A stretch of 64,000 nucleotides of DNA from Pegethrix bostrychoides GSE-TBD4-15B (lineage in GTDB: Bacteria; Cyanobacteriota; Cyanobacteriia; Elainellales; Elainellaceae). The translations under genes were made by a program, and so were the position numbers. How positions within the stretch are numbered: the first letter of the stretch is position 1; each line of letters opens with the position of its first letter. Where the stretch lies: NCBI GenBank assembly GCA_019359155.1, contig JAHHHV010000087.1, positions 1 through 64,000 on the forward strand. Reading direction: 5' to 3'. The notes under the pieces were generated by a model. It was given only the letters and a program-made list of their open reading frames with translations. It did no database searches and was not told where the DNA came from. Shown one piece after another: positions 1 through 64,000 of this stretch.

Positions 1-213
1 GCCGCCGATGGCGATGAGCTGGAGGTCAGAGAGGGCGCGTTCATCCAGGGAGATGCGGGGCAGATGGTCAGCTTGGTCGAGGAACTCGGCTTTTTGGGCT
101 GGGGTGCAGAGACGGTTGACAAGGCTGTCGCCATGCGGGGCAATGCTGTCAACAACAGGGGTAACAACAGGGGTAACAACAGGGGTAACAGCAGGGGTAA
201 CAACGGGGGTCAA
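1..213 (-). CDS. sat: Sulfate adenylyltransferase (ATP sulfurylase), N-terminal part, cut by window edge
   Basis: ATP sulfurylase makes adenosine 5'-phosphosulfate from ATP and sulfate, the first step of assimilatory sulfate reduction. Only the first 71 codons lie in the window. After a repeat-derived N-terminus they read [12 protein letters not shown], then [20 protein letters not shown], which is the conserved opening of cyanobacterial and archaeal type Sat proteins just before the substrate-binding core. No ATG fits. The start is taken as TTG at 213-211, preceded by an AAGGAG ribosome-binding site (222-227, 8 nt away) and an in-frame TAA at 226-228. Codons 2-21 are a fivefold 12-bp repeat encoding TPVV/TPAV, which is unusual for this enzyme. 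Identity is recognised from memory of the family; the rest of the gene is outside. Confidence 0.85.
151..210. repeat. Five tandem 12-bp units directly after the sat start codon
   Basis: Units at 151-162, 163-174, 175-186, 187-198 and 199-210 follow the pattern AACAACAGGGGT, with single-base variants in the last two. Read on the minus strand they encode TPVV (once TPAV) and begin immediately after the proposed TTG start of sat. The unit is a multiple of three, so copy-number change would keep the frame. Confidence 0.95.
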
Positions 214-1143
214 AATAATCTCTCCTTACAGCTTATGGGAACAGAGTCTGCGCTTTTGGCAGTCGCTTGACTTGAGACGCTGGTTCTATGGTGACTTCAT
301 GAATTCGGATCAGGTCGCGCCAATTAGGTCACGCCTGACAACGTTCGCTCGGATCACTGCTGAACAGATGAGCCGTGAAAAATTAATTCACTGCCTAGCC
401 ATTGCCTAACCATGAGTACTGTCGTCCAGCGCCAACCAAAATTCAGCTAATCACTGCTGCCCATGGTATGACACAAATATATACAAGATGGCTAAATTCG
501 CCAAAAAAACACAGTTGGGAGTCCAAATGTGAAGTTATTGAATTCTCGGTCTATTGGGAGAAGAATCGCAGCAGGGGTAACCCAAATTGCCGCAGGTATT
601 GAACAAATTAGAGTGTGAATAATATATAAATAAGTAAATTTAATTGCAACAAAAATATGATTATTAGAATATGGCATATCAATTGAGGCAAGTATTCAAC
701 CTCACCAATCTTTTGCTTCAGTAGGGCAGAAAATGCCGCAAATGAGAATGGCTGAGATAATGATACTGATAATATCTAGATTACCGCTTCAACAGTGATT
801 TTTTGAAGATTGTCTAAAAATGGACGAACCGTCGTCCACTCAGTTCGATATCTTGCCCGATTCGAGTTGCTGAATTTGCAAGCTAGTGTTTTAATATGTG
901 AAGATACTTTAAGAATTCTCGCGATGTTGTTGGGGCGCAACTGTAATACCTTTGACATAATGAAGACACAGAGTTGCTTTAGGCTTAGGAAGCTTTGGTT
1001 TAAATTGTGATAATTAGATTGCAATCAGTCAGGCGCGACCGCAATCTGTTTGGCAGAGCTGCAGAGCCTCTGTGGCTTAATCTGGCTGCGAAATGCGGCC
1101 TTTTCCGACCCACCCCTTAGAAGTTTTTGGCTGACGCAAACGT
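214..1143. other. About 930 bp without a recognisable gene
   Basis: Apart from the sat ribosome-binding site at its left edge, this stretch is AT-richer than its flanks. It holds only short overlapping reading frames (60-80 codons on both strands, for example around 776-1024) that I cannot match to any family. Promoters for sat (leftward) and for the protease (rightward) should lie here, but no clear -35/-10 pair, tRNA or riboswitch was seen. Confidence 0.5.
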
Positions 1144-2478
1144 ATGACCCAACCCACCGCTCCTTCTGACCGCCACAAAAACAGCCATAGAAAAAGCTGT
1201 AAAAAGATATTCCCGCTGACTCATCTGAGCAAATCGCACAAATGGCTCAGCTTGGGCATTGCGTTAAGCCTGATTAGCCTGCCTATCTTTGCCGCTACCT
1301 CCAGAGCAGCCCTGCAAGATAGCCCGAAGGCGATGTTGGATGAAGCTTGGCAGGTTGTTAACCAGGACTATGTTGATCCCAGTTTTAACAATGTAGATTG
1401 GAGTCAAGTCCGTCAAGATTTGCTCTCTCGCTCCTACAGCTCACCTGACGAAGCTTATGCGGCACTGCGGGACAAGCTTGAGCAGCTGAATGATCCCTAT
1501 ACTCGGTTCATGAACCCTGAAGAGTATCAGGCGTTCAATAGCCAGATTGGTGGCGAGCTGGTGGGAGTGGGGATGCTGCTAAAGCTGGATGAGCAGACGA
1601 AAGCGCTGACGGTGGTGAAGCCAATCGAAGGCTCCCCGGCGATGCAGGCAGGCGTGCAGGCGGGCGACAAAATCCTCAAAATTGGCGATCAGAGTACGGT
1701 CGATATGCCAATTGACGCTGCCGTTAGCCAGATTCGAGGCGAGGTGGGCACGACAGTTGAGATCCAGCTTCAGCGTCAGGATCTGCCGCCCTATGAAGTC
1801 TCTTTGACGCGACAGGCTATTCAGCTACCGACAGTCAAATCGGCAGTTCGTGCCGCTGGCCAAAAGCAGGTGGGCTATATCCGGCTAGAAGAATTTAACG
1901 CTCACGCCGCCGACCAAATGCGGCAGGCCATTGTCTCGATGAAGCAGCAAAAGGTCGATGCCTTTGTGCTAGACCTGCGCGGCAACCCGGGCGGCAGGCT
2001 GGATCAGGCCATCGAAATTGCCCGGATGTGGATTAAAGATGGCGCAATTGTCCGCACGGTGGATCGGGTGGGCAAAGCTGATGAGCCGATGGCGAACAAC
2101 ACGGCGTTGACCAATCAGCCGATGGCGGTCTTGGTTGACGGCGGTTCCGCCAGCGCTAGCGAGATTCTGACGGGAGCGCTGATGGACGACGGACGGGCGA
2201 TCTCGGTTGGCTCACAGACCTTTGGCAAGGCGCTGGTGCAGGAATCGCGTCCGCTCTCAGATGGCTCTGGAATCAACGTCACGATTGCTCACTACTTTAC
2301 GCCGAGCGGTCTCGATATTAATCACCGGGGCATCACGCCTGATATTGTGATCAATCTGACACAGGCCGAGCAGCAAAACCTGGCTAGCCAGCCCGATAAC
2401 ATTGGCACAGCCAGCGATCCGCAGTATCAGCGAGCCGTTACTGCCCTGAATCTGTCCCGCTTCTCAACGACCCGATAG
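1144..2478 (+). CDS. C-terminal processing peptidase, S41 family (Ctp)
   Basis: Serine/lysine-dyad protease that trims C-termini of exported proteins. The family includes CtpA, which matures the D1 protein of photosystem II, and the paralogues CtpB and CtpC. The 444-residue product has a basic N-terminus and one hydrophobic segment at about 33-52 (signal or anchor), a PDZ domain at about 130-215 and the S41 core at about 225-415. The catalytic serine lies in GGSASASE (S337 by spacing) and the lysine in TFGKALVQ (K362), 25 residues apart as in the family, so it should be active. I cannot say which paralogue it is. The gene stands alone; its stop codon sits inside a 13-bp duplication (2466-2478 and 2482-2494). 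Confidence 0.9.
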   Translation: MTQPTAPSDRHKNSHRKSCKKIFPLTHLSKSHKWLSLGIALSLISLPIFAATSRAALQDSPKAMLDEAWQVVNQDYVDPSFNNVDWSQVRQDLLSRSYSSPDEAYAALRDKLEQLNDPYTRFMNPEEYQAFNSQIGGELVGVGMLLKLDEQTKALTVVKPIEGSPAMQAGVQAGDKILKIGDQSTVDMPIDAAVSQIRGEVGTTVEIQLQRQDLPPYEVSLTRQAIQLPTVKSAVRAAGQKQVGYIRLEEFNAHAADQMRQAIVSMKQQKVDAFVLDLRGNPGGRLDQAIEIARMWIKDGAIVRTVDRVGKADEPMANNTALTNQPMAVLVDGGSASASEILTGALMDDGRAISVGSQTFGKALVQESRPLSDGSGINVTIAHYFTPSGLDINHRGITPDIVINLTQAEQQNLASQPDNIGTASDPQYQRAVTALNLSRFSTTR

Positions 2479-2517
2479 TCAAACGACCCGATAGCCATTA
2501 GCAAGCGCCACAAAAAT

Positions 2518-2547
2518 CCCCCAGCTGAAGTTGGAATCAGCCGGGGG
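2518..2547 (+). terminator. Hairpin downstream of the S41 peptidase gene
   Basis: CCCCC-A-GCTGA and TCAGC-C-GGGGG pair across a short loop, giving a GC-rich stem about 40 bp after the peptidase stop. The U-tract after the stem is weak (TAACTTTC), so termination is plausible but not certain. The next gene converges from the other side. Confidence 0.55.
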
Positions 2548-2668
2548 TAACTTTCAAGCGCAGGGTCGAGGTCTGTGATGCCTGTGAGATCCAGGCTGAA
2601 TACCAATATCCTCCCAGAGCAACAGCCAAATCACTGAGAAAATTACTGAAGCCAAATTATTGAGAAAA

Positions 2669-3190
2669 TTACTGGGCGCAGGGTGACAGAAACAGTCGGC
2701 GTTCAGCAATTCGGCGGGCGACTAGCTTGGGGAAACGGCTGCTGCCTACATAGATCCACAGTTCAAATTCTTTTGCGGCGGCTCGGTAGCGGCCTGCGTT
2801 GAGCTGCTTGAGTAACTCCGACTGCTTCAGCGTACTGGCTCCTAGCTGATAGGTAAAAGAGACGAGTGCTGAAAACTGATTCAGCGTCAGTGGCACCGTA
2901 ACCAGCTGGCGCACCATGCGCTCTGCCTCGGCAACATTGGGTTCGACATCTGCCGGAAACCCCTCAAATTGCTTGATGATCTGAATCGCTTCAGCATTGG
3001 TGGTGCAGCTTGCCGGCTGTCGGGCTGAAGTCTGTCGAGCTGAAGTCTGTCGAGCTGAAGCCTGAGGCGCTGTCCCCTTCAGCCAGCAGTACAGAGAGTT
3101 GAAAATAGCCGAGCCAGATTCTAGTTTGGGTTCAATTACGTTCTGTCGTAAATCAGATTTTAATTCAGACTGGTTTACAGTTGCGTTCAT
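2669..3190 (-). CDS. Degenerate GH24 lysozyme-like protein (first of a pair)
   Basis: The C-terminal half carries the GH24 (T4-lysozyme/endolysin) signature: FSALVSFTYQLGASTLKQSE, a leucine-rich 'LLKQLNAGRYRAAAKEFELW' helix pair, and the terminal RRIAERRLFL. The N-terminal catalytic glutamate context IKQFEGF is present, but the following strand segment that normally carries the second acidic residue and the G-x-G-H motif is missing, so hydrolase activity is doubtful. The first ~55 residues are unrelated and hold a 15-bp in-frame repeat (SARQT three times). There is no clear signal peptide. An upstream in-frame TTG exists, but ATG at 3190 has the better ribosome-binding site (GGAG, 9 nt). The stop codon lies within a 26-bp direct duplication (2626-2677). 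Confidence 0.65.
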   Translation of the reverse strand: MNATVNQSELKSDLRQNVIEPKLESGSAIFNSLYCWLKGTAPQASARQTSARQTSARQPASCTTNAEAIQIIKQFEGFPADVEPNVAEAERMVRQLVTVPLTLNQFSALVSFTYQLGASTLKQSELLKQLNAGRYRAAAKEFELWIYVGSSRFPKLVARRIAERRLFLSPCAQ

Positions 3191-3256
3191 CAATTGAGTC
3201 TCCAAATTACATTAGCAGCCGCATCAGCATTCAATCAGCAATTGCGAAACGCTGGA

Positions 3257-3691
3257 CTAGCGGCGTAGGAATAACTTCTGCTCAGCTTTGCGTCTGCTTG
3301 CCAGCTGATGGGCTAATACGCTGTCGGAATGGCTGAGACATGCAGAGCGAAGATCGGCGCAAAACTCAGCCGCAGCAGCTTGATAGCGCCGCAAATTGAG
3401 CTGACGCAGCAGCCGCGAATTGCTCAATGCCGCTTCGCCAATGCTGTAGGTGAATGAGACCAGCGCTGCAAACTGGTTTGCGCTCAGCGGTACAAGCACC
3501 TGTCGCCAGACTGCCCGCTCAATTTCGCGCAAGCTTTGTTTGGCATGGGCAGGAATTGGCTCAAAGCGGCACAGGAACGCTAATCCTTGAGGGGTAATCT
3601 GTGCTCCAGGCTTGATCCGGTTTGTGATGGGGCTGACAGGTTGAAGTAACCGTCTCGCAGCAGTTCGTTGAGAAACAAGATAGAGCGTCAT
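3257..3691 (-). CDS. Degenerate GH24 lysozyme-like protein (second of a pair)
   Basis: Paralogue of its downstream neighbour, in the same orientation and 66 bp upstream of it. It shares the block FAALVSFTYSIGEAALSNSR, the LLRQLNLRRYQAAAAEF helices and the terminal ASRRKAEQKLFL of the GH24 fold, and an N-terminal LAFLCRFEP that aligns with the catalytic-glutamate helix. The usual GH24 segment with the second catalytic residue is again absent. The start at 3691 (second ATG) is preferred because GAGG lies 7 nt upstream; 3697 is an alternative. No signal peptide. Possible roles (inactive wall-binding protein, phage-derived relic) are guesses. Confidence 0.6.
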   Translation of the reverse strand: MTLYLVSQRTAARRLLQPVSPITNRIKPGAQITPQGLAFLCRFEPIPAHAKQSLREIERAVWRQVLVPLSANQFAALVSFTYSIGEAALSNSRLLRQLNLRRYQAAAAEFCADLRSACLSHSDSVLAHQLASRRKAEQKLFLRR

Positions 3692-3729
3692 CGCCATTCC
3701 TCGCTATTGTTAACGGCTTTCACAGGCAG

Positions 3730-4398
3730 CTATTTTGACAGGCTGGGGAAGCTTTGATGCGTTTCAATCAACAGCGCCAACGCTAGACTGAAGCAGAACA
3801 GCTGAAAGCCAATCAGCAGCAGCTCGATTCCCAAAAGCATCAGTTTCTGGTGCAGCAGTGGATTGGCGCTGAGGCCCAGGTAGCTGAGCCAAAGTCCGGG
3901 CAGGATCGCCAGCCCAATCAGCGCCACACCGGCCAGATTCCAGGGCTGAGAGGGTGTTTCCGGTTTCCAGATAAAGTCTTGGTAAAGATAGGTAGGGGTC
4001 ACAGCAGTAGCAGCAATCGGCAAGATATAATCCGCACTGGTTTCTAGCGAAGCTGCCTTGAAGCAATTTAGTGCTGAGTTATTTAGATGGGAGCTATTAC
4101 TGCTATGCGTCACAATGCGACTAATCACAATCGAACTTACCGAAAAACAATTTAGATCCGGAGACTGAGGTTGAGATTGCTCAAAACCTGTCAGTAGGTC
4201 AATTGTGAGGGGTGGTGGAGAATTCAGCAGCGACTCGATATTGGCCGTAATTAAATTGGGCTGAGCTGCGATCTGCTGAAATATCTGCTGAGCCGATTGG
4301 TCGGTAGATCGATGAGTAGAGTGACTGAGAGTAGACTGCCTGAGAATAGACCGACTGAGAGTAGACTGACTGAATTGAAAACCAGATTGGAGATACAT
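3730..4398 (-). CDS. Unrecognised protein with two C-terminal membrane helices
   Basis: A 222-residue product that I do not recognise. Residues 1-130 are Ser/Thr/Gln-rich, low in charge and partly built from short repeats (QSTLSRS, RQSTLSHS). Two hydrophobic helices follow at about 155-180 and 188-212, ending in a short cytoplasmic-like tail. It lies immediately upstream of the two lysozyme-like genes on the same strand (32 bp gap), so the three may be cotranscribed. The ribosome-binding site is weak. A real gene is supported by length and by membrane helices in a consistent frame, but not by homology. Confidence 0.5.
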   Translation of the reverse strand: MYLQSGFQFSQSTLSRSILRQSTLSHSTHRSTDQSAQQIFQQIAAQPNLITANIESLLNSPPPLTIDLLTGFEQSQPQSPDLNCFSVSSIVISRIVTHSSNSSHLNNSALNCFKAASLETSADYILPIAATAVTPTYLYQDFIWKPETPSQPWNLAGVALIGLAILPGLWLSYLGLSANPLLHQKLMLLGIELLLIGFQLFCFSLALALLIETHQSFPSLSK

Positions 4399-4498
4399 CT
4401 TTGAATGAGGTATGTGGAATTCGGTATGTGAGCCAAAAGGAGTCAGAGTAGACTGCCCTGTTAAGCTTCAGAATACGGAACCTAACTCATTCTGAATA

Positions 4499-4527
4499 GG
4501 GGCAGAACGGGGCAGAACGGGGCAGAA
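4499..4527. repeat. Three tandem 10-bp units GGGGCAGAAC
   Basis: Units start at 4499, 4509 and 4519 (the last lacks its final base). They lie in the intergenic region between the divergent membrane-protein and AAA-like genes. No function is assigned; the same kind of short duplication recurs across the first 57 kb. Confidence 0.9.
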
Positions 4528-4583
4528 TGCCCAGTTTAGTCAATCTCAGTTCGATCTGCCCTGAACTTTGAGGAGTGTCGATT

Positions 4584-4622
4584 GATCGAGTACTCGATCC
4601 GTATTCGATCTAGTACTCGATC
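4584..4622. promoter_or_regulatory. Two 16-bp palindromes upstream of the HTH/AAA-like gene
   Basis: GATCGAGTACTCGATC at 4584-4599 is a perfect 16-bp palindrome. A second copy at 4607-4622, GATCTAGTACTCGATC, differs by one base. Centre-to-centre spacing is 23 bp, close to two helical turns. The pair sits 62 bp upstream of a gene whose N-terminus resembles a helix-turn-helix domain, so an operator (possibly autoregulatory) is the simplest reading. The binding protein is inferred, not shown. Confidence 0.5.
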
Positions 4623-4683
4623 CAGCATCAAATAGACAGATTAAACAGACAGATTCAGCATCAAAACCATCAGAGCATGTGCT

Positions 4684-6051
4684 ATGAACAAACGTCGCAG
4701 TCGCAGTGTGCAGGCCACTTTAGCAGGCATCGAACGATTGGAAACCGAGCGTCGCAAGCGGGGACTTACCCTCGAAGCTCTGGCTCGCTCCGCCAACGTT
4801 GCCCCTGATACGCTCAAACGTCTGTCGCGTCGCCAAAAGGTGGATCGCAGCTCGATTCGGGATATCGTCAGCGTTTTGGAGCTAGAACCCACCGATGTGG
4901 TGGACGATCAGGAGTGGAACCAGTGGTATGGGGATGTTTTGGCCAGTGACTCAGCCAGTGACTCAGCCAGTGACTCAGCCAATGGCTCGGCCAAGCGCTC
5001 AGTGGATAATTTGGCTCAATCATCGGCTCAGCCTCTGGATGAGCCAGTCGCGCCGGACTTTAGCCTCTACATTGAGCGGCCTGGGCTGGAAGGAGTTTGC
5101 CAGGAGGCCATTAATTCCGGCGGGCTGCTGCGGATTAAAGCCCCTCAGCAGATGGGCAAGACCTCGCTGCTGACGCGCTTACTCTGGCAGACCGAACAGC
5201 AGCACTATCAGACCGTCTGCCTCAGCTTTCAGCTCGCCGACAGCGCCGTATTTGCCGATCTGGGTAGCTTCTTGAAATGGTTTTGTGCTGTGGTTAGCCG
5301 CGAACTGGGGCAGGCCGATCGGCTGGAATCAGTCTGGAAAGAGATCTATTCGGGTAGCTACAACGCCACGGCCTATTTTCAAGACTATCTGCTCCCACAG
5401 CTGGATCAGCCGCTGGTCTTGGCGCTGGACAATACCGATCTGGTGTTTGAGCATGAGGCGATTGCGGCAGACTTCTGCAAGCTGCTCCGCAACTGGCATG
5501 ATCTGCCCCGACGCGGCGACCGCCATAGCGCCATCTGGCAAAAGCTGCGTCTGATCATCGTCCATGCCACCGAGATCTACGGAGCGCTCGATATCAACGC
5601 CTCGCCGCTGGCTGGAGTCGGCGTACTGATCGACCTGCCTGAATTCAGCTTTGAGCAGGTGCAGGATCTGGTGCAGCGCTATGGCCTAAACTGGCAGCCC
5701 GCCGAGACGCAGGCGCTGATCGATCTAGTTGGCGGCCATCCCTATCTGGTGCGGCTGGGTCTGGAACAAATCCGGCAGCAGCAGGTCACTCTAGAGCAGG
5801 TGCTCCAAACAGCCTCTACCGGAGCTGGTGTCTATGGTAATCATTTACGCCAGCAGCTCAGTCATCTTGAGCAATCGCCCGATTTGATTCAGGTGTTTCG
5901 AGCCGCAGTTGGATCTGACCAGCCTATCCAGGTGAAGCCCGCAGAGGCATTTAAGCTGCAAAGCATGGGCTTAGTGCAGCTCGAAGGCCATCAGGTGAAG
6001 CCGCGCTGTCAGCTCTATCGTCAGTATTTTCTGCAATCTCTGCCGAGCTAA
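4684..6051 (+). CDS. HTH-domain AAA-like (PF14516-type) NTPase
   Basis: The N-terminal 75 residues form a helix-turn-helix-like unit (KRGLTLEALARSANVAPDTL). A Ser/Asp linker encoded by a 12-bp repeat (SDSA three times) follows at about residues 88-100, then a cyanobacterial AAA-like domain. This has a P-loop RIKAPQQMGKTSLL, a Walker-B-like PLVLALDNTDLVF and the conserved GGHPYLVRLGLEQI helix. Proteins of this group are STAND-like NTP switches in signalling; the partner is unknown. The 455-residue length fits a sensor without an output domain. A larger AAA-like protein follows in the same direction 181 bp on. The last codons and stop lie in a 15-bp duplication (6035-6049, 6050-6064). Confidence 0.75.
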   Translation: MNKRRSRSVQATLAGIERLETERRKRGLTLEALARSANVAPDTLKRLSRRQKVDRSSIRDIVSVLELEPTDVVDDQEWNQWYGDVLASDSASDSASDSANGSAKRSVDNLAQSSAQPLDEPVAPDFSLYIERPGLEGVCQEAINSGGLLRIKAPQQMGKTSLLTRLLWQTEQQHYQTVCLSFQLADSAVFADLGSFLKWFCAVVSRELGQADRLESVWKEIYSGSYNATAYFQDYLLPQLDQPLVLALDNTDLVFEHEAIAADFCKLLRNWHDLPRRGDRHSAIWQKLRLIIVHATEIYGALDINASPLAGVGVLIDLPEFSFEQVQDLVQRYGLNWQPAETQALIDLVGGHPYLVRLGLEQIRQQQVTLEQVLQTASTGAGVYGNHLRQQLSHLEQSPDLIQVFRAAVGSDQPIQVKPAEAFKLQSMGLVQLEGHQVKPRCQLYRQYFLQSLPS

Positions 6052-6232
6052 TCTCTGCCGATCTAAAATAAACGTACTGAGATATGTTCCCTAAATTTAG
6101 TTTTTAATGATACTCAGTATTATCTGTGAATCTACTCGTGTGAGTTAACTCATGTGCATCTACCCATTGACTTTACTGGCTGTTCTGTGGTTCTGATCCG
6201 TCTCAGCCTTCATCCATCAGATTAGGTGCCCT

Positions 6233-9200
6233 ATGCTGCAAACATATGAATACAGGGTCGGCGCGACGCTGCCGCTGGATGCGCCCAGCTACGTCGTGCG
6301 ACAGGCCGATACCGATCTCTATCAGGCGCTGAAAGCCGGAGAGTTTTGCTATGTGCTCAACTCGCGCCAGATGGGGAAATCGAGCCTAGAGGTGCGAATC
6401 CGCAAGCGCCTAGAGTCTGAAGGCTATGCCTGCGCGCTGGTTGACCTGACCCAGATTGGCACCCAGCAGGTGAGCGCCAACCAGTGGTATGCAACGCTGG
6501 CGCATCAGCTCGCCTCCAGCTTTGACCTCGACTGTGACCTGGCCGACTGGTGGCAAGAGCGACAGATCTTGACCCCCCTAGCCCGCTTGGGAAACTTTAT
6601 TGAAACCATTCTGCTGGTGCAGCTTCAGCAGCCAATTTTGATTGTGATTGACGAAATTGACAGCGTCCTCAGCCTGGATTTCCCGACCGACGACTTCTTT
6701 GCCTTCATCCGTGCCTGCTACAATCAGCGTCCCGAAAACGCTGCCTACGAGCGGCTGACGTTTGTGCTGATTGGCGTGGCTACTCCCTCTGACCTGATTG
6801 CCGACAAGGAGCGCACCCCGTTTAATCTGGGGCGGGCGATTGAGCTACATGGGTTTGAGCTAGCCGAAGCGCAGCCGCTGATTGCCGGACTCTCTGCGTC
6901 AGCCGTCGAGCCGCAGGTGGCGCTGGCCGAGATTCTGCGCTGGACGGGTGGTCAGCCATTCTTAACTCAAAAGCTCTGTCGGCTGCTGAGTCATCAGTCG
7001 GCTAGCTCGCTGCCCATCCCCGCAGGCCAGGAGGAGGCTGCCGTGGCGACGCTGGTAGAATCGCAGATTCTGACGAATTGGGAAGCGCAGGATAATCCAG
7101 ATCACCTCAAGACAATTGCCCGCCGCATCTGCGAAAAAGACCGAGCGGGGCGGCTGTTGCAGCTCTATGGGCAGGTGTTGCAGGGTGAGCAGAGCGAACT
7201 GACAGGTGAATCACTGGGCGAACAATCAAAAGAATATATAGGCGGATCACTGGATAAATCACTGGATAGATCACTGGGCGAACTGCTCGCCGACGACAGC
7301 CGCGAGCAAAACGAGCTGCGGCTCTCAGGGCTAGTGGTGAAGCGTAACGGCAGGCTGCGCGTCTTCAACGCTATCTACCGCGCGGTGTTTAACGAGGACT
7401 GGGTGCGAGCATCGCTGGCCGCCATCTGCCCCTACAGCGAAGCGCTCAACGCCTGGACGGCCTCTGGTTACAAAGATGAATCGCGGCTGCTGCGCGGCAG
7501 AGCTTTGCTGGATGCGCTGGTCTGGGTAGAAGGCAAGGCGCTGAGCGAGCCGGAGCAGCAGTTCCTCAGCCAGAGCCAGAGCATGGCCGAACGCCTGACC
7601 CGCGAGACTTCTGAGCTGCTGTCTCAGCAGGCCAAAAGCGAGGTGGAGAAAATTCTGCTGCGGTTTGCGCCAGAGCTAGCGCAGGTGGCCGTGCATCCAG
7701 CGGCGGTGGTGCAGGAGATTCAAAGCTGGGCCGGTTCACAGCCCGCGCTCACCGAACAGCTCTGTCAGCTGGTGATTTCGGAGTCAGAGTCGCGGATTTT
7801 GGCGGGCGAAGAGGCAGGCTGGGTCGCGCATCTGGTGCAGACGCGGCTGATCCAATATTGGGAAACGCAGATTTCGGCAGAGGCGCTGCGGGTCTTGCGC
7901 GATCGGCTAATTTTGGATGAGAAGTATCCAGAGATTCTGCGCTTCTACGCCAAAATTCTCCGCCATGAAGCCATCGCTGACGATAGTGCAGAGTTGCGAA
8001 CGCTGATTAACTTAGGACTGGTGGAGAATCAGGGGGGGACGCTTCAGGTCGCAAACCGGATCTATGCCAGCGTATTTAATCAGAGCTGGATTGAGCAAGC
8101 GCTGGAAACAGCTAACGAACGCCCGGTGATCCGTCAGCGCTACGAAGTCATTAAAAAGCTGGGTGAGTCAGAGCTAACTCAGACTTATCTGGTCAAAGAC
8201 CGCGATCTGCCCGGTCAGAACCAATATATGATTCGCAAAATTACGCTGCGGGATGCGGAAACTGCGCCCGCGATCAGCAATCGCTTCAAGCAGCTCGAAA
8301 AGCTGAACGGGCATGGTCAAATTCCCAGACTGCTGGCCTCCTTCACTGAAGCTGAAGCCTTCTACGTGGTGCAGGACTACGTGAACGGCACGGATCTGAG
8401 CGTTGACATTGGCCCTAGCCAGCTCTGGAATGAGCCACGAGTCATCGATCTGCTGCGCGAAATTCTGGAAATTCTGGAGTTTGTGCATCGCCAAAATCTG
8501 GCGCATCTCGATCTGCAACCCGCCCGGATCAAGCGGCAGCCCGACGGCAGGCTGATGCTGATCGACTTTGGGATTCTGGCTGCTGCCAATAGCGGCTCTG
8601 GCCTGAGTGGCTCTGGCATGATTGACTATGCACCCCCGGCAGATCTGGAGCGCTCTGAGTTTAGCCAGGATCTCTATGCCGTCGGCATGATTGGTATTCA
8701 GGCGCTAACCGGGCTTCATCCCAACTATCTCACCCTTGATCGCAAAACCGGAGAAATCATCTGGCGATTTGCCACTTCCGATCGACCGCTGGTGCCCGTG
8801 AGCGCTGGCTTGAGTCGTATCCTGACGCGGCTGGTGCGCCACCAGAGCGATCACCGCTACCTCAACGCCAACGAAGCGCTAGCCGATTTGCGAATGCTCC
8901 AGCCGACGCCTGATCCGGGCTGGCTGACCAACCGCCGCCTGATTGTGGGAGGCTTGACCAGCCTGCTGGCGCTGGGCGGCTTAGGACTCTGGAGCTACTC
9001 TCAAAACTTGCAGTCGCAGCAGGTGAATGCCTGCAATAAGCCGATTGCTGCTGCTGAATCAGATGTGGCGCTGGTGGTGGCGGCCAATCGGGTGCTGGAA
9101 GCCTGCTCGGCCTTGATCGCGCGTCAACCGCAGGCGGAGGCGCTGAAAAACCGAGGTCAGGCATCGCTGCTGCTCTGGAAGCATGAGTCGGCGGATGCCA

Positions 9201-9916
9201 AAAAGCTGCTGGAGCGCGCCACGGATGACTTTCAAACGGCCAGCAAGCTACAAGGCAACGACCCACAGGCGCTGTTTTATCTGGGCTTGGCACAGGCGCT
9301 CAAGGCTGATCCGGCTCACGCAGAAACCTATCGGCAGGCAATCAAGCTTTATCTGGATCAAAATACGGCGCTCACCTCTGCCGACTCGCCGCTTCTGGCT
9401 GAACTGCTGGCTTTTTTGATGCGTCAGCCCTTGTCGCAGGCCAGCTATGAGCAGGGCGAGGCGCTGTTTGAGCGGGCTAGAAAGCTCAATCCGACTTCGA
9501 TTAACCTGATCTATAACCACGGCAGCTTCAACGCAAGGGCTGGCAACTACCGCGAGGCGATTCAAATTCTGAAGCAAGACGAAGCTGCGCCGCCGCCCAA
9601 CGAGCGATTCTGGCTGAGTCAGGGATTTGCCTTCCTGCTGCTAGGGCGAGATGGCTATCCTGAAGCGCTGGATGCCTTGAAGCAGGTGCTCGCGCTCCAG
9701 CCCGCTGAGCCACTAGCTCTAGCCTATAAGCCTCAGATAGAAGCCTGCCTGCTGGCCAATCGCCGCATCCGCACCGACTGCAAGCTCAATCTCACGCCTG
9801 CTGATTTGAGTGGCCGCTTCCAGACCCTGTTCTCGCTGCTGCCGCTCTACAACTGCCGTCAATATCCGGTGCTGACCCTAAATGCCACTCCAGAGCGCCA
9901 GCCGCTCTGCCAGTAA
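6233..9916 (+). CDS. AAA-like NTPase / pseudokinase / TPR-like membrane protein
   Basis: A 1227-residue fusion. Residues 1-330 are an AAA-like domain (P-loop [14 protein letters not shown], Walker [28 protein letters not shown]). Residues 330-620 repeat parts of the winged-helix region. Residues 640-890 have a Ser/Thr-kinase fold in which the glycine loop is lost ([11 protein letters not shown]), HRDLKPEN is replaced by HLDLQPARI, and DFG is kept. The catalytic Asp is present, but the loop Lys and Asn are not, so this is probably a pseudokinase. One transmembrane helix lies at about 902-925, then a TPR-like helical C-terminus. A regulatory scaffold at the membrane is inferred. Same orientation as the preceding AAA-like gene. 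Confidence 0.75.
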
Positions 9917-10505
9917 GGGTTGGTGCTCTGGGGTTTCTCGTACTGCACTCCTGTACTGCAACTCTTGTACTCTAACCAGTCCTGTATCCCTCTTTAATCA
10001 CTCTAGGTCGCACATGGTCATTCCATACAGAATCTCTCTCCTTGAGTGGAATGAGATATTTCTCTATTGAATTACCTCAAAAGTTACCAGTGGCTTCATA
10101 GTCAATCTTCATAGTCAAGCTTCCTAGAAAATTACGAATGGCAATCTTGATGAGACTGACATGGTTTGGTGCAGTTCAGACTTGAATTTGCATCTTTTCA
10201 GGCTCCCAGAATTTTTGTGAGAATTCCTGAGGATTGGCTCAGCTTGAGTTCAGCCTGAGTTCAGCTTGAATGCAATTTGAGTTCAGTTCAAAAGTCTCAG
10301 CGCGAACTCAGGTTTTGCTAGCTAACTCTCATCAAAAAATCATTTTTTTCGAGCTGAGCCGGGGCATGATGGCCTCAAGTCAAACGTTCACTGCATCACT
10401 CCCCCGAGAGCAATCACCGCATGCAGAGTCTGAATGGATTGATAGTCATGAACAATCACAGCGAAAGCTACAGCCAACCTTAACTTAACCTCAAGGAACA
10501 AAGCT
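9917..10505. other. Intergenic region of about 590 bp upstream of the DM13 gene
   Basis: It contains a run of 11-bp direct repeats (10241-10284, listed separately) and short repeats of the type GTACTGCA at about 9950-9975. A 72-codon frame at 10270-10488 has no recognisable features and is not called. No terminator with a clear U-tract was seen after the pseudokinase gene. Confidence 0.5.
10241..10284. repeat. Four 11-bp direct repeats, one per helical turn
   Basis: AGCTTGAGTTC, AGCCTGAGTTC, AGCTTGAATGC and AATTTGAGTTC follow each other without gaps. Direct repeats spaced by 11 bp place each copy on the same face of the helix, the arrangement used by OmpR/PhoB-type response regulators. The array lies about 220 bp upstream of the DM13 gene. 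Regulatory function is inferred only from geometry; a slippage-derived repeat is the alternative. Confidence 0.5.
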
Positions 10506-10991
10506 ATGAAACCGAATCGATTCATCACGCTAGCCACTGCCTGTTTGGTGACTGCTGCTATTCCCATCGTTGCCCGCAGCGCCTATTCTTCTGATATGCC
10601 CACCGTCAGCCAGATTGCTCAAGCTCAGTCCGTGACGGTAGCGGCAGGAACCTTTGTGGCGGCAGAAAAACCGACAACCGGCACGGCTCGGATTATCTCA
10701 GAATCCGGACGGCGCTACCTGGAGCTAGATGCTGCCTTCAGCACCAGCGAGCAGGGGCCTGATCTGCATGTGCTGCTCGATCCGTCCGCTCAGCCGCCCA
10801 AATCCTACAGCAGCTCTACTGGCGTTGTGAATCTGGGCAAATTGACTAGCTACAGCGGCAGCCAGCGCTATGCGATTCCCGATTCAGTTCAGATTTCTGA
10901 CTTTAATTCAGTCGTGATCTGGTGTCAGACTGCCAATGCCACCTTTGGCTACGCGCCTCTACAGCCCGCTCAGAATGCGCTAATTCGGTGA
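10506..10991 (+). CDS. Exported DM13-domain protein
   Basis: 161 residues with an N-terminal signal peptide (hydrophobic run LATACLVTAAIPIVA, likely cut near residue 24-28) and a DM13 domain filling residues 45-160. The domain is recognised from GPDLHVLLDP, the central LGKLTSYSGSQRYAIPD and the terminal FNSVVIWCQTANATFGYA. DM13 domains are proposed redox or metal-associated domains of extracellular proteins; the conserved cysteine in VIWCQ is present. AAGGA lies 8 nt upstream of the ATG. It is followed by a hairpin (10999-11037) and then a flavin reductase gene. The exact role is unknown. Confidence 0.8.
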   Translation: MKPNRFITLATACLVTAAIPIVARSAYSSDMPTVSQIAQAQSVTVAAGTFVAAEKPTTGTARIISESGRRYLELDAAFSTSEQGPDLHVLLDPSAQPPKSYSSSTGVVNLGKLTSYSGSQRYAIPDSVQISDFNSVVIWCQTANATFGYAPLQPAQNALIR

Positions 10992-10998
10992 GGAAATG

Positions 10999-11037
10999 CA
11001 GCATATCCCTCGGCTATACTGGTGAGGGATATTGCTG
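10999..11037 (+). terminator. Long-stem hairpin after the DM13 gene
   Basis: CAGCATATCCCTC (10999-11011) pairs with GAGGGATATTGCTG (11024-11037), with one bulged base and a 12-nt loop. No U-tract follows, so it is either a weak terminator or a stem protecting the DM13 transcript end. Confidence 0.4.
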
Positions 11038-11093
11038 GGGCTGCTGAAGTAGCGTTCTTGAAAGATTTGCGTGAATAACTCCTAATACTCCTT

Positions 11094-11660
11094 ATGTCTG
11101 ATCTTCCACTGTTCATTCCCGTCATTTTAGGTACGCCTCGGCAGGGGCGGATGAGCGAGCCAGTCGCGCAGTTTGTAGTGCAGCAGATTAGCCAGCGTCC
11201 TGAGCTAGAGACTGAGCTGATCGACATCCGCACCCTGAATATTCCCAGCGACGATGCCGGAGAAACCCTCAAAGATCCCAAATTCTCGGCGCTGATGGCG
11301 CGAGCCGATGGCTTAATCATTGTTGTGCCCGAATACAATCATGGCTATCCTGGACTGCTCAAGCACCTGCTTGACACCTGCCTAAAGGAATATATTCACA
11401 AGGCAGTTGGACTCTGCGGCGTTTCGGCTGGAGCCTTCGGCGGTGCGCGAGTGATTCAAAATCTGCTGCCTGTGATGCGCGAGCTAGGGCTAGTTACAAC
11501 ATTCTATGACCTCAATTTCAGCAGCGTTCAGTCTTTGTTCAATGAGTCGGGTGAGTTGCTTGACCCAGAGCCGCAAATCCGCCGACTCGATCGGTTCATG
11601 GACGAATTAATCTGGATGTCTAGAGTCTTGCGTAATGGTCGTCAATTAGGTAATCATTAG
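11094..11660 (+). CDS. NADPH-dependent FMN reductase family protein
   Basis: A 188-residue flavodoxin-fold oxidoreductase. The N-terminal IPVILGTPRQGRMSEPVAQF is the phosphate-binding loop for FMN, and VVPEYNHGYPGLLKHLLD is the family's signature that packs against the flavin. A conserved glycine-rich CGVSAGAFGGAR follows. The family reduces FMN, quinones or azo compounds using NAD(P)H in the cytoplasm. It lies 64 bp upstream of egtB in the same direction, so it may be cotranscribed with the ergothioneine genes and share a redox-protection role; that link is inference. Confidence 0.85.
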   Translation: MSDLPLFIPVILGTPRQGRMSEPVAQFVVQQISQRPELETELIDIRTLNIPSDDAGETLKDPKFSALMARADGLIIVVPEYNHGYPGLLKHLLDTCLKEYIHKAVGLCGVSAGAFGGARVIQNLLPVMRELGLVTTFYDLNFSSVQSLFNESGELLDPEPQIRRLDRFMDELIWMSRVLRNGRQLGNH

Positions 11661-11724
11661 ATTGACGCTTGGATTGTCATCTCGATTTATTCTAGGATTT
11701 GCCGTTACTGATTAACTTCTATCT

Positions 11725-12990
11725 ATGCAACGCTCTAACCTTGCGGATCTTTCCTGCGAGCAGCTAAACCTGGCTGAGCGCTACCTGCAAGTCCGCCAGC
11801 TCAGCGATTGGATTACCCAGCCACTCGCCACAGAAGACTATGTGATTCAGACGATGCCCGATGTCAGCCCACCCAAATGGCATTTGGCACATAGCACTTG
11901 GTTCTTTGAAACATTTCTGCTGGTGCCCCATCTCCCGGCCTACGAAGTTTTTCATCCCCAGTTTGGCTATCTGTTCAACTCCTACTACGAAACAGTCGGG
12001 GCACGCCATCCTCGTGCCCATCGAGGTTGGCTCTCACGGCCAACCGTCGAGACCGTCTTTCAATATCGAGCCTACGTAGATGCAGCCATGCAGCGACTGC
12101 TGGAGCAGCTGCCCACGCCCGATCTGGCAGTGCTGCTGACGCTAGGGCTACATCATGAGCAGCAGCACCAAGAGCTACTGCTTACTGATATCAAACATAT
12201 TCTGGCGCTCAATCCGCTGCGTCCAGCCTATCGAGAACAGCTGCTGCCTGCGCCCAGCATTGCGCCGCGAGAGCAGTGGCTAGACTATGCGGGCGGGCTA
12301 TACCAGATTGGCGCTCAGGGTGATCAGGGATTTGCCTTTGATAATGAGCTGCCGCGACATCCGGTCTATCTGCAAGACTACTATCTGGCCAACAGGCTGG
12401 TGACTAACGGTGAATATCTAGAGTTTATGCAGGCCGGAGGCTATAGCCAAGCCGAGCACTGGCTGGCAGAAGGCTGGACAGTCGTTCAGGCGCAGCAGTG
12501 GCAGGCTCCGCTCTACTGGGAGCAAATGGACGGGGACTGGTGGGAAATGACGCTGACAGGCTTGCGGCCTCTCAATCTGGAAGCGCCTGTCTGTCACGTC
12601 AGTTTTTATGAAGCGAATGCCTATGCCCGCTGGCGCGGCAAGCGACTGCCCACCGAAGCTGAGTGGGAAGTCGCCGCTGCCTCAATTGCCATCCAGGGCA
12701 ATTTTCTCGCTCAGGGCTATCTACATCCTGTGCCTGCTCTGGGCAGATCTCGGCCTGACCAGCTCTATGGTGACCTGTGGGAATGGACGGAGAGCGCCTA
12801 CTCACCCTATCCCGGCTTTCAAATTGCGGCAGGAGCAGTCGGTGAATACAACGGTAAATTTATGTGCAACCAGATGGTGCTGCGCGGCGGCTCTTGCGTT
12901 ACGCCTCCCCATCATGTTCGTCCGAGCTACCGCAATTTCTTCCCGGCTGCGACTCGCTGGCAGTTTAGCGGCATTCGCTTAGCCCAGTAG
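11725..12990 (+). CDS. egtB: Ergothioneine biosynthesis sulfoxide synthase EgtB
   Basis: Iron-dependent enzyme that joins hercynine to a thiol (gamma-glutamylcysteine or cysteine) to form the sulfoxide precursor of ergothioneine. The 421-residue product has the two expected parts: a DinB-like N-terminal domain with iron-ligand motifs WHLAHSTWFFE (H53/H56 region) and HHEQQHQE (H144, H148), and a C-terminal formylglycine-generating-enzyme-like domain (CHVSFYEANAYARWRGKRLP, LRGGSCVTPPHHVRPSYRNF). Length is normal for the family. It is followed 74 bp later by egtD. No egtA, egtC or egtE is seen here, as in other bacteria with minimal egtBD loci. Confidence 0.93.
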   Translation: MQRSNLADLSCEQLNLAERYLQVRQLSDWITQPLATEDYVIQTMPDVSPPKWHLAHSTWFFETFLLVPHLPAYEVFHPQFGYLFNSYYETVGARHPRAHRGWLSRPTVETVFQYRAYVDAAMQRLLEQLPTPDLAVLLTLGLHHEQQHQELLLTDIKHILALNPLRPAYREQLLPAPSIAPREQWLDYAGGLYQIGAQGDQGFAFDNELPRHPVYLQDYYLANRLVTNGEYLEFMQAGGYSQAEHWLAEGWTVVQAQQWQAPLYWEQMDGDWWEMTLTGLRPLNLEAPVCHVSFYEANAYARWRGKRLPTEAEWEVAAASIAIQGNFLAQGYLHPVPALGRSRPDQLYGDLWEWTESAYSPYPGFQIAAGAVGEYNGKFMCNQMVLRGGSCVTPPHHVRPSYRNFFPAATRWQFSGIRLAQ

Positions 12991-13064
12991 CCTATCTATC
13001 TTGTCGGATTTACCCGATATTTTGCTCGACCGCTTTATCTACAGCTCGATCTATACCTGACTCT

Positions 13065-14084
13065 ATGACAACCTCAATGACGACCTTAGTGACAACCTCT
13101 ATGACAACCTCAAGCTGCCAATCCACCGTTCAGCTCTACGACCTGCATCCGCCGCTGGATGACTTTCGCAGCGAAGTCTTGCGGGGATTAATGCAACCTG
13201 CTAAGTCGATCTCTCCCAAGTTTCTCTATGACAAGCAAGGCGCGGAATTATTTGATGAAATCTGTGAGCTAGAGGAGTATTATCTCACTCGTACCGAGCT
13301 GTCAATTCTGCAAGCTTACGCCCCAGAGATTGCCGCCTATTTGCAGGAAGCGGTGCTAGTCGAGTTCGGCAGCGGCAGCAGTCAGAAGGTACGAATCTTG
13401 CTGGACGCTATGCCCGATTTATTAGCTTATGTAGCGCTCGATATTTCCCGACAGCATTTGCAAGAGTCCTGCGAAAATCTGGCTATCGCCTATCCCCACC
13501 TGAAGACAGTGGCGATTTGCGCTGACTACATGCAGCCGCTGGAGCTTCCCAACATTCCGGCTCTCCAGCAGCGCCGGCGAGTCGGATTTTTCCCTGGCTC
13601 AACAATTGGCAATCTAGAACCAGCCGAGGCCGTGCAGTTTCTCAAACAGGCCGCAATATTATTGGGAGCAGGGGGTGGGCTACTCATTGGCGTGGATCTT
13701 CAAAAAAGCCCAGATATTCTAGAACCTGCCTATAATGACGCTCAGGGGATTTCAGCCGAATTCGCGCTTAACGTGCTGACGCGAATCAATCGAGAGCTGG
13801 GCGCTGATTTTAATCGCGATCAGTTTGAGTACACAGCTGTCTACAATCAAACGGCTGGGCGAATTGAAATGTATATTACTAGCCTCACTGCTCAGACTAT
13901 CCATCTAGATGGCGTGAAGATTGCCTTTGAGCAAGGCGAACGCCTCCGCACTGAATACTCTTATAAATATAGCGTCCCGCAGTTTCAAGCGCTGGCCGCG
14001 CTGGCTGGGCTTGAAGCTGCGCAGGTTTGGATCGATCCGCAGCAGCTATTTAGCCTACACTATCTGCAACTCCCTAAGCGCTAG
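13065..14084 (+). CDS. egtD: L-histidine N-alpha-methyltransferase EgtD
   Basis: SAM-dependent enzyme that trimethylates histidine to hercynine, the first step of ergothioneine synthesis. The SAM-binding motif is VEFGSGSSQKV. Family motifs SPKFLYDKQGAELFDEICEL, EEYYLTRTE, FFPGSTIGNL and LLIGVDLQKSPDILEPAYND are all intact; 339 residues is near the usual length. The first 16 residues (MTTS-MTTL-VTTS-MTTS) come from a 12-bp tandem repeat that duplicates the start region, so the true initiation codon could be any of several ATGs between 13065 and 13101. A strong terminator follows, so the FMN reductase-egtB-egtD unit ends here. Confidence 0.93.
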   Translation: MTTSMTTLVTTSMTTSSCQSTVQLYDLHPPLDDFRSEVLRGLMQPAKSISPKFLYDKQGAELFDEICELEEYYLTRTELSILQAYAPEIAAYLQEAVLVEFGSGSSQKVRILLDAMPDLLAYVALDISRQHLQESCENLAIAYPHLKTVAICADYMQPLELPNIPALQQRRRVGFFPGSTIGNLEPAEAVQFLKQAAILLGAGGGLLIGVDLQKSPDILEPAYNDAQGISAEFALNVLTRINRELGADFNRDQFEYTAVYNQTAGRIEMYITSLTAQTIHLDGVKIAFEQGERLRTEYSYKYSVPQFQALAALAGLEAAQVWIDPQQLFSLHYLQLPKR

Positions 14085-14131
14085 CTAAACGCAGTTAGCC
14101 TTTTTGTTAAGTCTTCGCTATTACACAAAAA

Positions 14132-14171
14132 TTCCCTGGCTGAGATAACTTCAGCCAGGGAAGGTTTTTTT
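14132..14171. terminator. Strong bidirectional intrinsic terminator after egtD
   Basis: TTCCCTGGCTGA (from 14132) and TCAGCCAGGGAA (14151-14162) form a perfect 12-bp stem with a 7-nt loop. It is followed by GG and seven T on the plus strand, and on the minus strand by TTTTTG. It therefore serves both egtD (rightward) and the Nif11-type peptide gene (leftward), which converge on it. Confidence 0.93.
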
Positions 14172-14201
14172 AGACTCATCTATCTGCCTGAACGGCTACG
14201 G

Positions 14202-14435
14202 CTATGCCTGAGTGTTGTCGTAGATTTCCCAGCTTGAACCATTGTCAATGCCGCCTGCAACACCCGTGAGTTGTTCAGGCGCTAGCTCTCCGGACGCGAG
14301 TTGAGCAACTCCAGCTTTGAGATCCTCAGGGGTAAAGTCAAAATTGTGAGCGGCTCCGAGTTTGACCAAGTCGGCCTGAAGCGTTTCGCTGCTGCCAATG
14401 GACTGAAGTAAGCTAAATACGGCTTGTACGGACAT
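14202..14435 (-). CDS. Nif11-type leader peptide (RiPP-like precursor)
   Basis: A 77-residue product: a Nif11-like leader (AVFSLLQSIGSSETLQADLV, then an FTPEDLKAGVAQL helix) ending at the double-glycine site LTGVAGG, then a 15-residue core, IDNGSSWEIYDNTQA. Nif11/NHLP leaders direct peptides to modifying enzymes and are removed by C39 peptidase-exporters. The core has no cysteine but has Ser, Thr and Asn. ATG at 14435 is chosen because GGAGG lies 5 nt upstream; an in-frame ATG at 14447 lacks one. No maturase is adjacent. It is downstream of a histidine kinase and an FNR-type regulator on the same strand, and an NHLM exporter is encoded 14 kb away. Confidence 0.85.
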   Translation of the reverse strand: MSVQAVFSLLQSIGSSETLQADLVKLGAAHNFDFTPEDLKAGVAQLASGELAPEQLTGVAGGIDNGSSWEIYDNTQA

Positions 14436-14568
14436 ATCGACCTCCAAGATTGATTGAATATGAAAATAATAGCGTGACTCTTCTAGCTATACCTTAGTAG
14501 TGGCTGATAGTTTTATGAGATAGCGCTGATTGTATGGCTAATTTATGCGATGAGCATGACCAAGGGCT

Positions 14569-14618
14569 GTTTTTGAACGATACCTGTTTTTGAACGATAC
14601 CTGTTTTGAACAATGCCT
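14569..14618. repeat. Three tandem ~17-bp units ending just before the histidine-kinase stop codon
   Basis: GTTTTTGAACGATACCT occurs at 14569-14585 and 14586-14602, with a diverged 16-bp third copy at 14603-14618, three bases from the kinase stop (14622-14624, minus strand). Part of the window-wide pattern of short duplications at gene ends. Confidence 0.9.
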
Positions 14619-14621
14619 GCT

Positions 14622-15977
14622 TTAGCTAGAATGCGGCGATGCAGGTTGAATTGGCAGTCGGACGGTGAAGACAGTGCCCTGTACCTGGGAAGACTCAATC
14701 AGCAGTTCACCGCTATGCGCCTCAACAATCCGCTTGACAATTGCCAACCCCAGCCCTGTCCCCTCAGACTTGGTTGAGTAGAACGGCTGCGTCAGTCGGG
14801 GTAAAACCTCGGCAGGGATTGGCGCACCGCCATTTTGGATGGAAATGTAAATCTGCTCTGCCGGACTCTCCATAACGGGCTGTGCTGTTAGGGGCTGTGC
14901 TGTTAGGGTCTGCACTGTAGATAGCTGCTCTGTGACGAACCAGCAAATCGTCTCTCCCGGCTCAACCGCTTCGCAGGCGTTACGCACTAAGTTAATAAAC
15001 ACCTGCTTCAACTTATCCAAATCACCCAAGATTTGAATTTGTGAAGGATAGGGAATATACTCAATTGAGCGTCCCTGCGCTTCAGGCATGGCCCGCAGCG
15101 GAACTAGCAGCGATTGAACTAGGGCATCTAGGTTGATTTCAACCAGGTTCAGATGCTGTGGCTTGGAATAGTTCAGAATTTCTTGCAGCAGATTGGTCAA
15201 GCGCTCAGCTTCCCCCATTGCTAAAGCTAGCCGAGCCTGCGCGGCTTGGGGTAAGTTCAGCTTTGTAAAGTAAGTTAAGCCCATCTGTACGGTCGTCAGC
15301 GGATTGCGAATTTCGTGGACAATCATGGCCGCAAACTCACCAATTGCCGCCAGTCGCTCATGTTCAATCAGCTGTGCCTGCGCGGCGCGTAATTCGATCG
15401 TCCGCTTGGTCACTTCAGCTTCTAGGCGATCGTTGAACTGCTGCTGCTGCTGGTAGAGGCGGTAGTTGTCAATGGCCGTCGCTGCCCGTTCGGCAAACAG
15501 CTGCACTGTGGCAATTGTGTCTGAATCGTAATGCTGCGGCTGCATACTAAACGAGCAAACCGTACCAATCACCTCTCCCTGCGAAACCCGCAGCGGGATG
15601 CCCAAATAGCAGCGATAGCCCTCCATCTGTTCTGCTGCTTCTGGCTGCTGCGCGATATCCTCAATCAGCAGCGGCTGGCCCGTTTGCACGACGACCGCTG
15701 AGACACTCTCATGCACGAGGAATTCCCGCTCCCCATCATCTAACTCCAGATTGCTGGCCACGATCTGTCCAGTAGATCCTTCGTGCAGCGTCACAATCGA
15801 CCAGTCTGCACCCAACAGTTGGCTGACTCCACGGGTAATCTCATGCAGGTAGCTGCTGAGGTCATGGGAGCGATAGCTCAGCGTGCTCAATTTTTCTAGG
15901 GCAGTTTGCAATTGATTGGTTTGCAATTGATTGGCTTGCCACCAATTAGGGCGCTGAGGGTTTTGCCAGTCAACCAT
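14622..15977 (-). CDS. GAF-domain sensor histidine kinase
   Basis: A 451-residue soluble kinase. A short N-terminus contains a 15-bp repeat (NQLQT twice). A GAF domain spans about 45-190 (GIPLRVSQGEVIGTVCSF), then a coiled linker, a HisKA dimerisation helix with the phospho-acceptor in MIVHEIRNPLTTVQ, and an HATPase domain with N-box VNLVRNACEAVE and G-box GTGLGLAIVKRIVEAHSG. No membrane helices, so it senses a cytoplasmic ligand. An in-frame repeat (LTAQP twice) lies in the ATPase lid region. It is 137 bp downstream of an FNR-type regulator gene, with a perfect FNR-type site between them. No intact response regulator adjoins; the nearest receiver (17037) lacks the acceptor Asp. Confidence 0.9.
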   Translation of the reverse strand: MVDWQNPQRPNWWQANQLQTNQLQTALEKLSTLSYRSHDLSSYLHEITRGVSQLLGADWSIVTLHEGSTGQIVASNLELDDGEREFLVHESVSAVVVQTGQPLLIEDIAQQPEAAEQMEGYRCYLGIPLRVSQGEVIGTVCSFSMQPQHYDSDTIATVQLFAERAATAIDNYRLYQQQQQFNDRLEAEVTKRTIELRAAQAQLIEHERLAAIGEFAAMIVHEIRNPLTTVQMGLTYFTKLNLPQAAQARLALAMGEAERLTNLLQEILNYSKPQHLNLVEINLDALVQSLLVPLRAMPEAQGRSIEYIPYPSQIQILGDLDKLKQVFINLVRNACEAVEPGETICWFVTEQLSTVQTLTAQPLTAQPVMESPAEQIYISIQNGGAPIPAEVLPRLTQPFYSTKSEGTGLGLAIVKRIVEAHSGELLIESSQVQGTVFTVRLPIQPASPHSS

Positions 15978-16045
15978 ACCGCTGTGGCCATTTCTATAAA
16001 GAGCTCTGACTCTATCACGAAGAGTACATCGCGAGCATCTATTTC

Positions 16046-16079
16046 TGTCTTTGATTCAGATCAAGTTTGGCGGATTCTT
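16046..16079 (-). promoter_or_regulatory. FNR-type palindrome TTGAT-N4-ATCAA upstream of the GAF kinase
   Basis: TTGATTCAGATCAA (16051-16064) is a perfect match to the E. coli FNR consensus TTGAT-N4-ATCAA, 74 bp upstream of the kinase start. On the minus strand a TGTACT hexamer lies where the -10 would fall if the site were centred at -41.5, a class II activator arrangement. The surrounding 34 bp recur at 25439-25472 with 30 of 34 identities. Presumed regulator: the Crp/Fnr protein encoded just upstream. Confidence 0.65.
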
Positions 16080-16114
16080 GACATTTTTCTAGAACTGTCC
16101 CAGAAGGATGATTG

Positions 16115-16723
16115 CTATGCTGATGCCCCCAGCAGCGTAATCCTGCGCTTTTGACGAGCAATTGTGCCATCATTGGCCAGCTGAGCCAGCGTCCGAGACA
16201 GCGCTTCCGGGCTAATGCTCAAATCTGCCGCAATATCCTTGAGCGGCTGGTTTAATACGACTGTGTTCTGCTCAGGTGGCACAATCAGGCGTAAATAGTG
16301 CAGCACTCGCTCCTGGGCTGAACGGATGCTGCGTAGCTCGACCATCATCTTAGTGCTGTGCAGTCGTTGAGATACCTGCATCACGAACGCAATGGCAAAC
16401 TCAGAGTTTTGCTGGATCAGCTCCAAAAACACCTGTTTCGGAAACGCTAAAACTTGAGTGGGTTCTTCGGCAATTGCAGTGCAGCTGTAGGTGTCTAAAA
16501 ACAGAGAAACCTCAGCACAGATCTCACCTGTACGAACGGTATAGTGACTAATAGACTGACCGCTTTGGGTGTAGTGTAGCAGTCGAATCTGTCCAGCCTT
16601 TACGGCGTAGATGGCCTGTGATGCATCGTTGCGGTGAAATAGGACTTCTCCTTTTGAAAGAGTTTGACAGATTACGGCGGTTCGCAAGGCAGCAGGAAGC
16701 TGGTCGATCTCTGAGAAATTCAT
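16115..16723 (-). CDS. Crp/Fnr-family transcriptional regulator with FNR-type recognition helix
   Basis: A 202-residue protein with an N-terminal cyclic-nucleotide-binding-like beta-roll (FHRNDASQAIYAVKAGQIRL), a long dimerisation helix (EFAIAFVMQVSQRLHSTK) and a C-terminal winged helix (LNQPLKDIAADLSISPEALS). The recognition helix has E173-x-x-S176-R177, the residues FNR uses (E209, S212, R213) to read TTGAT; CRP has a different set. The N-terminal four-cysteine FeS motif of true FNR is absent, so the signal is not an FNR-type cluster; cysteines 19, 69 and 81 remain. It is not NtcA. Four perfect TTGAT-N4-ATCAA sites near peptide-export genes are its likely targets, by inference. Confidence 0.88.
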   Translation of the reverse strand: MNFSEIDQLPAALRTAVICQTLSKGEVLFHRNDASQAIYAVKAGQIRLLHYTQSGQSISHYTVRTGEICAEVSLFLDTYSCTAIAEEPTQVLAFPKQVFLELIQQNSEFAIAFVMQVSQRLHSTKMMVELRSIRSAQERVLHYLRLIVPPEQNTVVLNQPLKDIAADLSISPEALSRTLAQLANDGTIARQKRRITLLGASA

Positions 16724-17036
16724 GGTTTTTTGAGAAGATATCTATCGTGGTGCGCTGACTGACTCATTCACTGGTCGCTGAGGCTGATCGCAACTTCCGC
16801 AACGGCAGATTGGGACTGACGTATGAGACTTGTGAATTGAGTGTTGAGTCAGTATCATCTAGATTTCTAAGCACCGCATGAGAGCAGCTTGAATAGGGTT
16901 TAAAGAAAGCTGAGAATCTCGGTGAAATTTACAGTTTGGCATGAGGCGGAAATCCTTAAGCAATTTTAAGCTGTCTCTCAGACCGGCTAAAGCTATCGAG
17001 TGCATAGTTAATACAGCTCAATCACGCAATATTCTT
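16724..17036. other. Divergent intergenic region of about 310 bp
   Basis: Lies between the Crp/Fnr gene (leftward) and the receiver protein gene (rightward), so it should hold both promoters. No FNR-type palindrome, terminator or clear sigma-70 hexamers were identified. An in-frame upstream start for the receiver gene exists at 16941. Confidence 0.4.
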
Positions 17037-17420
17037 ATGCCCCCCCATATCCTTGTCATTGATGATCAGATTAGCTTACCCCGCTTCATTGAAATGGAGC
17101 TTCAGTCCGCGGGCTATCGGGTGAGCCTAAGCTGCTATGATCGGTTTAGATTGCCCGACTGCCAAATCTTCAAACCTGACCTGATCCTACTGAACTGGGA
17201 ATTACGATGCACATCAAGTTTGAGTATCTATCGTCAGCTCAGATCCGTTGACCGTCAAGTGCCAATCGTGATCATCACAACTGAAGATGTGAATCATCAT
17301 CACTTGGCTTCAGAACGAGCGCCAGCAGTCTATTTAACAAAACCATTTTCAATCAGCGATTTGCTAGCCGTGATTAAACTTCAGCTCAAGGTCGAATCTG
17401 TTGCTATCCGGCATCATTGA
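17037..17420 (+). CDS. Receiver-domain protein with Asn in place of the phospho-acceptor Asp
   Basis: A stand-alone CheY-like receiver of 127 residues counted from ATG at 17037; a longer form from 16941 would add 32 residues unlike a receiver. It keeps the acidic pair in ILVIDDQ (D9, D10), the Thr region TTED and the Lys in TKPF (K102). The acceptor position in LILLNWEL is N53 instead of Asp, so normal phosphotransfer is not expected. Such pseudo-receivers can work as phosphorylation-independent switches or bind a partner directly. It is divergent from the Crp/Fnr-kinase-leader peptide group, which suggests but does not prove a link. Confidence 0.8.
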   Translation: MPPHILVIDDQISLPRFIEMELQSAGYRVSLSCYDRFRLPDCQIFKPDLILLNWELRCTSSLSIYRQLRSVDRQVPIVIITTEDVNHHHLASERAPAVYLTKPFSISDLLAVIKLQLKVESVAIRHH

Positions 17421-17512
17421 GGTTGCTTTTGATATTTATCTTTAACTTTATCTTTAACTTTGGGCAGAACGTTAACCCTGCCGCAACCCTGTAACCTATT
17501 AGGAGTCAGCTC

Positions 17513-19366
17513 ATGACCTATCAGCCCGTCGCAGACTACGGCATCATCGGCAACATGCATACAACTGCTCTAGTCGGTCTGAACGGCTCTATTGACTGGT
17601 TCTGTTTTCCCAATCACGATTCGCCCAGCGTATTTGGTGCAATTTTGGATGACCAAAAAGGCGGACGATTCAAAATTGCCCCTGTCGATGAAGTCGTCAG
17701 CAACGGCCAGCTCACGCGCAAGCAGCTCTACTGGCCGGGAACCAATATCCTAATTACCCGCTTTCTGACTCCAGATGGAGTGGGCGAAATCATTGACTTC
17801 ATGCCAGTGGGCTTGAGCGCTGAGCAAATTGGGTTTCGCTCGCTGATCCGCCAGGTCAAAGTTGTGCGGGGCAGCATGGCCTTTGTGCTAGTGTGCCAGC
17901 CCGCCTTCAACTATGCCCGCGATTCCCAAAGCATGGAGATCACGCCCAAAGGAGTCTGCTTTTCCTCAGGACAGCTCAGCTTAGGGCTAGCCACTGATAT
18001 TCCGCTGCATCAATCGGATACCGGAGTGGCCGCTCAGTTCAGCCTGCAAGAAGAAGAGATGGCGGTGTTCGTGCTGCAAGGGATTGAGTCGGGAACTGGA
18101 TGCGGACTGCCCATCACAACCGCTCAGGCCGATCAGCTGTTTAAGGGCACGGTAGACTACTGGCAGCGCTGGCTCTCCCAATGCACCTACAGAGGCCGCT
18201 GGCGAGAGGTCGTGGAGCGTTCGGTGCTGGTGTTGAAGCTGCTGACCTTTGAATCCACCGGGGCAATCATCGCCGCCCCCACTTGCAGCCTGCCAGAGCT
18301 GGTGGGTGGCGAACGCAACTGGGACTATCGCTATACCTGGATACGGGATGCTTCGTTTACGCTCTATGGACTGTTGCGGATTGGCTTTTCAGAAGAGGCG
18401 GGGCAGTTTATGCAGTGGCTGGAGGCACGCTGTCGCGAACGCAACCCAGATGGCTCGCTGCAAATTATGTACGGCATCAACGGGCGACATCAGCTTACCG
18501 AAGAAACCCTAGATCATCTAGAAGGCTATGAAGGCTCTGCGCCCGTGCGGATTGGCAACGGGGCTTATGATCAGCTCCAGCTCGATATCTACGGTGAGCT
18601 GATGGACTCGGTGTATCTCTACAATAAGTACGGGCAGCCGATCTCCTATGAGCTATGGACGCATTTGGCAGGGCTAATCAACTGGGTCTGCGACAACTGG
18701 CAGCGGCAGGATGAAGGTATTTGGGAGGTGCGGAACGGCCAGCAAAACTTTGTCTACTCTCGGCTAATGTGCTGGGTGGCGGTTGATCGCGGCATTCGGC
18801 TGGCGGACAAACGTTCGTTTCCAGCCGATCGCGACCGCTGGCTGAAGGTGCGCGATCAAATCTACAAAGAGATTATGGACAAGGGCTGGAGTGAGAGTCG
18901 CCAAGCTTTTGTGCAGCACTACGACACCGATTCGCTGGATGCCAGCAGCCTGATTATGCCGCTAGTGCTGTTTGTTTCACCCAGCGATCCCCGAATGCTG
19001 GCAACGCTGGACGCGATCAACCGTTCTCCCGGCAAAGGCGGCTTGGTCGCCAACAGTCTGGTCTATCGGTACAACGCTGAGGAATCGCCAGATGGGTTAA
19101 TCGGCAATGAAGGCACGTTTAATATGTGTACCTTCTGGCTGGTCGAAGCTCTGACGCGGGCAGGGCAGGTGGATCGGGCGCGGCTCGATGAAGCTCGCCT
19201 CATTTTTGAGCAAATGCTGGGCTATGCCAATCATTTAGGGCTGTACGCCGAAGAAATGGGGTCAAGCGGTGAAGCGCTGGGCAACTTTCCGCAGGCGTTC
19301 ACGCATCTAGCCTTAATCAGCGCCGCCTGGAATCTCGACCGCACCCTGGGAACTCAAGGCTACTAG
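17513..19366 (+). CDS. Glycoside hydrolase family 15 protein (glucoamylase/trehalase-like)
   Basis: A 617-residue cytoplasmic protein with the bacterial GH15 layout: an N-terminal beta-sandwich ([20 protein letters not shown], the family's starting motif) and an (alpha/alpha)6 barrel from about residue 230 ([20 protein letters not shown]). The C-terminal [17 protein letters not shown] carries the second catalytic Glu. Members hydrolyse alpha-glucans or trehalose; substrate cannot be read from the sequence. AGGAG lies 6-7 nt before the ATG. In other cyanobacteria such genes often sit near glucosidase, GMC oxidoreductase and glucose dehydrogenase genes. Those lie 2.5-6 kb downstream here, with the GMC gene decayed. 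Confidence 0.88.
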
Positions 19367-19395
19367 CCGATCCAGCGTCACTTATTCAAGCCTGC

Positions 19396-19426
19396 TGCCG
19401 CCAAGACAGTCAGGATAGTGGCGGCA
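19396..19426. terminator. Hairpin between convergent GH15 and lipoprotein genes
   Basis: TGCCGCCA (19396-19403) pairs with TGGCGGCA (19419-19426) over a 15-nt loop. There is no long U-tract on either side. The position between converging genes supports a termination or transcript-end role. Confidence 0.45.
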
Positions 19427-19440
19427 CAGACTGTGCATTT

Positions 19441-19848
19441 CTACTTCACTTCAGCCGGATCAAAGGCGGTGACTCGACCCGGTTTCTGCGCGACCACTAC
19501 GTCAAACGTGGAGCAGTAGGCAAACGTAACGTCATTCGCTTTGTTATATAGATTTACGACCATTCCAGCTCCACCGGGCTGTACACCCAGAGGTTCTAGA
19601 TCGCCAAAGAAGAAGCGACGCATCGCATCTCCGCTGCCAAACTTGCCTTTGTGCTGAGCCAGCAGGTCTAGCTTTTGCTCAATGGTCAGACCCGTAGAAT
19701 CAGCTGCTGGAGCCTGAGCGAGCAATTGGGGGGATGTTTCTGGTGATGCAGAAGCCTGTGCGACGGGAGATGTGGCTTTAGGAGCACAGGCTCCCACGGC
19801 AATTAGACCCGCCACTGTAACACTAAGAACTAACGTATTGAACTTCAT
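19441..19848 (-). CDS. Small predicted lipoprotein of unknown function
   Basis: A 135-residue product with a signal peptide and lipobox (VTVAGLIAVGAC, lipidated Cys at residue 21), so it should be anchored to a membrane on its outer side. An Ala/Ser/Pro/Gln linker follows, then an 80-residue domain containing MRRFFFGDLEPLG, VVNLYNKANDVTFAYCSTFD and a Pro-containing C-terminus. I do not recognise the family. It converges on the GH15 gene. Confidence 0.7.
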   Translation of the reverse strand: MKFNTLVLSVTVAGLIAVGACAPKATSPVAQASASPETSPQLLAQAPAADSTGLTIEQKLDLLAQHKGKFGSGDAMRRFFFGDLEPLGVQPGGAGMVVNLYNKANDVTFAYCSTFDVVVAQKPGRVTAFDPAEVK

Positions 19849-20284
19849 TCAGCTACCTCTTAAACCAGAAAAGTAAACCAGAAAAGATGCCTTGAGATAA
19901 AGTGCGTCAAGCAAAACCCGACGCACGACTCAGTTTTTGGTGTGTGAGTACATCTGCACTCTTCATGCTTTTTAGACTCTCTCATCATCGACCAAATCAG
20001 TTTGTTTCCTGTCACTGATAGCGATGATGTTAGGGCTGAACTTAGCGAGTTGGGGTATGCTCAGAGACTTGGCTGGTAGTCTGGGCAGCGGCTCAACCAC
20101 ATCCCTTCAGCATTCAGCAAAAGCGTGGGCTGTGTTTCCTGCAAGCGTCGCTCTGGAACTTGAGTAACCCCGCTACTGGCGCGAGTCATCAAAATTGGCC
20201 GATAATCTTGCTCCAAATTAAGGATCTTCTCAGCAGACTCAGTCATGCTAGCGACAGCTGTTAGAAATGGGAGGAAATTTCACG
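19849..20284. other. Divergent intergenic region of about 435 bp
   Basis: Separates the lipoprotein gene from the STAND NTPase gene. It has a 13-bp duplication (AAACCAGAAAAGT type, about 19863-19885) next to the lipoprotein start. A 61-codon minus-strand frame at 20061-20246 has no recognisable domain and no convincing ribosome-binding site. GGGAGG at 20269-20274 serves the downstream gene. Confidence 0.45.
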
Positions 20285-21643
20285 ATGGCACAGGCTCGTC
20301 CTCAGCGATACCGTGGCTTTGTGCTGACTACCGCAGGGTTGCAAAAACTTCAGCAGCGAATTCAGCAGCTAGAAGCCCAAACTCGACTGCGACAAAGCGC
20401 TCGCACGATTGCAGAACGAGTCCAGCTCAATGCTCCCAACGGCATTCACCCAATCACCGTCCGCAAAATTCTCAGTGGCGCGCACGGTGTGGATAAACGT
20501 TCGATTCAGCTTGTCTTCCAGGTGTTACAGCTTCAGCTGCAGGTGGAGGATTATGCTCATGCTGGGTTATGTCATGCCGCATCCTCGATCAAGCGACAGG
20601 ATTGGCGCGAAGCCGTCCATGACTTTAATTTATGTGGCTTTGTCGATGAACTGGCTCAGCTTCAGCGGGCGATTACGGCAGAAGATTGTCGCCTTGTACA
20701 GGTTTTGGGCATGGCAGGCGTTGGAAAAACGACACTAGCGAGCCTGTTAGCCACTGCGATTCAGCCTGAGTTTGAGTTCGTGATCTGGAAGTCTCTCCAG
20801 CATGCTCCCAACATTCAAACCGTTCTGAGCGGCATTCTGCAATTGACTCAGCTGACTGAACTGCCAGCTCAAACTGAAGAACTGATGACGCTACTGATTG
20901 AACAGCTTCAGAATCATCGCTGTCTATTGGTGTTGGATCACTTTGACTCAGTTCTGGGCGGCCAGCAGTATGCAGGCTATTACCGTCAGGGCTATGAAGC
21001 CTACAGGCAGCTGTTGCAAGTTGTTGCAGCCGCACCGCACCAGAGCTGTTTGGTAATCACGAGCCGCGAACAGCCCAGAGTGGTGACAACAGGCACAGCG
21101 CGATTTATGCACTCGCTTCCGCTCAGAGGTTTACCAACAGCCGACTGTCAGCAGATGCTCGGCCAGCATCAGCTGATTGGCACAGCGAGCGAGCGGCAGG
21201 AATTGATTGAGCGATATCAGGGCAATCCGCTGATCTTAAAAACGGTCGTGGGCTGTATCCAGCAGTATTTCAATAGCTGTATTGCTGATTATCTGCAAGC
21301 TCTCAACTTTGCACCGCTGCTGTTTGGCGATCTGCGCGATCTGCTGAGTCAACAGTTTGAGCGGCTTTCACCTCTAGAACAAGCATTAGGTCATCGATTA
21401 GCGCTGTATCAAGCGCCCGTTTCAGTCTCCCAATTCCGCCGGGATACCCAATCATTCATCAGCCAGCAGCATCTACTAGAAGGGCTGGATTCCCTGAGTC
21501 GGCGGCTGTTTTTATATCAGCAGGAAGACAATCTCACCCTTGATCCGATGATCAGCGCCTATGTTAACGACCTAGTGCGGCAAGATAAGCCTGCCTGTAA
21601 GCCAAAGCTTGAAGTTGTCCTGACCAACCCCACTGTTGCATAG
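20285..21643 (+). CDS. NB-ARC-type STAND NTPase without a repeat domain
   Basis: A 452-residue protein. Residues 1-95 are a helical HTH-like/effector-adaptor region (IHPITVRKILSGAHGVDKRS). An NB-ARC ATPase follows with P-loop GMAGVGKTTLA, Walker B CLLVLDHFDSVL, sensor-1-like LVITSREQP and the GLPL-like RYQGNPLILKTV, then a winged helix to the end. Cyanobacterial relatives usually continue into WD40 or TPR sensor repeats; this one stops after the winged helix, so it may be truncated or a partner subunit. ATG at 20285 is chosen because GGGAGG lies 10 nt upstream; ATG at 20267 overlaps that site. Target unknown. Confidence 0.8.
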   Translation: MAQARPQRYRGFVLTTAGLQKLQQRIQQLEAQTRLRQSARTIAERVQLNAPNGIHPITVRKILSGAHGVDKRSIQLVFQVLQLQLQVEDYAHAGLCHAASSIKRQDWREAVHDFNLCGFVDELAQLQRAITAEDCRLVQVLGMAGVGKTTLASLLATAIQPEFEFVIWKSLQHAPNIQTVLSGILQLTQLTELPAQTEELMTLLIEQLQNHRCLLVLDHFDSVLGGQQYAGYYRQGYEAYRQLLQVVAAAPHQSCLVITSREQPRVVTTGTARFMHSLPLRGLPTADCQQMLGQHQLIGTASERQELIERYQGNPLILKTVVGCIQQYFNSCIADYLQALNFAPLLFGDLRDLLSQQFERLSPLEQALGHRLALYQAPVSVSQFRRDTQSFISQQHLLEGLDSLSRRLFLYQQEDNLTLDPMISAYVNDLVRQDKPACKPKLEVVLTNPTVA

Positions 21644-21692
21644 CCTTTTGCATAGTTAGGCCACCGTGCTGCCAGATGATTGCGCATACGTA

Positions 21693-21779
21693 GCAGGTTC
21701 TGCCCGTGGAAGTCAGCCGATACGCTAATGCGTCTCCCCCTGCACCTGTGCCAAGGATAATCAGATCGTAGTGCTGTTC
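21693..21779 (-). pseudogene. Remnant of a GMC oxidoreductase N-terminus
   Basis: Downstream of the glucosidase gene on the same strand, a short frame reads EQHYDLIILGTGAGGDALAY then RLTSTGRTC. This is the FAD-binding opening of cyanobacterial GMC oxidoreductases (YDxIIxGTGAGGGTLAYRL). It has no start codon upstream before the glucosidase stop, the expected LLLERG continuation is lost after the RTC, and no further GMC sequence follows before the convergent STAND gene. It is therefore the leftover 5' end of a deleted gene. Twenty-nine residues give limited but specific evidence. Confidence 0.7.
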
Positions 21780-21804
21780 GGTGATCGTTTCGTTGCTCTG
21801 CTGG

Positions 21805-24453
21805 CTATGTTCGATGTTCTACATTTTGGAGAATCAGCGTTGCGACGAGTCCTGTCCATCCCGTTTGATGACTTGCTCCCAGACCTGCTCCACTGTCGCC
21901 GTGAAAATATTCGTGAAACAAAATGTAGTCGCGCCAGTGCGGATCAGACTGAAATAGCTCCAAGTCACCGTAAACCGGACGACGACCTGCCGCATCTGCT
22001 TCAAAAATTGTGACTAAGCGCTGAGATAGTTCGATGGCGACTTCTCGCAGCGTCATCTCCTGCCCCGAACCTGTTGGGCATTCGACCTTAAAATCATCGC
22101 CAAAGTAGCGGTAGAACTGCCAGAGCGCTTCGATAATCAGATAGTTAATCGGAAACCAGATTGGGCCACGCCAGTTGGAATTGCCGCCGAACAGTCCTGT
22201 GGTCGATTCGGCAGGCTCATAGTGAACGTAGTAGCTGCCGCCGTCGCAGCGCAGCACGTAGGGATGCTCCTGATGATATTTAGAGATGCCGCGAATTCCG
22301 TGCGGACTCAAGAATTCGTTTTCATCCAGCATTCGCTCCAAGATCCGCTGCAGCTTAGCCTTATAGACAATCGCTAGCAGGCGTCTCGCGCCCATTCCCG
22401 GCGTTTCCATGCAGGCGACGTTGTTTTTCAAGTCTGGACGGTTCTGGATAAACCACTGCATCCGCTTTTTGAAACCAGGGAACTGCTCCAGCGTTTCCAA
22501 CTCCAGCACCGTGACCGCAAACAGCGGAATCAGCCCCACAATTGAGCGCACCTTCAGCGGCGACTGATGGCCGCTTGGCGTACGCAGCGCGTCATAGTAA
22601 AATCCGTCCTCCTCGTCCCACAGCGAAATCTCAGCGTCCCCAATTCCGTCAATCGCATCCGCAATATACAGAAAATGCTCGAAAAACTTGCTGGCAATAT
22701 CTTCATAGGAGTCATCTGCTTTGGCCAGCTCCAGCGCAATCGTCAGCATATTCAAGCAGTACATGCCCATCCAGCTCGTGCCGTCCGCCTGATTGAGATA
22801 GCCGCCAGTCGGAAGTTCGCTGCTGCGGTCAAATACACCAATGTTGTCCAGCCCTAAAAAGCCGCCCTGAAAAACATTTCTGCCTTCCATATCTTTGCGA
22901 TTCACCCACCAGGTAAAGTTGAGCAATAGCTTATGGAACACCCGCTGCAAAAACTGGCGGTCAGCGCGGCCATAGAGCTTCTGTTCAATTTGATAAACCC
23001 GCATCGCTGCCCAGGCATGCACGGGCGGGTTGACATCGCCAAACGCCCATTCGTAGGCGGGTAGCTGACCGTTCGGCTGCATGTACCATTCGCGGGTGAG
23101 GCGGTCGAGCTGGAGCTTGGCAAAATCTGGGTCAACCGCCACTAGCGGAATCAAGTGAAACGCCAGATCCCAGGCGGCAAACCAGGGATATTCCCACTTG
23201 TCGGGCATCGAGAAAATATCCTCGCTAAATAGATTCTGCCATTCGCGATTGCGTCCCGCCTTGCGTTCAGATGGTGGCGGTGGCTGTCCTGCATCACCGT
23301 TTAGCCAGTCCTGTACAACGTAGTTGTAGTACTGCTTGCTCCAAAGCAGCCCTGCGAATGCCTGCCGCTGAATGCTGCGTTCCTCTGCCGCCATTGGGAA
23401 CGGGCAAATCCGCCGATAAAATTCGTCTGCCTCCTGCTGACGCATCTGGAGAATCTGGGTGAATTCTGCGCCAACCGGATCGGCCAGACTGGAGCAATCG
23501 CTCAAGCGCAGCCGAATTGTTTTCGTTTCTCCCGCTGCAAAGGAGAGCAAATAGCGAGCCGCAAATTTGCTGCCGATGCGGTCGGGGTTGACGCTACTTA
23601 GATCGCCCTGCACCACGTAATCATTGATCCCGTCTTTGGCGTAAGGCGAGACGTTGCTGCTGCCAAACAGCTGCTTGTAGTTGGTTTCGTTGTCGGTAAA
23701 CAGCAGCTCTGAGCCGCTCTCGCAGTAGAGCCAGCGCGTTCCCAATGTCGGATGCACGGCCTCAATTACGCTGAAATCTGCGTCGCTGACAGGCTTCATA
23801 AACGGCTTTTCTATTTCTGGATTCCAGGCCCAGAGGTTGCGGAACCAGAGTGTCGGCAGCAGATGCAGGCTGTGGGCTTCCGAACTTCGATTGGCAATCG
23901 TCACCTGAATCAAGATATCTTCGGGAGCCGCTTTGGCATATTCCACAAACAGATCAAAATAGCGATTCTCGGCAAATATACCCGTGTCAAGCAACTCAAA
24001 CTCTGGTTCAGAGCGGCTTCTGCGGCGATTTTCTGCAACCAGATCACCGTAAGGAAACGCCTGCTGCGGATATTTGTACAGGCATTTCATATAGGAATGC
24101 GTCGGCGTACTGTCTAGGTAAAAGTAATATTCTTTGACATCCTCGCCGTGATTGCCTTCGGTTCCAGTCAAGCCAAACAGTCGCTCTTTGAGAATCGGAT
24201 CGTTGCCGTTCCAGAGCGCAATTGCAAAACAGAGCCGCTGCCGACTGTCAGAAATGCCCGCAATCCCGTCTTCGCCCCAGCGATAGCTGCGTGAGCGTGC
24301 CTGATCATGCGAGAAATAGTCCCAGGCCGAGCCGTAAGGGCTATAGTCTTCACGCACCGTGCCCCATTGCCGCTCGCTGAGATATGGCCCCCAGCGTTTC
24401 CAGTAGGCGGTTCGTTCGCGATCTTGCTGCAATCGAAGTTCTTCTGGAGTCAT
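21805..24453 (-). CDS. Glucosidase of the MGH1/GH63-like family
   Basis: An 882-residue cytoplasmic (alpha/alpha)6-barrel hydrolase. Recognisable blocks are the N-terminal [20 protein letters not shown] and [17 protein letters not shown]-like segment, [20 protein letters not shown] in the barrel (catalytic Asp region), [19 protein letters not shown], the [20 protein letters not shown] block, and [17 protein letters not shown] near the C-terminus. These mark the clan GH-G 'glucosidase' proteins common in cyanobacteria and related to mannosylglycerate hydrolase and GH63. Natural substrate not determinable. It lies between an SDR dehydrogenase gene (55 bp upstream, same strand) and a decayed GMC oxidoreductase gene, suggesting a former three-gene operon. 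Confidence 0.85.
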
Positions 24454-24508
24454 GCTATGGTATTGCTAACTGAACAGCCGATAAAGTCTGCGCTATGAAA
24501 TACTCTGG

Positions 24509-25294
24509 TTATTGCTCCTGATAGTTCCAGAGCAGTCCCCCATCCACGAAGAAAGTTGTCCCTGTCACGTAATCTGACTCAGCAGAAGCCAAAAACGCCA
24601 CCATTGAGGCCACATCTGCGGGCTTTCCCAAGCGCTTCAGCGGAATGTTCTTCAGCAGCGCCCCTAGCTGCTCTGGATTGTTGAGCAGCTTAGTATTAAT
24701 CGGCGTTTCAATTGCGCCCGGAGCGACGTTGTTGATCGTGATCCCCCAAGGAGCTAGCTCAACTGATAAATTACGGGTGAGCATTTTTAAACCGCCTTTA
24801 CTAGCGCAGTAGGCCGCAAAATGTGGGAAGGGCAGATCCTCATGTACCGAGCTGATGTTGATCACTTTACCAGGCTGTTGAGTTACCATTACGTGCTTGG
24901 CAAAGGCTTGAGTCGCAAAAAATACGCCCTTCAGGTTGACGTTCATCACCGCATCGTAATCGGCTTCAGTCACGTCCCAAAAATCAGCGTTCTTTTCGAT
25001 TCCAGCATTGTTCACCAAAATATCCAGTTTGCCAAAATGCGCGACGCTATCGCTTACCATCCGCTGCACGTCCGCCACCAAGCCCGTATCCGCCTGAATC
25101 GTGAACCCGTCCGTCATATAACACTCACCGCCCGCCGCCTTGACTTTGGCCAGGGTTTCCTCTGCCCCTTCTGGATGAGAGCGGTAGTTGATCACCACAT
25201 TTGCGCCCTCCTGTGCTAGCCGAATCGCAATTGCTTGGCCAATGCCCTGACTGCTGCCCGTAACCAGCGCAATTTTTCCTTGCAGTTTCTTCAT
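24509..25294 (-). CDS. Short-chain dehydrogenase, glucose 1-dehydrogenase-like
   Basis: A classical SDR of 261 residues. It has the cofactor loop TGSSQGIGQAIAIRL, NNAG in the fourth strand, catalytic Ser in NISSVHEDLP and the Y-x3-K pair in AAYCASKGGLKM. The C-terminal stretch NAxETPINTKLLNNP-like block and TTFFVDGGLLWNYQEQ match Bacillus-type glucose 1-dehydrogenases closely, so oxidation of glucose or a related aldose with NAD(P)+ is likely. NYRS after the second strand favours NADP binding. It precedes the glucosidase gene in the same direction. An FNR-like site variant lies 150 bp upstream. Confidence 0.88.
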   Translation of the reverse strand: MKKLQGKIALVTGSSQGIGQAIAIRLAQEGANVVINYRSHPEGAEETLAKVKAAGGECYMTDGFTIQADTGLVADVQRMVSDSVAHFGKLDILVNNAGIEKNADFWDVTEADYDAVMNVNLKGVFFATQAFAKHVMVTQQPGKVINISSVHEDLPFPHFAAYCASKGGLKMLTRNLSVELAPWGITINNVAPGAIETPINTKLLNNPEQLGALLKNIPLKRLGKPADVASMVAFLASAESDYVTGTTFFVDGGLLWNYQEQ

Positions 25295-25438
25295 ATTAGC
25301 TCCAGTGGCAGACTTTATTAGTAGAAGTTTAGTAATCCTGGCTGGATCGGCGGCGGACGATTGAAATTGACCGTACTGTTAGGGGAGGTTCTGTGGCCTC
25401 AGCGAGCATAAGCGAGCATACAGGGCTAGCCCCGATTT

Positions 25439-25472
25439 TGTCTTTGACTCAAGTCAGGTTTGGCGGATTCTT
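25439..25472 (-). promoter_or_regulatory. Variant FNR-like site in a 34-bp element repeated at 16046
   Basis: TTGACTCAAGTCAG (25444-25457) sits in a 34-bp segment sharing 30 positions with 16046-16079, including the flank GTTTGGCGGATTCTT. Relative to TTGAT-N4-ATCAA both inner bases changed together (T to C and A to G), which preserves the dyad. It lies upstream of the SDR-glucosidase genes. Function inferred from repetition and symmetry. Confidence 0.45.
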
Positions 25473-25492
25473 TACAGCGATCTCGTTTGTCC

Positions 25493-27763
25493 CTATCGCT
25501 GGCCAACGGAAACTGTTCTGAGTTGGGTTGAGTGACTAGATAAAAACTGCGGCTTCAGCAAAATTTTGAGCAATAATCCTAAAGACTCAAATTCTCCCGG
25601 AGAACAGCGGCTCTTCCACTGCCCCGGACGGCAATAGAGCAGCTCGACTAAGCAGCGCTGTTGATCAAGACTTAGCGATTCAAATAGCAGCCGTACAGTT
25701 GGAAATTCACCGGTTTGATCAATCTGTGTGACTCCGCCTTGCAGCAGCAGTCTCTCTTCCATTAGCTCTACTTGAGCTAAGTCGTGATCAATTTCATCGA
25801 TTGCTAGTGCGTCAGATTGAGTCAAGCTAATTTCTACGCCTTCTTCCGAAATGGCTGTGGTAAATCCCCAGAGCGTTTGGCTGCCCACCTGAAGCCGCGC
25901 TACCCGTCGTAAGTTGTACCATTCGTAAGGGCTACTGCGAGGCACATCAACCAAAATTAACAGGGCGATGCTCAGCATCAGCAGGTTGTAGGCACTCCAG
26001 AGCCAGCCTAACCCAATTCCCTTCAGCTGCTCTGCAAGCTCCACAGGCATACTGACTTGCCAAGTTCCCATCATCAGATAGGTGCCCAAATTTGTCCAGA
26101 GGCTAATCGCAGTGACCATAAACATGGCAATTAGCGGAAACGCGAGCTGCCAGTTAAACGAAAAGTGGTCGCTTACTCCGCCTTTAGGTGTCACCTTAAA
26201 ACCTTTGCCAAATGGATTGAGCATGACTTTAATCACCGTCACAGCCAGCGGAAATGCCAAGACCAGAGAATAGATGTCAGACAGCACGGCTGAACGAGAG
26301 TGCGAATTTAACCAGGCGAATGTTGTGATCTGAGCGAGATAAAAAGGAATAAAGAAATACAGGATCTCTTCACCCGTTGCTCGAATTGGAATCACATGCA
26401 GAAACGCATAGGCCAGCGGCATAAACAAGAGGCCGACGCGAGCTAAGCTCGTAAACCAATGTAGCAGACCTTCCAAATGCGCCAGCCGTTGCAGCAGATT
26501 CAAGCCGGGAATCGTCAGCGGATTTGATTTAATAAAAAAAGCTTGCAGCGTGCCCTGTGCCCAGCGCGTCCGTTGAAGTGCCTGAACCGCAATGTTGTCA
26601 GCCGCTAGCCCCGCGCTCAGCTTTTCGTTCAGATAGAGGACGCGATAGCCTTTGGCTGCCAGCCGAATGCCTGTAAAGTAGTCCTCGCTCAGCGATTCGG
26701 TGACAAAGCAGCCTGCTGCGGTCAATGCTGAACGACGCACCACAAACGACGTGCCCGCGCAGATCACGCCGCCTACCCCGTCCCGAATCGGCTGAATTTG
26801 CCGATAGAACACCTCCTCGTCGGGAGTCAACGTATTTTCTAAGCCGAGATTGCGGGCGATTGGGTCAGGATTGTAAAACGACTGCGGGGTTTGGAGTAAG
26901 GCTACTTGCGGATCTTGGAAAAAGCCCACCGTGCGCGTCAGGAAGTTTCGCGTCGGCACGAAGTCAGCGTCAAAGATCACGATCAGCTCACCGCTGGTTT
27001 GGCCAATCGCGTGGTTTAAGTTTCCGGCTTTGGCATGGCGGTTGTCAGGGCGAGTGCGATACTCACAGCCTAGCTCGGCGGCGAGTGCCTCCACTTCAGG
27101 TCGCCGGGTGTCATCCAGGAGAAAAATCTGCTTTGCCGCATAGTCCAACGCCTGACAGCCGATAATCGTGCGTCGCAGAATGAAAATTGGCTCGTTGTAA
27201 GTCGGAATTAGAATATCGACAGTGGGCCGAAAGCTGCCGCTCAGCACGTCGTTGGCAAGGCGGTCGGCCTCCGGTCGGCGGTCGTTGGCGCGCAACAGCA
27301 AGCAGAGCTGAATAATCCCACCGCTGAGCAGCAGCAGCTCCATCAAAAATAAGCCCAGGCTAAACACACCATTCAGCGGCGTGCTCAGGTTTAATGTTGA
27401 GAGCGAGCGCCAGAGCAAATAGCGCAGGGTGAGAATTAACAGCATCCCGACGACTAGCGTTCTAGACCAGGCGCGGGGTCGCGGCGAGACTTTTGTGATT
27501 GCGATCAGCCCCAGCATCAGCGCCACCGTCCAAACTAGCAGATACTGTCCAACCTGCATTGGGGCTTCAATCCACATCGGCGGGCTTTCCTGAAGCTGAT
27601 TAAGCTGCTGGAAAATGGTGCTAATGGTTCCCTGTCTAGCAAACCATGCGGCCACCACTAGCCCTGAGAATGCCACAGTTCCGAAGATGACGAAAGTGGC
27701 AAGTCGAGGCAGCGACATGCTCCAACGTCGCAGGATTGACGAACGGTAACCTAGATGAATCAT
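25493..27763 (-). CDS. Cellulose synthase catalytic subunit-like glycosyltransferase (BcsA-like)
   Basis: A 756-residue inner-membrane GT2 enzyme that would polymerise a UDP-sugar (cellulose in BcsA) and extrude the glycan. About eight membrane helices flank a GT2 domain with all BcsA-type motifs: LLDDTRR, FDADF, SLSEDYFTG and QRTRWAQG. A PilZ-like C-terminal region starts near VARLQVGSQTLWGFTTA, but the N-terminal RxxxR c-di-GMP motif is weak (NLRRVARL). ATG at 27763 has AGAGGT 6 nt upstream and is preferred over a TTG at 27850. No bcsB, bcsZ or bcsC neighbours, as usual in cyanobacteria. Product may be another beta-glucan. Confidence 0.85.
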   Translation of the reverse strand: MIHLGYRSSILRRWSMSLPRLATFVIFGTVAFSGLVVAAWFARQGTISTIFQQLNQLQESPPMWIEAPMQVGQYLLVWTVALMLGLIAITKVSPRPRAWSRTLVVGMLLILTLRYLLWRSLSTLNLSTPLNGVFSLGLFLMELLLLSGGIIQLCLLLRANDRRPEADRLANDVLSGSFRPTVDILIPTYNEPIFILRRTIIGCQALDYAAKQIFLLDDTRRPEVEALAAELGCEYRTRPDNRHAKAGNLNHAIGQTSGELIVIFDADFVPTRNFLTRTVGFFQDPQVALLQTPQSFYNPDPIARNLGLENTLTPDEEVFYRQIQPIRDGVGGVICAGTSFVVRRSALTAAGCFVTESLSEDYFTGIRLAAKGYRVLYLNEKLSAGLAADNIAVQALQRTRWAQGTLQAFFIKSNPLTIPGLNLLQRLAHLEGLLHWFTSLARVGLLFMPLAYAFLHVIPIRATGEEILYFFIPFYLAQITTFAWLNSHSRSAVLSDIYSLVLAFPLAVTVIKVMLNPFGKGFKVTPKGGVSDHFSFNWQLAFPLIAMFMVTAISLWTNLGTYLMMGTWQVSMPVELAEQLKGIGLGWLWSAYNLLMLSIALLILVDVPRSSPYEWYNLRRVARLQVGSQTLWGFTTAISEEGVEISLTQSDALAIDEIDHDLAQVELMEERLLLQGGVTQIDQTGEFPTVRLLFESLSLDQQRCLVELLYCRPGQWKSRCSPGEFESLGLLLKILLKPQFLSSHSTQLRTVSVGQR

Positions 27764-28250
27764 GAATATACCTCTGTTCAGCACTGTAGGAGCTTGTCCG
27801 TAGAACCTCTCAATTCGGGGAAGTTCTAGCAGCAGGTCGCAGACTGACAAAATACTGACACAGACTTTAACTCGCTAAATGAGAAGAGCATGAGTGCTCT
27901 CTAAAAGTTGGCCAAATTTTCCTGGGTAAGTTCGCCTAAAACAACGCAAGCTGTGATCTGGAATAACAGGAGAGCGGAAAAACTGGGAAAAAATAGAGAA
28001 ATTAGAGGTGTAGACTCTTGTAAGAGGTAGAATAATGACATGTTTAACGTCGTCGCTAACGCAGTCATTCCGTACAGACCGCATTTCGACTACTTGATTT
28101 GCATCAAGTTCTGGGCTGATATTTCTGGGCTAATTGTGACAAATCTGCGACGATGCTGTAGCAATTGCTTTGTTCCTGATACACTGATTTCGAGTAGTTC
28201 ATAATCAACCTGTCCCTATTGAGTAAAGCCTGAATCAGGCAAGGTATGTC
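27764..28250. other. Divergent intergenic region of about 490 bp
   Basis: Separates the glycosyltransferase gene from the NHLM export operon. It holds the perfect FNR-type palindrome at 28094-28107. No small gene or structured RNA was recognised. Confidence 0.5.
28094..28107 (+). promoter_or_regulatory. FNR-type palindrome upstream of the NHLM export operon
   Basis: TTGATTTGCATCAA matches TTGAT-N4-ATCAA perfectly, 143 bp before the cNMP-binding-fold gene and about 330 bp from the divergent glycosyltransferase start. A CTAATT hexamer lies about 22 nt downstream of the site, at the place of a -10 element for an activator-dependent promoter. Confidence 0.6.
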
Positions 28251-29282
28251 ATGACAGAGATTCTGTTGAGAGAGCTGACCCGAAGCGATATCGACTGGAT
28301 GGCAACCGCAGGGCAGAGGCGAATTTTTGCAGCAGGCGCAACCGTGCTGGAAGCAGAAGCCACAGACTATGACATGTATTTAATTCTAGAAGGCGCTCTG
28401 GCGCTGCTGCTGCCCGGTGCAGAAGAGATGCAGGAGCTGTCGGTGCTCTCCAGCGGCGATATTCTGGGCAGCTTTTTTCTGTTCAACAGCTACAGCTTCC
28501 CCGTAACTGTGCAGGCCAAAGAAGCCAGCCTGCTCCTAGCCATCCCGCAGTCGGTCATGCTCGACAAGCTGCAAAAAGACGAAGCCTTCAGCGCTCGGTT
28601 CTTCCGGGCAATGGCGCTGCTGTTGGCTCACCGCCAGCAAGAAATTATCCAGCGCTCGCCCCGCAGCTTAGTGATACAGTCTCTGTTTGAAAAAGGGATG
28701 CTCTCCACCTTTAGCTGCCTACAGGATGGCGATCTTTGCTGGTTTTGCAGTCGAGGGCAAGTGCAGCGAGTCGAGCCGGGTTGGCGCATTCCGGAAGGCA
28801 AGCCGCTCGATGCACTCTATATTTTGCTGAAGGGCAGTTTGGCGATGCTCGTCTGCAATCAGCAGCGTCAGGCGCTGTCGCTGGCGTTTGGAGCCGTTGA
28901 ATCCACCGCCGCAGACTGCGTGGCCGAACTACAGCCCGGTGAAATCTTGGGAGTCACGCAGATGCTGGGGCTGGGCACTAATCCTTACGCTATAGAGGCG
29001 ACAGTTGATTCACTGCTGCTTGCCGTGCCGCTATCGCAGCTGAATACCCAGCTCCAAGCAGATCCGGGTTTTGCCTCCCGCCTGTACCGCGCCCTAGCTA
29101 GTGTCACCGCCGACCGCACCCAGCGAATTCTGCTGCGCCTGCGAACCGAGCGGATCTCTGCGCCTACCATGAGTCAGATGCGCAATGAGAGTGAGGCGCT
29201 GGGAGTCGAGGTGCTTCAGCAGATGTCGGTGGCGCGCGCTAAGTTTAACTGGCTGCTGAAACAGCTAGATGTCAAGGTGTGA
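28251..29282 (+). CDS. Double cyclic-nucleotide-binding-fold protein of the NHLM locus
   Basis: 343 residues containing two CNB beta-rolls, about 10-140 (LEAEATDYDMYLILEGALAL; LSSGDILGSFFLFN) and about 170-290 (WRIPEGKPLDALYILLKGSL; LQPGEILGVTQMLGLG), with no DNA-binding domain. Proteins with this layout accompany NHLM bacteriocin-type transporters, and the second NHLM transporter here has a similar N-terminal region. Neither roll has the canonical cAMP phosphate-binding cassette (G-E-x6-R-A), so nucleotide binding is doubtful; a structural role at the exporter is more likely. First gene of a + strand run with the secretion protein and peptidase exporter. The stop codon lies in a 13-bp duplication (29268-29293). 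Confidence 0.78.
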   Translation: MTEILLRELTRSDIDWMATAGQRRIFAAGATVLEAEATDYDMYLILEGALALLLPGAEEMQELSVLSSGDILGSFFLFNSYSFPVTVQAKEASLLLAIPQSVMLDKLQKDEAFSARFFRAMALLLAHRQQEIIQRSPRSLVIQSLFEKGMLSTFSCLQDGDLCWFCSRGQVQRVEPGWRIPEGKPLDALYILLKGSLAMLVCNQQRQALSLAFGAVESTAADCVAELQPGEILGVTQMLGLGTNPYAIEATVDSLLLAVPLSQLNTQLQADPGFASRLYRALASVTADRTQRILLRLRTERISAPTMSQMRNESEALGVEVLQQMSVARAKFNWLLKQLDVKV

Positions 29283-29376
29283 TGTTAAGGTGTAGGGCAG
29301 AATTGAGTCGCGCATCTGAAAACCTTACCTGAGATTATCTGAGATTATCTCGTAACGTTGATCATTTAGAGTCACT

Positions 29377-30018
29377 ATGGCTAATCAACCCCCTAATAAA
29401 CCCGCTCAGCAACCCAGCCAGATTTTTCGTCCAGAGGCGCTAGAGCAAGCTTCCTCAGTTGAGCAGCTCGACCAGCTGATGCAGGTGACGAGCCTCAAAG
29501 ACTGGCTGCCGCTGGCCTCAGTTGGGCTGTTGCTCACGGGCGCGTTAATTTGGAGCATAGTCGGCAGGATTCCCATGTCGGTAGAAGCTAGGGGAGTACT
29601 GCTTACGGAAGGCGATGGACAGCCCGTGGTGAGTCTGAGCTATTTTCCAATTGCCCAGGGCAAGCAGATCCAGCCCGGCGACAAGATTTTAGTGGTGCCC
29701 GATACGGTGAATGTGCAGGCTTACGGCGGACTCAATGCCACCGTAACCGCCATTTCCCCCACTGCCGTCACCGAGCAGTCTGTCGCGCAGCGGATTGGTA
29801 CGCCTGAGCTAGCAGAGCTAGTCTATGCGCCTGCTTCTGTGGAAGTGACCGCTGAGCTAGAGCCAAACCCAGCCAACTCGACGGGCTACCAGTGGTCGAT
29901 GTCAACCGGGCCACAGCAGCCCCTCTCCAACCAAACCCCCACTCACGCTCAGGTCGTATTGCAGCGCCGTTCGCCGATTAGCTATGTGTTTCCGTTCTTG
30001 CAGCGCCAACAGTCGTAA
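29377..30018 (+). CDS. NHLM-type secretion (membrane fusion) protein, short form
   Basis: 213 residues. The N-terminal FRPEALEQASSVEQLDQLMQ and LKDWLPLA motif, followed by one membrane helix (VGLLLTGALIWSIVGRI, about 48-65), is characteristic of NHLM secretion proteins. A periplasmic HlyD-like beta domain follows (IAQGKQIQPGDKILVVPD, then RRSPISYVFPFL at the end). Typical HlyD-type adaptors carry a long alpha-hairpin; here there is essentially none, so it cannot reach an outer-membrane channel by itself. It should pair with the two ABC exporters in this locus. Its stop codon is followed immediately by a 7-bp tandem repeat. Confidence 0.82.
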   Translation: MANQPPNKPAQQPSQIFRPEALEQASSVEQLDQLMQVTSLKDWLPLASVGLLLTGALIWSIVGRIPMSVEARGVLLTEGDGQPVVSLSYFPIAQGKQIQPGDKILVVPDTVNVQAYGGLNATVTAISPTAVTEQSVAQRIGTPELAELVYAPASVEVTAELEPNPANSTGYQWSMSTGPQQPLSNQTPTHAQVVLQRRSPISYVFPFLQRQQS

Positions 30019-30067
30019 ATGCTGAATGCTGAATGCTGAATGCTGAATGCTGAATGCTGAATGCTGA
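30019..30067. repeat. Seven perfect tandem copies of ATGCTGA
   Basis: The 49-bp array starts on the base after the secretion-protein stop codon and ends 21 bp before the exporter ATG. Each unit holds an overlapping ATG and TGA, so copy number changes the spacing between two cotranscribed genes and offers decoy starts near the exporter ribosome-binding region. Confidence 0.97.
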
Positions 30068-30088
30068 ACCTAGTATAGAAAAGATACG

Positions 30089-32404
30089 ATGAATATTTTG
30101 ACAGAACGTTGGTGGGGACTGGGAAGATCTGCGCCGCAATCTGCGCCAAAGGCTCCCTCAGAAAAGTCGCCCTCAGAGACGCGAGCCAAAGCAATTCGGG
30201 TCAGAACGCCAGTTTTGCTGCAAATTGAGGCGGTAGAATGCGGCGCAGCAGCCCTGGGGATCATCCTCGGCTACTATGGCCGGATTGTGCCGCTGGCAGA
30301 ACTGCGGCAAGCCTGTGGGGTTTCACGGGAGGGCAGCTCAGCCGCCAATATTATTCTGGCTGCCCAAAACTACGGCATGATTGCCAAGGGCTACAAAAAA
30401 ACGCTGGAGCGCCTGCTAGAGCTGCCGCCGCCCTACATTGTCTTCTGGCGCTTTGAACATTTTTTGGTGGTCGAGGGCTTCAATGCCGATTACAGCCTGG
30501 TCTATCTCAACGACCCGGCCAGCGGTCGGCGCTCGATTGCGATGGAAGAATTTGACCAGAGCTACACCGGCGTGGTGCTGAAGATTGAGCCGGGTGAGCA
30601 GTTTCAGCGCGGCGGACGCAAAAAAAGCGTGGTGGGGTCACTGCGGCTGCGGCTGCGGCAGTCCTATCCAGCCTTGATCTACTGCATCGCGGCAGGGTTT
30701 CTGCTGGTGATCCCGAACTTGGCGCTGCCGATTTTTAGCCAGCTGTTTGTCGATCAGGTGCTGGTGCGGCAGCAGTTGGGCTGGTTTCCGGGGCTGCTGC
30801 TGGCGATTTTACTGGCGGTGGGGCTGCAAGGGCTGCTGACGGCTTGGCAGCTTCAGGCACTCCGCAAGCTGCGGATGAAGCTGTCGGTGAGTCTGGCGAG
30901 TCAGTTCGTCTGGCATGTGCTGCGGCTGCCTGCCGGGTTTTACGCCCAGCGGTTTCCCGGCGAGATCAGCAGTCGGGTCAGCCTGAATGACCAGGTGGCG
31001 GAGGTGCTGTCGGGAGAGGTGACAACGACGATTATTAGCGCAGTTTTGGTCGGATTTTATGCGCTGCTGATGCTGCAATACAGCCCGCTGCTAACGGGGA
31101 TTGTCGTCTGCTTCGCCCTGCTCAACGTGGCAGTGCTGCAATGGGTGGCGCAGCGGCGGATTGATGTCAACAGCCGCATCTCGCGCGATTTTGGCAAGGT
31201 GGACGGCGTAGCAATTGCTGGACTGCAAAGCATCGAAACCCTGAAGGCATCGGGGCTAGAGTCTGACTTTTTTGCCCGCTGGGCTGGGTTTTACACCAAG
31301 GCGACCAACGCCCGATCTGAGCTGGCGCTGGTGTCGCAGCGGATTGGCGTATTGCCCTCGCTGCTCTCCACGCTGAGCATGGTGGCGTTGCTGGGCGTGG
31401 GTGGCTGGCAGATTTTGCAGGGCCAGATGACCATCGGCATGCTGCTGGCGTTTCAGCTTTTGACCCGTAGCTTTCTTACACCCATTAACAACCTGGTTAA
31501 GTTTGGCAAAACCTTGCAGGATCTATCAGGCAATCTGACCCGGCTGGACGATGTGCTGGACAATGCGGCTGATCCAACACTGACCCCGAAGCTGGCAGCA
31601 GGCGCGCCTACGAGCGCAGAGCCGCAGCTGAGCTTTACTGGCCAGGGCTTTACTGGCCAGAGCTTTACTGGCCATCGCTTGCAGGGCTATGTCGAGCTAG
31701 AGCGGATCTCGTTTGGCTATAGCCGGGGCAGTGCGCCTTTGATTCAAGACTTTAGCCTGTCGATTCGCCCCGGACAGCGGGTGGCGCTGATTGGCGGCAG
31801 TGGTTCTGGCAAATCCACCATTGCCCGGATCGTTTCAGGACTCTATGAACCTTGGCAGGGCGAAGTGCGGCTAGATGGCGTTGCTCGTGCCCAAATTCCC
31901 CGCTCGGTGCTGACGGATTCGATTGCGGTGGTTGACCAAGATATTTTGCTATTTGCAGATACAATTCGCCATAACCTGACGCTCTGGGATGCGACTGTAG
32001 CTGAGAGCGCCCTGCAAAAAGCCTGCGAGGATGCGGCGATTCACGAGGTGGTGCTGTCGATTCCGGGCGGCTACAGCGCTGAACTGAGCGAAGGTGCAGC
32101 CAACCTCAGCGGCGGACAGCGGCAGCGGCTGGAGATTGCTAGAGCCTTGGTCAATCAGCCTTCGATTCTGATTATGGATGAGGCGACGAGCGCGCTGGAC
32201 TCGGAAACCGAGAAAATCATTGACCAAAACCTGCGGCGGCGGGGCTGCACCTGCCTGATTGTGGCGCATCGGCTCAGCACCATCCGCGACTGTGACGAAA
32301 TTATTGTCCTGGAGCGAGGCAAGGTGGTGCAGCGGGGAACGCATGAGACGCTCTGGGAGGCAGATGGCCCCTATACTCATTTAATCAGCAGCGAAGCTGG
32401 CTAG
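30089..32404 (+). CDS. NHLM peptidase-containing ABC exporter (C39 peptidase-TMD-NBD)
   Basis: A 771-residue bifunctional exporter that removes double-glycine leaders and transports the core peptide. The C39 peptidase (about 38-165) is complete: oxyanion Gln45, Cys51 in EAVECGAAAL, His124 in FEHFLVVEG and Asp142 in NDPASG. Six membrane helices follow (about 190-480). The ATPase has Walker A IGGSGSGKSTIA, signature LSGGQRQRLE and Walker B ILIMDEATSALD. The linker before the ATPase contains an in-frame 15-bp repeat (FTGQ three times). It belongs to the NHLM type; its best local substrate is the triple-GG precursor encoded convergently at 32509-32769. Confidence 0.92.
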   Translation: MNILTERWWGLGRSAPQSAPKAPSEKSPSETRAKAIRVRTPVLLQIEAVECGAAALGIILGYYGRIVPLAELRQACGVSREGSSAANIILAAQNYGMIAKGYKKTLERLLELPPPYIVFWRFEHFLVVEGFNADYSLVYLNDPASGRRSIAMEEFDQSYTGVVLKIEPGEQFQRGGRKKSVVGSLRLRLRQSYPALIYCIAAGFLLVIPNLALPIFSQLFVDQVLVRQQLGWFPGLLLAILLAVGLQGLLTAWQLQALRKLRMKLSVSLASQFVWHVLRLPAGFYAQRFPGEISSRVSLNDQVAEVLSGEVTTTIISAVLVGFYALLMLQYSPLLTGIVVCFALLNVAVLQWVAQRRIDVNSRISRDFGKVDGVAIAGLQSIETLKASGLESDFFARWAGFYTKATNARSELALVSQRIGVLPSLLSTLSMVALLGVGGWQILQGQMTIGMLLAFQLLTRSFLTPINNLVKFGKTLQDLSGNLTRLDDVLDNAADPTLTPKLAAGAPTSAEPQLSFTGQGFTGQSFTGHRLQGYVELERISFGYSRGSAPLIQDFSLSIRPGQRVALIGGSGSGKSTIARIVSGLYEPWQGEVRLDGVARAQIPRSVLTDSIAVVDQDILLFADTIRHNLTLWDATVAESALQKACEDAAIHEVVLSIPGGYSAELSEGAANLSGGQRQRLEIARALVNQPSILIMDEATSALDSETEKIIDQNLRRRGCTCLIVAHRLSTIRDCDEIIVLERGKVVQRGTHETLWEADGPYTHLISSEAG

Positions 32405-32440
32405 ATATGGAAGGTGCAAGCTGCGTAAACATAAAATAAT

Positions 32441-32464
32441 GCCGTCATACGGCTGCATGACGGC
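32441..32464 (-). terminator. Intrinsic terminator of the precursor peptide gene
   Basis: GCCGTCAT (32441-32448) and ATGACGGC (32457-32464) form an 8-bp stem. On the minus strand it is followed by ATTATTTTATG, a U-rich tail. It lies between the exporter stop and the precursor stop and can end transcription of the precursor. Confidence 0.7.
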
Positions 32465-32508
32465 AAAACACTTAAACTAGATGAATTAGAAAAGGAACGT
32501 TAGACTCG

Positions 32509-32769
32509 TTACTCTTCGTTGGAAGGCTTGCGGTAATACTGACCGCCATCTGCACCGCCTGCCACGTTTGACAGGTCATCAGCGCTGAGTTCTTCAGCCC
32601 GCTTGGAATACTGACCGCCATCTTCACCGCCCGCTATCGTGGCCGCTTCGTCGGTGCTCAGCTCGTCAGCGCTCAGACCCAGATTCTTCTTAGAATACTG
32701 ACCGCCATCTTCACCGCCCGCTACAGTCGTCAGTTCGTCTTGATTCAGCTCTTCTTTTTCTGTAGACAT
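32509..32769 (-). CDS. Multi-core RiPP-like precursor with three GG/core modules
   Basis: An 86-residue acidic peptide built of three modules. Each has a leader-like helix segment (QDELTT, ADELST..., ADDLSN), a double-glycine site (TVAGG, TIAGG, NVAGG) and a core: EDGGQYSKK, EDGGQYSKR and ADGGQYYRK. At DNA level copies one and two share about 30 identical bases. The start is ATG at 32769 with GGAGG 5 nt upstream; a longer frame to 32829 lacks a ribosome-binding site. It lies between two NHLM ABC transporters. No LanM, YcaO, radical-SAM or other maturase is nearby, so modification is uncertain. A basic pair after each GGQYS/Y could be a second processing point. I know no described family with this core. 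Confidence 0.85.
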   Translation of the reverse strand: MSTEKEELNQDELTTVAGGEDGGQYSKKNLGLSADELSTDEAATIAGGEDGGQYSKRAEELSADDLSNVAGGADGGQYYRKPSNEE

Positions 32770-32860
32770 GGAATCCTCCAAATTATTCACAAGATAACTT
32801 GCAAAGCTGTTTACAACATCGTTCTTCAAGATCTAAGCTTGCCTAGCTAGCTCGTCCGGT

Positions 32861-32892
32861 TTGAACAATCATCCAGTTGAACAATTATTCAA
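32861..32892 (-). promoter_or_regulatory. Adjacent 16-bp repeats TTGAACAAT, one forming a dyad, upstream of the precursor
   Basis: TTGAACAATCATCCAG (32861-32876) is followed directly by TTGAACAATTATTCAA (32877-32892). The second is an inverted repeat TTGAA-N6-TTCAA. They sit about 92-124 bp upstream of the precursor ATG. A regulator site is plausible; spacing differs from the FNR-type palindromes. Confidence 0.35.
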
Positions 32893-33060
32893 TTTGGACA
32901 GTTGAGCAGTACGAAGCAGAGGGGGCTAAGCGTAACCTAATACCGTTACCTAACACTGACGTAATGCCAGCCTACTTGAACTATAGCGGATCAATCGCGA
33001 TTTTTCCAAAGATAGTTGAGAGGGCTGCCTAACTCACCTAGCTGGGATATCTCTTAGAAC

Positions 33061-33074
33061 TTGATACTTATCAA
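33061..33074. promoter_or_regulatory. FNR-type palindrome, precursor side
   Basis: TTGATACTTATCAA is a perfect TTGAT-N4-ATCAA match, 291 bp upstream of the precursor start and 313 bp upstream of the second NHLM transporter. It could act on either. Confidence 0.55.
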
Positions 33075-33290
33075 AGTACAGTCCTTTAATTAGATTCCGC
33101 TGAGTAAAGTATGAATAAATATTGAGAAAATCATTTTATTTTTCCAGATTTTCAGAAGAGAACTCCTTAAACCATCTAAAATCAGCCTTGGGTAAAACTA
33201 AATCATTTACAGCGCTCACTCTCATTTGATAGATTTAATCGCAATCCAGATAATTGGCTGATGAAACAGTAATTGGCTGATGAAACAGAA

Positions 33291-33304
33291 TTGATCTAAA
33301 TCAA
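33291..33304 (+). promoter_or_regulatory. FNR-type palindrome, transporter side
   Basis: TTGATCTAAATCAA is a perfect TTGAT-N4-ATCAA match, 83 bp before the second NHLM transporter ATG, a usual distance for an activator site at about -41 with a short leader. Confidence 0.6.
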
Positions 33305-33387
33305 TCATTCTGCCGAATTGTTTTGATGATCCCCTAAAGACTTGAACTGATCCCAATTCATCAGAATTACCTGAGAAAAAACGTCCT

Positions 33388-36267
33388 ATGGAGAAAACGC
33401 AGTTGCTGCGGGCAAATGCACCTTTGCTGCTGAATCAGCCGGATCGAATCTATCGAATTCAAGCCGGCTCTGTCGCAGTTTTTGCGGTGTCGTTGGCTTC
33501 AGGTCAACCCGAAGGGGAGCGGCACTACCTGTTTAGCTGCGCGAGCGGCGAGGCGCTGTTTGGCAGCGATGCGGCTGAGTCTGGGCTTGAGTCTGGGCTT
33601 GAGTCTGGGCTGCTGGCCGTGCCGATTGAGCCAGCTGAGGTGACTCAGGAGCCGTTGACCGCCTTGCCTCAGGCTGAGCTTGGCCGACTGGTCGAATCCT
33701 GGCTGCTGCATCTGAGCCAAATTGACGGCCTGCCCCAGCCCGAACCGACGCGCAGCCCGGAAATTGCGCCGTTTTTATCGCTGATGCAGGGGCAGATTTT
33801 GCAGCCGCCCCGTAATCAGGTTCTCTGGGTGCAGCTTCAGCAGGGCGAGGCGGCCTGGCTAGGGCTAGACTCGCTGCGGCTCACCCCCGCAACCGGAATT
33901 CTGCCGCTGGCCGGAAGCTGGCTCGCCACCAGCAGTGCCGTCGAACTCCAGACTCAGCCCACCGAGTCGCTCAATGCCCAGCAGATTCAGCAGGGGATGA
34001 CGACGCTGCATCACTGGCTGCTGCAATCTCTGGCCATCCTGCAAACCCAGGCAGAGCAGGTTGCCCAACGGCAGTTTCAGCAGCGGCAGCAGCAGAATCG
34101 GCAGGCGATGCAGCAGACGCTCTACAATCTGGCCTCGGTGCTGAAGCCAATCCCGGTGCAGCCAGCAGGGGACTTGAGCGCTCTACTCAGCGTCGCTGGG
34201 GCAGTCGGTCAGGCGCTGGGCGTGACGATTCAGCCGCCCGTCGAGTCTGATCAGGGCGTGGCGATGCGCGATCCCCTGGAGGCAATTGGCCGAGCCTCGC
34301 GGTTGCGGCTGCGGCGGGTGCTGTTGCGGCAAGGCTGGTGGCAGCAGGACTGCGGGGCGCTGATTGCCTACCGCCGCGAGAGCCGCAGTCCGGTGGCGCT
34401 GCTGCCAATGGCGGGTGACCATTACGAGCTGTACGACCCAAGTCGTCCGCAGCGGCAGGTGGTGACGGCTGCGGTGGCGGCTACTCTCGAACCGCGCGCC
34501 TTCATGTTTTATCGGGCGCTGCCGCATCGGGCGCTGAAAGCCTGGGACATCATGCAGTTCACCCTGCGCGGACGACGCAAAGATCTGTTGGTGTTCGGGC
34601 TGATGGGGATTGGCGTGACGCTGGTGAGCCTGCTGTTTCCGCTGGCAACCGGCCTGATTATCGATGCGGCTTTGCCAGTCGGCGATCAGGCGCTGCTTTG
34701 GCAGGTGAGTCTGGGGCTGCTGTTTGGGGCGCTGGGATCGGCTGGACTAGAGCTGATTCAGGGGATGGCGGCGATTCGGCTGAACACGATTTCTGAAGCC
34801 GCGCTCCAGGCCGCAGTCTGGGATCGACTGCTTCAGCTCAAGCCCACCTTTTTTCGCGACTATGCGATTGGCGATTTGGAGTCGCGCGTGTCGGGCATCA
34901 GCAAAATCTACCGCAAGCTGACGGGTTCCACGATTCAAACCCTTCTCAGCAGTCTGTTTGCGCTGATTAGCTTTGCCCTGATGCTGAGCTATAGCCCACA
35001 GCTTGCCTTGGTGGCGCTGCCCGTAGCGCTGATTACGATCATGTTCACCGTGATTTCCGGGGCATTGCTGCTGCGTAAAACCCGCCCCCTGCTGGAGATA
35101 GAAGGCGAGATTTTTGGCCTGCTGGTGCAGCTTTTGGGGGCGGTGCCAAAGCTGAGGCTGGCCGGAGCTGAGGAGCGGGCTTTCGCCACTTGGGGCAAAA
35201 AATATACGACGCGGCTGAAGCTGGACTTGAGTACGCAGTACATCGAAAACAGCGTCACAATTTTTAATACCGTGATGCCGACGCTGACGGCGCTGCTGCT
35301 GTTCTGGCTGCTGGTGCAGCTGATGCAAAGCGGCAATGGCCTCTCGACGGGGGCGTTTCTGGCCTTTAGCGCTGCCTTCGGAATTTTTATCAGCGGTGTC
35401 ACCAGCCTCAGCAATACGCTGATCAATCTGCTGGAAGTCGTCACGCTCTGGCAGCGATCCCAGCCGATTTTGGCAGCTGAACCGGAAGTCGATCCTGACA
35501 AATCAAATCCGGGCAGGCTCAGAGGTCAGGTGGTGGTCGATCGGGTGACGTTTCGCTACCGCAGCGACGGGCCGCTGACGCTGGATCAAGTGAGTTTGCG
35601 GGCTGATCCGGGTGAGTTTGTGGCAATTGTCGGGCCGTCTGGTTCCGGGAAGTCTACGCTGCTGCGGCTCCTGCTGGGCTTTGACAGTCCGGCTGAGGGC
35701 ACGATTTACTACGACGGACAGGATTTATGCGGGCTGGAGATTACCGCCGTGCGGCGACAGTTGGGGGTAGTGCTGCAAAATAGCCGGATGAATGCTGGAA
35801 CGCTGTTTGAAAACATTTCGGGGAACGCTCTGATCTCGATGACGGATGCCTGGGCTGCTGCCGAGATGGCGGGTTTGGCTGACGATATTCACGCGCTGCC
35901 GATGGGGATGCATACGTTTATTAGCGAGGGCGGCACTAACTTTTCGGGCGGGCAGCGGCAGCGGCTCATGATTGCGCGGGCGCTGGCGCTGAAGCCGCAG
36001 CTGCTGCTGTTTGACGAAGCGACGAGCGCTCTCGATAACCGGACGCAGGCGATTGTCACCGACAGTCTAGATCGACTGGGCGTGACCCGAATCGTAATTG
36101 CCCATCGGCTCAGCACCATTCGCAGCGCAGACCGGATCTACGTGATCGAGGCGGGGCAGGTAACGCAGCAGGGGCGATTTGAGGAGCTGGTGGCGCAGCC
36201 CGGACTGTTCAGCCAGCTTGCGGCGCGGCAGTTGGGCGATGTCTCGGCGCCTTCAGTGAGCCAGTGA
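33388..36267 (+). CDS. NHLM-type ABC transporter, permease/ATP-binding protein without active peptidase
   Basis: A 959-residue second exporter of the locus, matching the NHLM 'ABC2' type. Residues 1-220 form a variable CNB-like region with a 12-bp in-frame repeat (ESGL three times). Residues 240-390 are a degenerate peptidase-like region (RVLLRQGWWQQDCGALIAYR, then GDHYELYDPSRPQ) lacking a full C39 triad. Six membrane helices follow (about 395-690), then an ATPase with Walker A GPSGSGKSTLL, signature FSGGQRQRLM and Walker B LLLFDEATSALD. It probably forms a heteromeric complex with the peptidase exporter. An FNR-type site lies upstream. An 8-bp repeat (five copies) runs through its stop codon. 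Confidence 0.9.
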   Translation: MEKTQLLRANAPLLLNQPDRIYRIQAGSVAVFAVSLASGQPEGERHYLFSCASGEALFGSDAAESGLESGLESGLLAVPIEPAEVTQEPLTALPQAELGRLVESWLLHLSQIDGLPQPEPTRSPEIAPFLSLMQGQILQPPRNQVLWVQLQQGEAAWLGLDSLRLTPATGILPLAGSWLATSSAVELQTQPTESLNAQQIQQGMTTLHHWLLQSLAILQTQAEQVAQRQFQQRQQQNRQAMQQTLYNLASVLKPIPVQPAGDLSALLSVAGAVGQALGVTIQPPVESDQGVAMRDPLEAIGRASRLRLRRVLLRQGWWQQDCGALIAYRRESRSPVALLPMAGDHYELYDPSRPQRQVVTAAVAATLEPRAFMFYRALPHRALKAWDIMQFTLRGRRKDLLVFGLMGIGVTLVSLLFPLATGLIIDAALPVGDQALLWQVSLGLLFGALGSAGLELIQGMAAIRLNTISEAALQAAVWDRLLQLKPTFFRDYAIGDLESRVSGISKIYRKLTGSTIQTLLSSLFALISFALMLSYSPQLALVALPVALITIMFTVISGALLLRKTRPLLEIEGEIFGLLVQLLGAVPKLRLAGAEERAFATWGKKYTTRLKLDLSTQYIENSVTIFNTVMPTLTALLLFWLLVQLMQSGNGLSTGAFLAFSAAFGIFISGVTSLSNTLINLLEVVTLWQRSQPILAAEPEVDPDKSNPGRLRGQVVVDRVTFRYRSDGPLTLDQVSLRADPGEFVAIVGPSGSGKSTLLRLLLGFDSPAEGTIYYDGQDLCGLEITAVRRQLGVVLQNSRMNAGTLFENISGNALISMTDAWAAAEMAGLADDIHALPMGMHTFISEGGTNFSGGQRQRLMIARALALKPQLLLFDEATSALDNRTQAIVTDSLDRLGVTRIVIAHRLSTIRSADRIYVIEAGQVTQQGRFEELVAQPGLFSQLAARQLGDVSAPSVSQ

Positions 36268-36293
36268 ACCAGTAAGCCAGTGAGCCAGTGAGC
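36254..36293. repeat. Five 8-bp units CAGTGAGC across a stop codon
   Basis: Units begin at 36254, 36262, 36270, 36278 and 36286, the second and third with one substitution each. The transporter stop TGA (36265-36267) is inside unit two, so the last three residues and the 3' end are repeat-derived. Confidence 0.93.
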
Positions 36294-36438
36294 TGATCAT
36301 GATTGCGATCAGGTTCTGATTAAATCAGATTAAATTAGACAACTTTGGGATAAATCTCAGCCAAAACTCATTTGTCACTTTTAAGATTACGCCTAAGAAC
36401 ACCCACGCCCTACCCACGCCCTACAAGAGAATCCAACC

Positions 36439-37773
36439 ATGCTTGAAGACCTGAAGCAAATTCAATCCCCAATTTCCCGGATGATTGTGGCAGCAGCAGC
36501 AGCAGGCTCGATTGTCACCTGCGGCGCGGCGATTGCACTGGGAGTCACCCCAGCCAAATCAGAATCAGCCTATAAAACTGCGGTCTATGCAGCCTTAATT
36601 GCGGCGGGTGGCGGAGCGTTGGCGGGGCTGGCGCTCGGCGGTACAGGCAAACCAATTCCACCGCAGCGGCAGACAGAGGCAGAGACCGTCTGGAAAGATT
36701 GGCGCAATTTTGTGGTGGTTCGCAAGGTGAAAGAAAGTGAAGAGATAACGTCTTTTTATCTTGCGCCCGAAGATGGCAAAGCAATTCCTAGTTTCTTACC
36801 CGGTCAGTTCTTAACGATTAAGCTAGAAATTCCTGGACAGCCCAAGCCGATTATCCGCACCTATTCACTCTCTGACTACACCTCCGACCACACCGACCAG
36901 CACTATCGACTGTCGATTAAGCGAGAGCCGATGCCCGCCGGACTCGACGTGCCGCCCGGTGTGGCCTCCAACTTCATGCATGACTCTGTTCAAGCAGGCT
37001 CGATTATTCCAGCGAAGCCTCCTAGCGGCAAGTTCTTTATTGACCCGCAGAAAGCTTTGCCTGCGGTGCTAATCAGCAACGGGGTGGGGATTACGCCAAT
37101 GATCAGCATGGCTAAAGCTTGCAGTCGCGGTAATTCCAATCGACCAATTTGGTTTTTGCACGGCGCTAGAGACGGTGCTTTTCATGCGTTTCGAGATGAA
37201 GTCTCAGCCATTGCTGGGCAGAACCCGAATCTGCGCGTTCATTTCCGCTACAGCCGTCCCAAGCCCGAAGATGCGGGTTATTACCAGAGTATAGGCTATG
37301 TAGATGCGGAGTTAGTCCAGCAGACTATTGCAGAAGTATCTCAATCTGGCACCGCCGCCGAATATTTTCTTTGCGGTTCGCCAGCTTTCTTGCAGTCGTT
37401 GCGGGATGGCCTCAGAGCAGCAGGAGTCCCCGACGAGCAGGTTTTCTTTGAGTCGTTTGGGGGTGCCAAGACTGCTGTAAAGGCAGACGCTCAGCCTGCA
37501 CCTCAAAACGGCACAGGCGCAGAAATCGTCTTCGCCAAATCAGGCAGAACGCTAAACTGGCAGCCCGGTGACGGCACAATTTTAGAATTTGCAGAAGCCA
37601 ACGATCTCAATCCTGAACATAGCTGCCGTCAGGGGATTTGCCTCACCTGTATGTGTAATTTACAGGAAGGCGAAGTTGAATACGAAACGCCGCCAATTGG
37701 TGAACCAGATGCAGGCGCTGTCTTAATCTGCATCTCTCAGCCCAAGACTCCCAGAGTAGTCCTCGATCTTTAG
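36439..37773 (+). CDS. Membrane-anchored flavin reductase with C-terminal [2Fe-2S] ferredoxin domain
   Basis: A 444-residue oxidoreductase with three domains. Two N-terminal hydrophobic helices (about 14-34 and 48-68) are followed by an FNR-type FAD/NAD(P)H module: FAD motif IIRTYSLSDY, NAD-side ISNGVGITPMISM and a CGSP motif. A plant-type ferredoxin domain at the C-terminus has ligands in CRQGICLTC plus a later Cys in LICIS. It resembles NADH oxidoreductases that feed electrons to hybrid-cluster or globin partners; the real acceptor is unknown. A DUF2721 gene follows after 11 bp and is probably cotranscribed. Confidence 0.85.
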   Translation: MLEDLKQIQSPISRMIVAAAAAGSIVTCGAAIALGVTPAKSESAYKTAVYAALIAAGGGALAGLALGGTGKPIPPQRQTEAETVWKDWRNFVVVRKVKESEEITSFYLAPEDGKAIPSFLPGQFLTIKLEIPGQPKPIIRTYSLSDYTSDHTDQHYRLSIKREPMPAGLDVPPGVASNFMHDSVQAGSIIPAKPPSGKFFIDPQKALPAVLISNGVGITPMISMAKACSRGNSNRPIWFLHGARDGAFHAFRDEVSAIAGQNPNLRVHFRYSRPKPEDAGYYQSIGYVDAELVQQTIAEVSQSGTAAEYFLCGSPAFLQSLRDGLRAAGVPDEQVFFESFGGAKTAVKADAQPAPQNGTGAEIVFAKSGRTLNWQPGDGTILEFAEANDLNPEHSCRQGICLTCMCNLQEGEVEYETPPIGEPDAGAVLICISQPKTPRVVLDL

Positions 37774-37784
37774 CAGCGTTCAAC

Positions 37785-38273
37785 ATGAGTATTTCTGATG
37801 TTATTCAAACTATTCAATTTATCATTGCACCCGTTGTTCTTGTCACGGCCTGTGCAATTGTTCAGGGCGGCGTTTTAGGACGATTTATGTATATCGGGCA
37901 GCGCATTCGCTCGCTCGCCAATGAACGCCTAGATCTGCTGCACAAAGGTAACATGAACGACGCTTTTACAGTAGAGCGCCTGCAAGAGGTCGATCGCCAA
38001 ATCCCACTGCTGAAGCATCGCCACCACTTGCTCCAAAAGGCTGTGCTGTTAATCTACAGCGCCATTGCCATCTTTCTGGTCAGCATGTTTGCAATTGCCC
38101 TGTCGGTTGCTACAAAAGTCGATACGACGGCCACGCTGGCTCTAATTTGCTTCCTTTCTGGCACTTGTCTGCTGCTCTGTAGTGTGGTGGTAGCCGGACA
38201 GGAGATCCGCCTCTCTCACCATGCGATTTGCTATGAGATTAATCGCGTCGCGTCTTTAGACAAGTTCTTTTAA
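37785..38273 (+). CDS. DUF2721 family membrane protein
   Basis: 162 residues with the DUF2721 pattern: a first membrane helix (IQFIIAPVVLVTACAIVQGG), a conserved amphipathic stretch (GRFMYIGQRIRSLANERL), a charged segment ending LLKHRHHLLQKAVLL, and two further helices. The family is widespread in cyanobacteria and proteobacteria with no established function. It follows the flavin/2Fe-2S reductase gene by 11 bp, which suggests a shared transcript. Confidence 0.85.
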   Translation: MSISDVIQTIQFIIAPVVLVTACAIVQGGVLGRFMYIGQRIRSLANERLDLLHKGNMNDAFTVERLQEVDRQIPLLKHRHHLLQKAVLLIYSAIAIFLVSMFAIALSVATKVDTTATLALICFLSGTCLLLCSVVVAGQEIRLSHHAICYEINRVASLDKFF

Positions 38274-38413
38274 GGGCTAGTTCAACTCCCTCTTCGAGCT
38301 TTTCAGGAGAGCGGAACGAACTAGCAACTGGCTGCTGCTGGATGAGCGTGACGAGGTAATTGGCATGAACACCGCTTACTTAGGCTGACATACGGGAGAT
38401 TGAAGATAAAACG

Positions 38414-39931
38414 CTACAGCAATTGAGCTGACCTTTCGCCCTGCTGATCTTGCTGTCCGCGCTTCGCTCGCTGCTGCTTCGGGATCGGCAAGATCAGCGT
38501 AAATGTTGAGCCTTCGCCCAGCTTGCTTTTCACCTCAATTCTCCCGCCGGCAGCGGCAGCGATTGCTCTGACAATAGATAGTCCTAGTCCAGCTCCTTCT
38601 GAGCGACGTTGAGCTGTAGTTCCCCTGGCAAATCGCTCAAAGATGCGTTTTTGATCGGCAGCAGAAATGCCCTTGCCCGTATCGCGTACCCAAAGGCGAA
38701 TATTTTTGCGGCTTTTAGAAGAGCCGATAGCGATGAGGCCAGTTGCAGGCGTATACTGATTGGCGTTTTCAACGAGGTTCAAAACGGCTTGGGTAAAGCG
38801 CTGGCGGTCAAGCTGAAAATTGCCCGTTGCGGCTGCATCTAGTGCACAGTCGCAGTCAGCAATGACCCGCGCCTTTTGGTAAAGCTCCTCTGTAAAAGAC
38901 TCTAGCTCAATCCACTCAGGCTGCATAAAGTCGGGGCGACCAGCCTTAGCCAACGTCAGTAAATCGTTTACAAAACGATTCATCCGGTTCAGCTCGTCGT
39001 TCACTATTGCGATTACTTCCTGCTGCTCCTCTGGATCATCTGACATTAGCTCAAGATGTCCCTGAATGATCGTGATCGGGGTTCGCAATTCGTGGCTAGC
39101 ATCGTTGATAAAATTTTGCTGACTCAAAAAGGAGGCCTGAAGCCGATCCATCATCTCATTAAATGTACTGGCAACCTGCGCCAACTCGCCCTGACCTCTC
39201 ACCGCAATTCGCTTTGACAAATTTGCCTCGCTGATGCTGCGGGCAGTTTCCATCATTGAGCGCAGCGGCTGCAAAATTCGGCCTGAGATTAGCCAGGCGA
39301 GTCCGGCGGCAATCACCAGCAGCAGCAGCATGACCCATAAAACCGACTGCACGATCTGTCTAACCTGCTGCTGAGCGCTGCCTGTGGTGTGAACTGCAAC
39401 AAAGGCCCCACCCATCTGATTTCCCAAAAAAATTGGCTCAACCCTGTAGATCACCGTTCCCAGGTTTGGATCGGCAACTGTCTGCTGACTCTGCGCCATT
39501 TGACTGAGGCTCCGCCACTTCTCCATCAGCGGTGAACCATTCTGTATTGAGGCGGGCAACTCAGCCGGACTGCTGCTGTAAAACTGCCCATCTACAATAA
39601 AGATGAAATATTGTCCTGGATCAACTAGCTCATCATCCAAATATTGATTGGCTAGATCTTCTAGATCCAGCTGAGTCTGCGGAGAGGCACTATCTAGTGC
39701 TTCTAAGAATTCCTGCACTTCATCAATCAGATCAGCTTGTAAGCGTTGCTCAATATTTTGAAACAGTGTTCGATAAATCATTGGCATAGAAGCGCCAACG
39801 AACAGCAGCATCAAACCGAGATAGCAGAGTAAAATTTGTGTGCGAGTCTCCGACAAATTTAGCCTGACACTAATTTGCTGCCAGCCTTGCTTCACTGATT
39901 CCGGTAAGAATCGCTCCAGCAAGAGTCTCAT
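38414..39931 (-). CDS. Membrane sensor histidine kinase with HAMP domain
   Basis: A 505-residue classical two-component kinase. There are two membrane helices (about 32-55 and 190-213) with an extracytoplasmic sensing loop of about 130 residues. HAMP (ISGRILQPLRSMMETARSIS), HisKA with phospho-acceptor in NDASHELRTPITIIQGHLEL, and HATPase with N-box VLNLVENANQYTP and G-box GAGLGLSIVRAIAAAAGG follow. All catalytic motifs are intact. No response regulator gene adjoins, so its partner is elsewhere. Divergence of the sensing loop prevents naming a signal. The ~140 bp to the converging DUF2721 gene show no clear terminator. Confidence 0.9.
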   Translation of the reverse strand: MRLLLERFLPESVKQGWQQISVRLNLSETRTQILLCYLGLMLLFVGASMPMIYRTLFQNIEQRLQADLIDEVQEFLEALDSASPQTQLDLEDLANQYLDDELVDPGQYFIFIVDGQFYSSSPAELPASIQNGSPLMEKWRSLSQMAQSQQTVADPNLGTVIYRVEPIFLGNQMGGAFVAVHTTGSAQQQVRQIVQSVLWVMLLLLVIAAGLAWLISGRILQPLRSMMETARSISEANLSKRIAVRGQGELAQVASTFNEMMDRLQASFLSQQNFINDASHELRTPITIIQGHLELMSDDPEEQQEVIAIVNDELNRMNRFVNDLLTLAKAGRPDFMQPEWIELESFTEELYQKARVIADCDCALDAAATGNFQLDRQRFTQAVLNLVENANQYTPATGLIAIGSSKSRKNIRLWVRDTGKGISAADQKRIFERFARGTTAQRRSEGAGLGLSIVRAIAAAAGGRIEVKSKLGEGSTFTLILPIPKQQRAKRGQQDQQGERSAQLL

Positions 39932-40025
39932 CGCTTCAAAACTCCAATCTTACTGCTAATCTGATAGCTAATCTGGTAGAGTCTAGGGCTATACATCTGC
40001 TGCTATTCGTGATTTTAGCAATGAT

Positions 40026-40055
40026 TCTACTAACGGCTCTACTAACGGCTCTACT
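40026..40055. repeat. Tandem 12-bp units at the DUF928 gene stop codon
   Basis: TCTACTAACGGC at 40026-40037 and 40038-40049, with a partial third copy TCTACT at 40050-40055 that contains the DUF928 stop codon (40051-40053, minus strand). Confidence 0.9.
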
Positions 40056-40872
40056 CTGCTGTACAGCAAGAAACAAGGGGCTGTGACTCTAGATCGACTA
40101 GGCCAATTGATTGAAGAATCGCCTGCCACTCTCTACGGCTTTTGCTATCTCTAGGCGCATTCTGAAACTGAACAGCAACCGTATCGAGCGCGTCATACCA
40201 GAAGTTCTCAGCCCTGTAGAGAGTTGCCTGAGCTTCAGGAGATAGCCCCGCGAGCTGCTGCTGAAGCTCAGGACGTTCCAACCGCTGGATTGCACCATTC
40301 ACAAACACAAATCGCTCTGGATTTACAGCATCACACTGCACGAGCAGATACCATTCATAGCTTTGGTTTGCTTCTAGTATGACTGATGGCGGCAAGCGGA
40401 AATTCAAAATTCCGGAGGCGGTTTGCTCGCCGTCGATCGTTTTGCGATGTACCAAATTATCCTGGCTATCTTTGAGCACAAACTCAACTGAATGGTGCTC
40501 GCTCAGATCGTAGGGCAAATAGAACCAGAAGCTCGGCGACTGCGCCAGCGTCAAGCCTGTGCCGCTGTTGGGGACGAGCGCGGTCAGCGGTGGCTTATCA
40601 GCAATTAGACAAGAGCCACGACTGCCGCCTCCCTGCCTGCGGCGCGGCCTGCCCACATCTGAGAATTCTGGGCTAGCCTGTGTAGGCTGGGGCGGATTGT
40701 CAGATTGCCCAGTCGTGCGACTGGGCGTTGCCCCCCAGCCAGCCAGCGGCAATCCTAGCCAGAGCAGGCTCAGAAAGCTGGCGTGAATTAGCCTAGTGTG
40801 AGCCGAGAAGCCGCAGCTTATAAACCGCGTTTGAGTCAAGTTGAACGGTTTGATTGCCATTTGGGTATCCAT
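40051..40872 (-). CDS. DUF928 family exported protein
   Basis: 273 residues. After a basic N-terminus and hydrophobic signal (about 28-46) comes the DUF928 hallmark VGRPRRRQGGGSRGSC, then a beta-rich domain with LTALVPNSGTGLTLAQSPSF and WYLLVQCDA, and a helical tail. The family is restricted mainly to cyanobacteria, with unknown function, and usually sits beside CHAT/CHASE2, DUF1822 and sigma-like genes, as here. Its start overlaps the end of the CHAT-CHASE2 gene by 37 bp, which supports translational coupling. Location outside the cytoplasmic membrane is inferred from the signal. Confidence 0.85.
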   Translation of the reverse strand: MDTQMAIKPFNLTQTRFISCGFSAHTRLIHASFLSLLWLGLPLAGWGATPSRTTGQSDNPPQPTQASPEFSDVGRPRRRQGGGSRGSCLIADKPPLTALVPNSGTGLTLAQSPSFWFYLPYDLSEHHSVEFVLKDSQDNLVHRKTIDGEQTASGILNFRLPPSVILEANQSYEWYLLVQCDAVNPERFVFVNGAIQRLERPELQQQLAGLSPEAQATLYRAENFWYDALDTVAVQFQNAPRDSKSRREWQAILQSIGLVDLESQPLVSCCTAE

Positions 40873-43343
40873 AATTTGTAAAAAAGCCCTGAACTATAAG
40901 CAACAACGAACCCGAACGCTGCCGGAACAGCAGGCAGCCAAACACCTTGGAGTAAACAGCCATAGCTAATGCCGCCTATTGTCATGCCGCCTATTGTCAC
41001 AATTGCCGCTGCGCCTGCAAGCCCCACCCAGGGTGACCGCCAATAGATCAACCCTGCTCCCAGCCCAGCCCAGCCCCAGATCCAGAGGGCAACCCCCCAG
41101 CTGGGTAAGCTCCCTAGCAGCGGACGTTGATCGAGGACGGCACTCAGAATCTGGCTGGTCATTTGGGTTTGAACTACCACACCAGGCATTTTCTGCATCG
41201 GGTCAGACTGGCTGTAAGGCGTTAGAAAATAGTCTTTGAAGCTAGGGGCAACCGTGCCAATCAGCACTAGCCGATCGCGCACGAGATCAGCGAGCTGCGA
41301 ATCCAGCCTGCCGCTCAAAATATCGCCCAGCGTTACCTGCGCTGCGGGTGGATGAGCAGCCCGGTAATTCAGCATCACCTGGTAGCCTAGCGCATCTAGC
41401 TGATGATAGCCGCCGCTCTCAGACCGCAGCGGCGGAAATCGCGTCTTGCCAATTTGCAAGATGCCAGATGCGTCACGGCTGGTCTGGATTCCCTGGGCGC
41501 TCAGATAAAGCTGAGCAAGTCGCAGGCTGAAGGCGGTGTCGGTGACGCAAAACGAGTTGGGGGAGGCCGCCATGCCCAAGATCTGCCGCCGCACCACGCC
41601 ATCTGAGTCAATTGGCAGATCGCTGAAGCTGAGCCGCTCTTTTGGAATGCCAGCGAGTGGTTGAGTACCTGCTTCTGTGCCCACCTCGCAAACTGCCACA
41701 AACTGAGGCGTTTGCTGGAGCTGTGTTGCTAACCCAGAAGCTGGATCGATTGGAAAATCGCGGTAGAGATCCAGCCCAATCACGCGCGGCTGGTGCGGCT
41801 GGAGTTTATTGAGCAGTTGCGCCAGCGCTTGATCTGAGAGTGAGGCTCCGCGCCGATCTTGGGCATTCTGCTGCTGAACATCCTGGTCGGTAATAGTCAC
41901 CAGCAGCATCCGGGAATCGGGAGGCTCTGCCGGACGCAGCCGCATCAACGGGTCAAACGCTCGCAGCTCCCAGGCTTGAAAGCCGCCCAAATGACGAATG
42001 CCGAGCGCGCTGGCTGTCACCAGTAAACTGGTCAGCAATGTGGTCAGCAGCTTTGGCAGCTGCTTGTGAGCAGACGAGGCTGAAGGTGATTTTTGCGGTG
42101 AATTTTCAGGTGAATTTTCAGGTGATGGATCTTCAGGTGACTCCTGCGGTAAAGCTTCAGATAGAGTTTTAGGTAGAGTTTCAGGTGGAGTCGCAGAGGA
42201 AGCTGGCTGCTGCTGCCGCCACTGCATTGGCTCTTCTGCTGGATTCTGACAGATCAGCGGCAGCCAAGTTGCGCAGGGATATTCCCCCTCAAACTGCTCA
42301 AGTTTTTCACGAGCTTCCCGCACGGCTCTACAAAGGCTCTGCCCTGATGCAAACTGACTCAGAAACTCGCGAAAGAATGCCTGCGCTACTGCATCAGGGA
42401 CGATTTCTCGCATGACAATGACCTGGGGGATATGCAGATCTGCTAGTGCCTGCGCCAAGCCAAGCCCATCGCAAGAGTTGAAAATTGCTAGCTTTAATCC
42501 TTGGCGGATTGCCCGCCTCAGGCCATTTCGCAGTTGATCTAGCGTTAAGCTGTCCTGCGAGTTGATATAGAGTCGCCCGGTTTCACCGCTGAACTGCGCT
42601 TCAGTTCGGCTATGTCCAGCAAAAAACAAAATATCCCAGCCCCGATGATCCCAGAGATGTTCATGTAGCTGAGCAGGGCTAGGCTGACTCAGAAACAGCG
42701 GTGCAGCGTTGGGCAAGGCTTCAATTACCCGCCGATCACTCTGGATGTCAATTTTATGGCTGTCGCCCAGCAGCGCTAGAATTCGGACTGCACCAGTTAG
42801 CTGAGGACAATCAGGAATGCGCTCGTAGGCTGCCAAGCTGAGGGTGACTTCTGCCTGCGGAAAGTCTTCAAAAAAGTTCCAGAGATGCCAGGGTAGACGG
42901 CGCAGCACCGGATCATTGGTTTGAATCATCACCTGGATTGGATTAGCTGGATCAAACAAGCGACTCAGCTTGCGATCTATCGAATGAAATGACTCAGCGT
43001 TTAGCCAGATATTGAGCTGCTGCCGTAGCTGCTGCGCCAAATCACTAAACTCAACTTCTGAAAAATGAGTCACGCCGCTTGTTGAAATCGTAATGGCTCG
43101 CGTGGCAGATAAGTCTGGTTCCACCCCTACCAGATCCGCAGCAGTACCGCGCTCGCGATAAAACTCCTGGTAGAGCAACTGCCAGCGGCGATAGAGCTGC
43201 GCCAGTTCTGGCGCGGGCGGTAGACTGCCAAGATACTGCATCGGATACTGATGATCAGCTCGATTGGATACCTGCGCGACAACGCTGGCACATCCGCCTT
43301 GCAAATCTCCAGTTCCTAAATTGATCACCACCAAATGGCTCAT
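40836..43343 (-). CDS. CHAT-CHASE2 membrane protein
   Basis: 835 residues. The N-terminal CHAT domain (about 30-385) is a caspase-like fold with the catalytic pair in LFFAGHSRTE (His) and IFNSCDGLG (Cys). A Pro/Glu/Ser-rich linker with short repeats (SPENSPENSP) leads to a membrane helix, an extracytoplasmic CHASE2 sensor domain (FDPLMRLRPAEPPDSRMLLV; LIGTVAPSFKDYFLTPYSQS) and three C-terminal helices (about 745-825). CHASE2 probably senses an external signal and controls the protease-like domain; activity is inferred from intact His/Cys. It is the third gene of the sigma-like, DUF1822, CHAT-CHASE2, DUF928 row. Confidence 0.9.
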   Translation of the reverse strand: MSHLVVINLGTGDLQGGCASVVAQVSNRADHQYPMQYLGSLPPAPELAQLYRRWQLLYQEFYRERGTAADLVGVEPDLSATRAITISTSGVTHFSEVEFSDLAQQLRQQLNIWLNAESFHSIDRKLSRLFDPANPIQVMIQTNDPVLRRLPWHLWNFFEDFPQAEVTLSLAAYERIPDCPQLTGAVRILALLGDSHKIDIQSDRRVIEALPNAAPLFLSQPSPAQLHEHLWDHRGWDILFFAGHSRTEAQFSGETGRLYINSQDSLTLDQLRNGLRRAIRQGLKLAIFNSCDGLGLAQALADLHIPQVIVMREIVPDAVAQAFFREFLSQFASGQSLCRAVREAREKLEQFEGEYPCATWLPLICQNPAEEPMQWRQQQPASSATPPETLPKTLSEALPQESPEDPSPENSPENSPQKSPSASSAHKQLPKLLTTLLTSLLVTASALGIRHLGGFQAWELRAFDPLMRLRPAEPPDSRMLLVTITDQDVQQQNAQDRRGASLSDQALAQLLNKLQPHQPRVIGLDLYRDFPIDPASGLATQLQQTPQFVAVCEVGTEAGTQPLAGIPKERLSFSDLPIDSDGVVRRQILGMAASPNSFCVTDTAFSLRLAQLYLSAQGIQTSRDASGILQIGKTRFPPLRSESGGYHQLDALGYQVMLNYRAAHPPAAQVTLGDILSGRLDSQLADLVRDRLVLIGTVAPSFKDYFLTPYSQSDPMQKMPGVVVQTQMTSQILSAVLDQRPLLGSLPSWGVALWIWGWAGLGAGLIYWRSPWVGLAGAAAIVTIGGMTIGGISYGCLLQGVWLPAVPAAFGFVVAYSSGLFYKLWIPKWQSNRST

Positions 43344-43367
43344 TTTCGTATCGCTCGCTAAGCTTTC

Positions 43368-43395
43368 AAAGAATAAAGCTTAAAGAATAAAGCTT
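43368..43395. repeat. 14-bp duplication across the DUF1822 stop codon
   Basis: AAAGAATAAAGCTT occurs at 43368-43381 and 43382-43395. The DUF1822 gene stop (43380-43382, minus strand) lies on the junction. Confidence 0.93.
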
Positions 43396-44363
43396 TCAGT
43401 AATGCTAGCCCGGTCAATGGTCACTTGGATATCGAAGCTGTCTCCGGCCTCGCCCCGAAAATGCCGAAGCTGAATATAGCTGTCCTGTGTCCTCGCACGT
43501 ACTTCTTGCAGCTTGTCACCCGTTGCGCTCAGCATCGCGAGCTGTAAATTAGGTGGCAGATAGCTGTTTCCGGGCGCGGGATGAATTTGTACTAGCACGT
43601 TCATGCTGGTATCTGGGTTCAGGGTGATAGCCAAAGACAGTACGACTGACTGCTCACCCAGATCCATACCCACGTCAATCAGCTTCGCCTGCCGCACTGA
43701 AATTCCGGACTGGGACGGACTGCGGACGGTCGCCATCTGAATCGAGCTGCTGCCTAGCACCTCTTCGATGGTTTGCCAGCCAGCTTCGGCAATCCCAGTC
43801 AGCCATTTCCGCAAATCAATGATCTGTCGGTTGTTGCTCACCGCGTTGGTTGCTGAGTCAGATGCCGAGTTAGATGCCGAGTCAGATGCTGAATTAGATG
43901 CCGGATCAAATGCCAAATCAAAGCGCTGCAAATAGCGGGGAAACTGATCGAGGGGTTGCAGCTCAGACAGCGGCAGCGCAGCTGGGCTAGAGGTGAAGCC
44001 CAGTAGTCGAGCTGACTTCAGACTTGGATCGAGCTGCACCGCCACATAGCCAATCCGATCCGCCCAAGCGTCCGCCGCAACCTCCAGCAGTTCTGCCTCT
44101 GGCAGCACCGGACAGCACTCTAACTTGCCATAGGGTTCAAGCCACAGATCCGCGACATCTATAAACTTTGCCATCCAAGGGTCGCGCCAGTCACTCTGGC
44201 TAGGGTCTGTGGCAATCCCGAGACAGCGCAGATAAAACTCAACGGCATAGACTGTCAAAGCTTTTAAATAGGTCTGCCGAGACGAAGACAGGCGCTGGGC
44301 CATGGCATGGGCTTCATAAGAGAGCGGAACAGTAAAGCTGGCTAATTCCACGGTCTGGTTCAT
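43380..44363 (-). CDS. DUF1822 family protein
   Basis: 327 residues, soluble. DUF1822 features are the N-terminal FTVPLSYEAHAMAQRL, the helix YLKALTVYAVEFYLRCLGI, WLEPYGKLECCPVLP, and the GYVAVQLDPSLKSARLLGF block. The C-terminal half is beta-rich (VVLSLAITLNPDTSMNVLVQ). A central linker of Asn/Ser/Asp/Ala is encoded by a 12-bp tandem repeat (SNSA/SDSA five times, about 43855-43915). Function unknown. In cyanobacteria it is regularly next to sigma-like and CHASE2 genes. It is 34 bp downstream of the sigma-like gene and 36 bp upstream of CHAT-CHASE2. Confidence 0.85.
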   Translation of the reverse strand: MNQTVELASFTVPLSYEAHAMAQRLSSSRQTYLKALTVYAVEFYLRCLGIATDPSQSDWRDPWMAKFIDVADLWLEPYGKLECCPVLPEAELLEVAADAWADRIGYVAVQLDPSLKSARLLGFTSSPAALPLSELQPLDQFPRYLQRFDLAFDPASNSASDSASNSASDSATNAVSNNRQIIDLRKWLTGIAEAGWQTIEEVLGSSSIQMATVRSPSQSGISVRQAKLIDVGMDLGEQSVVLSLAITLNPDTSMNVLVQIHPAPGNSYLPPNLQLAMLSATGDKLQEVRARTQDSYIQLRHFRGEAGDSFDIQVTIDRASITESFIL

Positions 44364-44397
44364 GGTGACTCTCGCTGCATGTTAAACGCTGAAAAAT

Positions 44398-45168
44398 CTA
44401 CGGGTCTAGATACTGTCTAAAATAGGGAACCAAATCTTTGAGCTGACGATTGAAGAAGCTGCAAAGTGTCTGTGCAGATACCTCAAGCTCTTGAGCAATC
44501 TCTGGCCAAGCTTTACCCTCGATATATTTAGCAATTGCCAAAGCTTGGAACGTTACGTCCGGTCGCTCTCGCAGCCTCTGCTTTTGTAGCTTGCCTGCGG
44601 GATCTTGCTGCAAAAACTGCTGAATTTGCAGATCGGTATGTTCGGGTACGGACGAGGCTAGGGGGAGATCTTCTAGAGAGGGCAATCGCATTGGAAACCG
44701 ACTCTCTGTTTTGGGCATTTGAGTCATTCCTTGCTTTTGATAGTCTTTGACAACCTCAATAAACTGATAGTTGAGCCGAAAATTAACCCAGGCCATCACT
44801 GGATGCGCCGGGTTATACTGCTCAATCTTTTGACAAATCTCGATCAGCGTTTTTTGCAGAGCCTCGTTGTAGAGATCTCTGTAGAGACTGGGTGGATAGG
44901 CCGATTGCTGTGGATGCCCTAGCCGACCTGACTGCAAAATGCCGCCCACAAGATGATTGAGCAACTGCTGGCGCTCTGGGCTGCGAGCCGGATATGCCTG
45001 AAGCTTGGCGACCTGTGCCGCCAGTTCTGCATCCCACTGCGCCGCGGTTAAATTGTCTGCTTCCTCCTGCCTATCAATCATCTGCATCTCAACCAGAGAA
45101 CGACATACCGCTGACTTGAATCTATGAACAATTCTATGCGGTGTTGCCGCTATACTCGGCGCTACCAC
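44398..45168 (-). CDS. Sigma-70-like transcription factor heading the CHAT-CHASE2 operon
   Basis: Up to 256 residues. The central part resembles sigma region 2 (LYRDLYNEALQKTLIEICQK, then PVMAWVNFRLNYQFIEVVKD) and the C-terminus region 4 with a helix-turn-helix (GKAWPEIAQELEVSAQTLCS). It is a divergent member specific to cyanobacterial DUF1822/CHASE2 loci. The frame opens with GTG at 45168; ATG at 45087 or 45081 is an alternative without the basic N-terminal 27 residues. A perfect 20-bp inverted repeat (45288-45398) lies between it and the divergent protease operon and could be its own promoter motif. Whether it works as a true sigma factor is inferred. Confidence 0.72.
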   Translation of the reverse strand: MVAPSIAATPHRIVHRFKSAVCRSLVEMQMIDRQEEADNLTAAQWDAELAAQVAKLQAYPARSPERQQLLNHLVGGILQSGRLGHPQQSAYPPSLYRDLYNEALQKTLIEICQKIEQYNPAHPVMAWVNFRLNYQFIEVVKDYQKQGMTQMPKTESRFPMRLPSLEDLPLASSVPEHTDLQIQQFLQQDPAGKLQKQRLRERPDVTFQALAIAKYIEGKAWPEIAQELEVSAQTLCSFFNRQLKDLVPYFRQYLDP

Positions 45169-45287
45169 AGAGCAACTTTAATCCCTAGCAGATTTGTCAA
45201 CCGTAAATCTATACGGAGCAGTTTCACCAATTTCACCGTCTCCCTCCATGACACTTCTATAGTCGATTCTGACGCTGCCGATCTAGT

Positions 45288-45398
45288 CAACGCATCTCTT
45301 TACAAAACTTAACAAATTTCCGTGCGGACAGGTAGAACCCCTGAAAAAGCAGCAGAAATGAGTGAAACTATTATAAACTTTTGTAAAGAGATGCGTTG
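45288..45398. promoter_or_regulatory. Perfect 20-bp inverted repeat in the divergent sigma/metalloprotease region
   Basis: TTTTGTAAAGAGATGCGTTG reads rightward at 45379-45398, and its exact reverse complement lies at 45288-45307, 71 bp apart. Both copies point outward toward the two divergent genes. Identical outward 20-mers suggest paired promoters or operators for one factor, possibly the adjacent sigma-like protein. A 111-bp miniature transposon with 20-bp inverted ends is the alternative, but no target-site duplication is visible. Confidence 0.7.
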
Positions 45399-45556
45399 CT
45401 TGGAGTAATTCCAGACTGAATGCATAGTAGAGCCTTGTTCTGAAAAGAAGACGCTCCCCCTTCTATTTTTCGTTTATCTGCTCTGGTTGGGATCGGTTTA
45501 AAAAATATTCGGTTCGTTCTCTGATTTGTAGTCACTCAACTCACAGGAATTTAACA

Positions 45557-47068
45557 ATGCAGTTCTCTTTTACCTATGCTCCAGGCACTTCGCTAGATCA
45601 GATGATTGGCTTTGAAACAGCTGGTCGCCTCTGGGCGAGCCATCTGCGCGATGACGTAACGGTCAATATCTATGTCGAACCGACCAATACGCTGCCTGTG
45701 GGCGTGGCGGGTGGGGCGCTGATGGGCGTACAGGCCGATCAGCAATATAGTAGCTGGCACACAAAGCTAGCAGCCGATCGCAAATCAGCAACTGATCGAA
45801 CCGTGCATCGAAATCTGCCGAGCAACAGAAGCACTTTTACAGCCTGGGTAAATGAAATCGGCGCTGAGGGCGTGACCTCAAATAAGCTAGAGCAGAGCAG
45901 CAGTACGCTAAATCTGAGCCGTGCCAATGCCAAATCTTTAGGGCTCGTAAACGGACAAGCGACAGCGCTGGATGGCTATGTTTTAGTGAACAACCAGCTG
46001 CCCAGTCTGGGATTGGACTGGAACTACAGACTCGGCGGCGCGGTGCCAGCTAATCAAGTGGACTTTTTAAGCGTGGCGATTCACGAAATTGGGCATGTGC
46101 TGGGTTTCTACAGCGGTGTAGATGCATCTGGCTGGCAGATCACGCCGATTGATGGATTTTATGGTGATGATGACGACGATGACGATGACGACGGCAGCAC
46201 CAGCGGCGAACTCGATCCGCGTGGCCCGCTGCAAAATGCCACCAGTCTAGATATGCTGCGCTTCTCTAATGAAGACAAAATTGATCTAGTGATTGGCGGC
46301 AGCCCCTTTTTCTCAATTGATGGCGGCACTACAAAGCAGGCAAATTTTGCCACAGGCATTGATCGAAACCTGGGGGGCGATGGCTATCAGGCCAGCCATT
46401 GGCAGTCGAGCGGCGGCACGCTAGGCATCATGGAACCCAACCTCGCCCCCGGACAGCGACGGAGTCTGCGCCCCCTCGATCGACAGGCGCTGGATGCCAT
46501 TGGCTGGGATGCCGGGACGGGTGGAGTCAATCTCGCCACGCTGCAAAATCAGGCTAAAGCCGCTCTGGCGGCTCGGCTCGGGCTAACGGTGGCTCAGCTC
46601 CAGGCCAATCCAGCCGCAGCCCAGCAGTTGACGCAGGATCGTAGCCAAGATGCTATTGCCATGATTGACCAAAGCCAGATTTATGAATGGCGATTTAGTC
46701 GGCGGGGCAGACGCAGCGGATATTGGGGCACCATCGACTTGCCTGCCGCCCAGACTATGGCCAGCAGCCCTAATCATCCTGCTGGCGATCCTTTGACAGG
46801 CAGCAGCCAGACGGCCATCCCTAATCTAGGAACAGATGCCCTGACCGCCGGGGGAGCTAGCCAATCCAGAACCGCGCTGAGCGAGTCTAGTACCAGTCTG
46901 CCAAGCGACGATCCGGCGGCTAGCCGCTTGGCAGCTGACTCACTAGCGCCCAGCCCCATCTTGAGCTACTCTACCCCTATGATCTCTCCTGCCTCTCTGC
47001 TCAATCCCATGGATGCGCTAGCCCCCAACTATTTGATTGGCTCAGAGCTGCTGCAAGCCGCGATCTAA
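45557..47068 (+). CDS. Zinc metalloprotease (NF038122-like) with HExxH motif
   Basis: A 503-residue protein. The zinc site VAIHEIGHVLGF (H176, E177, H180) is in the standard HExxHxxG form. A poly-Asp run of nine Asp after residue 195 may bind calcium. The N-terminus FTYAPGTSLDQMIGFETAG, with WASHLRDDVTVNIYVE, is the hallmark of a cyanobacterial metalloprotease family annotated NF038122. There is no signal peptide, so export, if any, uses another route. The C-terminal 120 residues are Ser/Pro/Ala-rich and end hydrophobic. First gene of an operon with a TPS haemagglutinin and a CHAT protein. The stop lies in a 14-bp duplication (47063-47091). Confidence 0.82.
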   Translation: MQFSFTYAPGTSLDQMIGFETAGRLWASHLRDDVTVNIYVEPTNTLPVGVAGGALMGVQADQQYSSWHTKLAADRKSATDRTVHRNLPSNRSTFTAWVNEIGAEGVTSNKLEQSSSTLNLSRANAKSLGLVNGQATALDGYVLVNNQLPSLGLDWNYRLGGAVPANQVDFLSVAIHEIGHVLGFYSGVDASGWQITPIDGFYGDDDDDDDDDGSTSGELDPRGPLQNATSLDMLRFSNEDKIDLVIGGSPFFSIDGGTTKQANFATGIDRNLGGDGYQASHWQSSGGTLGIMEPNLAPGQRRSLRPLDRQALDAIGWDAGTGGVNLATLQNQAKAALAARLGLTVAQLQANPAAAQQLTQDRSQDAIAMIDQSQIYEWRFSRRGRRSGYWGTIDLPAAQTMASSPNHPAGDPLTGSSQTAIPNLGTDALTAGGASQSRTALSESSTSLPSDDPAASRLAADSLAPSPILSYSTPMISPASLLNPMDALAPNYLIGSELLQAAI

Positions 47069-47091
47069 CGCCTGATCATCTAACGCCTGAT
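47063..47091. repeat. 14-bp duplication across the metalloprotease stop codon
   Basis: ATCTAACGCCTGAT occurs at 47063-47076 and 47078-47091. The stop TAA (47066-47068) is in the first copy and is duplicated in the second. Confidence 0.93.
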
Positions 47092-47108
47092 ACCTGAACG
47101 TACTGCCT

Positions 47109-50093
47109 GTGCCCAGAGCGATGCTACCGAGAGCGATGCTGCTCAGACCCAGTCTGCTCAGACCCAGTCTGCTGAGATCCAGTTTGGGGTGTCAGCTGGT
47201 GCAGATTGGCTGGATCTGCTGTCTGCTGGGCGGTCTGCCTGCTGCAAAACCAGCGCTGGCAGAGGTGGTGCGTGACCGAACGCTGCCAGTGCCAACTCGC
47301 GTCACGTCGCAGGGTGAAACGCTGGAAATTACTGGTGGCACCCAAGCTGGCAGCAATCTATTCCATAGCTTTGAGCGGTTCTCGGTTCCAACAGGCAGAG
47401 CGGCTTTTTTTAACAACGCAGCCTCGGTGAGAAATATTTTTGGGCGAGTCACGGGCCGGCTCCGCTCACGGATCGATGGGGAACTGCGAGCCAACAGCAG
47501 CGCCAACCTGTTTCTGCTCAATCCCAACGGCATTCTATTTGGCCCGAATGCGTCGCTTAACCTCGGCGGTTCGTTTGTGGGCAGCAGCGCCAACAGTCTG
47601 CGATTTGCGGATGGCCGTGAGTTTAGTGCGGTCAGCCCTCAAGCTGCCCCTCTGCTGACGGTGAGCCAGCCAGTTGGGCTACAGTTTGGCGCTAGTCCAA
47701 GTCCATTTGGCCCGAACCGTCCCGGCCAAATTCAGGTGCAGGGGAGCGGTCACGCGCTGTTTCTCAACTCGCCTACAGAGCCTTCTGTCAATCGCAGCAA
47801 TCGTCCTGCGGGGCTGGAGGTCAACCCCGGACAGACTCTAGCTTTAATGGGCAGCGATCTGGCTTTATTAGGCGGTAATCTAACGGCGGCGAGCGGCCAG
47901 ATCGAACTTGGTAGCGTCGCTGCTGGGCAAGTCAAACTGACCGAACGGCTGAACGGGCGCGGCTGGAGATTTGATTACGCAGATGTTCCAGCCTTTCGAG
48001 ATATTCACCTCAGACAGGCTGCTTCTCTAGAGGCAAGCGGTAATCAAGGCGGCGAGATTCGGTTGCAGGGGCGCGTGATTCAGATTACGGGAGCTTCAGC
48101 GCTACTTGCCGACACGTTGGGATCTGGCTCAGGCGGACTGCTGCAATTGCGGGCATCCGAGCGACTGCGCGTTGCGGGATTTGCGCCATCGTCCGCAGCC
48201 CCGTTTGTGAGTCGGCTTTCGACAGATGTAGCCGCAGGAGCCACAGGGGCGGGCGGACTGCTGACCATTGCTACGCCGAAACTGCAAATCACGTCTGGCG
48301 GGCAGATTTCCAGCGGCACCTTTGGAGCCGGAGATGCGGGAACGCTGCGAGTCGAGACCACAGATCTGCTGATCAGCGGCAGTTCAGCTGTGGGGCCAAG
48401 CGGCTTATTTGTGCCTGTAGAAGTGGCGGCGAGTGGCAATGGCGGTACTTTAGTGATTCAGACAGGGCGGCTGCGAATTCTAGACCAGGCGCAGATTGCA
48501 GCCACTACATTTGGCTTGGGCGATGCTGGCAGGCTGTCCATCCAAGCTGATCAGGTTGAGCTTCAGCGCAGCAGCGGCATCTTTGCCGGGGTGGAGCCAG
48601 GGGCGGTTGGCAACGGTAAGACCTTAACGCTACGAGCCGATCAGATCCAGATTGCTCAGGGCGCGCAGATTGCCACGCTGACTGCCGGGGCAGGTAATGC
48701 TGGGAATATTGCGGTGAACGCTCGTGAGATTGAGCTAGTGGGCAGCACGGGGCAGTTTGCCAGCGGTCTATCCGCATCGGTAGAGCCAGGATCAGCGGGG
48801 CGCGGCGGCAGTATTACCGTCACAGCCCAGCGCTTGCAGATTCGAGACGGCGCGGAGATTTCAACAACGACATTCAGCAATGGCCGAGCTGGGAATTTGG
48901 CCATTCGCGCTGAGGAGATTGAGCTCATCGGTGGCTCATCAGAAGGCCCTAGCGCGCTATTGGCAGCGGCCAGAGGCAACGGCGATGGCGGCAATTTGAC
49001 CCTCAATGCCGATCGCTTACGCATCACTGCTGGCGGCCAGATTGCCACCGCCACCTCTGGCTCTGGCCGAGCTGGCGATCTGACGATCACGACATCAGAA
49101 TTAGTAGAGCTATCTGGTGGCAACGCATTTGCTCGCAGTGGCCTATTTGCCAGCGCCATTGACGATATTGGTACAGGCGGCAACCTGCAAATTGCCACCC
49201 GTCAGCTAGTGGTGAGAGACGGCGCAACAATCAGCGTCAGCAACTTTCCAAGCCGCAGCTCTGGACTCCAACCGGGGCAAGGCGGAGTCGGTAACCTGAG
49301 CATTACCGCTGACTTGATCCGCCTAGCGGATCAAGCTGTCCTGACTGCTGATTCAGCCGCAGGCGATCAGGGGAATATTGCCTTGCAGTCTGATTTAGTT
49401 TTGCTCAACCAGCAAAGCGCCATCACAACTAACGCGATCGGCAACGCGCGCGGTGGCAATATTACGATCGAAAGTGATATTTTAGCTGCGGCCAATAATA
49501 GTGACATTACGGCCAACGCCGAAGATAACTTTGGTGGACAGATCACGATTAGCGCTGATGCCGTTTTGGGCACTCAGGTGCGACCTCGCCTGACCTCTAG
49601 AAGTGACATTACTGCGTCCTCAGCGCTGGGTACGCAGTTTAGCGGCACTGTGCAGCTGAATGCACCAGAGATTAACCCGAGTCAGGAATTTGTGCAGTTG
49701 TCTGACAGGTTCATCAACGCCAGCAGCCAGATTGTCGCAGTTTGTACCGAAACCGCAGACAATCAGTTTGTGGTAACTGGGCGCGGTGGATTACCAGAAG
49801 CGCCAATCCAGCTGCTGCGCGGCGGCACAATTTGGGAGGATCTGCGGACTCCTGCTGTAGATCATGTGACCAGTAGCATGACCAGTCGTATGACCAATCG
49901 TGAATCAAATCTAGAACGTGAAGCAGAACCTGAAATCAACCGCTCAGAGCCTGAGCTAGTGGAAGCAGCAGGCTGGCAGATCGATCAATCCGGTCAAGTC
50001 ATCTTGGTATCACAAGCCAACGCTCAGCCCCAGATCCAGGCTCAGATTAGGACAGACTGCTCAGAAGCAGAGCAGAACGAGTCTGGATCATGA
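47109..50093 (+). CDS. Filamentous haemagglutinin-type two-partner-secretion protein
   Basis: A 994-residue exported protein. The signal peptide is followed by the TPS domain at about 50-300: GETLEITGGTQAGSNLFHSF, FFNNAASVRNIFGRVTG, ANLFLLNPNGILFGPNASLN and GGSFVGSSANSLRF are diagnostic. The rest is a right-handed beta-helix of about 25-residue repeats (IRAEEIELIGGSS, LTLNADRLRITAGGQIATAT). It would be released through a TpsB pore, which is not encoded here. The GTG start is uncertain: the first 25 residues are made of two tandem 15-bp repeats (PRAML, then LRPSL), with ATGs at 47121 and 47136. Its stop overlaps the next start (ATGA), giving coupling to the CHAT protein. Confidence 0.9.
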   Translation: MPRAMLPRAMLLRPSLLRPSLLRSSLGCQLVQIGWICCLLGGLPAAKPALAEVVRDRTLPVPTRVTSQGETLEITGGTQAGSNLFHSFERFSVPTGRAAFFNNAASVRNIFGRVTGRLRSRIDGELRANSSANLFLLNPNGILFGPNASLNLGGSFVGSSANSLRFADGREFSAVSPQAAPLLTVSQPVGLQFGASPSPFGPNRPGQIQVQGSGHALFLNSPTEPSVNRSNRPAGLEVNPGQTLALMGSDLALLGGNLTAASGQIELGSVAAGQVKLTERLNGRGWRFDYADVPAFRDIHLRQAASLEASGNQGGEIRLQGRVIQITGASALLADTLGSGSGGLLQLRASERLRVAGFAPSSAAPFVSRLSTDVAAGATGAGGLLTIATPKLQITSGGQISSGTFGAGDAGTLRVETTDLLISGSSAVGPSGLFVPVEVAASGNGGTLVIQTGRLRILDQAQIAATTFGLGDAGRLSIQADQVELQRSSGIFAGVEPGAVGNGKTLTLRADQIQIAQGAQIATLTAGAGNAGNIAVNAREIELVGSTGQFASGLSASVEPGSAGRGGSITVTAQRLQIRDGAEISTTTFSNGRAGNLAIRAEEIELIGGSSEGPSALLAAARGNGDGGNLTLNADRLRITAGGQIATATSGSGRAGDLTITTSELVELSGGNAFARSGLFASAIDDIGTGGNLQIATRQLVVRDGATISVSNFPSRSSGLQPGQGGVGNLSITADLIRLADQAVLTADSAAGDQGNIALQSDLVLLNQQSAITTNAIGNARGGNITIESDILAAANNSDITANAEDNFGGQITISADAVLGTQVRPRLTSRSDITASSALGTQFSGTVQLNAPEINPSQEFVQLSDRFINASSQIVAVCTETADNQFVVTGRGGLPEAPIQLLRGGTIWEDLRTPAVDHVTSSMTSRMTNRESNLEREAEPEINRSEPELVEAAGWQIDQSGQVILVSQANAQPQIQAQIRTDCSEAEQNESGS

Positions 50094-52735
50094 GGCAATG
50101 CCAGCCAATAGGTCAAAAGCTGCGTGGTAGATTCCGCCGTGGTTTCGGTTTAGCAATCTGCCTGGGATCTCTAGCTTGTGCTCTGTCGATTCTTGTCTCA
50201 GTCTTGGTCGGATCGGTCTCTGCTGGATCAGTCTCTGCTGGATCAGTCTCTGCTGGAGACTATCCCCCGGTTCAGCCAGCGCTCGCTCAGCGAGTGCAGT
50301 CTGGCTCCAGATTAAATCCAAGGGCTCAACTCGCCCCACCAACTGCCGCTCTAGAGGCAGGATTGCAGCTCTATGAAGCTGGACAATATGCTCAAGCAAT
50401 TGATCTTTGGCAAGCCTCTCTGGCCGAAATGGGGCAGCTTCAGCAGGTCTTGTGCTGGAGCTATTTGGCCTTAGCGCATCAAAAGCTGGGAAACTGGCTG
50501 CAAGCCGAACAATTGATTGCTCAAAGCTTTGAACGGCTGAGGCAAGCCCAAATCTCCGATCCCCAGATTCTGGCACAGTTGTTCAACAGTCAAGGCCAAA
50601 TTCAGCTCGGCTTAGGACAACCCGAATTAGCCTTAACAAGCTGGGAGCAGTCAGAGCGCTACTATGCAGCGGCTGAGGACGAGCTGGGTCAAATGGGCAG
50701 CCAAATTAACCAGGCGCAGGCTTTACAGACGCTGGGGCTATATCGCCGCGCTCAGAGTTTGCTGACAGTGATCAGCATCCAGCTCAACGCTCAGCCTGAT
50801 TCGCCCATCAAAGCCCTAGGGCTGAGAAGTTTGGGGGCAGTGTTGCAGATCGTCGGCAATTTGGCCGAGTCGCAGCAGGTCTTGCAGCAAAGCTTAGAGA
50901 TTGCCGTCCAGCTTGACCTGCACCAGCAGATCAGTGAAATCCAGTTCAGCCTCGCGAATAGCCTGCGGAGCTTACAGGATACAGAAGCTGCCTTACAGCT
51001 CTATCAGCAGTCTGCCGCCGCCGCTCTCACGAGCATGGGGCAGCTTCAGGCTCAGCTCAACCAGCTCAGCTTATTGATTGACAGCCAGCAACGTCCGCAG
51101 GCAACAGCGCTAGCGGCTCAGCTGCCAGATCCGATCAGCCGCCTGACTCCGAGTCGTGACAGCATCTATCTGCAAGTCAATTTTGCAACTCAGCTGATGC
51201 AGCTAGCCGCCGCAGAGCCTGCCCCCGACTCGCAGCGGACTGCCGCTCAAATCCTGAGTGCCGCCATTCAGCAAGCGCAGAGCTTGCCTGATCAACGCGC
51301 CGAATCTTACGCGGTTGGGCAGCTCGCTCACCTCTATGAGCAGACTCAGCAGTGGGACATTGCCCAGTCGCTGAGCCAGCGAGCGCTGCTGCTCGCCCAG
51401 TCTGTGAATGCTGACGACATTTCCTACCGCTGGCAGTGGCAGCTCGGTCGGATTCTGAAGCAGCGTGATCTCGGGGCTGCCAAGGCTACTTACACCGAAG
51501 CACTCAAAACGCTAGATGTGATCCGTCGAGACTTGCTCTCCACTCAGCCTGAGTTCCAGGTCTCTTTCCGAGGCGATGTGGAGCCACTCTACCGCGAGCT
51601 AGTGGAGCTGTTGGTGCAGCCCAACGCCACTCAAGACGACCTTCAACAAGCCCGCGAAGCGATTGAAGCGCTGCGGCTGGCCGAACTCGAAAACTTCTTT
51701 CGCTCCGCCTGTCTCGACCCGGTTCAGCAGATTGATCAAGTGGATCGCACTGCCGCTATTTTCTACCCAATTCTGCTGCCGAACCAGCTTTTGGTGATTG
51801 TCGCGCTGCCGAATCAACCTCTGCGCTACCACCGAACGACCATATCGCAGACCGAGGTGGAGGCAGTCATTGCTGCTTTCCGGCGCAGCCTGATTCTGCC
51901 CTATACCTCCAGTCGAGAAATTCAGCAGATCGCGCAGCAGCTTTATAGCTGGCTAGTTCAGCCCGTTGCGGCTAGCTTGAGTGCAGAGCAGATTGAAACG
52001 CTGGTCTTTGTCCAAGATGGAGCGCTGCAATCGATCCCAATGGCGGCACTCTTTGACGGCGAACGCTATTTGATCGAAACTTACAGCGTCGCGCTCTCTC
52101 CAGGGCTACGACTCTTTGCGCCTCAGCCCCTCAATCAAGTGCCGCTCAAGGCGGTTACAGCGGGTTTAACTGAAGCCCGCCATAGCTTTGAGCCGCTCCA
52201 GTTTGTTGAAATTGAGCTAGCTCAAATCCGCTCAGAAATTCCTAGCGATCTCTTGCTCGATCAAAGCTTTACCAGCCTGACGCTTTCCGAGAAAATCAAT
52301 AGCTCTGCCGCCCCGATTCTGCATATTGCCACGCACGGGCAGTTTAGTTCTCAAGCTGAGCAGACTTTTATTCTGGCCTGGGATCAGCCCATCACGTCAG
52401 GCCGCTTTAGCCAGCTGATCCGAGCTAGAGCGCCGCAGTTAGAGCAACTAGAGCTGTTGGTTCTGAGCGCTTGTGAAACCGCCGTTGGCGATAAACGCGC
52501 GGCATTAGGGCTAGCTGGTCTGGCGATTCAGTCGGGTGCTCGCAGTACCCTGGCTTCTCTCTGGCTGATTGATGATGAGTCAACGCCTCTCCTGATGACG
52601 CAGTTTTACAAAAGTCTTAAAATCAACATCAGCAAGGCTGCTGCGCTTCGTCAGGCCCAGTTGAGCTTGCTGCAAGGAAGATATCGGCACCCTCGGTTTT
52701 GGGCAGCGTTTGTCTTGCTGGGAAACTGGCAATAG
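50090..52735 (+). CDS. TPR-CHAT protein with N-terminal membrane segment
   Basis: 881 residues. An N-terminal hydrophobic segment (about 20-45) runs into an in-frame 15-bp repeat (GSVSA three times). TPR repeats fill about 85-480 (LQLYEAGQYAQAIDLWQASL, LYEQTQQWDIAQSLSQRALL). The C-terminal CHAT domain has the catalytic His in ILHIATHGQFS and Cys in LVLSACETAVGD. CHAT domains are caspase-like proteases; TPR parts recruit partners. Together with the TPS protein and metalloprotease upstream it may process or respond to exported adhesin. The signal suggests an extracytoplasmic location. It ends exactly where the converging epimerase gene ends, with no spacer. Confidence 0.9.
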   Translation: MRQCQPIGQKLRGRFRRGFGLAICLGSLACALSILVSVLVGSVSAGSVSAGSVSAGDYPPVQPALAQRVQSGSRLNPRAQLAPPTAALEAGLQLYEAGQYAQAIDLWQASLAEMGQLQQVLCWSYLALAHQKLGNWLQAEQLIAQSFERLRQAQISDPQILAQLFNSQGQIQLGLGQPELALTSWEQSERYYAAAEDELGQMGSQINQAQALQTLGLYRRAQSLLTVISIQLNAQPDSPIKALGLRSLGAVLQIVGNLAESQQVLQQSLEIAVQLDLHQQISEIQFSLANSLRSLQDTEAALQLYQQSAAAALTSMGQLQAQLNQLSLLIDSQQRPQATALAAQLPDPISRLTPSRDSIYLQVNFATQLMQLAAAEPAPDSQRTAAQILSAAIQQAQSLPDQRAESYAVGQLAHLYEQTQQWDIAQSLSQRALLLAQSVNADDISYRWQWQLGRILKQRDLGAAKATYTEALKTLDVIRRDLLSTQPEFQVSFRGDVEPLYRELVELLVQPNATQDDLQQAREAIEALRLAELENFFRSACLDPVQQIDQVDRTAAIFYPILLPNQLLVIVALPNQPLRYHRTTISQTEVEAVIAAFRRSLILPYTSSREIQQIAQQLYSWLVQPVAASLSAEQIETLVFVQDGALQSIPMAALFDGERYLIETYSVALSPGLRLFAPQPLNQVPLKAVTAGLTEARHSFEPLQFVEIELAQIRSEIPSDLLLDQSFTSLTLSEKINSSAAPILHIATHGQFSSQAEQTFILAWDQPITSGRFSQLIRARAPQLEQLELLVLSACETAVGDKRAALGLAGLAIQSGARSTLASLWLIDDESTPLLMTQFYKSLKINISKAAALRQAQLSLLQGRYRHPRFWAAFVLLGNWQ

Positions 52736-53821
52736 TTAGCCTGAAGCCAATCCCGCATTCATCCCGCAAAGCGCAGCTTCTGTCTGCTTCCAGCGTCCAG
52801 AGATCCAGGTCGGCTTGCCAAGCTGGTAGTAGCGACGATACCAGTCTACAAACTGTGGGATGCCGACCTCGATTGGCACTTGCGGCGTGAAGCCGACCGC
52901 CTGCTGCAAATCTTCAATATCAGCGTAGGTTTCTAGAACCTCTCCAGGCTGGAGCGGCAAGAAGTTCTTTTGGGCGACAGCGCCGAGGCTCGACTCCAGA
53001 ACTTCAATGAAGCGCAGCAGCTCTACAGGCTGGTTATTGCCAATATTATAGATGCGATATGGTGCATGGCTATGGCTAGCAGAGCTGGCAGAAGCATCAG
53101 AATTTTGCTGTGGGATATGGTTGAGTAAACAGATAATGCCATCGACAATATCATCGATGTAGGTGAAATCACGCCGCATTTTGCCGTGATTAAAAACGTC
53201 GATAGGTTTGCCTTCCAAGATGGACTTAGTAAATGTAAAAAGCGCCATATCAGGACGACCCCAAGGCCCATAGACCGTAAAGAACCGGAGTCCAGTCGTC
53301 GGAATATTGTAGAGATGACTGTAGGTATGTGCCATCAGCTCATTCGCTTTTTTAGTCGCTGCGTACAAACTCAGGGGATGATCAACGGTTTGACGGGTCG
53401 AAAACGGCATACTGCGATTGGCTCCATAGACAGAACTAGAGGAGGCGTAAATAAGATGCTGGACTTGCTGCTGTCGGCATCCTTCTAAAATATGCAGAAA
53501 CCCAACCAGATTACTATCGACATAGGCATGTGGGTTCTCCAGCGAGTAACGGACTCCGGCTTGAGCGGCAAGGTGGATCACTCGCTCAAACTGATGCGCT
53601 CTGAATAGAGCTTCCATGCCGGGACGGTCAGCCAGATCAAGCGGGTAAAACTGGAAGTTAGGCTGCTGCTTGAGCTGTGCCAGCCGATTGCACTTTAGAT
53701 TCACATCGTAGTAATCATTGAGGTTATCGAGTCCAATGACCTGATTGCCCAGCTGGAGTAAAGCTTGACTCAGATGAAACCCGATGAATCCAGCTGCTCC
53801 CGTCACAAGAATTTTAGACAT
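52736..53821 (-). CDS. UDP-glucuronate 4-epimerase-like NAD-dependent epimerase
   Basis: A 361-residue extended SDR acting on nucleotide sugars in the cytoplasm. It has the NAD-binding loop [30 protein letters not shown] (typical of GlcA epimerases), the catalytic Ser in [11 protein letters not shown] and Y-x3-K in [15 protein letters not shown], then [20 protein letters not shown] and [14 protein letters not shown]. These match the family converting UDP-glucuronate to UDP-galacturonate for capsule or lipopolysaccharide. An insertion of Ser/Ala/His ([14 protein letters not shown]) in a surface loop is unusual. No polysaccharide cluster surrounds it. Its stop abuts the stop of the convergent CHAT gene. 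Confidence 0.9.
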
Positions 53822-53863
53822 TTTTCAACTCTTTGTAGTAATAAGCCTGAGAATGAGAAGTAA

Positions 53864-55069
53864 CTAAGCAAAATTTAGAGCCTGAATCACCGGAGAACAG
53901 GCTGCGGAGGGATAATGTAAAACACTCATCGCTCCGGGCTGCACTTGTAAACGCCAGCGCTGAGCTGGATCTAGGCCAATTGCGTCCCCAAGAATTTGCT
54001 GAATGTCAGCAGTCTGGGTGACGACCAGTCCCGTGATCAGGTGAGATGAATAGCTGGATTTTGCGGCGATGCTGCGCTGCCAGTTGAGCAGAAAATGCTG
54101 CTGCTGACTTTGGAGCTGCACCTGGAGCTGCACCGTCTGGGGATGCTGCCGCAGCATTTGATCAGTTAGAGCCTGAGCCTGATCAGCGGTATTGGTGAGG
54201 CTGAAATTAATTGCCACATCGCGCAGTGAATCCGCCAGAGCCGCGATCGACTGAGGCAGCGATTCGGTGGGCAACAGCAGGAGTCGCAAACCCTGTTTCC
54301 CTTCTTTCAGCTTGGGTAGGGTTTCCCCAATCGGTTTGGTTAGATTTAAAATGCTGAGCTGGGCAGCGCTGGAATTGCTGCTGGGGCGGCTGTTGGGGCG
54401 GCTGTTTGGAAAATTAAGGATGCTAATGCCGCAGTTCGACTGTTGAAGGCTGTGGAACCGAGCAGGTGCTAGCCCTAGCGCAGTGCTGATCAGCGCGCGA
54501 TTCGTGCCGCCGTGACTAGCAATTAAAATCGTCTGACCCGCGTGGCGCGGCAAAACTTCTTGCCAAAACTGCTGAGCGCGCGCGTAGAGATCGAGAACCG
54601 GATAGCAGGTCTGCACCGCAACAGCAACCGCCCCAGAGCTGCTCATCGCCTGCGGGGTCGCTAGCCTAAATTCGTGAGGCCGCTGCTTCCAGCATTCATG
54701 AGCGGCTGGCTCAGCTTGCTGCACCGCTTGAAACGATCGACCTTCCCAGCCCGACATATCAATTTCGCGCAGGCTCTGATGCACGTCTAGCGGCTTTGGG
54801 GACTTAGAATCTAGATGTTCGAGGATAGCCTCGACAGTCTGTTGAACTCGCTTCAGCGGACTCGTGTAGACTGCATCGATTGGCTGTTGACTGTTCAGAA
54901 ATTGACCAACCCGACCGGCTGTTTCATATCCCTGCTCAGTCAGCATCGAGGTATCAGAGCTACCTTGATATAGCTTAAGCTGATTGAAGGTGCTCTGTCC
55001 ATGCCGGACGAGAACGACACGAGTACTATCTTGAGTGAGGTCTGGAGCAAAGCTAGATAGCGATAACAT
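53864..55069 (-). CDS. Histidine phosphatase family protein (phosphoglycerate mutase-like)
   Basis: 401 residues. The N-terminal domain (about 15-210) is a histidine phosphatase with the catalytic VVLVRHGQSTFN, VYTSPLKRVQQT and a second His in LIASHGGTNRAL; all core residues are present. The C-terminal ~170 residues form an extra domain seen in cyanobacterial members, with no known role. The substrate may be a sugar phosphate, but it cannot be fixed from sequence. The start overlaps the upstream ABC exporter gene by 17 bp (GGAG before the ATG), so the two are translationally coupled and may act together. Confidence 0.87.
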   Translation of the reverse strand: MLSLSSFAPDLTQDSTRVVLVRHGQSTFNQLKLYQGSSDTSMLTEQGYETAGRVGQFLNSQQPIDAVYTSPLKRVQQTVEAILEHLDSKSPKPLDVHQSLREIDMSGWEGRSFQAVQQAEPAAHECWKQRPHEFRLATPQAMSSSGAVAVAVQTCYPVLDLYARAQQFWQEVLPRHAGQTILIASHGGTNRALISTALGLAPARFHSLQQSNCGISILNFPNSRPNSRPSSNSSAAQLSILNLTKPIGETLPKLKEGKQGLRLLLLPTESLPQSIAALADSLRDVAINFSLTNTADQAQALTDQMLRQHPQTVQLQVQLQSQQQHFLLNWQRSIAAKSSYSSHLITGLVVTQTADIQQILGDAIGLDPAQRWRLQVQPGAMSVLHYPSAACSPVIQALNFA

Positions 55070-56966
55070 GATTATCTCCAGTACTTAAATGAGTGTGATC
55101 AAGACTACGTTTATCGCGAATTGAGTGGACGTTAGCCTGAAGCTGGTATAGCCGAGCGTATCGCCCCTTTAGAGACATCAACTCTAGGTGAGTACCCTGT
55201 TCTAAAACCTGACCTGCTTCAACATAGAGAATTCGGTCTGCCTGCTCAGTAATTCGCAGATTATGGGACACTGTAAAGGTTGTACATCCCTCTGTTAAAC
55301 GATTTAGAGCTGCGCTAACAGCCTGTTCGCTGCGGTTGTCCAACCCTGTTGTCGGTTCATCTAGAATTACAATTGGCGACTTCCTAACTGCGGCGCGAGC
55401 AATGGCAATTCGCTGACGCTGTCCGCCAGAAAGCGTGGCTCCACGCTCACCCAAAATCGTATCGTAGCCCTGTGGCAATTTCAGGATAAATTCATGGGCA
55501 TTGGCGAGCTGAGCGGCTACTTCAATTTCGGCTCGCGTTGCATTGAGCCGCCCGTAGGCAATGTTCTCATATACTGTAGCGGCGAACAAAATACTCTCTT
55601 GCAGCACGACACTAATCTGTTGACGCAAGGAGTCAATTTTATATTCGCGCAGGTCATGCCCGTCGATGAGGATACGGCCTTCGATTGGATCATAGAAGCG
55701 CAGCAGTAAGCTCACTAAAGTTGATTTGCCGCTGCCCGACGGCCCGACTAGCGCGACTCGCTGTCCAGGTTGAACTGCAAAGCTCACCTGATGCAGCCTG
55801 CCGCCTGCCTGGGTTTCGGTATCATAGGCAAAGCTGACGTTTTCAAACTGTACTGCTCCTGAAAACGGCGGTGCTTCGAGTGCACCGCGTGTATCCTGAA
55901 TGTCAGGAATGGTATCTAAAACATCGATGACTCGCTCACCTGATGCAGTTGCTTTCGCAATTTGACCTGTATATTTTGCTAGTTGCCGAATCGGCTTAAA
56001 TGCAGTTTTTAAGTACGTAATAAATATCAGCAGATCGCCCGGTGTCAAGCTTCCTTGCAGGACAAGCTGCACCCCTTTCCAAAGCACTAGCGCCACTGCT
56101 ACCGTCACCAGCACCTCCATGGTTCGCTCCATTCCAGCGCTGAGCTTTTGAGCCGAAGCATCATCCTGTAAGCTCTTGCGGTTATGGCGAAAAAAAGTAT
56201 CTTCCAACAGATTTTGCAGAGATAGCGCCTGCACAATTTTGATGGCGCCCATCGCCTCCGCTGCTGTGGCCGCCATCGCCCCTTCTTGCTGCCGCTGCCG
56301 CCGCACGACTTCGCGTATCCGACGTGAGGTGCGGGTAATGGAAATTACAAATAGGGGAAAAATAGCAATTGCAATGACTGCCATCTCCCAATGTAGCCAA
56401 AACATGACCCCAACCATACCGACGAGCGTTAGCGAACTTGCCAAGAGTGGCAGCAGCGCCATGACGGTGACTTCTCGTAGTCGTGTAATATCCTGCGTGA
56501 CGCGAGCGATTAGATCGCCTGTCTTTGCCTGATTGTGAAATGACATCGACAGACGCTGCAAGTGACTGTAGAGATCACTCCGGACTTCTGCCATCACATG
56601 TGATGCTGCAACAGCCATGCCGGCGGTGCTAGAATATGCTGCTGCCCCCCGCAAGATGGCTAGCCCAATCGAGCCAAGCGTCAACAGTGTGAGCAACAAA
56701 ATTGGCGAGACTATGCCAAGCAGCGGTAGAGTAAAGGCCGGCTGATCGACTCCAGGCAACAAGATGTGATCAAAAATGATCTTCAGTGGCCAAGGTTCTA
56801 AGAGCCGCAGCAGCGTTTCCGCTAGCAGTCCCAGCAGCGAGATAGTCAGCAGCAACCGCTGTTTCTGAATCTGGGGGGCAAACCGCTTGAGAATACGCCC
56901 CATTCCGGGCAAAGTCTCTTTGATGCTGGCAGTATGTTTCATCTCTCCATACAAATTGTGCGTCAC
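55053..56966 (-). CDS. MsbA-like ABC exporter (permease-ATPase)
   Basis: 637 residues with a type IV ABC exporter fold. Six membrane helices at about 38-320 include the cytoplasmic coupling region SFHNQAKTGDLIARVTQDIT. The ATPase has Walker A VGPSGSGKSTLV, Q-loop ISVVLQESILF, signature TLSGGQRQRIAIARA and Walker B IVILDEPTTGLD. Such homodimers flip lipids, glycolipids or drugs outward. The 17-bp overlap with a histidine phosphatase gene, and an epimerase gene after it, point to a lipid-linked sugar or envelope substrate; this is context only. Confidence 0.9.
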   Translation of the reverse strand: MTHNLYGEMKHTASIKETLPGMGRILKRFAPQIQKQRLLLTISLLGLLAETLLRLLEPWPLKIIFDHILLPGVDQPAFTLPLLGIVSPILLLTLLTLGSIGLAILRGAAAYSSTAGMAVAASHVMAEVRSDLYSHLQRLSMSFHNQAKTGDLIARVTQDITRLREVTVMALLPLLASSLTLVGMVGVMFWLHWEMAVIAIAIFPLFVISITRTSRRIREVVRRQRQQEGAMAATAAEAMGAIKIVQALSLQNLLEDTFFRHNRKSLQDDASAQKLSAGMERTMEVLVTVAVALVLWKGVQLVLQGSLTPGDLLIFITYLKTAFKPIRQLAKYTGQIAKATASGERVIDVLDTIPDIQDTRGALEAPPFSGAVQFENVSFAYDTETQAGGRLHQVSFAVQPGQRVALVGPSGSGKSTLVSLLLRFYDPIEGRILIDGHDLREYKIDSLRQQISVVLQESILFAATVYENIAYGRLNATRAEIEVAAQLANAHEFILKLPQGYDTILGERGATLSGGQRQRIAIARAAVRKSPIVILDEPTTGLDNRSEQAVSAALNRLTEGCTTFTVSHNLRITEQADRILYVEAGQVLEQGTHLELMSLKGRYARLYQLQANVHSIRDKRSLDHTHLSTGDNHVIAI

Positions 56967-57109
56967 CTCAGTATGCTAAAAACGGATGAAGTAACCGTGA
57001 AACAATTATGAGAGAACGCTCATGGAATAGAGCATGGCGAAGATTGGCCTAAATGAGAGATTCCATCTCCTGATACTGGAGGAGTTTTACCAGAGTGTCT
57101 CTCGCAGGC

Positions 57110-57193
57110 AGCTCTACAAAACAGCTCTATAAAACACAGCTCTACAAAACAGCTCTATAAAACACAGCTCTACAAAACAGTTCTACAAAACAG
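57110..57193. repeat. 28-bp tandem repeat, two and a half copies with internal 13/15-bp sub-repeats
   Basis: The unit joins a 13-mer (AGCTCTACAAAAC) and a 15-mer (AGCTCTATAAAACAC). Copies are at 57110-57137 and 57138-57165, followed by a third partial copy ending in two CTACAAAACAG units. It lies upstream of the ABC exporter gene and just before the sulfide operon. Confidence 0.9.
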
Positions 57194-57340
57194 TGGAGCC
57201 GTGACACTTCTGTTGTAGGTAACTGGATAGACTCGTACAACGGTAATCGACCGCATTCAGGACGTGACTGCTCCGGTAAGACACCGTTGGTGCAGCCTGC
57301 CAGAGGTATCGGTGTGGGACTCAGGTGAGTCGTGTCAACA

Positions 57341-57358
57341 TTTTGTAATATTAGATAA
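57341..57358 (+). promoter_or_regulatory. AT-rich imperfect dyad, candidate ArsR-family operator
   Basis: TTTTGTAATATTAGATAA has the perfect 8-bp core TAATATTA and further symmetric T/A positions, 159 bp upstream of the sulfide:quinone oxidoreductase start. Operators of sulfide-responsive ArsR repressors are AT-rich dyads of this size. Evidence is weak because the flanks are AT-rich generally. Confidence 0.3.
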
Positions 57359-57517
57359 TCGACCATATAACTGTATAGTAGTATGATAGTCTCATCGGCT
57401 CTATGGAGGCGGCATGCTGAAGCTGACGACCAGTTGACCCATCATTACTTCAAAGCATCATCAAAGAGACATTTCAAAACTCAATCTTAAAAACTTAACC
57501 TTTATGGGGTCGCTATT

Positions 57518-58813
57518 ATGGCTCATGTTGTTGTTATTGGGGCTGGACTGGGCGGCTTGCCTGCTGCCTATGAATTGAGGCATGTCTTGCCACGTGAACA
57601 TCAGATCACGCTCATTTCAAATCAGCCAAAGTTTACATTTGTGCCTTCGTTGCCGTGGGTGGGATTGGGATTAAAGTCCCTCGATCGCATCCAATTGGAT
57701 CTAGCCAAGATCGTGCCTCAGCATGGCATTGAGTTTATTCATGCGGCTGTCACGGCTATTGATCCCAAGTCTCGCCAGATTACCATGGGCGAACAAACGC
57801 TGGACTATGACTATGCCGTTATTGCTACGGGGCCGGAGCTGGCACTGGATGCCATTCCAGGGCTAGGGCCAGAGGGAGGTTACACCCAATCGGTCTGTAA
57901 TCCGCACCATGCACTGTTAACGAGGGACGCATGGCAGAAATTCTTAGCTGATCCAGGGCCGATTGTAGTGGGTGCGGCACCCGGAGCCAGTTGTTTTGGC
58001 CCCGCCTATGAGTTTGCCTTGTTGCTTCATCATGTTTTGAAGCAGAAGGGCTTGCGGTCGCAAGTCCCCATCACCTTTATTACCTCAGAACCCTACGCCG
58101 GACATCTGGGCATTGGCGGCATGGCCAACTCTCGCTGGCTAATGCGGAAATTCATGGCGGCTCGGGAAATTGAGCTGATGGAAAATACAGCCATTTCGCA
58201 GTTTGAACCAGATGCAGTTCACCTGGCAGATGGGCGAAAGATTCCAGCTAAATTTGTGATGGTTTTGCCGCCCTTCCGGGGACCCCGTTTCCTGCGTGAA
58301 GCACCAGGGCTGACGGATGCCAAGGGATTTATCCCCGTATTGCCCACCTATCGGCATCCTGACTTTGAGTCAATTTACGCTGTGGGAGTGATCACTCAAC
58401 TCAAAGCAGTGGAGCAAACCCCAATTCCTACGGGCGCTCCCAAGGTGGGATTAATGAGCGAAGAGATGGCGCTGGCAGTTGCCCATAATATTGCCCTGGA
58501 GTTGGGAGTCACGTCGGGTTCGCAGTGCCAACCCACCCTGCAAGCAATTTGCTTCGCAGATTTTGGTGATACTGGATCGCTATTTTTAGCCGATCCGCTG
58601 CTGCCGGATGAGTCAGGGAATCGCCGTCGCGCCCTCACCTATCACGGTATTTGGGTGTCGTGGATGAAGGCAGGCTTTGAGAAATATTTTATGACGAAGA
58701 TGCGTCTGGGCTGGACAATTCCCTGGTTCGAGCGTTGGGGGTTTCGGGCCATCGGATTACCGCTGGTAGAACCCATTACTCCCAGCCCAGAGCGAGTTCA
58801 GGTAAAAGTATGA
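57518..58813 (+). CDS. sqr: Sulfide:quinone oxidoreductase
   Basis: A 431-residue membrane-associated flavoprotein that oxidises sulfide to zero-valent sulfur or polysulfide and reduces plastoquinone. It has the FAD loop VVVIGAGLGGLPAAYEL, the second FAD motif YAVIATGP, GHLGIGGM and the C-terminal amphipathic region with FEKYFMTKMRLG. The three redox cysteines of the Acidithiobacillus-type enzyme are all present: C127 in QSVCNPHHA, C159 in GASCFGPAYEF and C345 in AICFADFGDTGS. First gene of a + strand run with an ArsR repressor, SCP2 protein, rhodanese and RND pump. It may serve detoxification or sulfide-dependent electron supply to photosystem I; the sequence cannot tell which. Confidence 0.92.
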   Translation: MAHVVVIGAGLGGLPAAYELRHVLPREHQITLISNQPKFTFVPSLPWVGLGLKSLDRIQLDLAKIVPQHGIEFIHAAVTAIDPKSRQITMGEQTLDYDYAVIATGPELALDAIPGLGPEGGYTQSVCNPHHALLTRDAWQKFLADPGPIVVGAAPGASCFGPAYEFALLLHHVLKQKGLRSQVPITFITSEPYAGHLGIGGMANSRWLMRKFMAAREIELMENTAISQFEPDAVHLADGRKIPAKFVMVLPPFRGPRFLREAPGLTDAKGFIPVLPTYRHPDFESIYAVGVITQLKAVEQTPIPTGAPKVGLMSEEMALAVAHNIALELGVTSGSQCQPTLQAICFADFGDTGSLFLADPLLPDESGNRRRALTYHGIWVSWMKAGFEKYFMTKMRLGWTIPWFERWGFRAIGLPLVEPITPSPERVQVKV

Positions 58814-58823
58814 AACCAAGGAT

Positions 58824-59126
58824 ATGGAAATAGTCTTCAACCCTGGCGAACTAGAGACACTCGCAAGCCGATTTAAGATCCTCGCAGAACCTACCCGACT
58901 GCAAATTTTAGCGGCCCTGTGCAACCAGGAACATAGTGTACAGGAAATTTGCGATTGCACCGGATTACTTCAGGGCAATGTCTCGAAACACTTACGGCTC
59001 ATGAAAGCTGCTGGAGTTGTGGCCTGTCGTCGGCAGGGGGTTTGGCGCTATTACCGGGTGATTGATCTGGATTTACTGGCTTTATGTGCTCGTACTCGTA
59101 ACGCTTCAAATGCCAGCTGTGAGTAA
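58824..59126 (+). CDS. ArsR/SmtB-family repressor, probable sulfide/persulfide sensor
   Basis: A 100-residue winged-helix repressor: RFKILAEPTRLQILAALC, then the recognition helix LLQGNVSKHLRLMKAAGVV and wing RRQGVWRYYRV. It has six cysteines (33, 43, 45, 68, 88, 99). C33 in helix 2 and C88 in the last helix are placed like the dithiol pair of the BigR/SqrR persulfide sensors, and there is no classical metal-binding CxC set beyond C43/C45. It starts 10 bp after sqr, so it most likely represses its own operon and is released by reactive sulfur; the signal is inferred. Confidence 0.87.
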   Translation: MEIVFNPGELETLASRFKILAEPTRLQILAALCNQEHSVQEICDCTGLLQGNVSKHLRLMKAAGVVACRRQGVWRYYRVIDLDLLALCARTRNASNASCE

Positions 59127-59237
59127 TGTTCAACTCAATTAAACCCAGGATTGAGTGGGGGTATGTGGAGGCTTTACCCCCACGATCTTCCAACTCATTA
59201 TGTCCACCTACTTAACGATCAATTTGGAGAGACTTCA

Positions 59238-59633
59238 ATGGCAGACTTATTTTCACCCGAATGGATGCAGGCGTTTGGCGAGCAATGGAACGCTGAACCA
59301 GAGTTGGCCGATGCCCTTGCCAAGATTCATTTTAATTCTGTGATTGGCTATGGTTTTGAGCATGATCCAAACCCGACCGGAGTGCTGACGATTCAAGAAG
59401 GACGGGTGACTTCTGCGGGTGCCTACAACGGAGAACCCTTGAGTTGGGATTTACGGGCTGACCGCGAACATTGGCAGCAGTGGAAAGCCAAGGGACTGAA
59501 CATGATGGGATTAGGTATGGCCTATATGAGCCGCAAGCTGCAATTCCGTGTAGGAGACTACGCCTCGATGGTTAAAGATCCTCGCATGGCGGGACCGTTC
59601 ATCAAATCATTCACCGTCATGAGTAGAGTTTGA
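59238..59633 (+). CDS. SCP2 sterol-transfer-fold protein in the sulfide operon
   Basis: 131 residues, soluble. LFSPEWMQAFGEQWNAEPEL is the typical opening of bacterial SCP2-like proteins. A beta-sheet with GVLTIQEGRVTSAG and DLRADREHWQQWKAKGL follows, then a helix MMGLGMAYMSRKLQFRVGDY and the end MAGPFIKSFTVMSRV. Such proteins bind lipids or hydrophobic ligands; a role in sulfur metabolism is not established, though small SCP2 genes occur beside sqr in several bacteria. ATG at 59238 is chosen because GGAGAG lies 6 nt upstream; a frame from 59151 lacks one and its first 29 codons look non-coding. Confidence 0.8.
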   Translation: MADLFSPEWMQAFGEQWNAEPELADALAKIHFNSVIGYGFEHDPNPTGVLTIQEGRVTSAGAYNGEPLSWDLRADREHWQQWKAKGLNMMGLGMAYMSRKLQFRVGDYASMVKDPRMAGPFIKSFTVMSRV

Positions 59634-59646
59634 GAAAGATAAAAAG

Positions 59647-60003
59647 ATGAAAACAACATCGGCAAATAACCAATCAACAAATCCCATTTCACTGACTCCC
59701 GCTCAACTGAAGTCAAGCCAAAACGAACTGCTGGTGGTTGATATCCGAGGTTGGTTTGAGTACTGGATGGGACATATTCCAGGAGCAGAGCGATCCAGCC
59801 AAAATCGCATTCTCCAAGAGATCCCGAAAGATCAGTCGGTCGCCATCACCTGTCTATCTGGTTATCGGAGCGCGATCGCAGCACAATGGTTAGTTGCTCA
59901 AGGCTACCGTCAGGTCTACAACCTGCAAGGCGGTTTACTAGCGTGGCAAAGTGCAGGTTATACCGTACAGCGAGGCAACTATCCTCAATGGAGAAAACTA
60001 TGA
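59647..60003 (+). CDS. Single-domain rhodanese (sulfurtransferase)
   Basis: 118 residues. LTPAQLKSSQNELLVVDIRG, then FEYWMGHIPGAERSS, the active-site loop TCLSGYRSAIAAQWL with the catalytic Cys, and YNLQGGLLAWQSAGY define a complete rhodanese domain. It would accept sulfane sulfur made by the sulfide:quinone oxidoreductase and pass it to a thiol. No signal peptide, so cytoplasmic. Its stop overlaps the start of the RND adaptor gene (ATGA), indicating coupled translation. Confidence 0.9.
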   Translation: MKTTSANNQSTNPISLTPAQLKSSQNELLVVDIRGWFEYWMGHIPGAERSSQNRILQEIPKDQSVAITCLSGYRSAIAAQWLVAQGYRQVYNLQGGLLAWQSAGYTVQRGNYPQWRKL

Positions 60004-61307
60004 CTTACCCCACATCGAATGAATCACTCGCTGAAACAACGGCTGGAATCGTGAAGCCAAGACGATCTCCTGTACCAAAGCTGCCTCGGAAAGGGTGGGG
60101 ACTGCTGCTGGGAGGTGCATTGCTGCTGGTAGGGGGAACCTGGGGCATTCTGCAACTCACCCGTTCGACCCATTCACCGGAGACCTCGTCAGCGCCAGCA
60201 ATAACCGTTGAAACATTAGCTCTTCGCTCCCAACCGATCGCCAATACCCTAGAACTTTCGGGTACGATCCGCCCGGTTGATCAAGCGACTCTGTCCACAA
60301 GGGTGATGGGACGGATTAATCAGTTGTCGTTAGAATCGGGCGATCGCTTCCATAAAGGCGATATCCTTGCCCGCATTGATGTGATGGATATGACTGCCCA
60401 GACCAGTCAAGCACAGTCAAGTGTGGCTCAGGCGCAAGCAGAAGTCGCCCGTTCTCAGGCAACGCTCAGTCAATTAGAGTCTCAAAAACTGGAAGCTCAA
60501 GCTGCCCTGCGACTGGCACAGATTAACCAGACTCGGATGTCACAACTGCAAACCGAAGGTGCAGTGGCCCGTGCCCAGCTAGATGAGGCAAATACCAATT
60601 TGGATGAAGCCAGGGCAAGAGTCGCCCAATCGGAAGCAGGTATCCAACAAGCGCAGGCGGCCATCACCCAATCTCGTGCAGCGGTAAACCAGGCAGAATC
60701 CGGGGTGACATCAGCCTCGGTCAGTGAAAGCTACGGCACAGTCATTGCGCCCTTTGATGGGGTGGTTGTGCAGAAACTTGCCTACGAAGGCGAAATGGCA
60801 GCTCCTGGAACGGTATTACTGAAAGTTGAAAGTCCAGATAGACTACAACTAGAGATCGCTGTACCCGAAGAGAACTTGCGTTTTGTGCGCGTCGGTCAAC
60901 CCGTCAAAGTACAGGTAGATGCTGCCAACCAGACCTTGAATGGAATCATTCAGCAAATTGTGCCAGCCGCAGATGTGAACTCTCGGAGTTTCCTGGTCAA
61001 GATACCCTTAAATAATTCTGGTCGCCTCATTTCCGGGATGTTCGGTCGCATTGCCTTACCAGTCGGTGGCAAACAAGAAACTATTCTCGTCCCCACTGAG
61101 GCGCTGATTCAACGAGGACAATTACAGGGACTGTATGTGGTCGAAGCAGATGGCTCTCAAGTGACCGCTGTTTTGCATTGGGTGAAAACAGGGCAACAAC
61201 GAGAGGAGCAAGTAGAAATTGTTTCAGGCTTGGTGACGGGCGATCGAATCATTACCAGCAACATTGGTCAACTCAGCGATGGACAGCCAATCGCCATACG
61301 GGAATAG
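60000..61307 (+). CDS. RND efflux periplasmic adaptor subunit (HlyD/AcrA family)
   Basis: A 435-residue adaptor that links an RND pump to an outer-membrane channel. One N-terminal membrane helix (about 28-45, LLLGGALLLVGGTWGIL) and no lipobox. A beta-barrel/lipoyl region opens with LELSGTIRPVDQATLSTRVM. A long coiled-coil hairpin spans about 120-245 with Ala/Gln heptads (SSVAQAQAEVARSQATLSQL), and then the returning lipoyl half TVIAPFDGVVVQKLAYEGEM and beta-barrel IAVPEENLRFVRVGQPV. ATG at 60000 overlaps the rhodanese stop; GGAG lies 6 nt upstream. It pairs with the RND permease gene that starts 12 bp later. HIP1 octamer at 60340-60347. Confidence 0.92.
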   Translation: MTYPTSNESLAETTAGIVKPRRSPVPKLPRKGWGLLLGGALLLVGGTWGILQLTRSTHSPETSSAPAITVETLALRSQPIANTLELSGTIRPVDQATLSTRVMGRINQLSLESGDRFHKGDILARIDVMDMTAQTSQAQSSVAQAQAEVARSQATLSQLESQKLEAQAALRLAQINQTRMSQLQTEGAVARAQLDEANTNLDEARARVAQSEAGIQQAQAAITQSRAAVNQAESGVTSASVSESYGTVIAPFDGVVVQKLAYEGEMAAPGTVLLKVESPDRLQLEIAVPEENLRFVRVGQPVKVQVDAANQTLNGIIQQIVPAADVNSRSFLVKIPLNNSGRLISGMFGRIALPVGGKQETILVPTEALIQRGQLQGLYVVEADGSQVTAVLHWVKTGQQREEQVEIVSGLVTGDRIITSNIGQLSDGQPIAIRE

Positions 61308-61319
61308 GGGAGTCAAGAA

Positions 61320-64000
61320 ATGATGCACAACGAACCGAATGGACATCAAGCTCCATCCTCTCATCCTCACCGGTTGGGGTTTGTAGGTAACTTAGCCAAA
61401 AAATTTATTGACTCCAAGCTGACACCCCTGATCATTTTGGTGTCACTGCTGTTGGGAATTGGTGCAACGTTGATCCTGCCACGGGAAGAGGAACCGCAAA
61501 TCACCGTACCAATGGCAGATGTGTTTGTGCAAATGCCAGGAGCATCGGCTAAGGATGTAGAACAGCGGGTAACGGCTCCGATGGAGAAGCTAATCAAGGA
61601 GCTTCCCGGTGTGGAATATGTTTACTCCACCTCACGTCCCGGTTCATCTCTGGTGATTGTGCGCTTTCTGGTGGGACAAAACACAGAAGATTCTGTGGTG
61701 CAGCTTTACAACAAGCTCTACGCCAACTTTGACAAGATTCCACCGGGAGTATCTCAGCCTCTCATCAAGTCGCGATCGATTGATGATGTTCCAATTCTGA
61801 CGCTGACGCTATGGGGCGAGCAAAGCACTGGAGCTGAATTACGGCAAATTGCGGCTCAGTTAGATGAACAAATCAAGCAAGTGCCGGATGTTTCCGAAAC
61901 GACGTTGATTGGTGGACAGAAGCGACAACTACGAGTAGACCTCGATCCGACCAGGCTGAATGCCTATGGCTTAACACCCTTAGAGATCTCAAAAGCCTTG
62001 CAGGCTCAAAACACTGAACTTGCCAGCGGTGCCTTCAACCAGAATAATCAATCGTTTCTGGTCAGAACCCAGAGCTTTGTGCGATCGGCGGAGGATGCAA
62101 AAGGACTTGTCGTTGCAGTTGCCAACAGCCAACCAGTTTACCTGCGCGATGTGGCAATCATCACCGATGGTTCAGAAGAACCTGCTAGCTATGTGCTCTT
62201 TGGGCAGGGAAAGCAAACCGAAACGAATCAGACAGAACCACAGCAGTCTACTGGAGAAACCGAAGCCGTCACGATCGCGATTGCCAAACGCTCTGGAGCC
62301 AATGCAATTCAGGTTTCTCACCATGTGCTGCATAAACTTGATCAAATTAAACGCAACTATATTCCAAGTAACGTCCATTTGACGGTCACAAGAGACTATG
62401 GCGAAACGGCAGCAGAACGGTCTAACGAGTTGCTATTTCATATGCTAATCGCGGTCGGGTCAGTCACAGTACTGATGTGGTTTGTGATGGGCAAAAAAGA
62501 GGCAATCGTGGTGGCAGTATCAATTCCCGTTACCTTGTCATTGACGCTTGCTAGCTTTGTGTTTTATGACTTTACGCTAAATCGAGTCACCTTCTTTGCG
62601 CTGATCTTCTCCATTGGGATTCTGGTGGACGATGCGATCGTGGTGGTGGAAAATGTGGGTCGCCATCTGCAATTACCCGAAAATAAAACGCGCTTGCAAC
62701 TATCCACAAATCGTCGGCGCACCCTGCAACAGATTGTCTTAGAAGCAGTGGATGAGGTTGGCAATCCCACTATTCTGGCAACCTTAGCGGTGATTGCAGC
62801 CATCCTGCCCATGGCGTTTGTGGGCGGCTTAATGGGACCCTATATGCTGCCAATTCCGCTCGGTGCTTCTGCTGCCATGATCTTTTCAGCCCTGGTAGCC
62901 TTCATTGTGGTGCCCTGGACAACGATGCGGGTGTTTAGCGGAGCTAGCCACTCTGCCCATGCCCACGGGGAAGACACTCTGACTCGTTTATATCGGCGGT
63001 TTATGTATCCACTGATTCATTATCCGCGTCGGGGAAACACGTTTTTGGTGGCAACAGTGTTGGCCTTAGTGTTTATTGTCGGCGGCTTGGCAGGCTTCAA
63101 GCTAGTGATTCTCAAGATGCTGCCATTTGACAATAAAAGCGAATTGCAAGTGGTGGTGAACATGCCGGAAGGCACGACGCTAGAACAGACTGCCAGAGCA
63201 ACGAAAGAAATGGGACAATACCTCGCCACTGTGCCTGAAGTGATTCACTATCAAAGCTATGTCGGCACGTCTTCTCCCTATAATTTCAACGGGTTGGTGC
63301 GACATTACTTTTTACGATCGGGTGCTAATGTTGCCGATATTCAGGTGAACTTTTTGCCAAAGGGCGATCGCCATCGTCAAAGCCATGAAATTGCCAAAGC
63401 TATTCGTCCCAGGCTTAAGGAAATTGGAGATCGCTACAGTGCCCGGATTCAGGTGGCCGAAATTCCCCCTGGACCTCCAGTGCTGCAAACGCTGGTGACT
63501 GAAGTGTATGGATCTGATTATCAAGGCCAGATTGACCTAGCCACTCAAATTCGTGATCTATACAAATCAACGGATGGTGTCGTCGACGTGGACTGGTACG
63601 TGGAAGCACCACAGACCGATTACCGACTAGTGATCGATCGTGAAAAAGCTGCATTGAATGGCATTAGTCCTACCCAAATTTCAGAAGTCTTGCAAATGGC
63701 ACTTTCCGGTCAGAATGTGGGACTTCTGCATGATGAAAATGCGCGTGAGGATGTGGCAATCAATCTGAGGCTCAGTCAGTCAAGCCGCACCAGCCTAGAG
63801 AATCTGAAAGCTCTTAACCTCAAGGGCACGAATGGCAATTTAGTTCCTTTGAGTGCCCTAGTCAAAACAGAAACAGATACGGCAGATACCAGTATTTACC
63901 ACAAAAACTTGCAGCCTGTTGTCTATGTTCTGGGTGACGTTTCCGGCAGAGTGGAGAGTGCGGTCTATGCCATGCTCAGCCTGCAACCGCAGATTGACAA
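61320..64000 (+). CDS. RND efflux permease, incomplete at window end
   Basis: 893 codons are visible out of the ~1000-1050 usual for the family. A first membrane helix (about 34-50) is followed by a periplasmic porter domain (VPMADVFVQMPGASAKDVEQ; EKLIKELPGVEYVYSTSRPG). The second helix group has the proton-relay motif FSIGILVDDAIVVVENVGRH, with two Asp as in hydrophobe-type (AcrB) pumps rather than metal-type CusA. The second porter half then runs off the window. ATG at 61320 or 61323 begins the frame. The substrate is unknown; position after sqr, ArsR and rhodanese suggests export of a sulfur-stress metabolite or lipid. HIP1 octamer at 63364-63371. Confidence 0.9.
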   Translation, partial: MMHNEPNGHQAPSSHPHRLGFVGNLAKKFIDSKLTPLIILVSLLLGIGATLILPREEEPQITVPMADVFVQMPGASAKDVEQRVTAPMEKLIKELPGVEYVYSTSRPGSSLVIVRFLVGQNTEDSVVQLYNKLYANFDKIPPGVSQPLIKSRSIDDVPILTLTLWGEQSTGAELRQIAAQLDEQIKQVPDVSETTLIGGQKRQLRVDLDPTRLNAYGLTPLEISKALQAQNTELASGAFNQNNQSFLVRTQSFVRSAEDAKGLVVAVANSQPVYLRDVAIITDGSEEPASYVLFGQGKQTETNQTEPQQSTGETEAVTIAIAKRSGANAIQVSHHVLHKLDQIKRNYIPSNVHLTVTRDYGETAAERSNELLFHMLIAVGSVTVLMWFVMGKKEAIVVAVSIPVTLSLTLASFVFYDFTLNRVTFFALIFSIGILVDDAIVVVENVGRHLQLPENKTRLQLSTNRRRTLQQIVLEAVDEVGNPTILATLAVIAAILPMAFVGGLMGPYMLPIPLGASAAMIFSALVAFIVVPWTTMRVFSGASHSAHAHGEDTLTRLYRRFMYPLIHYPRRGNTFLVATVLALVFIVGGLAGFKLVILKMLPFDNKSELQVVVNMPEGTTLEQTARATKEMGQYLATVPEVIHYQSYVGTSSPYNFNGLVRHYFLRSGANVADIQVNFLPKGDRHRQSHEIAKAIRPRLKEIGDRYSARIQVAEIPPGPPVLQTLVTEVYGSDYQGQIDLATQIRDLYKSTDGVVDVDWYVEAPQTDYRLVIDREKAALNGISPTQISEVLQMALSGQNVGLLHDENAREDVAINLRLSQSSRTSLENLKALNLKGTNGNLVPLSALVKTETDTADTSIYHKNLQPVVYVLGDVSGRVESAVYAMLSLQPQID

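Follow-up and report, generated by a model that had tools for sequence, protein, structure and literature searches.

The precursor gene and its exporter locus

The window, by which we mean the whole stretch of 64,000 nucleotides that was analysed, contains a small open reading frame on the minus strand (32509..32769; ATG at 32769, stop at 32511-32509). Its 86-aa product, MSTEKEELNQDELTTVAGGEDGGQYSKKNLGLSADELSTDEAATIAGGEDGGQYSKRAEELSADDLSNVAGGADGGQYYRKPSNEE, has the layout of a tandem leader-core precursor with three modules. The coordinates and the sequence pattern of this peptide had been given in the original prediction and stand, with the correction that the gene is located on the minus strand. 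A Shine-Dalgarno-like GGAGG occurs upstream of the ATG, and the stop codon is followed by a terminator-like hairpin (32440..32465, minus strand) with an 11-bp stem and a T-rich tail, TTATTTTATG. A promoter-like match upstream of the gene (33009-32980) is weak and barely exceeds chance expectation, and no Rfam match to a known structured RNA was obtained at the precursor locus. The AlphaFold model of the precursor has a mean pLDDT of 52 and is, at this low confidence, uninformative; no fold is visible.

The neighboring genes on the plus strand encode a cNMP-binding bacteriocin-type transport-associated protein (28251..29282; TIGR03896, 183.8 bits, cut-off 161), a short NHLM HlyD adaptor of 213 aa in which the hairpin region is missing (29377..30018; C-terminal part of TIGR03794, 145.8 bits, below the cut-off of 156.2), the C39 peptidase/permease/ATPase ABC1 (30089..32404; TIGR03796, 1071.5 bits, cut-off 853) and, beyond the precursor, the permease/ATPase ABC2 (33388..36267; TIGR03797, 950.8 bits, cut-off 709). 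With regard to an NHLM export system, both ABC proteins thus score above their cut-offs while the HlyD protein is short and scores below its own. The precursor had been described as lying between two NHLM exporters; the flanking position is correct, but the two proteins are the ABC subunits of a single system, the C39-containing TIGR03796 and TIGR03797. The C39 domain of ABC1 (30089-30560) possesses Gln45, Cys51, His124, and Asp142. Across 28 ABC1 proteins, the first three residues are present in all, and Asp142 is present in 26 (Asn in two).

Three modules with C39 protease motifs

As predicted, the translated ORF contains TVAGG, TIAGG, and NVAGG, each followed by (E/A)DGGQY(S/Y); the cores of modules 1, 2, and 3 read EDGGQYSK, EDGGQYSK, and ADGGQYYR, respectively. 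Beyond the GG alone, each of the three sites bears the C39 protease motif L(-12)....(L/A)(-7)..(V/I)(-4).GG. All segments are on the minus strand. Leader 1 (residues 1-19, 32713..32769, ..LNQDELTTVAGG) carries the complete C39 contact set of L-12, L-7, V-4, and GG. Core 1 and leader 2 (residues 20-48, 32626..32712, EDGGQYSKKNLG + ..LSTDEAATIAGG) form a predicted C39 product of 29 aa with L-12, I-4, and GG and with Ala instead of Leu at -7. Core 2 and leader 3 (residues 49-72, 32554..32625, EDGGQYSKRAEE + LSADDLSNVAGG), again with L-12, L-7, V-4, and GG, form a predicted product of 24 aa, and core 3 (residues 73-86, 32512..32553, ADGGQYYRKPSNEE) would be released as a 14-aa product. Thus, of the features of a double-glycine leader (L-12, L-7, a hydrophobic residue at -4, and GG, GA, or GS), modules 1 and 3 display all, and module 2 deviates by Ala-7. 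The precursor also matched the bacteriocin signal model TIGR01847 (bacteriocin_sig) with 28.7 bits at a cut-off of 15.7. The C39 motif occurs three times in the precursor, while 200,000 shuffled versions of it included 180 with one motif and none with two or more; the pattern was drawn up post hoc from the precursor sequence and, hence, tolerates Ala at -7.

Conservation and selection

A relative of the same genus (G004:C174, CASBQH010000174.1, locus L018) encodes a homologue with four modules. When the two genes were compared without the relative's extra module, differences occurred at 41 of 59.5 synonymous and 10 of 198.5 nonsynonymous sites, corresponding to a dN/dS of 0.028, which is approximate since synonymous change is close to saturation. 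The corresponding values for ABC1, HlyD, and the cNMP protein of the same genome pair were 0.085, 0.115, and 0.118, respectively. The low value for the precursor clearly points to a real translated gene with strong purifying selection on the peptide. The ORF is small and of low complexity, and nothing further speaks for a chance or decayed reading frame; this explanation is contradicted by the dN/dS and by the conservation of position and motifs in ten genomes, and we regard its probability as negligible.

According to the original prediction, each core comes with its own leader and GG site, and homologues with the same architecture were to be looked for near exporters. Searches of relatives yielded 13 EDGG-type precursors in ten genomes and six genera, all from the window's own family (f1), as well as a variant with an AG site in an eleventh genome. 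All 13 have retained the repeated unit, with 2-4 modules each, and 10 of the 13 belong to NHLM/C39 loci. In a scan of genome contigs with the single protein, the sole match was the MAG of the same genus. A phylum-wide EDGG family was rejected, as a profile run against 390 genomes of the class matched family f1 only; a weak match in G027:C20 (E 0.05, within a 939-aa frame) was missed by the profile and was dropped. Typical units are LSEDELSTVSGG-EDGGFRRQ, LNQEDLSKISGG-EDGGFLHQ, LSDAELSQASGG-HDSGQYSG, and LYDEDLNRISGG-QDGGNRRS, and one precursor (G013:C72) combines two differing core types in one gene.

The order cNMP, HlyD, ABC1, antiparallel precursor, and ABC2 is found in all eight intact EDGG loci. 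The G021 locus is split between two contigs, one with the precursor and ABC2 and the other with the cNMP, HlyD, and ABC1 genes, and the G008 locus is interrupted by contig ends. No exporter genes were found near the second precursors G013:C72, G015:C5, and G033:C2. In an all-against-all comparison of the EDGG loci, broad sharing was limited to the cNMP, HlyD, ABC1, precursor, and ABC2 genes.

Among the 40 modules of the EDGG-type precursors, L-12, V/I/A-4, and GG occur in 40/40 and L-7 in 37/40; besides module 2 of the window's precursor, Leu-7 is lost in two modules of the same-genus relative, whose counterpart of module 2 has Thr. The internal modules keep the contact positions constant while the remaining leader positions vary, with five to seven residue types at each of -11, -10, -9, -6, and -5 among 22 distinct internal leaders. 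Core octamers are 80% identical within and 48% identical between precursors, and none of 5,000 label permutations reached as high a value. Judged from these comparisons, the modules look as if they had been duplicated and homogenised inside each gene, with the cores diverging between species. Such concerted cores fit selection for multiple copies of one peptide; recent duplication by itself could also have produced them.

Proposed processing of the precursor

We propose that the precursor is probably a peptide polyprotein that the neighboring C39-ABC transporter cuts after each GG, exporting the pieces. In each cassette, a short core would follow a minimal C39 recognition helix that terminates in GG. 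The adjoining transporter would bind the cassettes and cleave behind each GG, perhaps less well in module 2, where cleavage is less certain because the -7 position is Ala here and Thr in the relative. The exported pieces would be EDGGQYSKKNLGLSADELSTDEAATIAGG, EDGGQYSKRAEELSADDLSNVAGG, and ADGGQYYRKPSNEE (29, 24, and 14 aa). The C39 domain LahT150 has been found to cut a synthetic 17-mer with only the last 13 leader residues (PMC6363468), and the internal cassettes should therefore be long enough as C39 substrates. In the same study, cleavage was prevented or severely reduced when a charged residue occupied -4 or -7, and most changes at -12 impaired it; the contact positions of LahT150 are those fixed in the EDGG-type modules (PMC6363468). 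No information on Ala or Thr at -7 was found in that paper.

An alternative is cleavage at the first GG only, resulting in a single acidic repeat peptide of 67 residues in which the internal leader-like segments are kept by duplication or as a mature part. The cassettes plainly arose as duplicated DNA, and the loss of Leu-7 in module 2 and in two modules of the relative would be in line with such a product, as would family f13, whose apparently related cores repeated after one leader indicate that repeated cores need not be excised singly. However, all internal modules retain L-12, a hydrophobic -4, and GG while -11, -10, -9, and -5 vary, as would be expected for protease contacts. The range of 2-4 modules is odd for a single folded product, and the AlphaFold model is without a fold. 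We therefore consider this alternative unlikely.

For the polyprotein reading, the expectation that C39 cleavage would release three free EDGGQY peptides had to be abandoned: the predicted cuts leave the next leader on cores 1 and 2, and only the last core, of 14 aa, would be free. As cleavage at GG gives a core plus the next leader, short free cores other than the last would require a second protease; the attached leader may be trimmed by a periplasmic or extracellular peptidase. A two-step maturation, which refines the polyprotein reading and does not exclude it, would combine C39 cleavage at each GG with a housekeeping or secreted protease acting behind the core (after KK, KR, or RK) and freeing copies of 7-9 aa such as EDGGQYSKK. 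Near-identical cores within one gene would suit this scheme, basic residues follow EDGGQYS in the window's genus, with RR in several relatives, and removal by a PCAT plus a second protease is known in lanthipeptides (PMC10885120). In contrast, relatives with LHQ, NHE, NQ, or YSG have no basic pair, so that dibasic cleavage was rejected as a general second step, and the all-against-all comparison revealed no dedicated or conserved second protease gene in the EDGG loci. We regard two-step maturation as possible but doubtful.

Near-identical cores within one precursor would increase the amount of a single short secreted peptide, for which a signal or competition function is most plausible. A signal role for the cores is at best plausible; it would fit their repetition in near-identical form, the fact that modifying enzymes are lacking, and the EbfG precedent in Synechococcus elongatus. 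The short predicted peptides could be looked for directly in culture medium.

Relation to known peptide systems

Several known precursor families were considered and rejected. The precursor stayed below the cut-offs for NHLP leader precursors (TIGR03793, 11 versus 50.9 bits), Nif11-like precursors (TIGR03798, 13.1 versus 32.3 bits), CTB family bacteriocins (NF038167, 25.1 bits in the leader only, versus 32), and class IIc bacteriocins (Pfam Bacteriocin_IIc, PF10439, 23.7 versus 27.1 bits). A graspetide of the microviridin type was rejected as well, as no ATP-grasp ligase is encoded among the neighbor genes and none is conserved across the EDGG loci.

Double-glycine precursors mostly give rise to one peptide per gene. 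Class II bacteriocins, ComC-type pheromones, and EbfG1-4 of Synechococcus elongatus resemble the precursor in having the same leader signature and an adjacent processing exporter, but they consist of one leader and one core, as opposed to the 2-4 leader-GG-core repeats described here. Secretion of the EbfG biofilm peptides requires the cysteine of the C39 peptidase (PMC4997328). Cyanobacterial NHLM/NHLP systems with NHLP, Nif11, or CTB precursors share the exporter genes (TIGR03796, TIGR03797, TIGR03794-like HlyD, and TIGR03896) with the EDGG loci; they differ in the precursor, which here is below the respective cut-offs, and in the HlyD protein, which has about 200 aa here versus 321-617 aa.

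Cyanobactins, the AMdnA microviridin, chryseoviridin, and Bacteroidetes graspetides likewise have several cores per gene; multi-core RiPPs are well known (PMC5934393), and precursors with several GG motifs have previously been noted in Bacteroidetes graspetides (PMC8939145). In contrast to these, the EDGG loci have no ATP-grasp, rSAM, or heterocyclase gene, the precursor repeats the whole C39 leader motif, and its cores are near-identical. The earlier statement that no known modifying enzyme adjoins was borne out: Pfam revealed none among the window's neighbors, and none is conserved across the EDGG loci. Thus, the modifying enzyme expected of a RiPP was found neither in the neighborhood nor by locus comparison. 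Nevertheless, an enzyme whose gene lies elsewhere in the genome could modify the cores, as in a classical multi-core RiPP. The Asp, Glu, Tyr, Ser, and Lys residues of the cores could serve as substrates, and such exporters serve RiPPs, as exemplified by the NHLM exporter beside TOMM genes in Nostoc sp. C057. With no such enzyme among the window's neighbors or common to the EDGG loci, we consider modified cores quite improbable.

No occurrence of the core strings was found in the literature searched; as subscription papers were outside the search, priority is uncertain. A survey of cyanobacterial bacteriocins does not contain the words repeat or tandem (PMC3140520), and the closest repeated-leader precursors found were the multi-GG graspetides. 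The predicted novelty thus holds for the core sequences, for which no description was found, but not for multi-GG precursors as such, which had been noted in Bacteroidetes (PMC8939145). What appears to be new is the repetition of the full C39 leader, conserved together with a dedicated exporter clade and a short HlyD. Repeating the protease-recognition leader for each core would be a simple means to multiply or mix secreted peptides, and this layout would be a natural template for the engineered secretion of multiple peptides.

A possible exporter subtype with a short HlyD

The ABC1 survey comprised all 28 genes above cut-off in 36 genomes of family f1. Twenty ABC1 loci fell into a short-HlyD group (194-213 aa): 10 EDGG loci, 8 loci with LNERF precursors, and two loci of G012 in which a single GG precedes a short core. 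In one LNERF genome (G014), HlyD is located on a separate contig beside its precursor and is clipped by the contig end; in G021 and G008, HlyD is together with ABC1, and the precursor is on a different contig. The remaining 8 loci constitute a long-HlyD group (478-559 aa, one interrupted) with long-core precursors that contain one GG; a single precursor of this group was scanned and matched the CTB bacteriocins with 63 bits. Tandem-module precursors were present in 18/20 short-HlyD and 0/8 long-HlyD loci (Fisher 1.4e-5, for cases that are not phylogenetically independent). In the ABC1 tree, one strongly supported branch (100/100) separates the two groups, and the EDGG loci form one group (100/100). 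The association of short HlyD and tandem precursors, therefore, goes back in essence to a single branch of the f1 ABC1 tree and does not amount to 28 independent cases.

Against the long HlyD genes of plasmid records, the alignment of the short HlyD opens a gap of 0.7-0.8 kb at about residues 76-83. From the known architecture of HlyD proteins, we take this gap to be the hairpin region, of about 275 aa, that is missing from this protein of about 200 aa. AlphaFold predicts nothing beyond a TM helix and a beta domain for the short HlyD (pLDDT 75), and Foldseek returned weak matches to periplasmic adaptors, mixed with unrelated folds. In a sample of 292 genomes of the phylum, short HlyD occurred in the window's genome and in G066 only; the other listed matches occupy frames of 321-617 aa. 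A precursor with tandem cores is encoded in G066, too. Whether and how these exporters reach the outer membrane is a question that follows from the association of tandem precursors with a hairpin-less HlyD.

In the yeast alpha-factor precursor, a repeated unit of spacer, cleavage site, and core gives rise to several copies of one peptide. The likeness to the precursor studied here is in layout only, as alpha-factor depends on the eukaryotic secretory pathway and Kex2-type proteases. Tentatively, the NHLM systems with a hairpin-less HlyD may be a subtype specialised for peptide polyproteins, with either repeated leader-GG-core cassettes or repeated cores behind a single leader, that are cut into copies of one short peptide. 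Such a system would be the bacterial parallel to the yeast alpha-factor precursor and might provide a cyanobacterial cell-cell signal.

Other tandem precursors and additional candidate substrates

Via weak matches, a second tandem family was reached in eight genomes of f1. These LNERF precursors contain the repeated unit [..EEQLSDEQLEGVSGG][LNERFDEAR..LNK] and are encoded antiparallel to and upstream of the cNMP gene in sister NHLM loci. In other families, an apparently related core is repeated behind a single leader, as GGVNFDELRRENLDKDATNFDELRRENLDKD in f13 and as three repeats in G038, and one ORF (L137 663-944, G384:C334) has the order leader-core-core-leader-core-core with the cores VDFDQLRRENLDKD, intermediate between the two architectures. 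Based on the single-leader core repeats and this mixed ORF, single-leader multi-core and multi-cassette precursors appear to interconvert, the homology of the core types being judged by eye. The short-HlyD NHLM loci L132, L133, L134, and L136 (f13) and L135 (f4) encode peptides in which a single GG leader precedes two or three acidic cores in tandem, ..LRRENLDKD or ..EEF..GLGNK.

The window contains a second GG-leader peptide (14202-14447, minus strand), located about 14 kb from the exporter, which is Nif11-like and scores 23.5 bits with TIGR03798, below the cut-off. Its L018 homologue (12893-13126) adjoins the cNMP gene, and the exporter of the EDGG locus may, therefore, also serve this Nif11-like peptide. 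Next to the orphan two-module EDGGFNHE precursors in L028 and L029 (G015:C5 and G033:C2), which have no exporter genes nearby, a product starting ..YIVVGAGSAGCVVANRL is encoded in each case that looks like a GMC oxidoreductase. Finally, L125 (4234-4446, G008:C56) encodes, upstream of the cNMP gene, a single-GG peptide that is unrelated and has a tail rich in Pro (PETEPTFPTPPYPEDIA); because of this position, one exporter may have two substrates at G008:C56.
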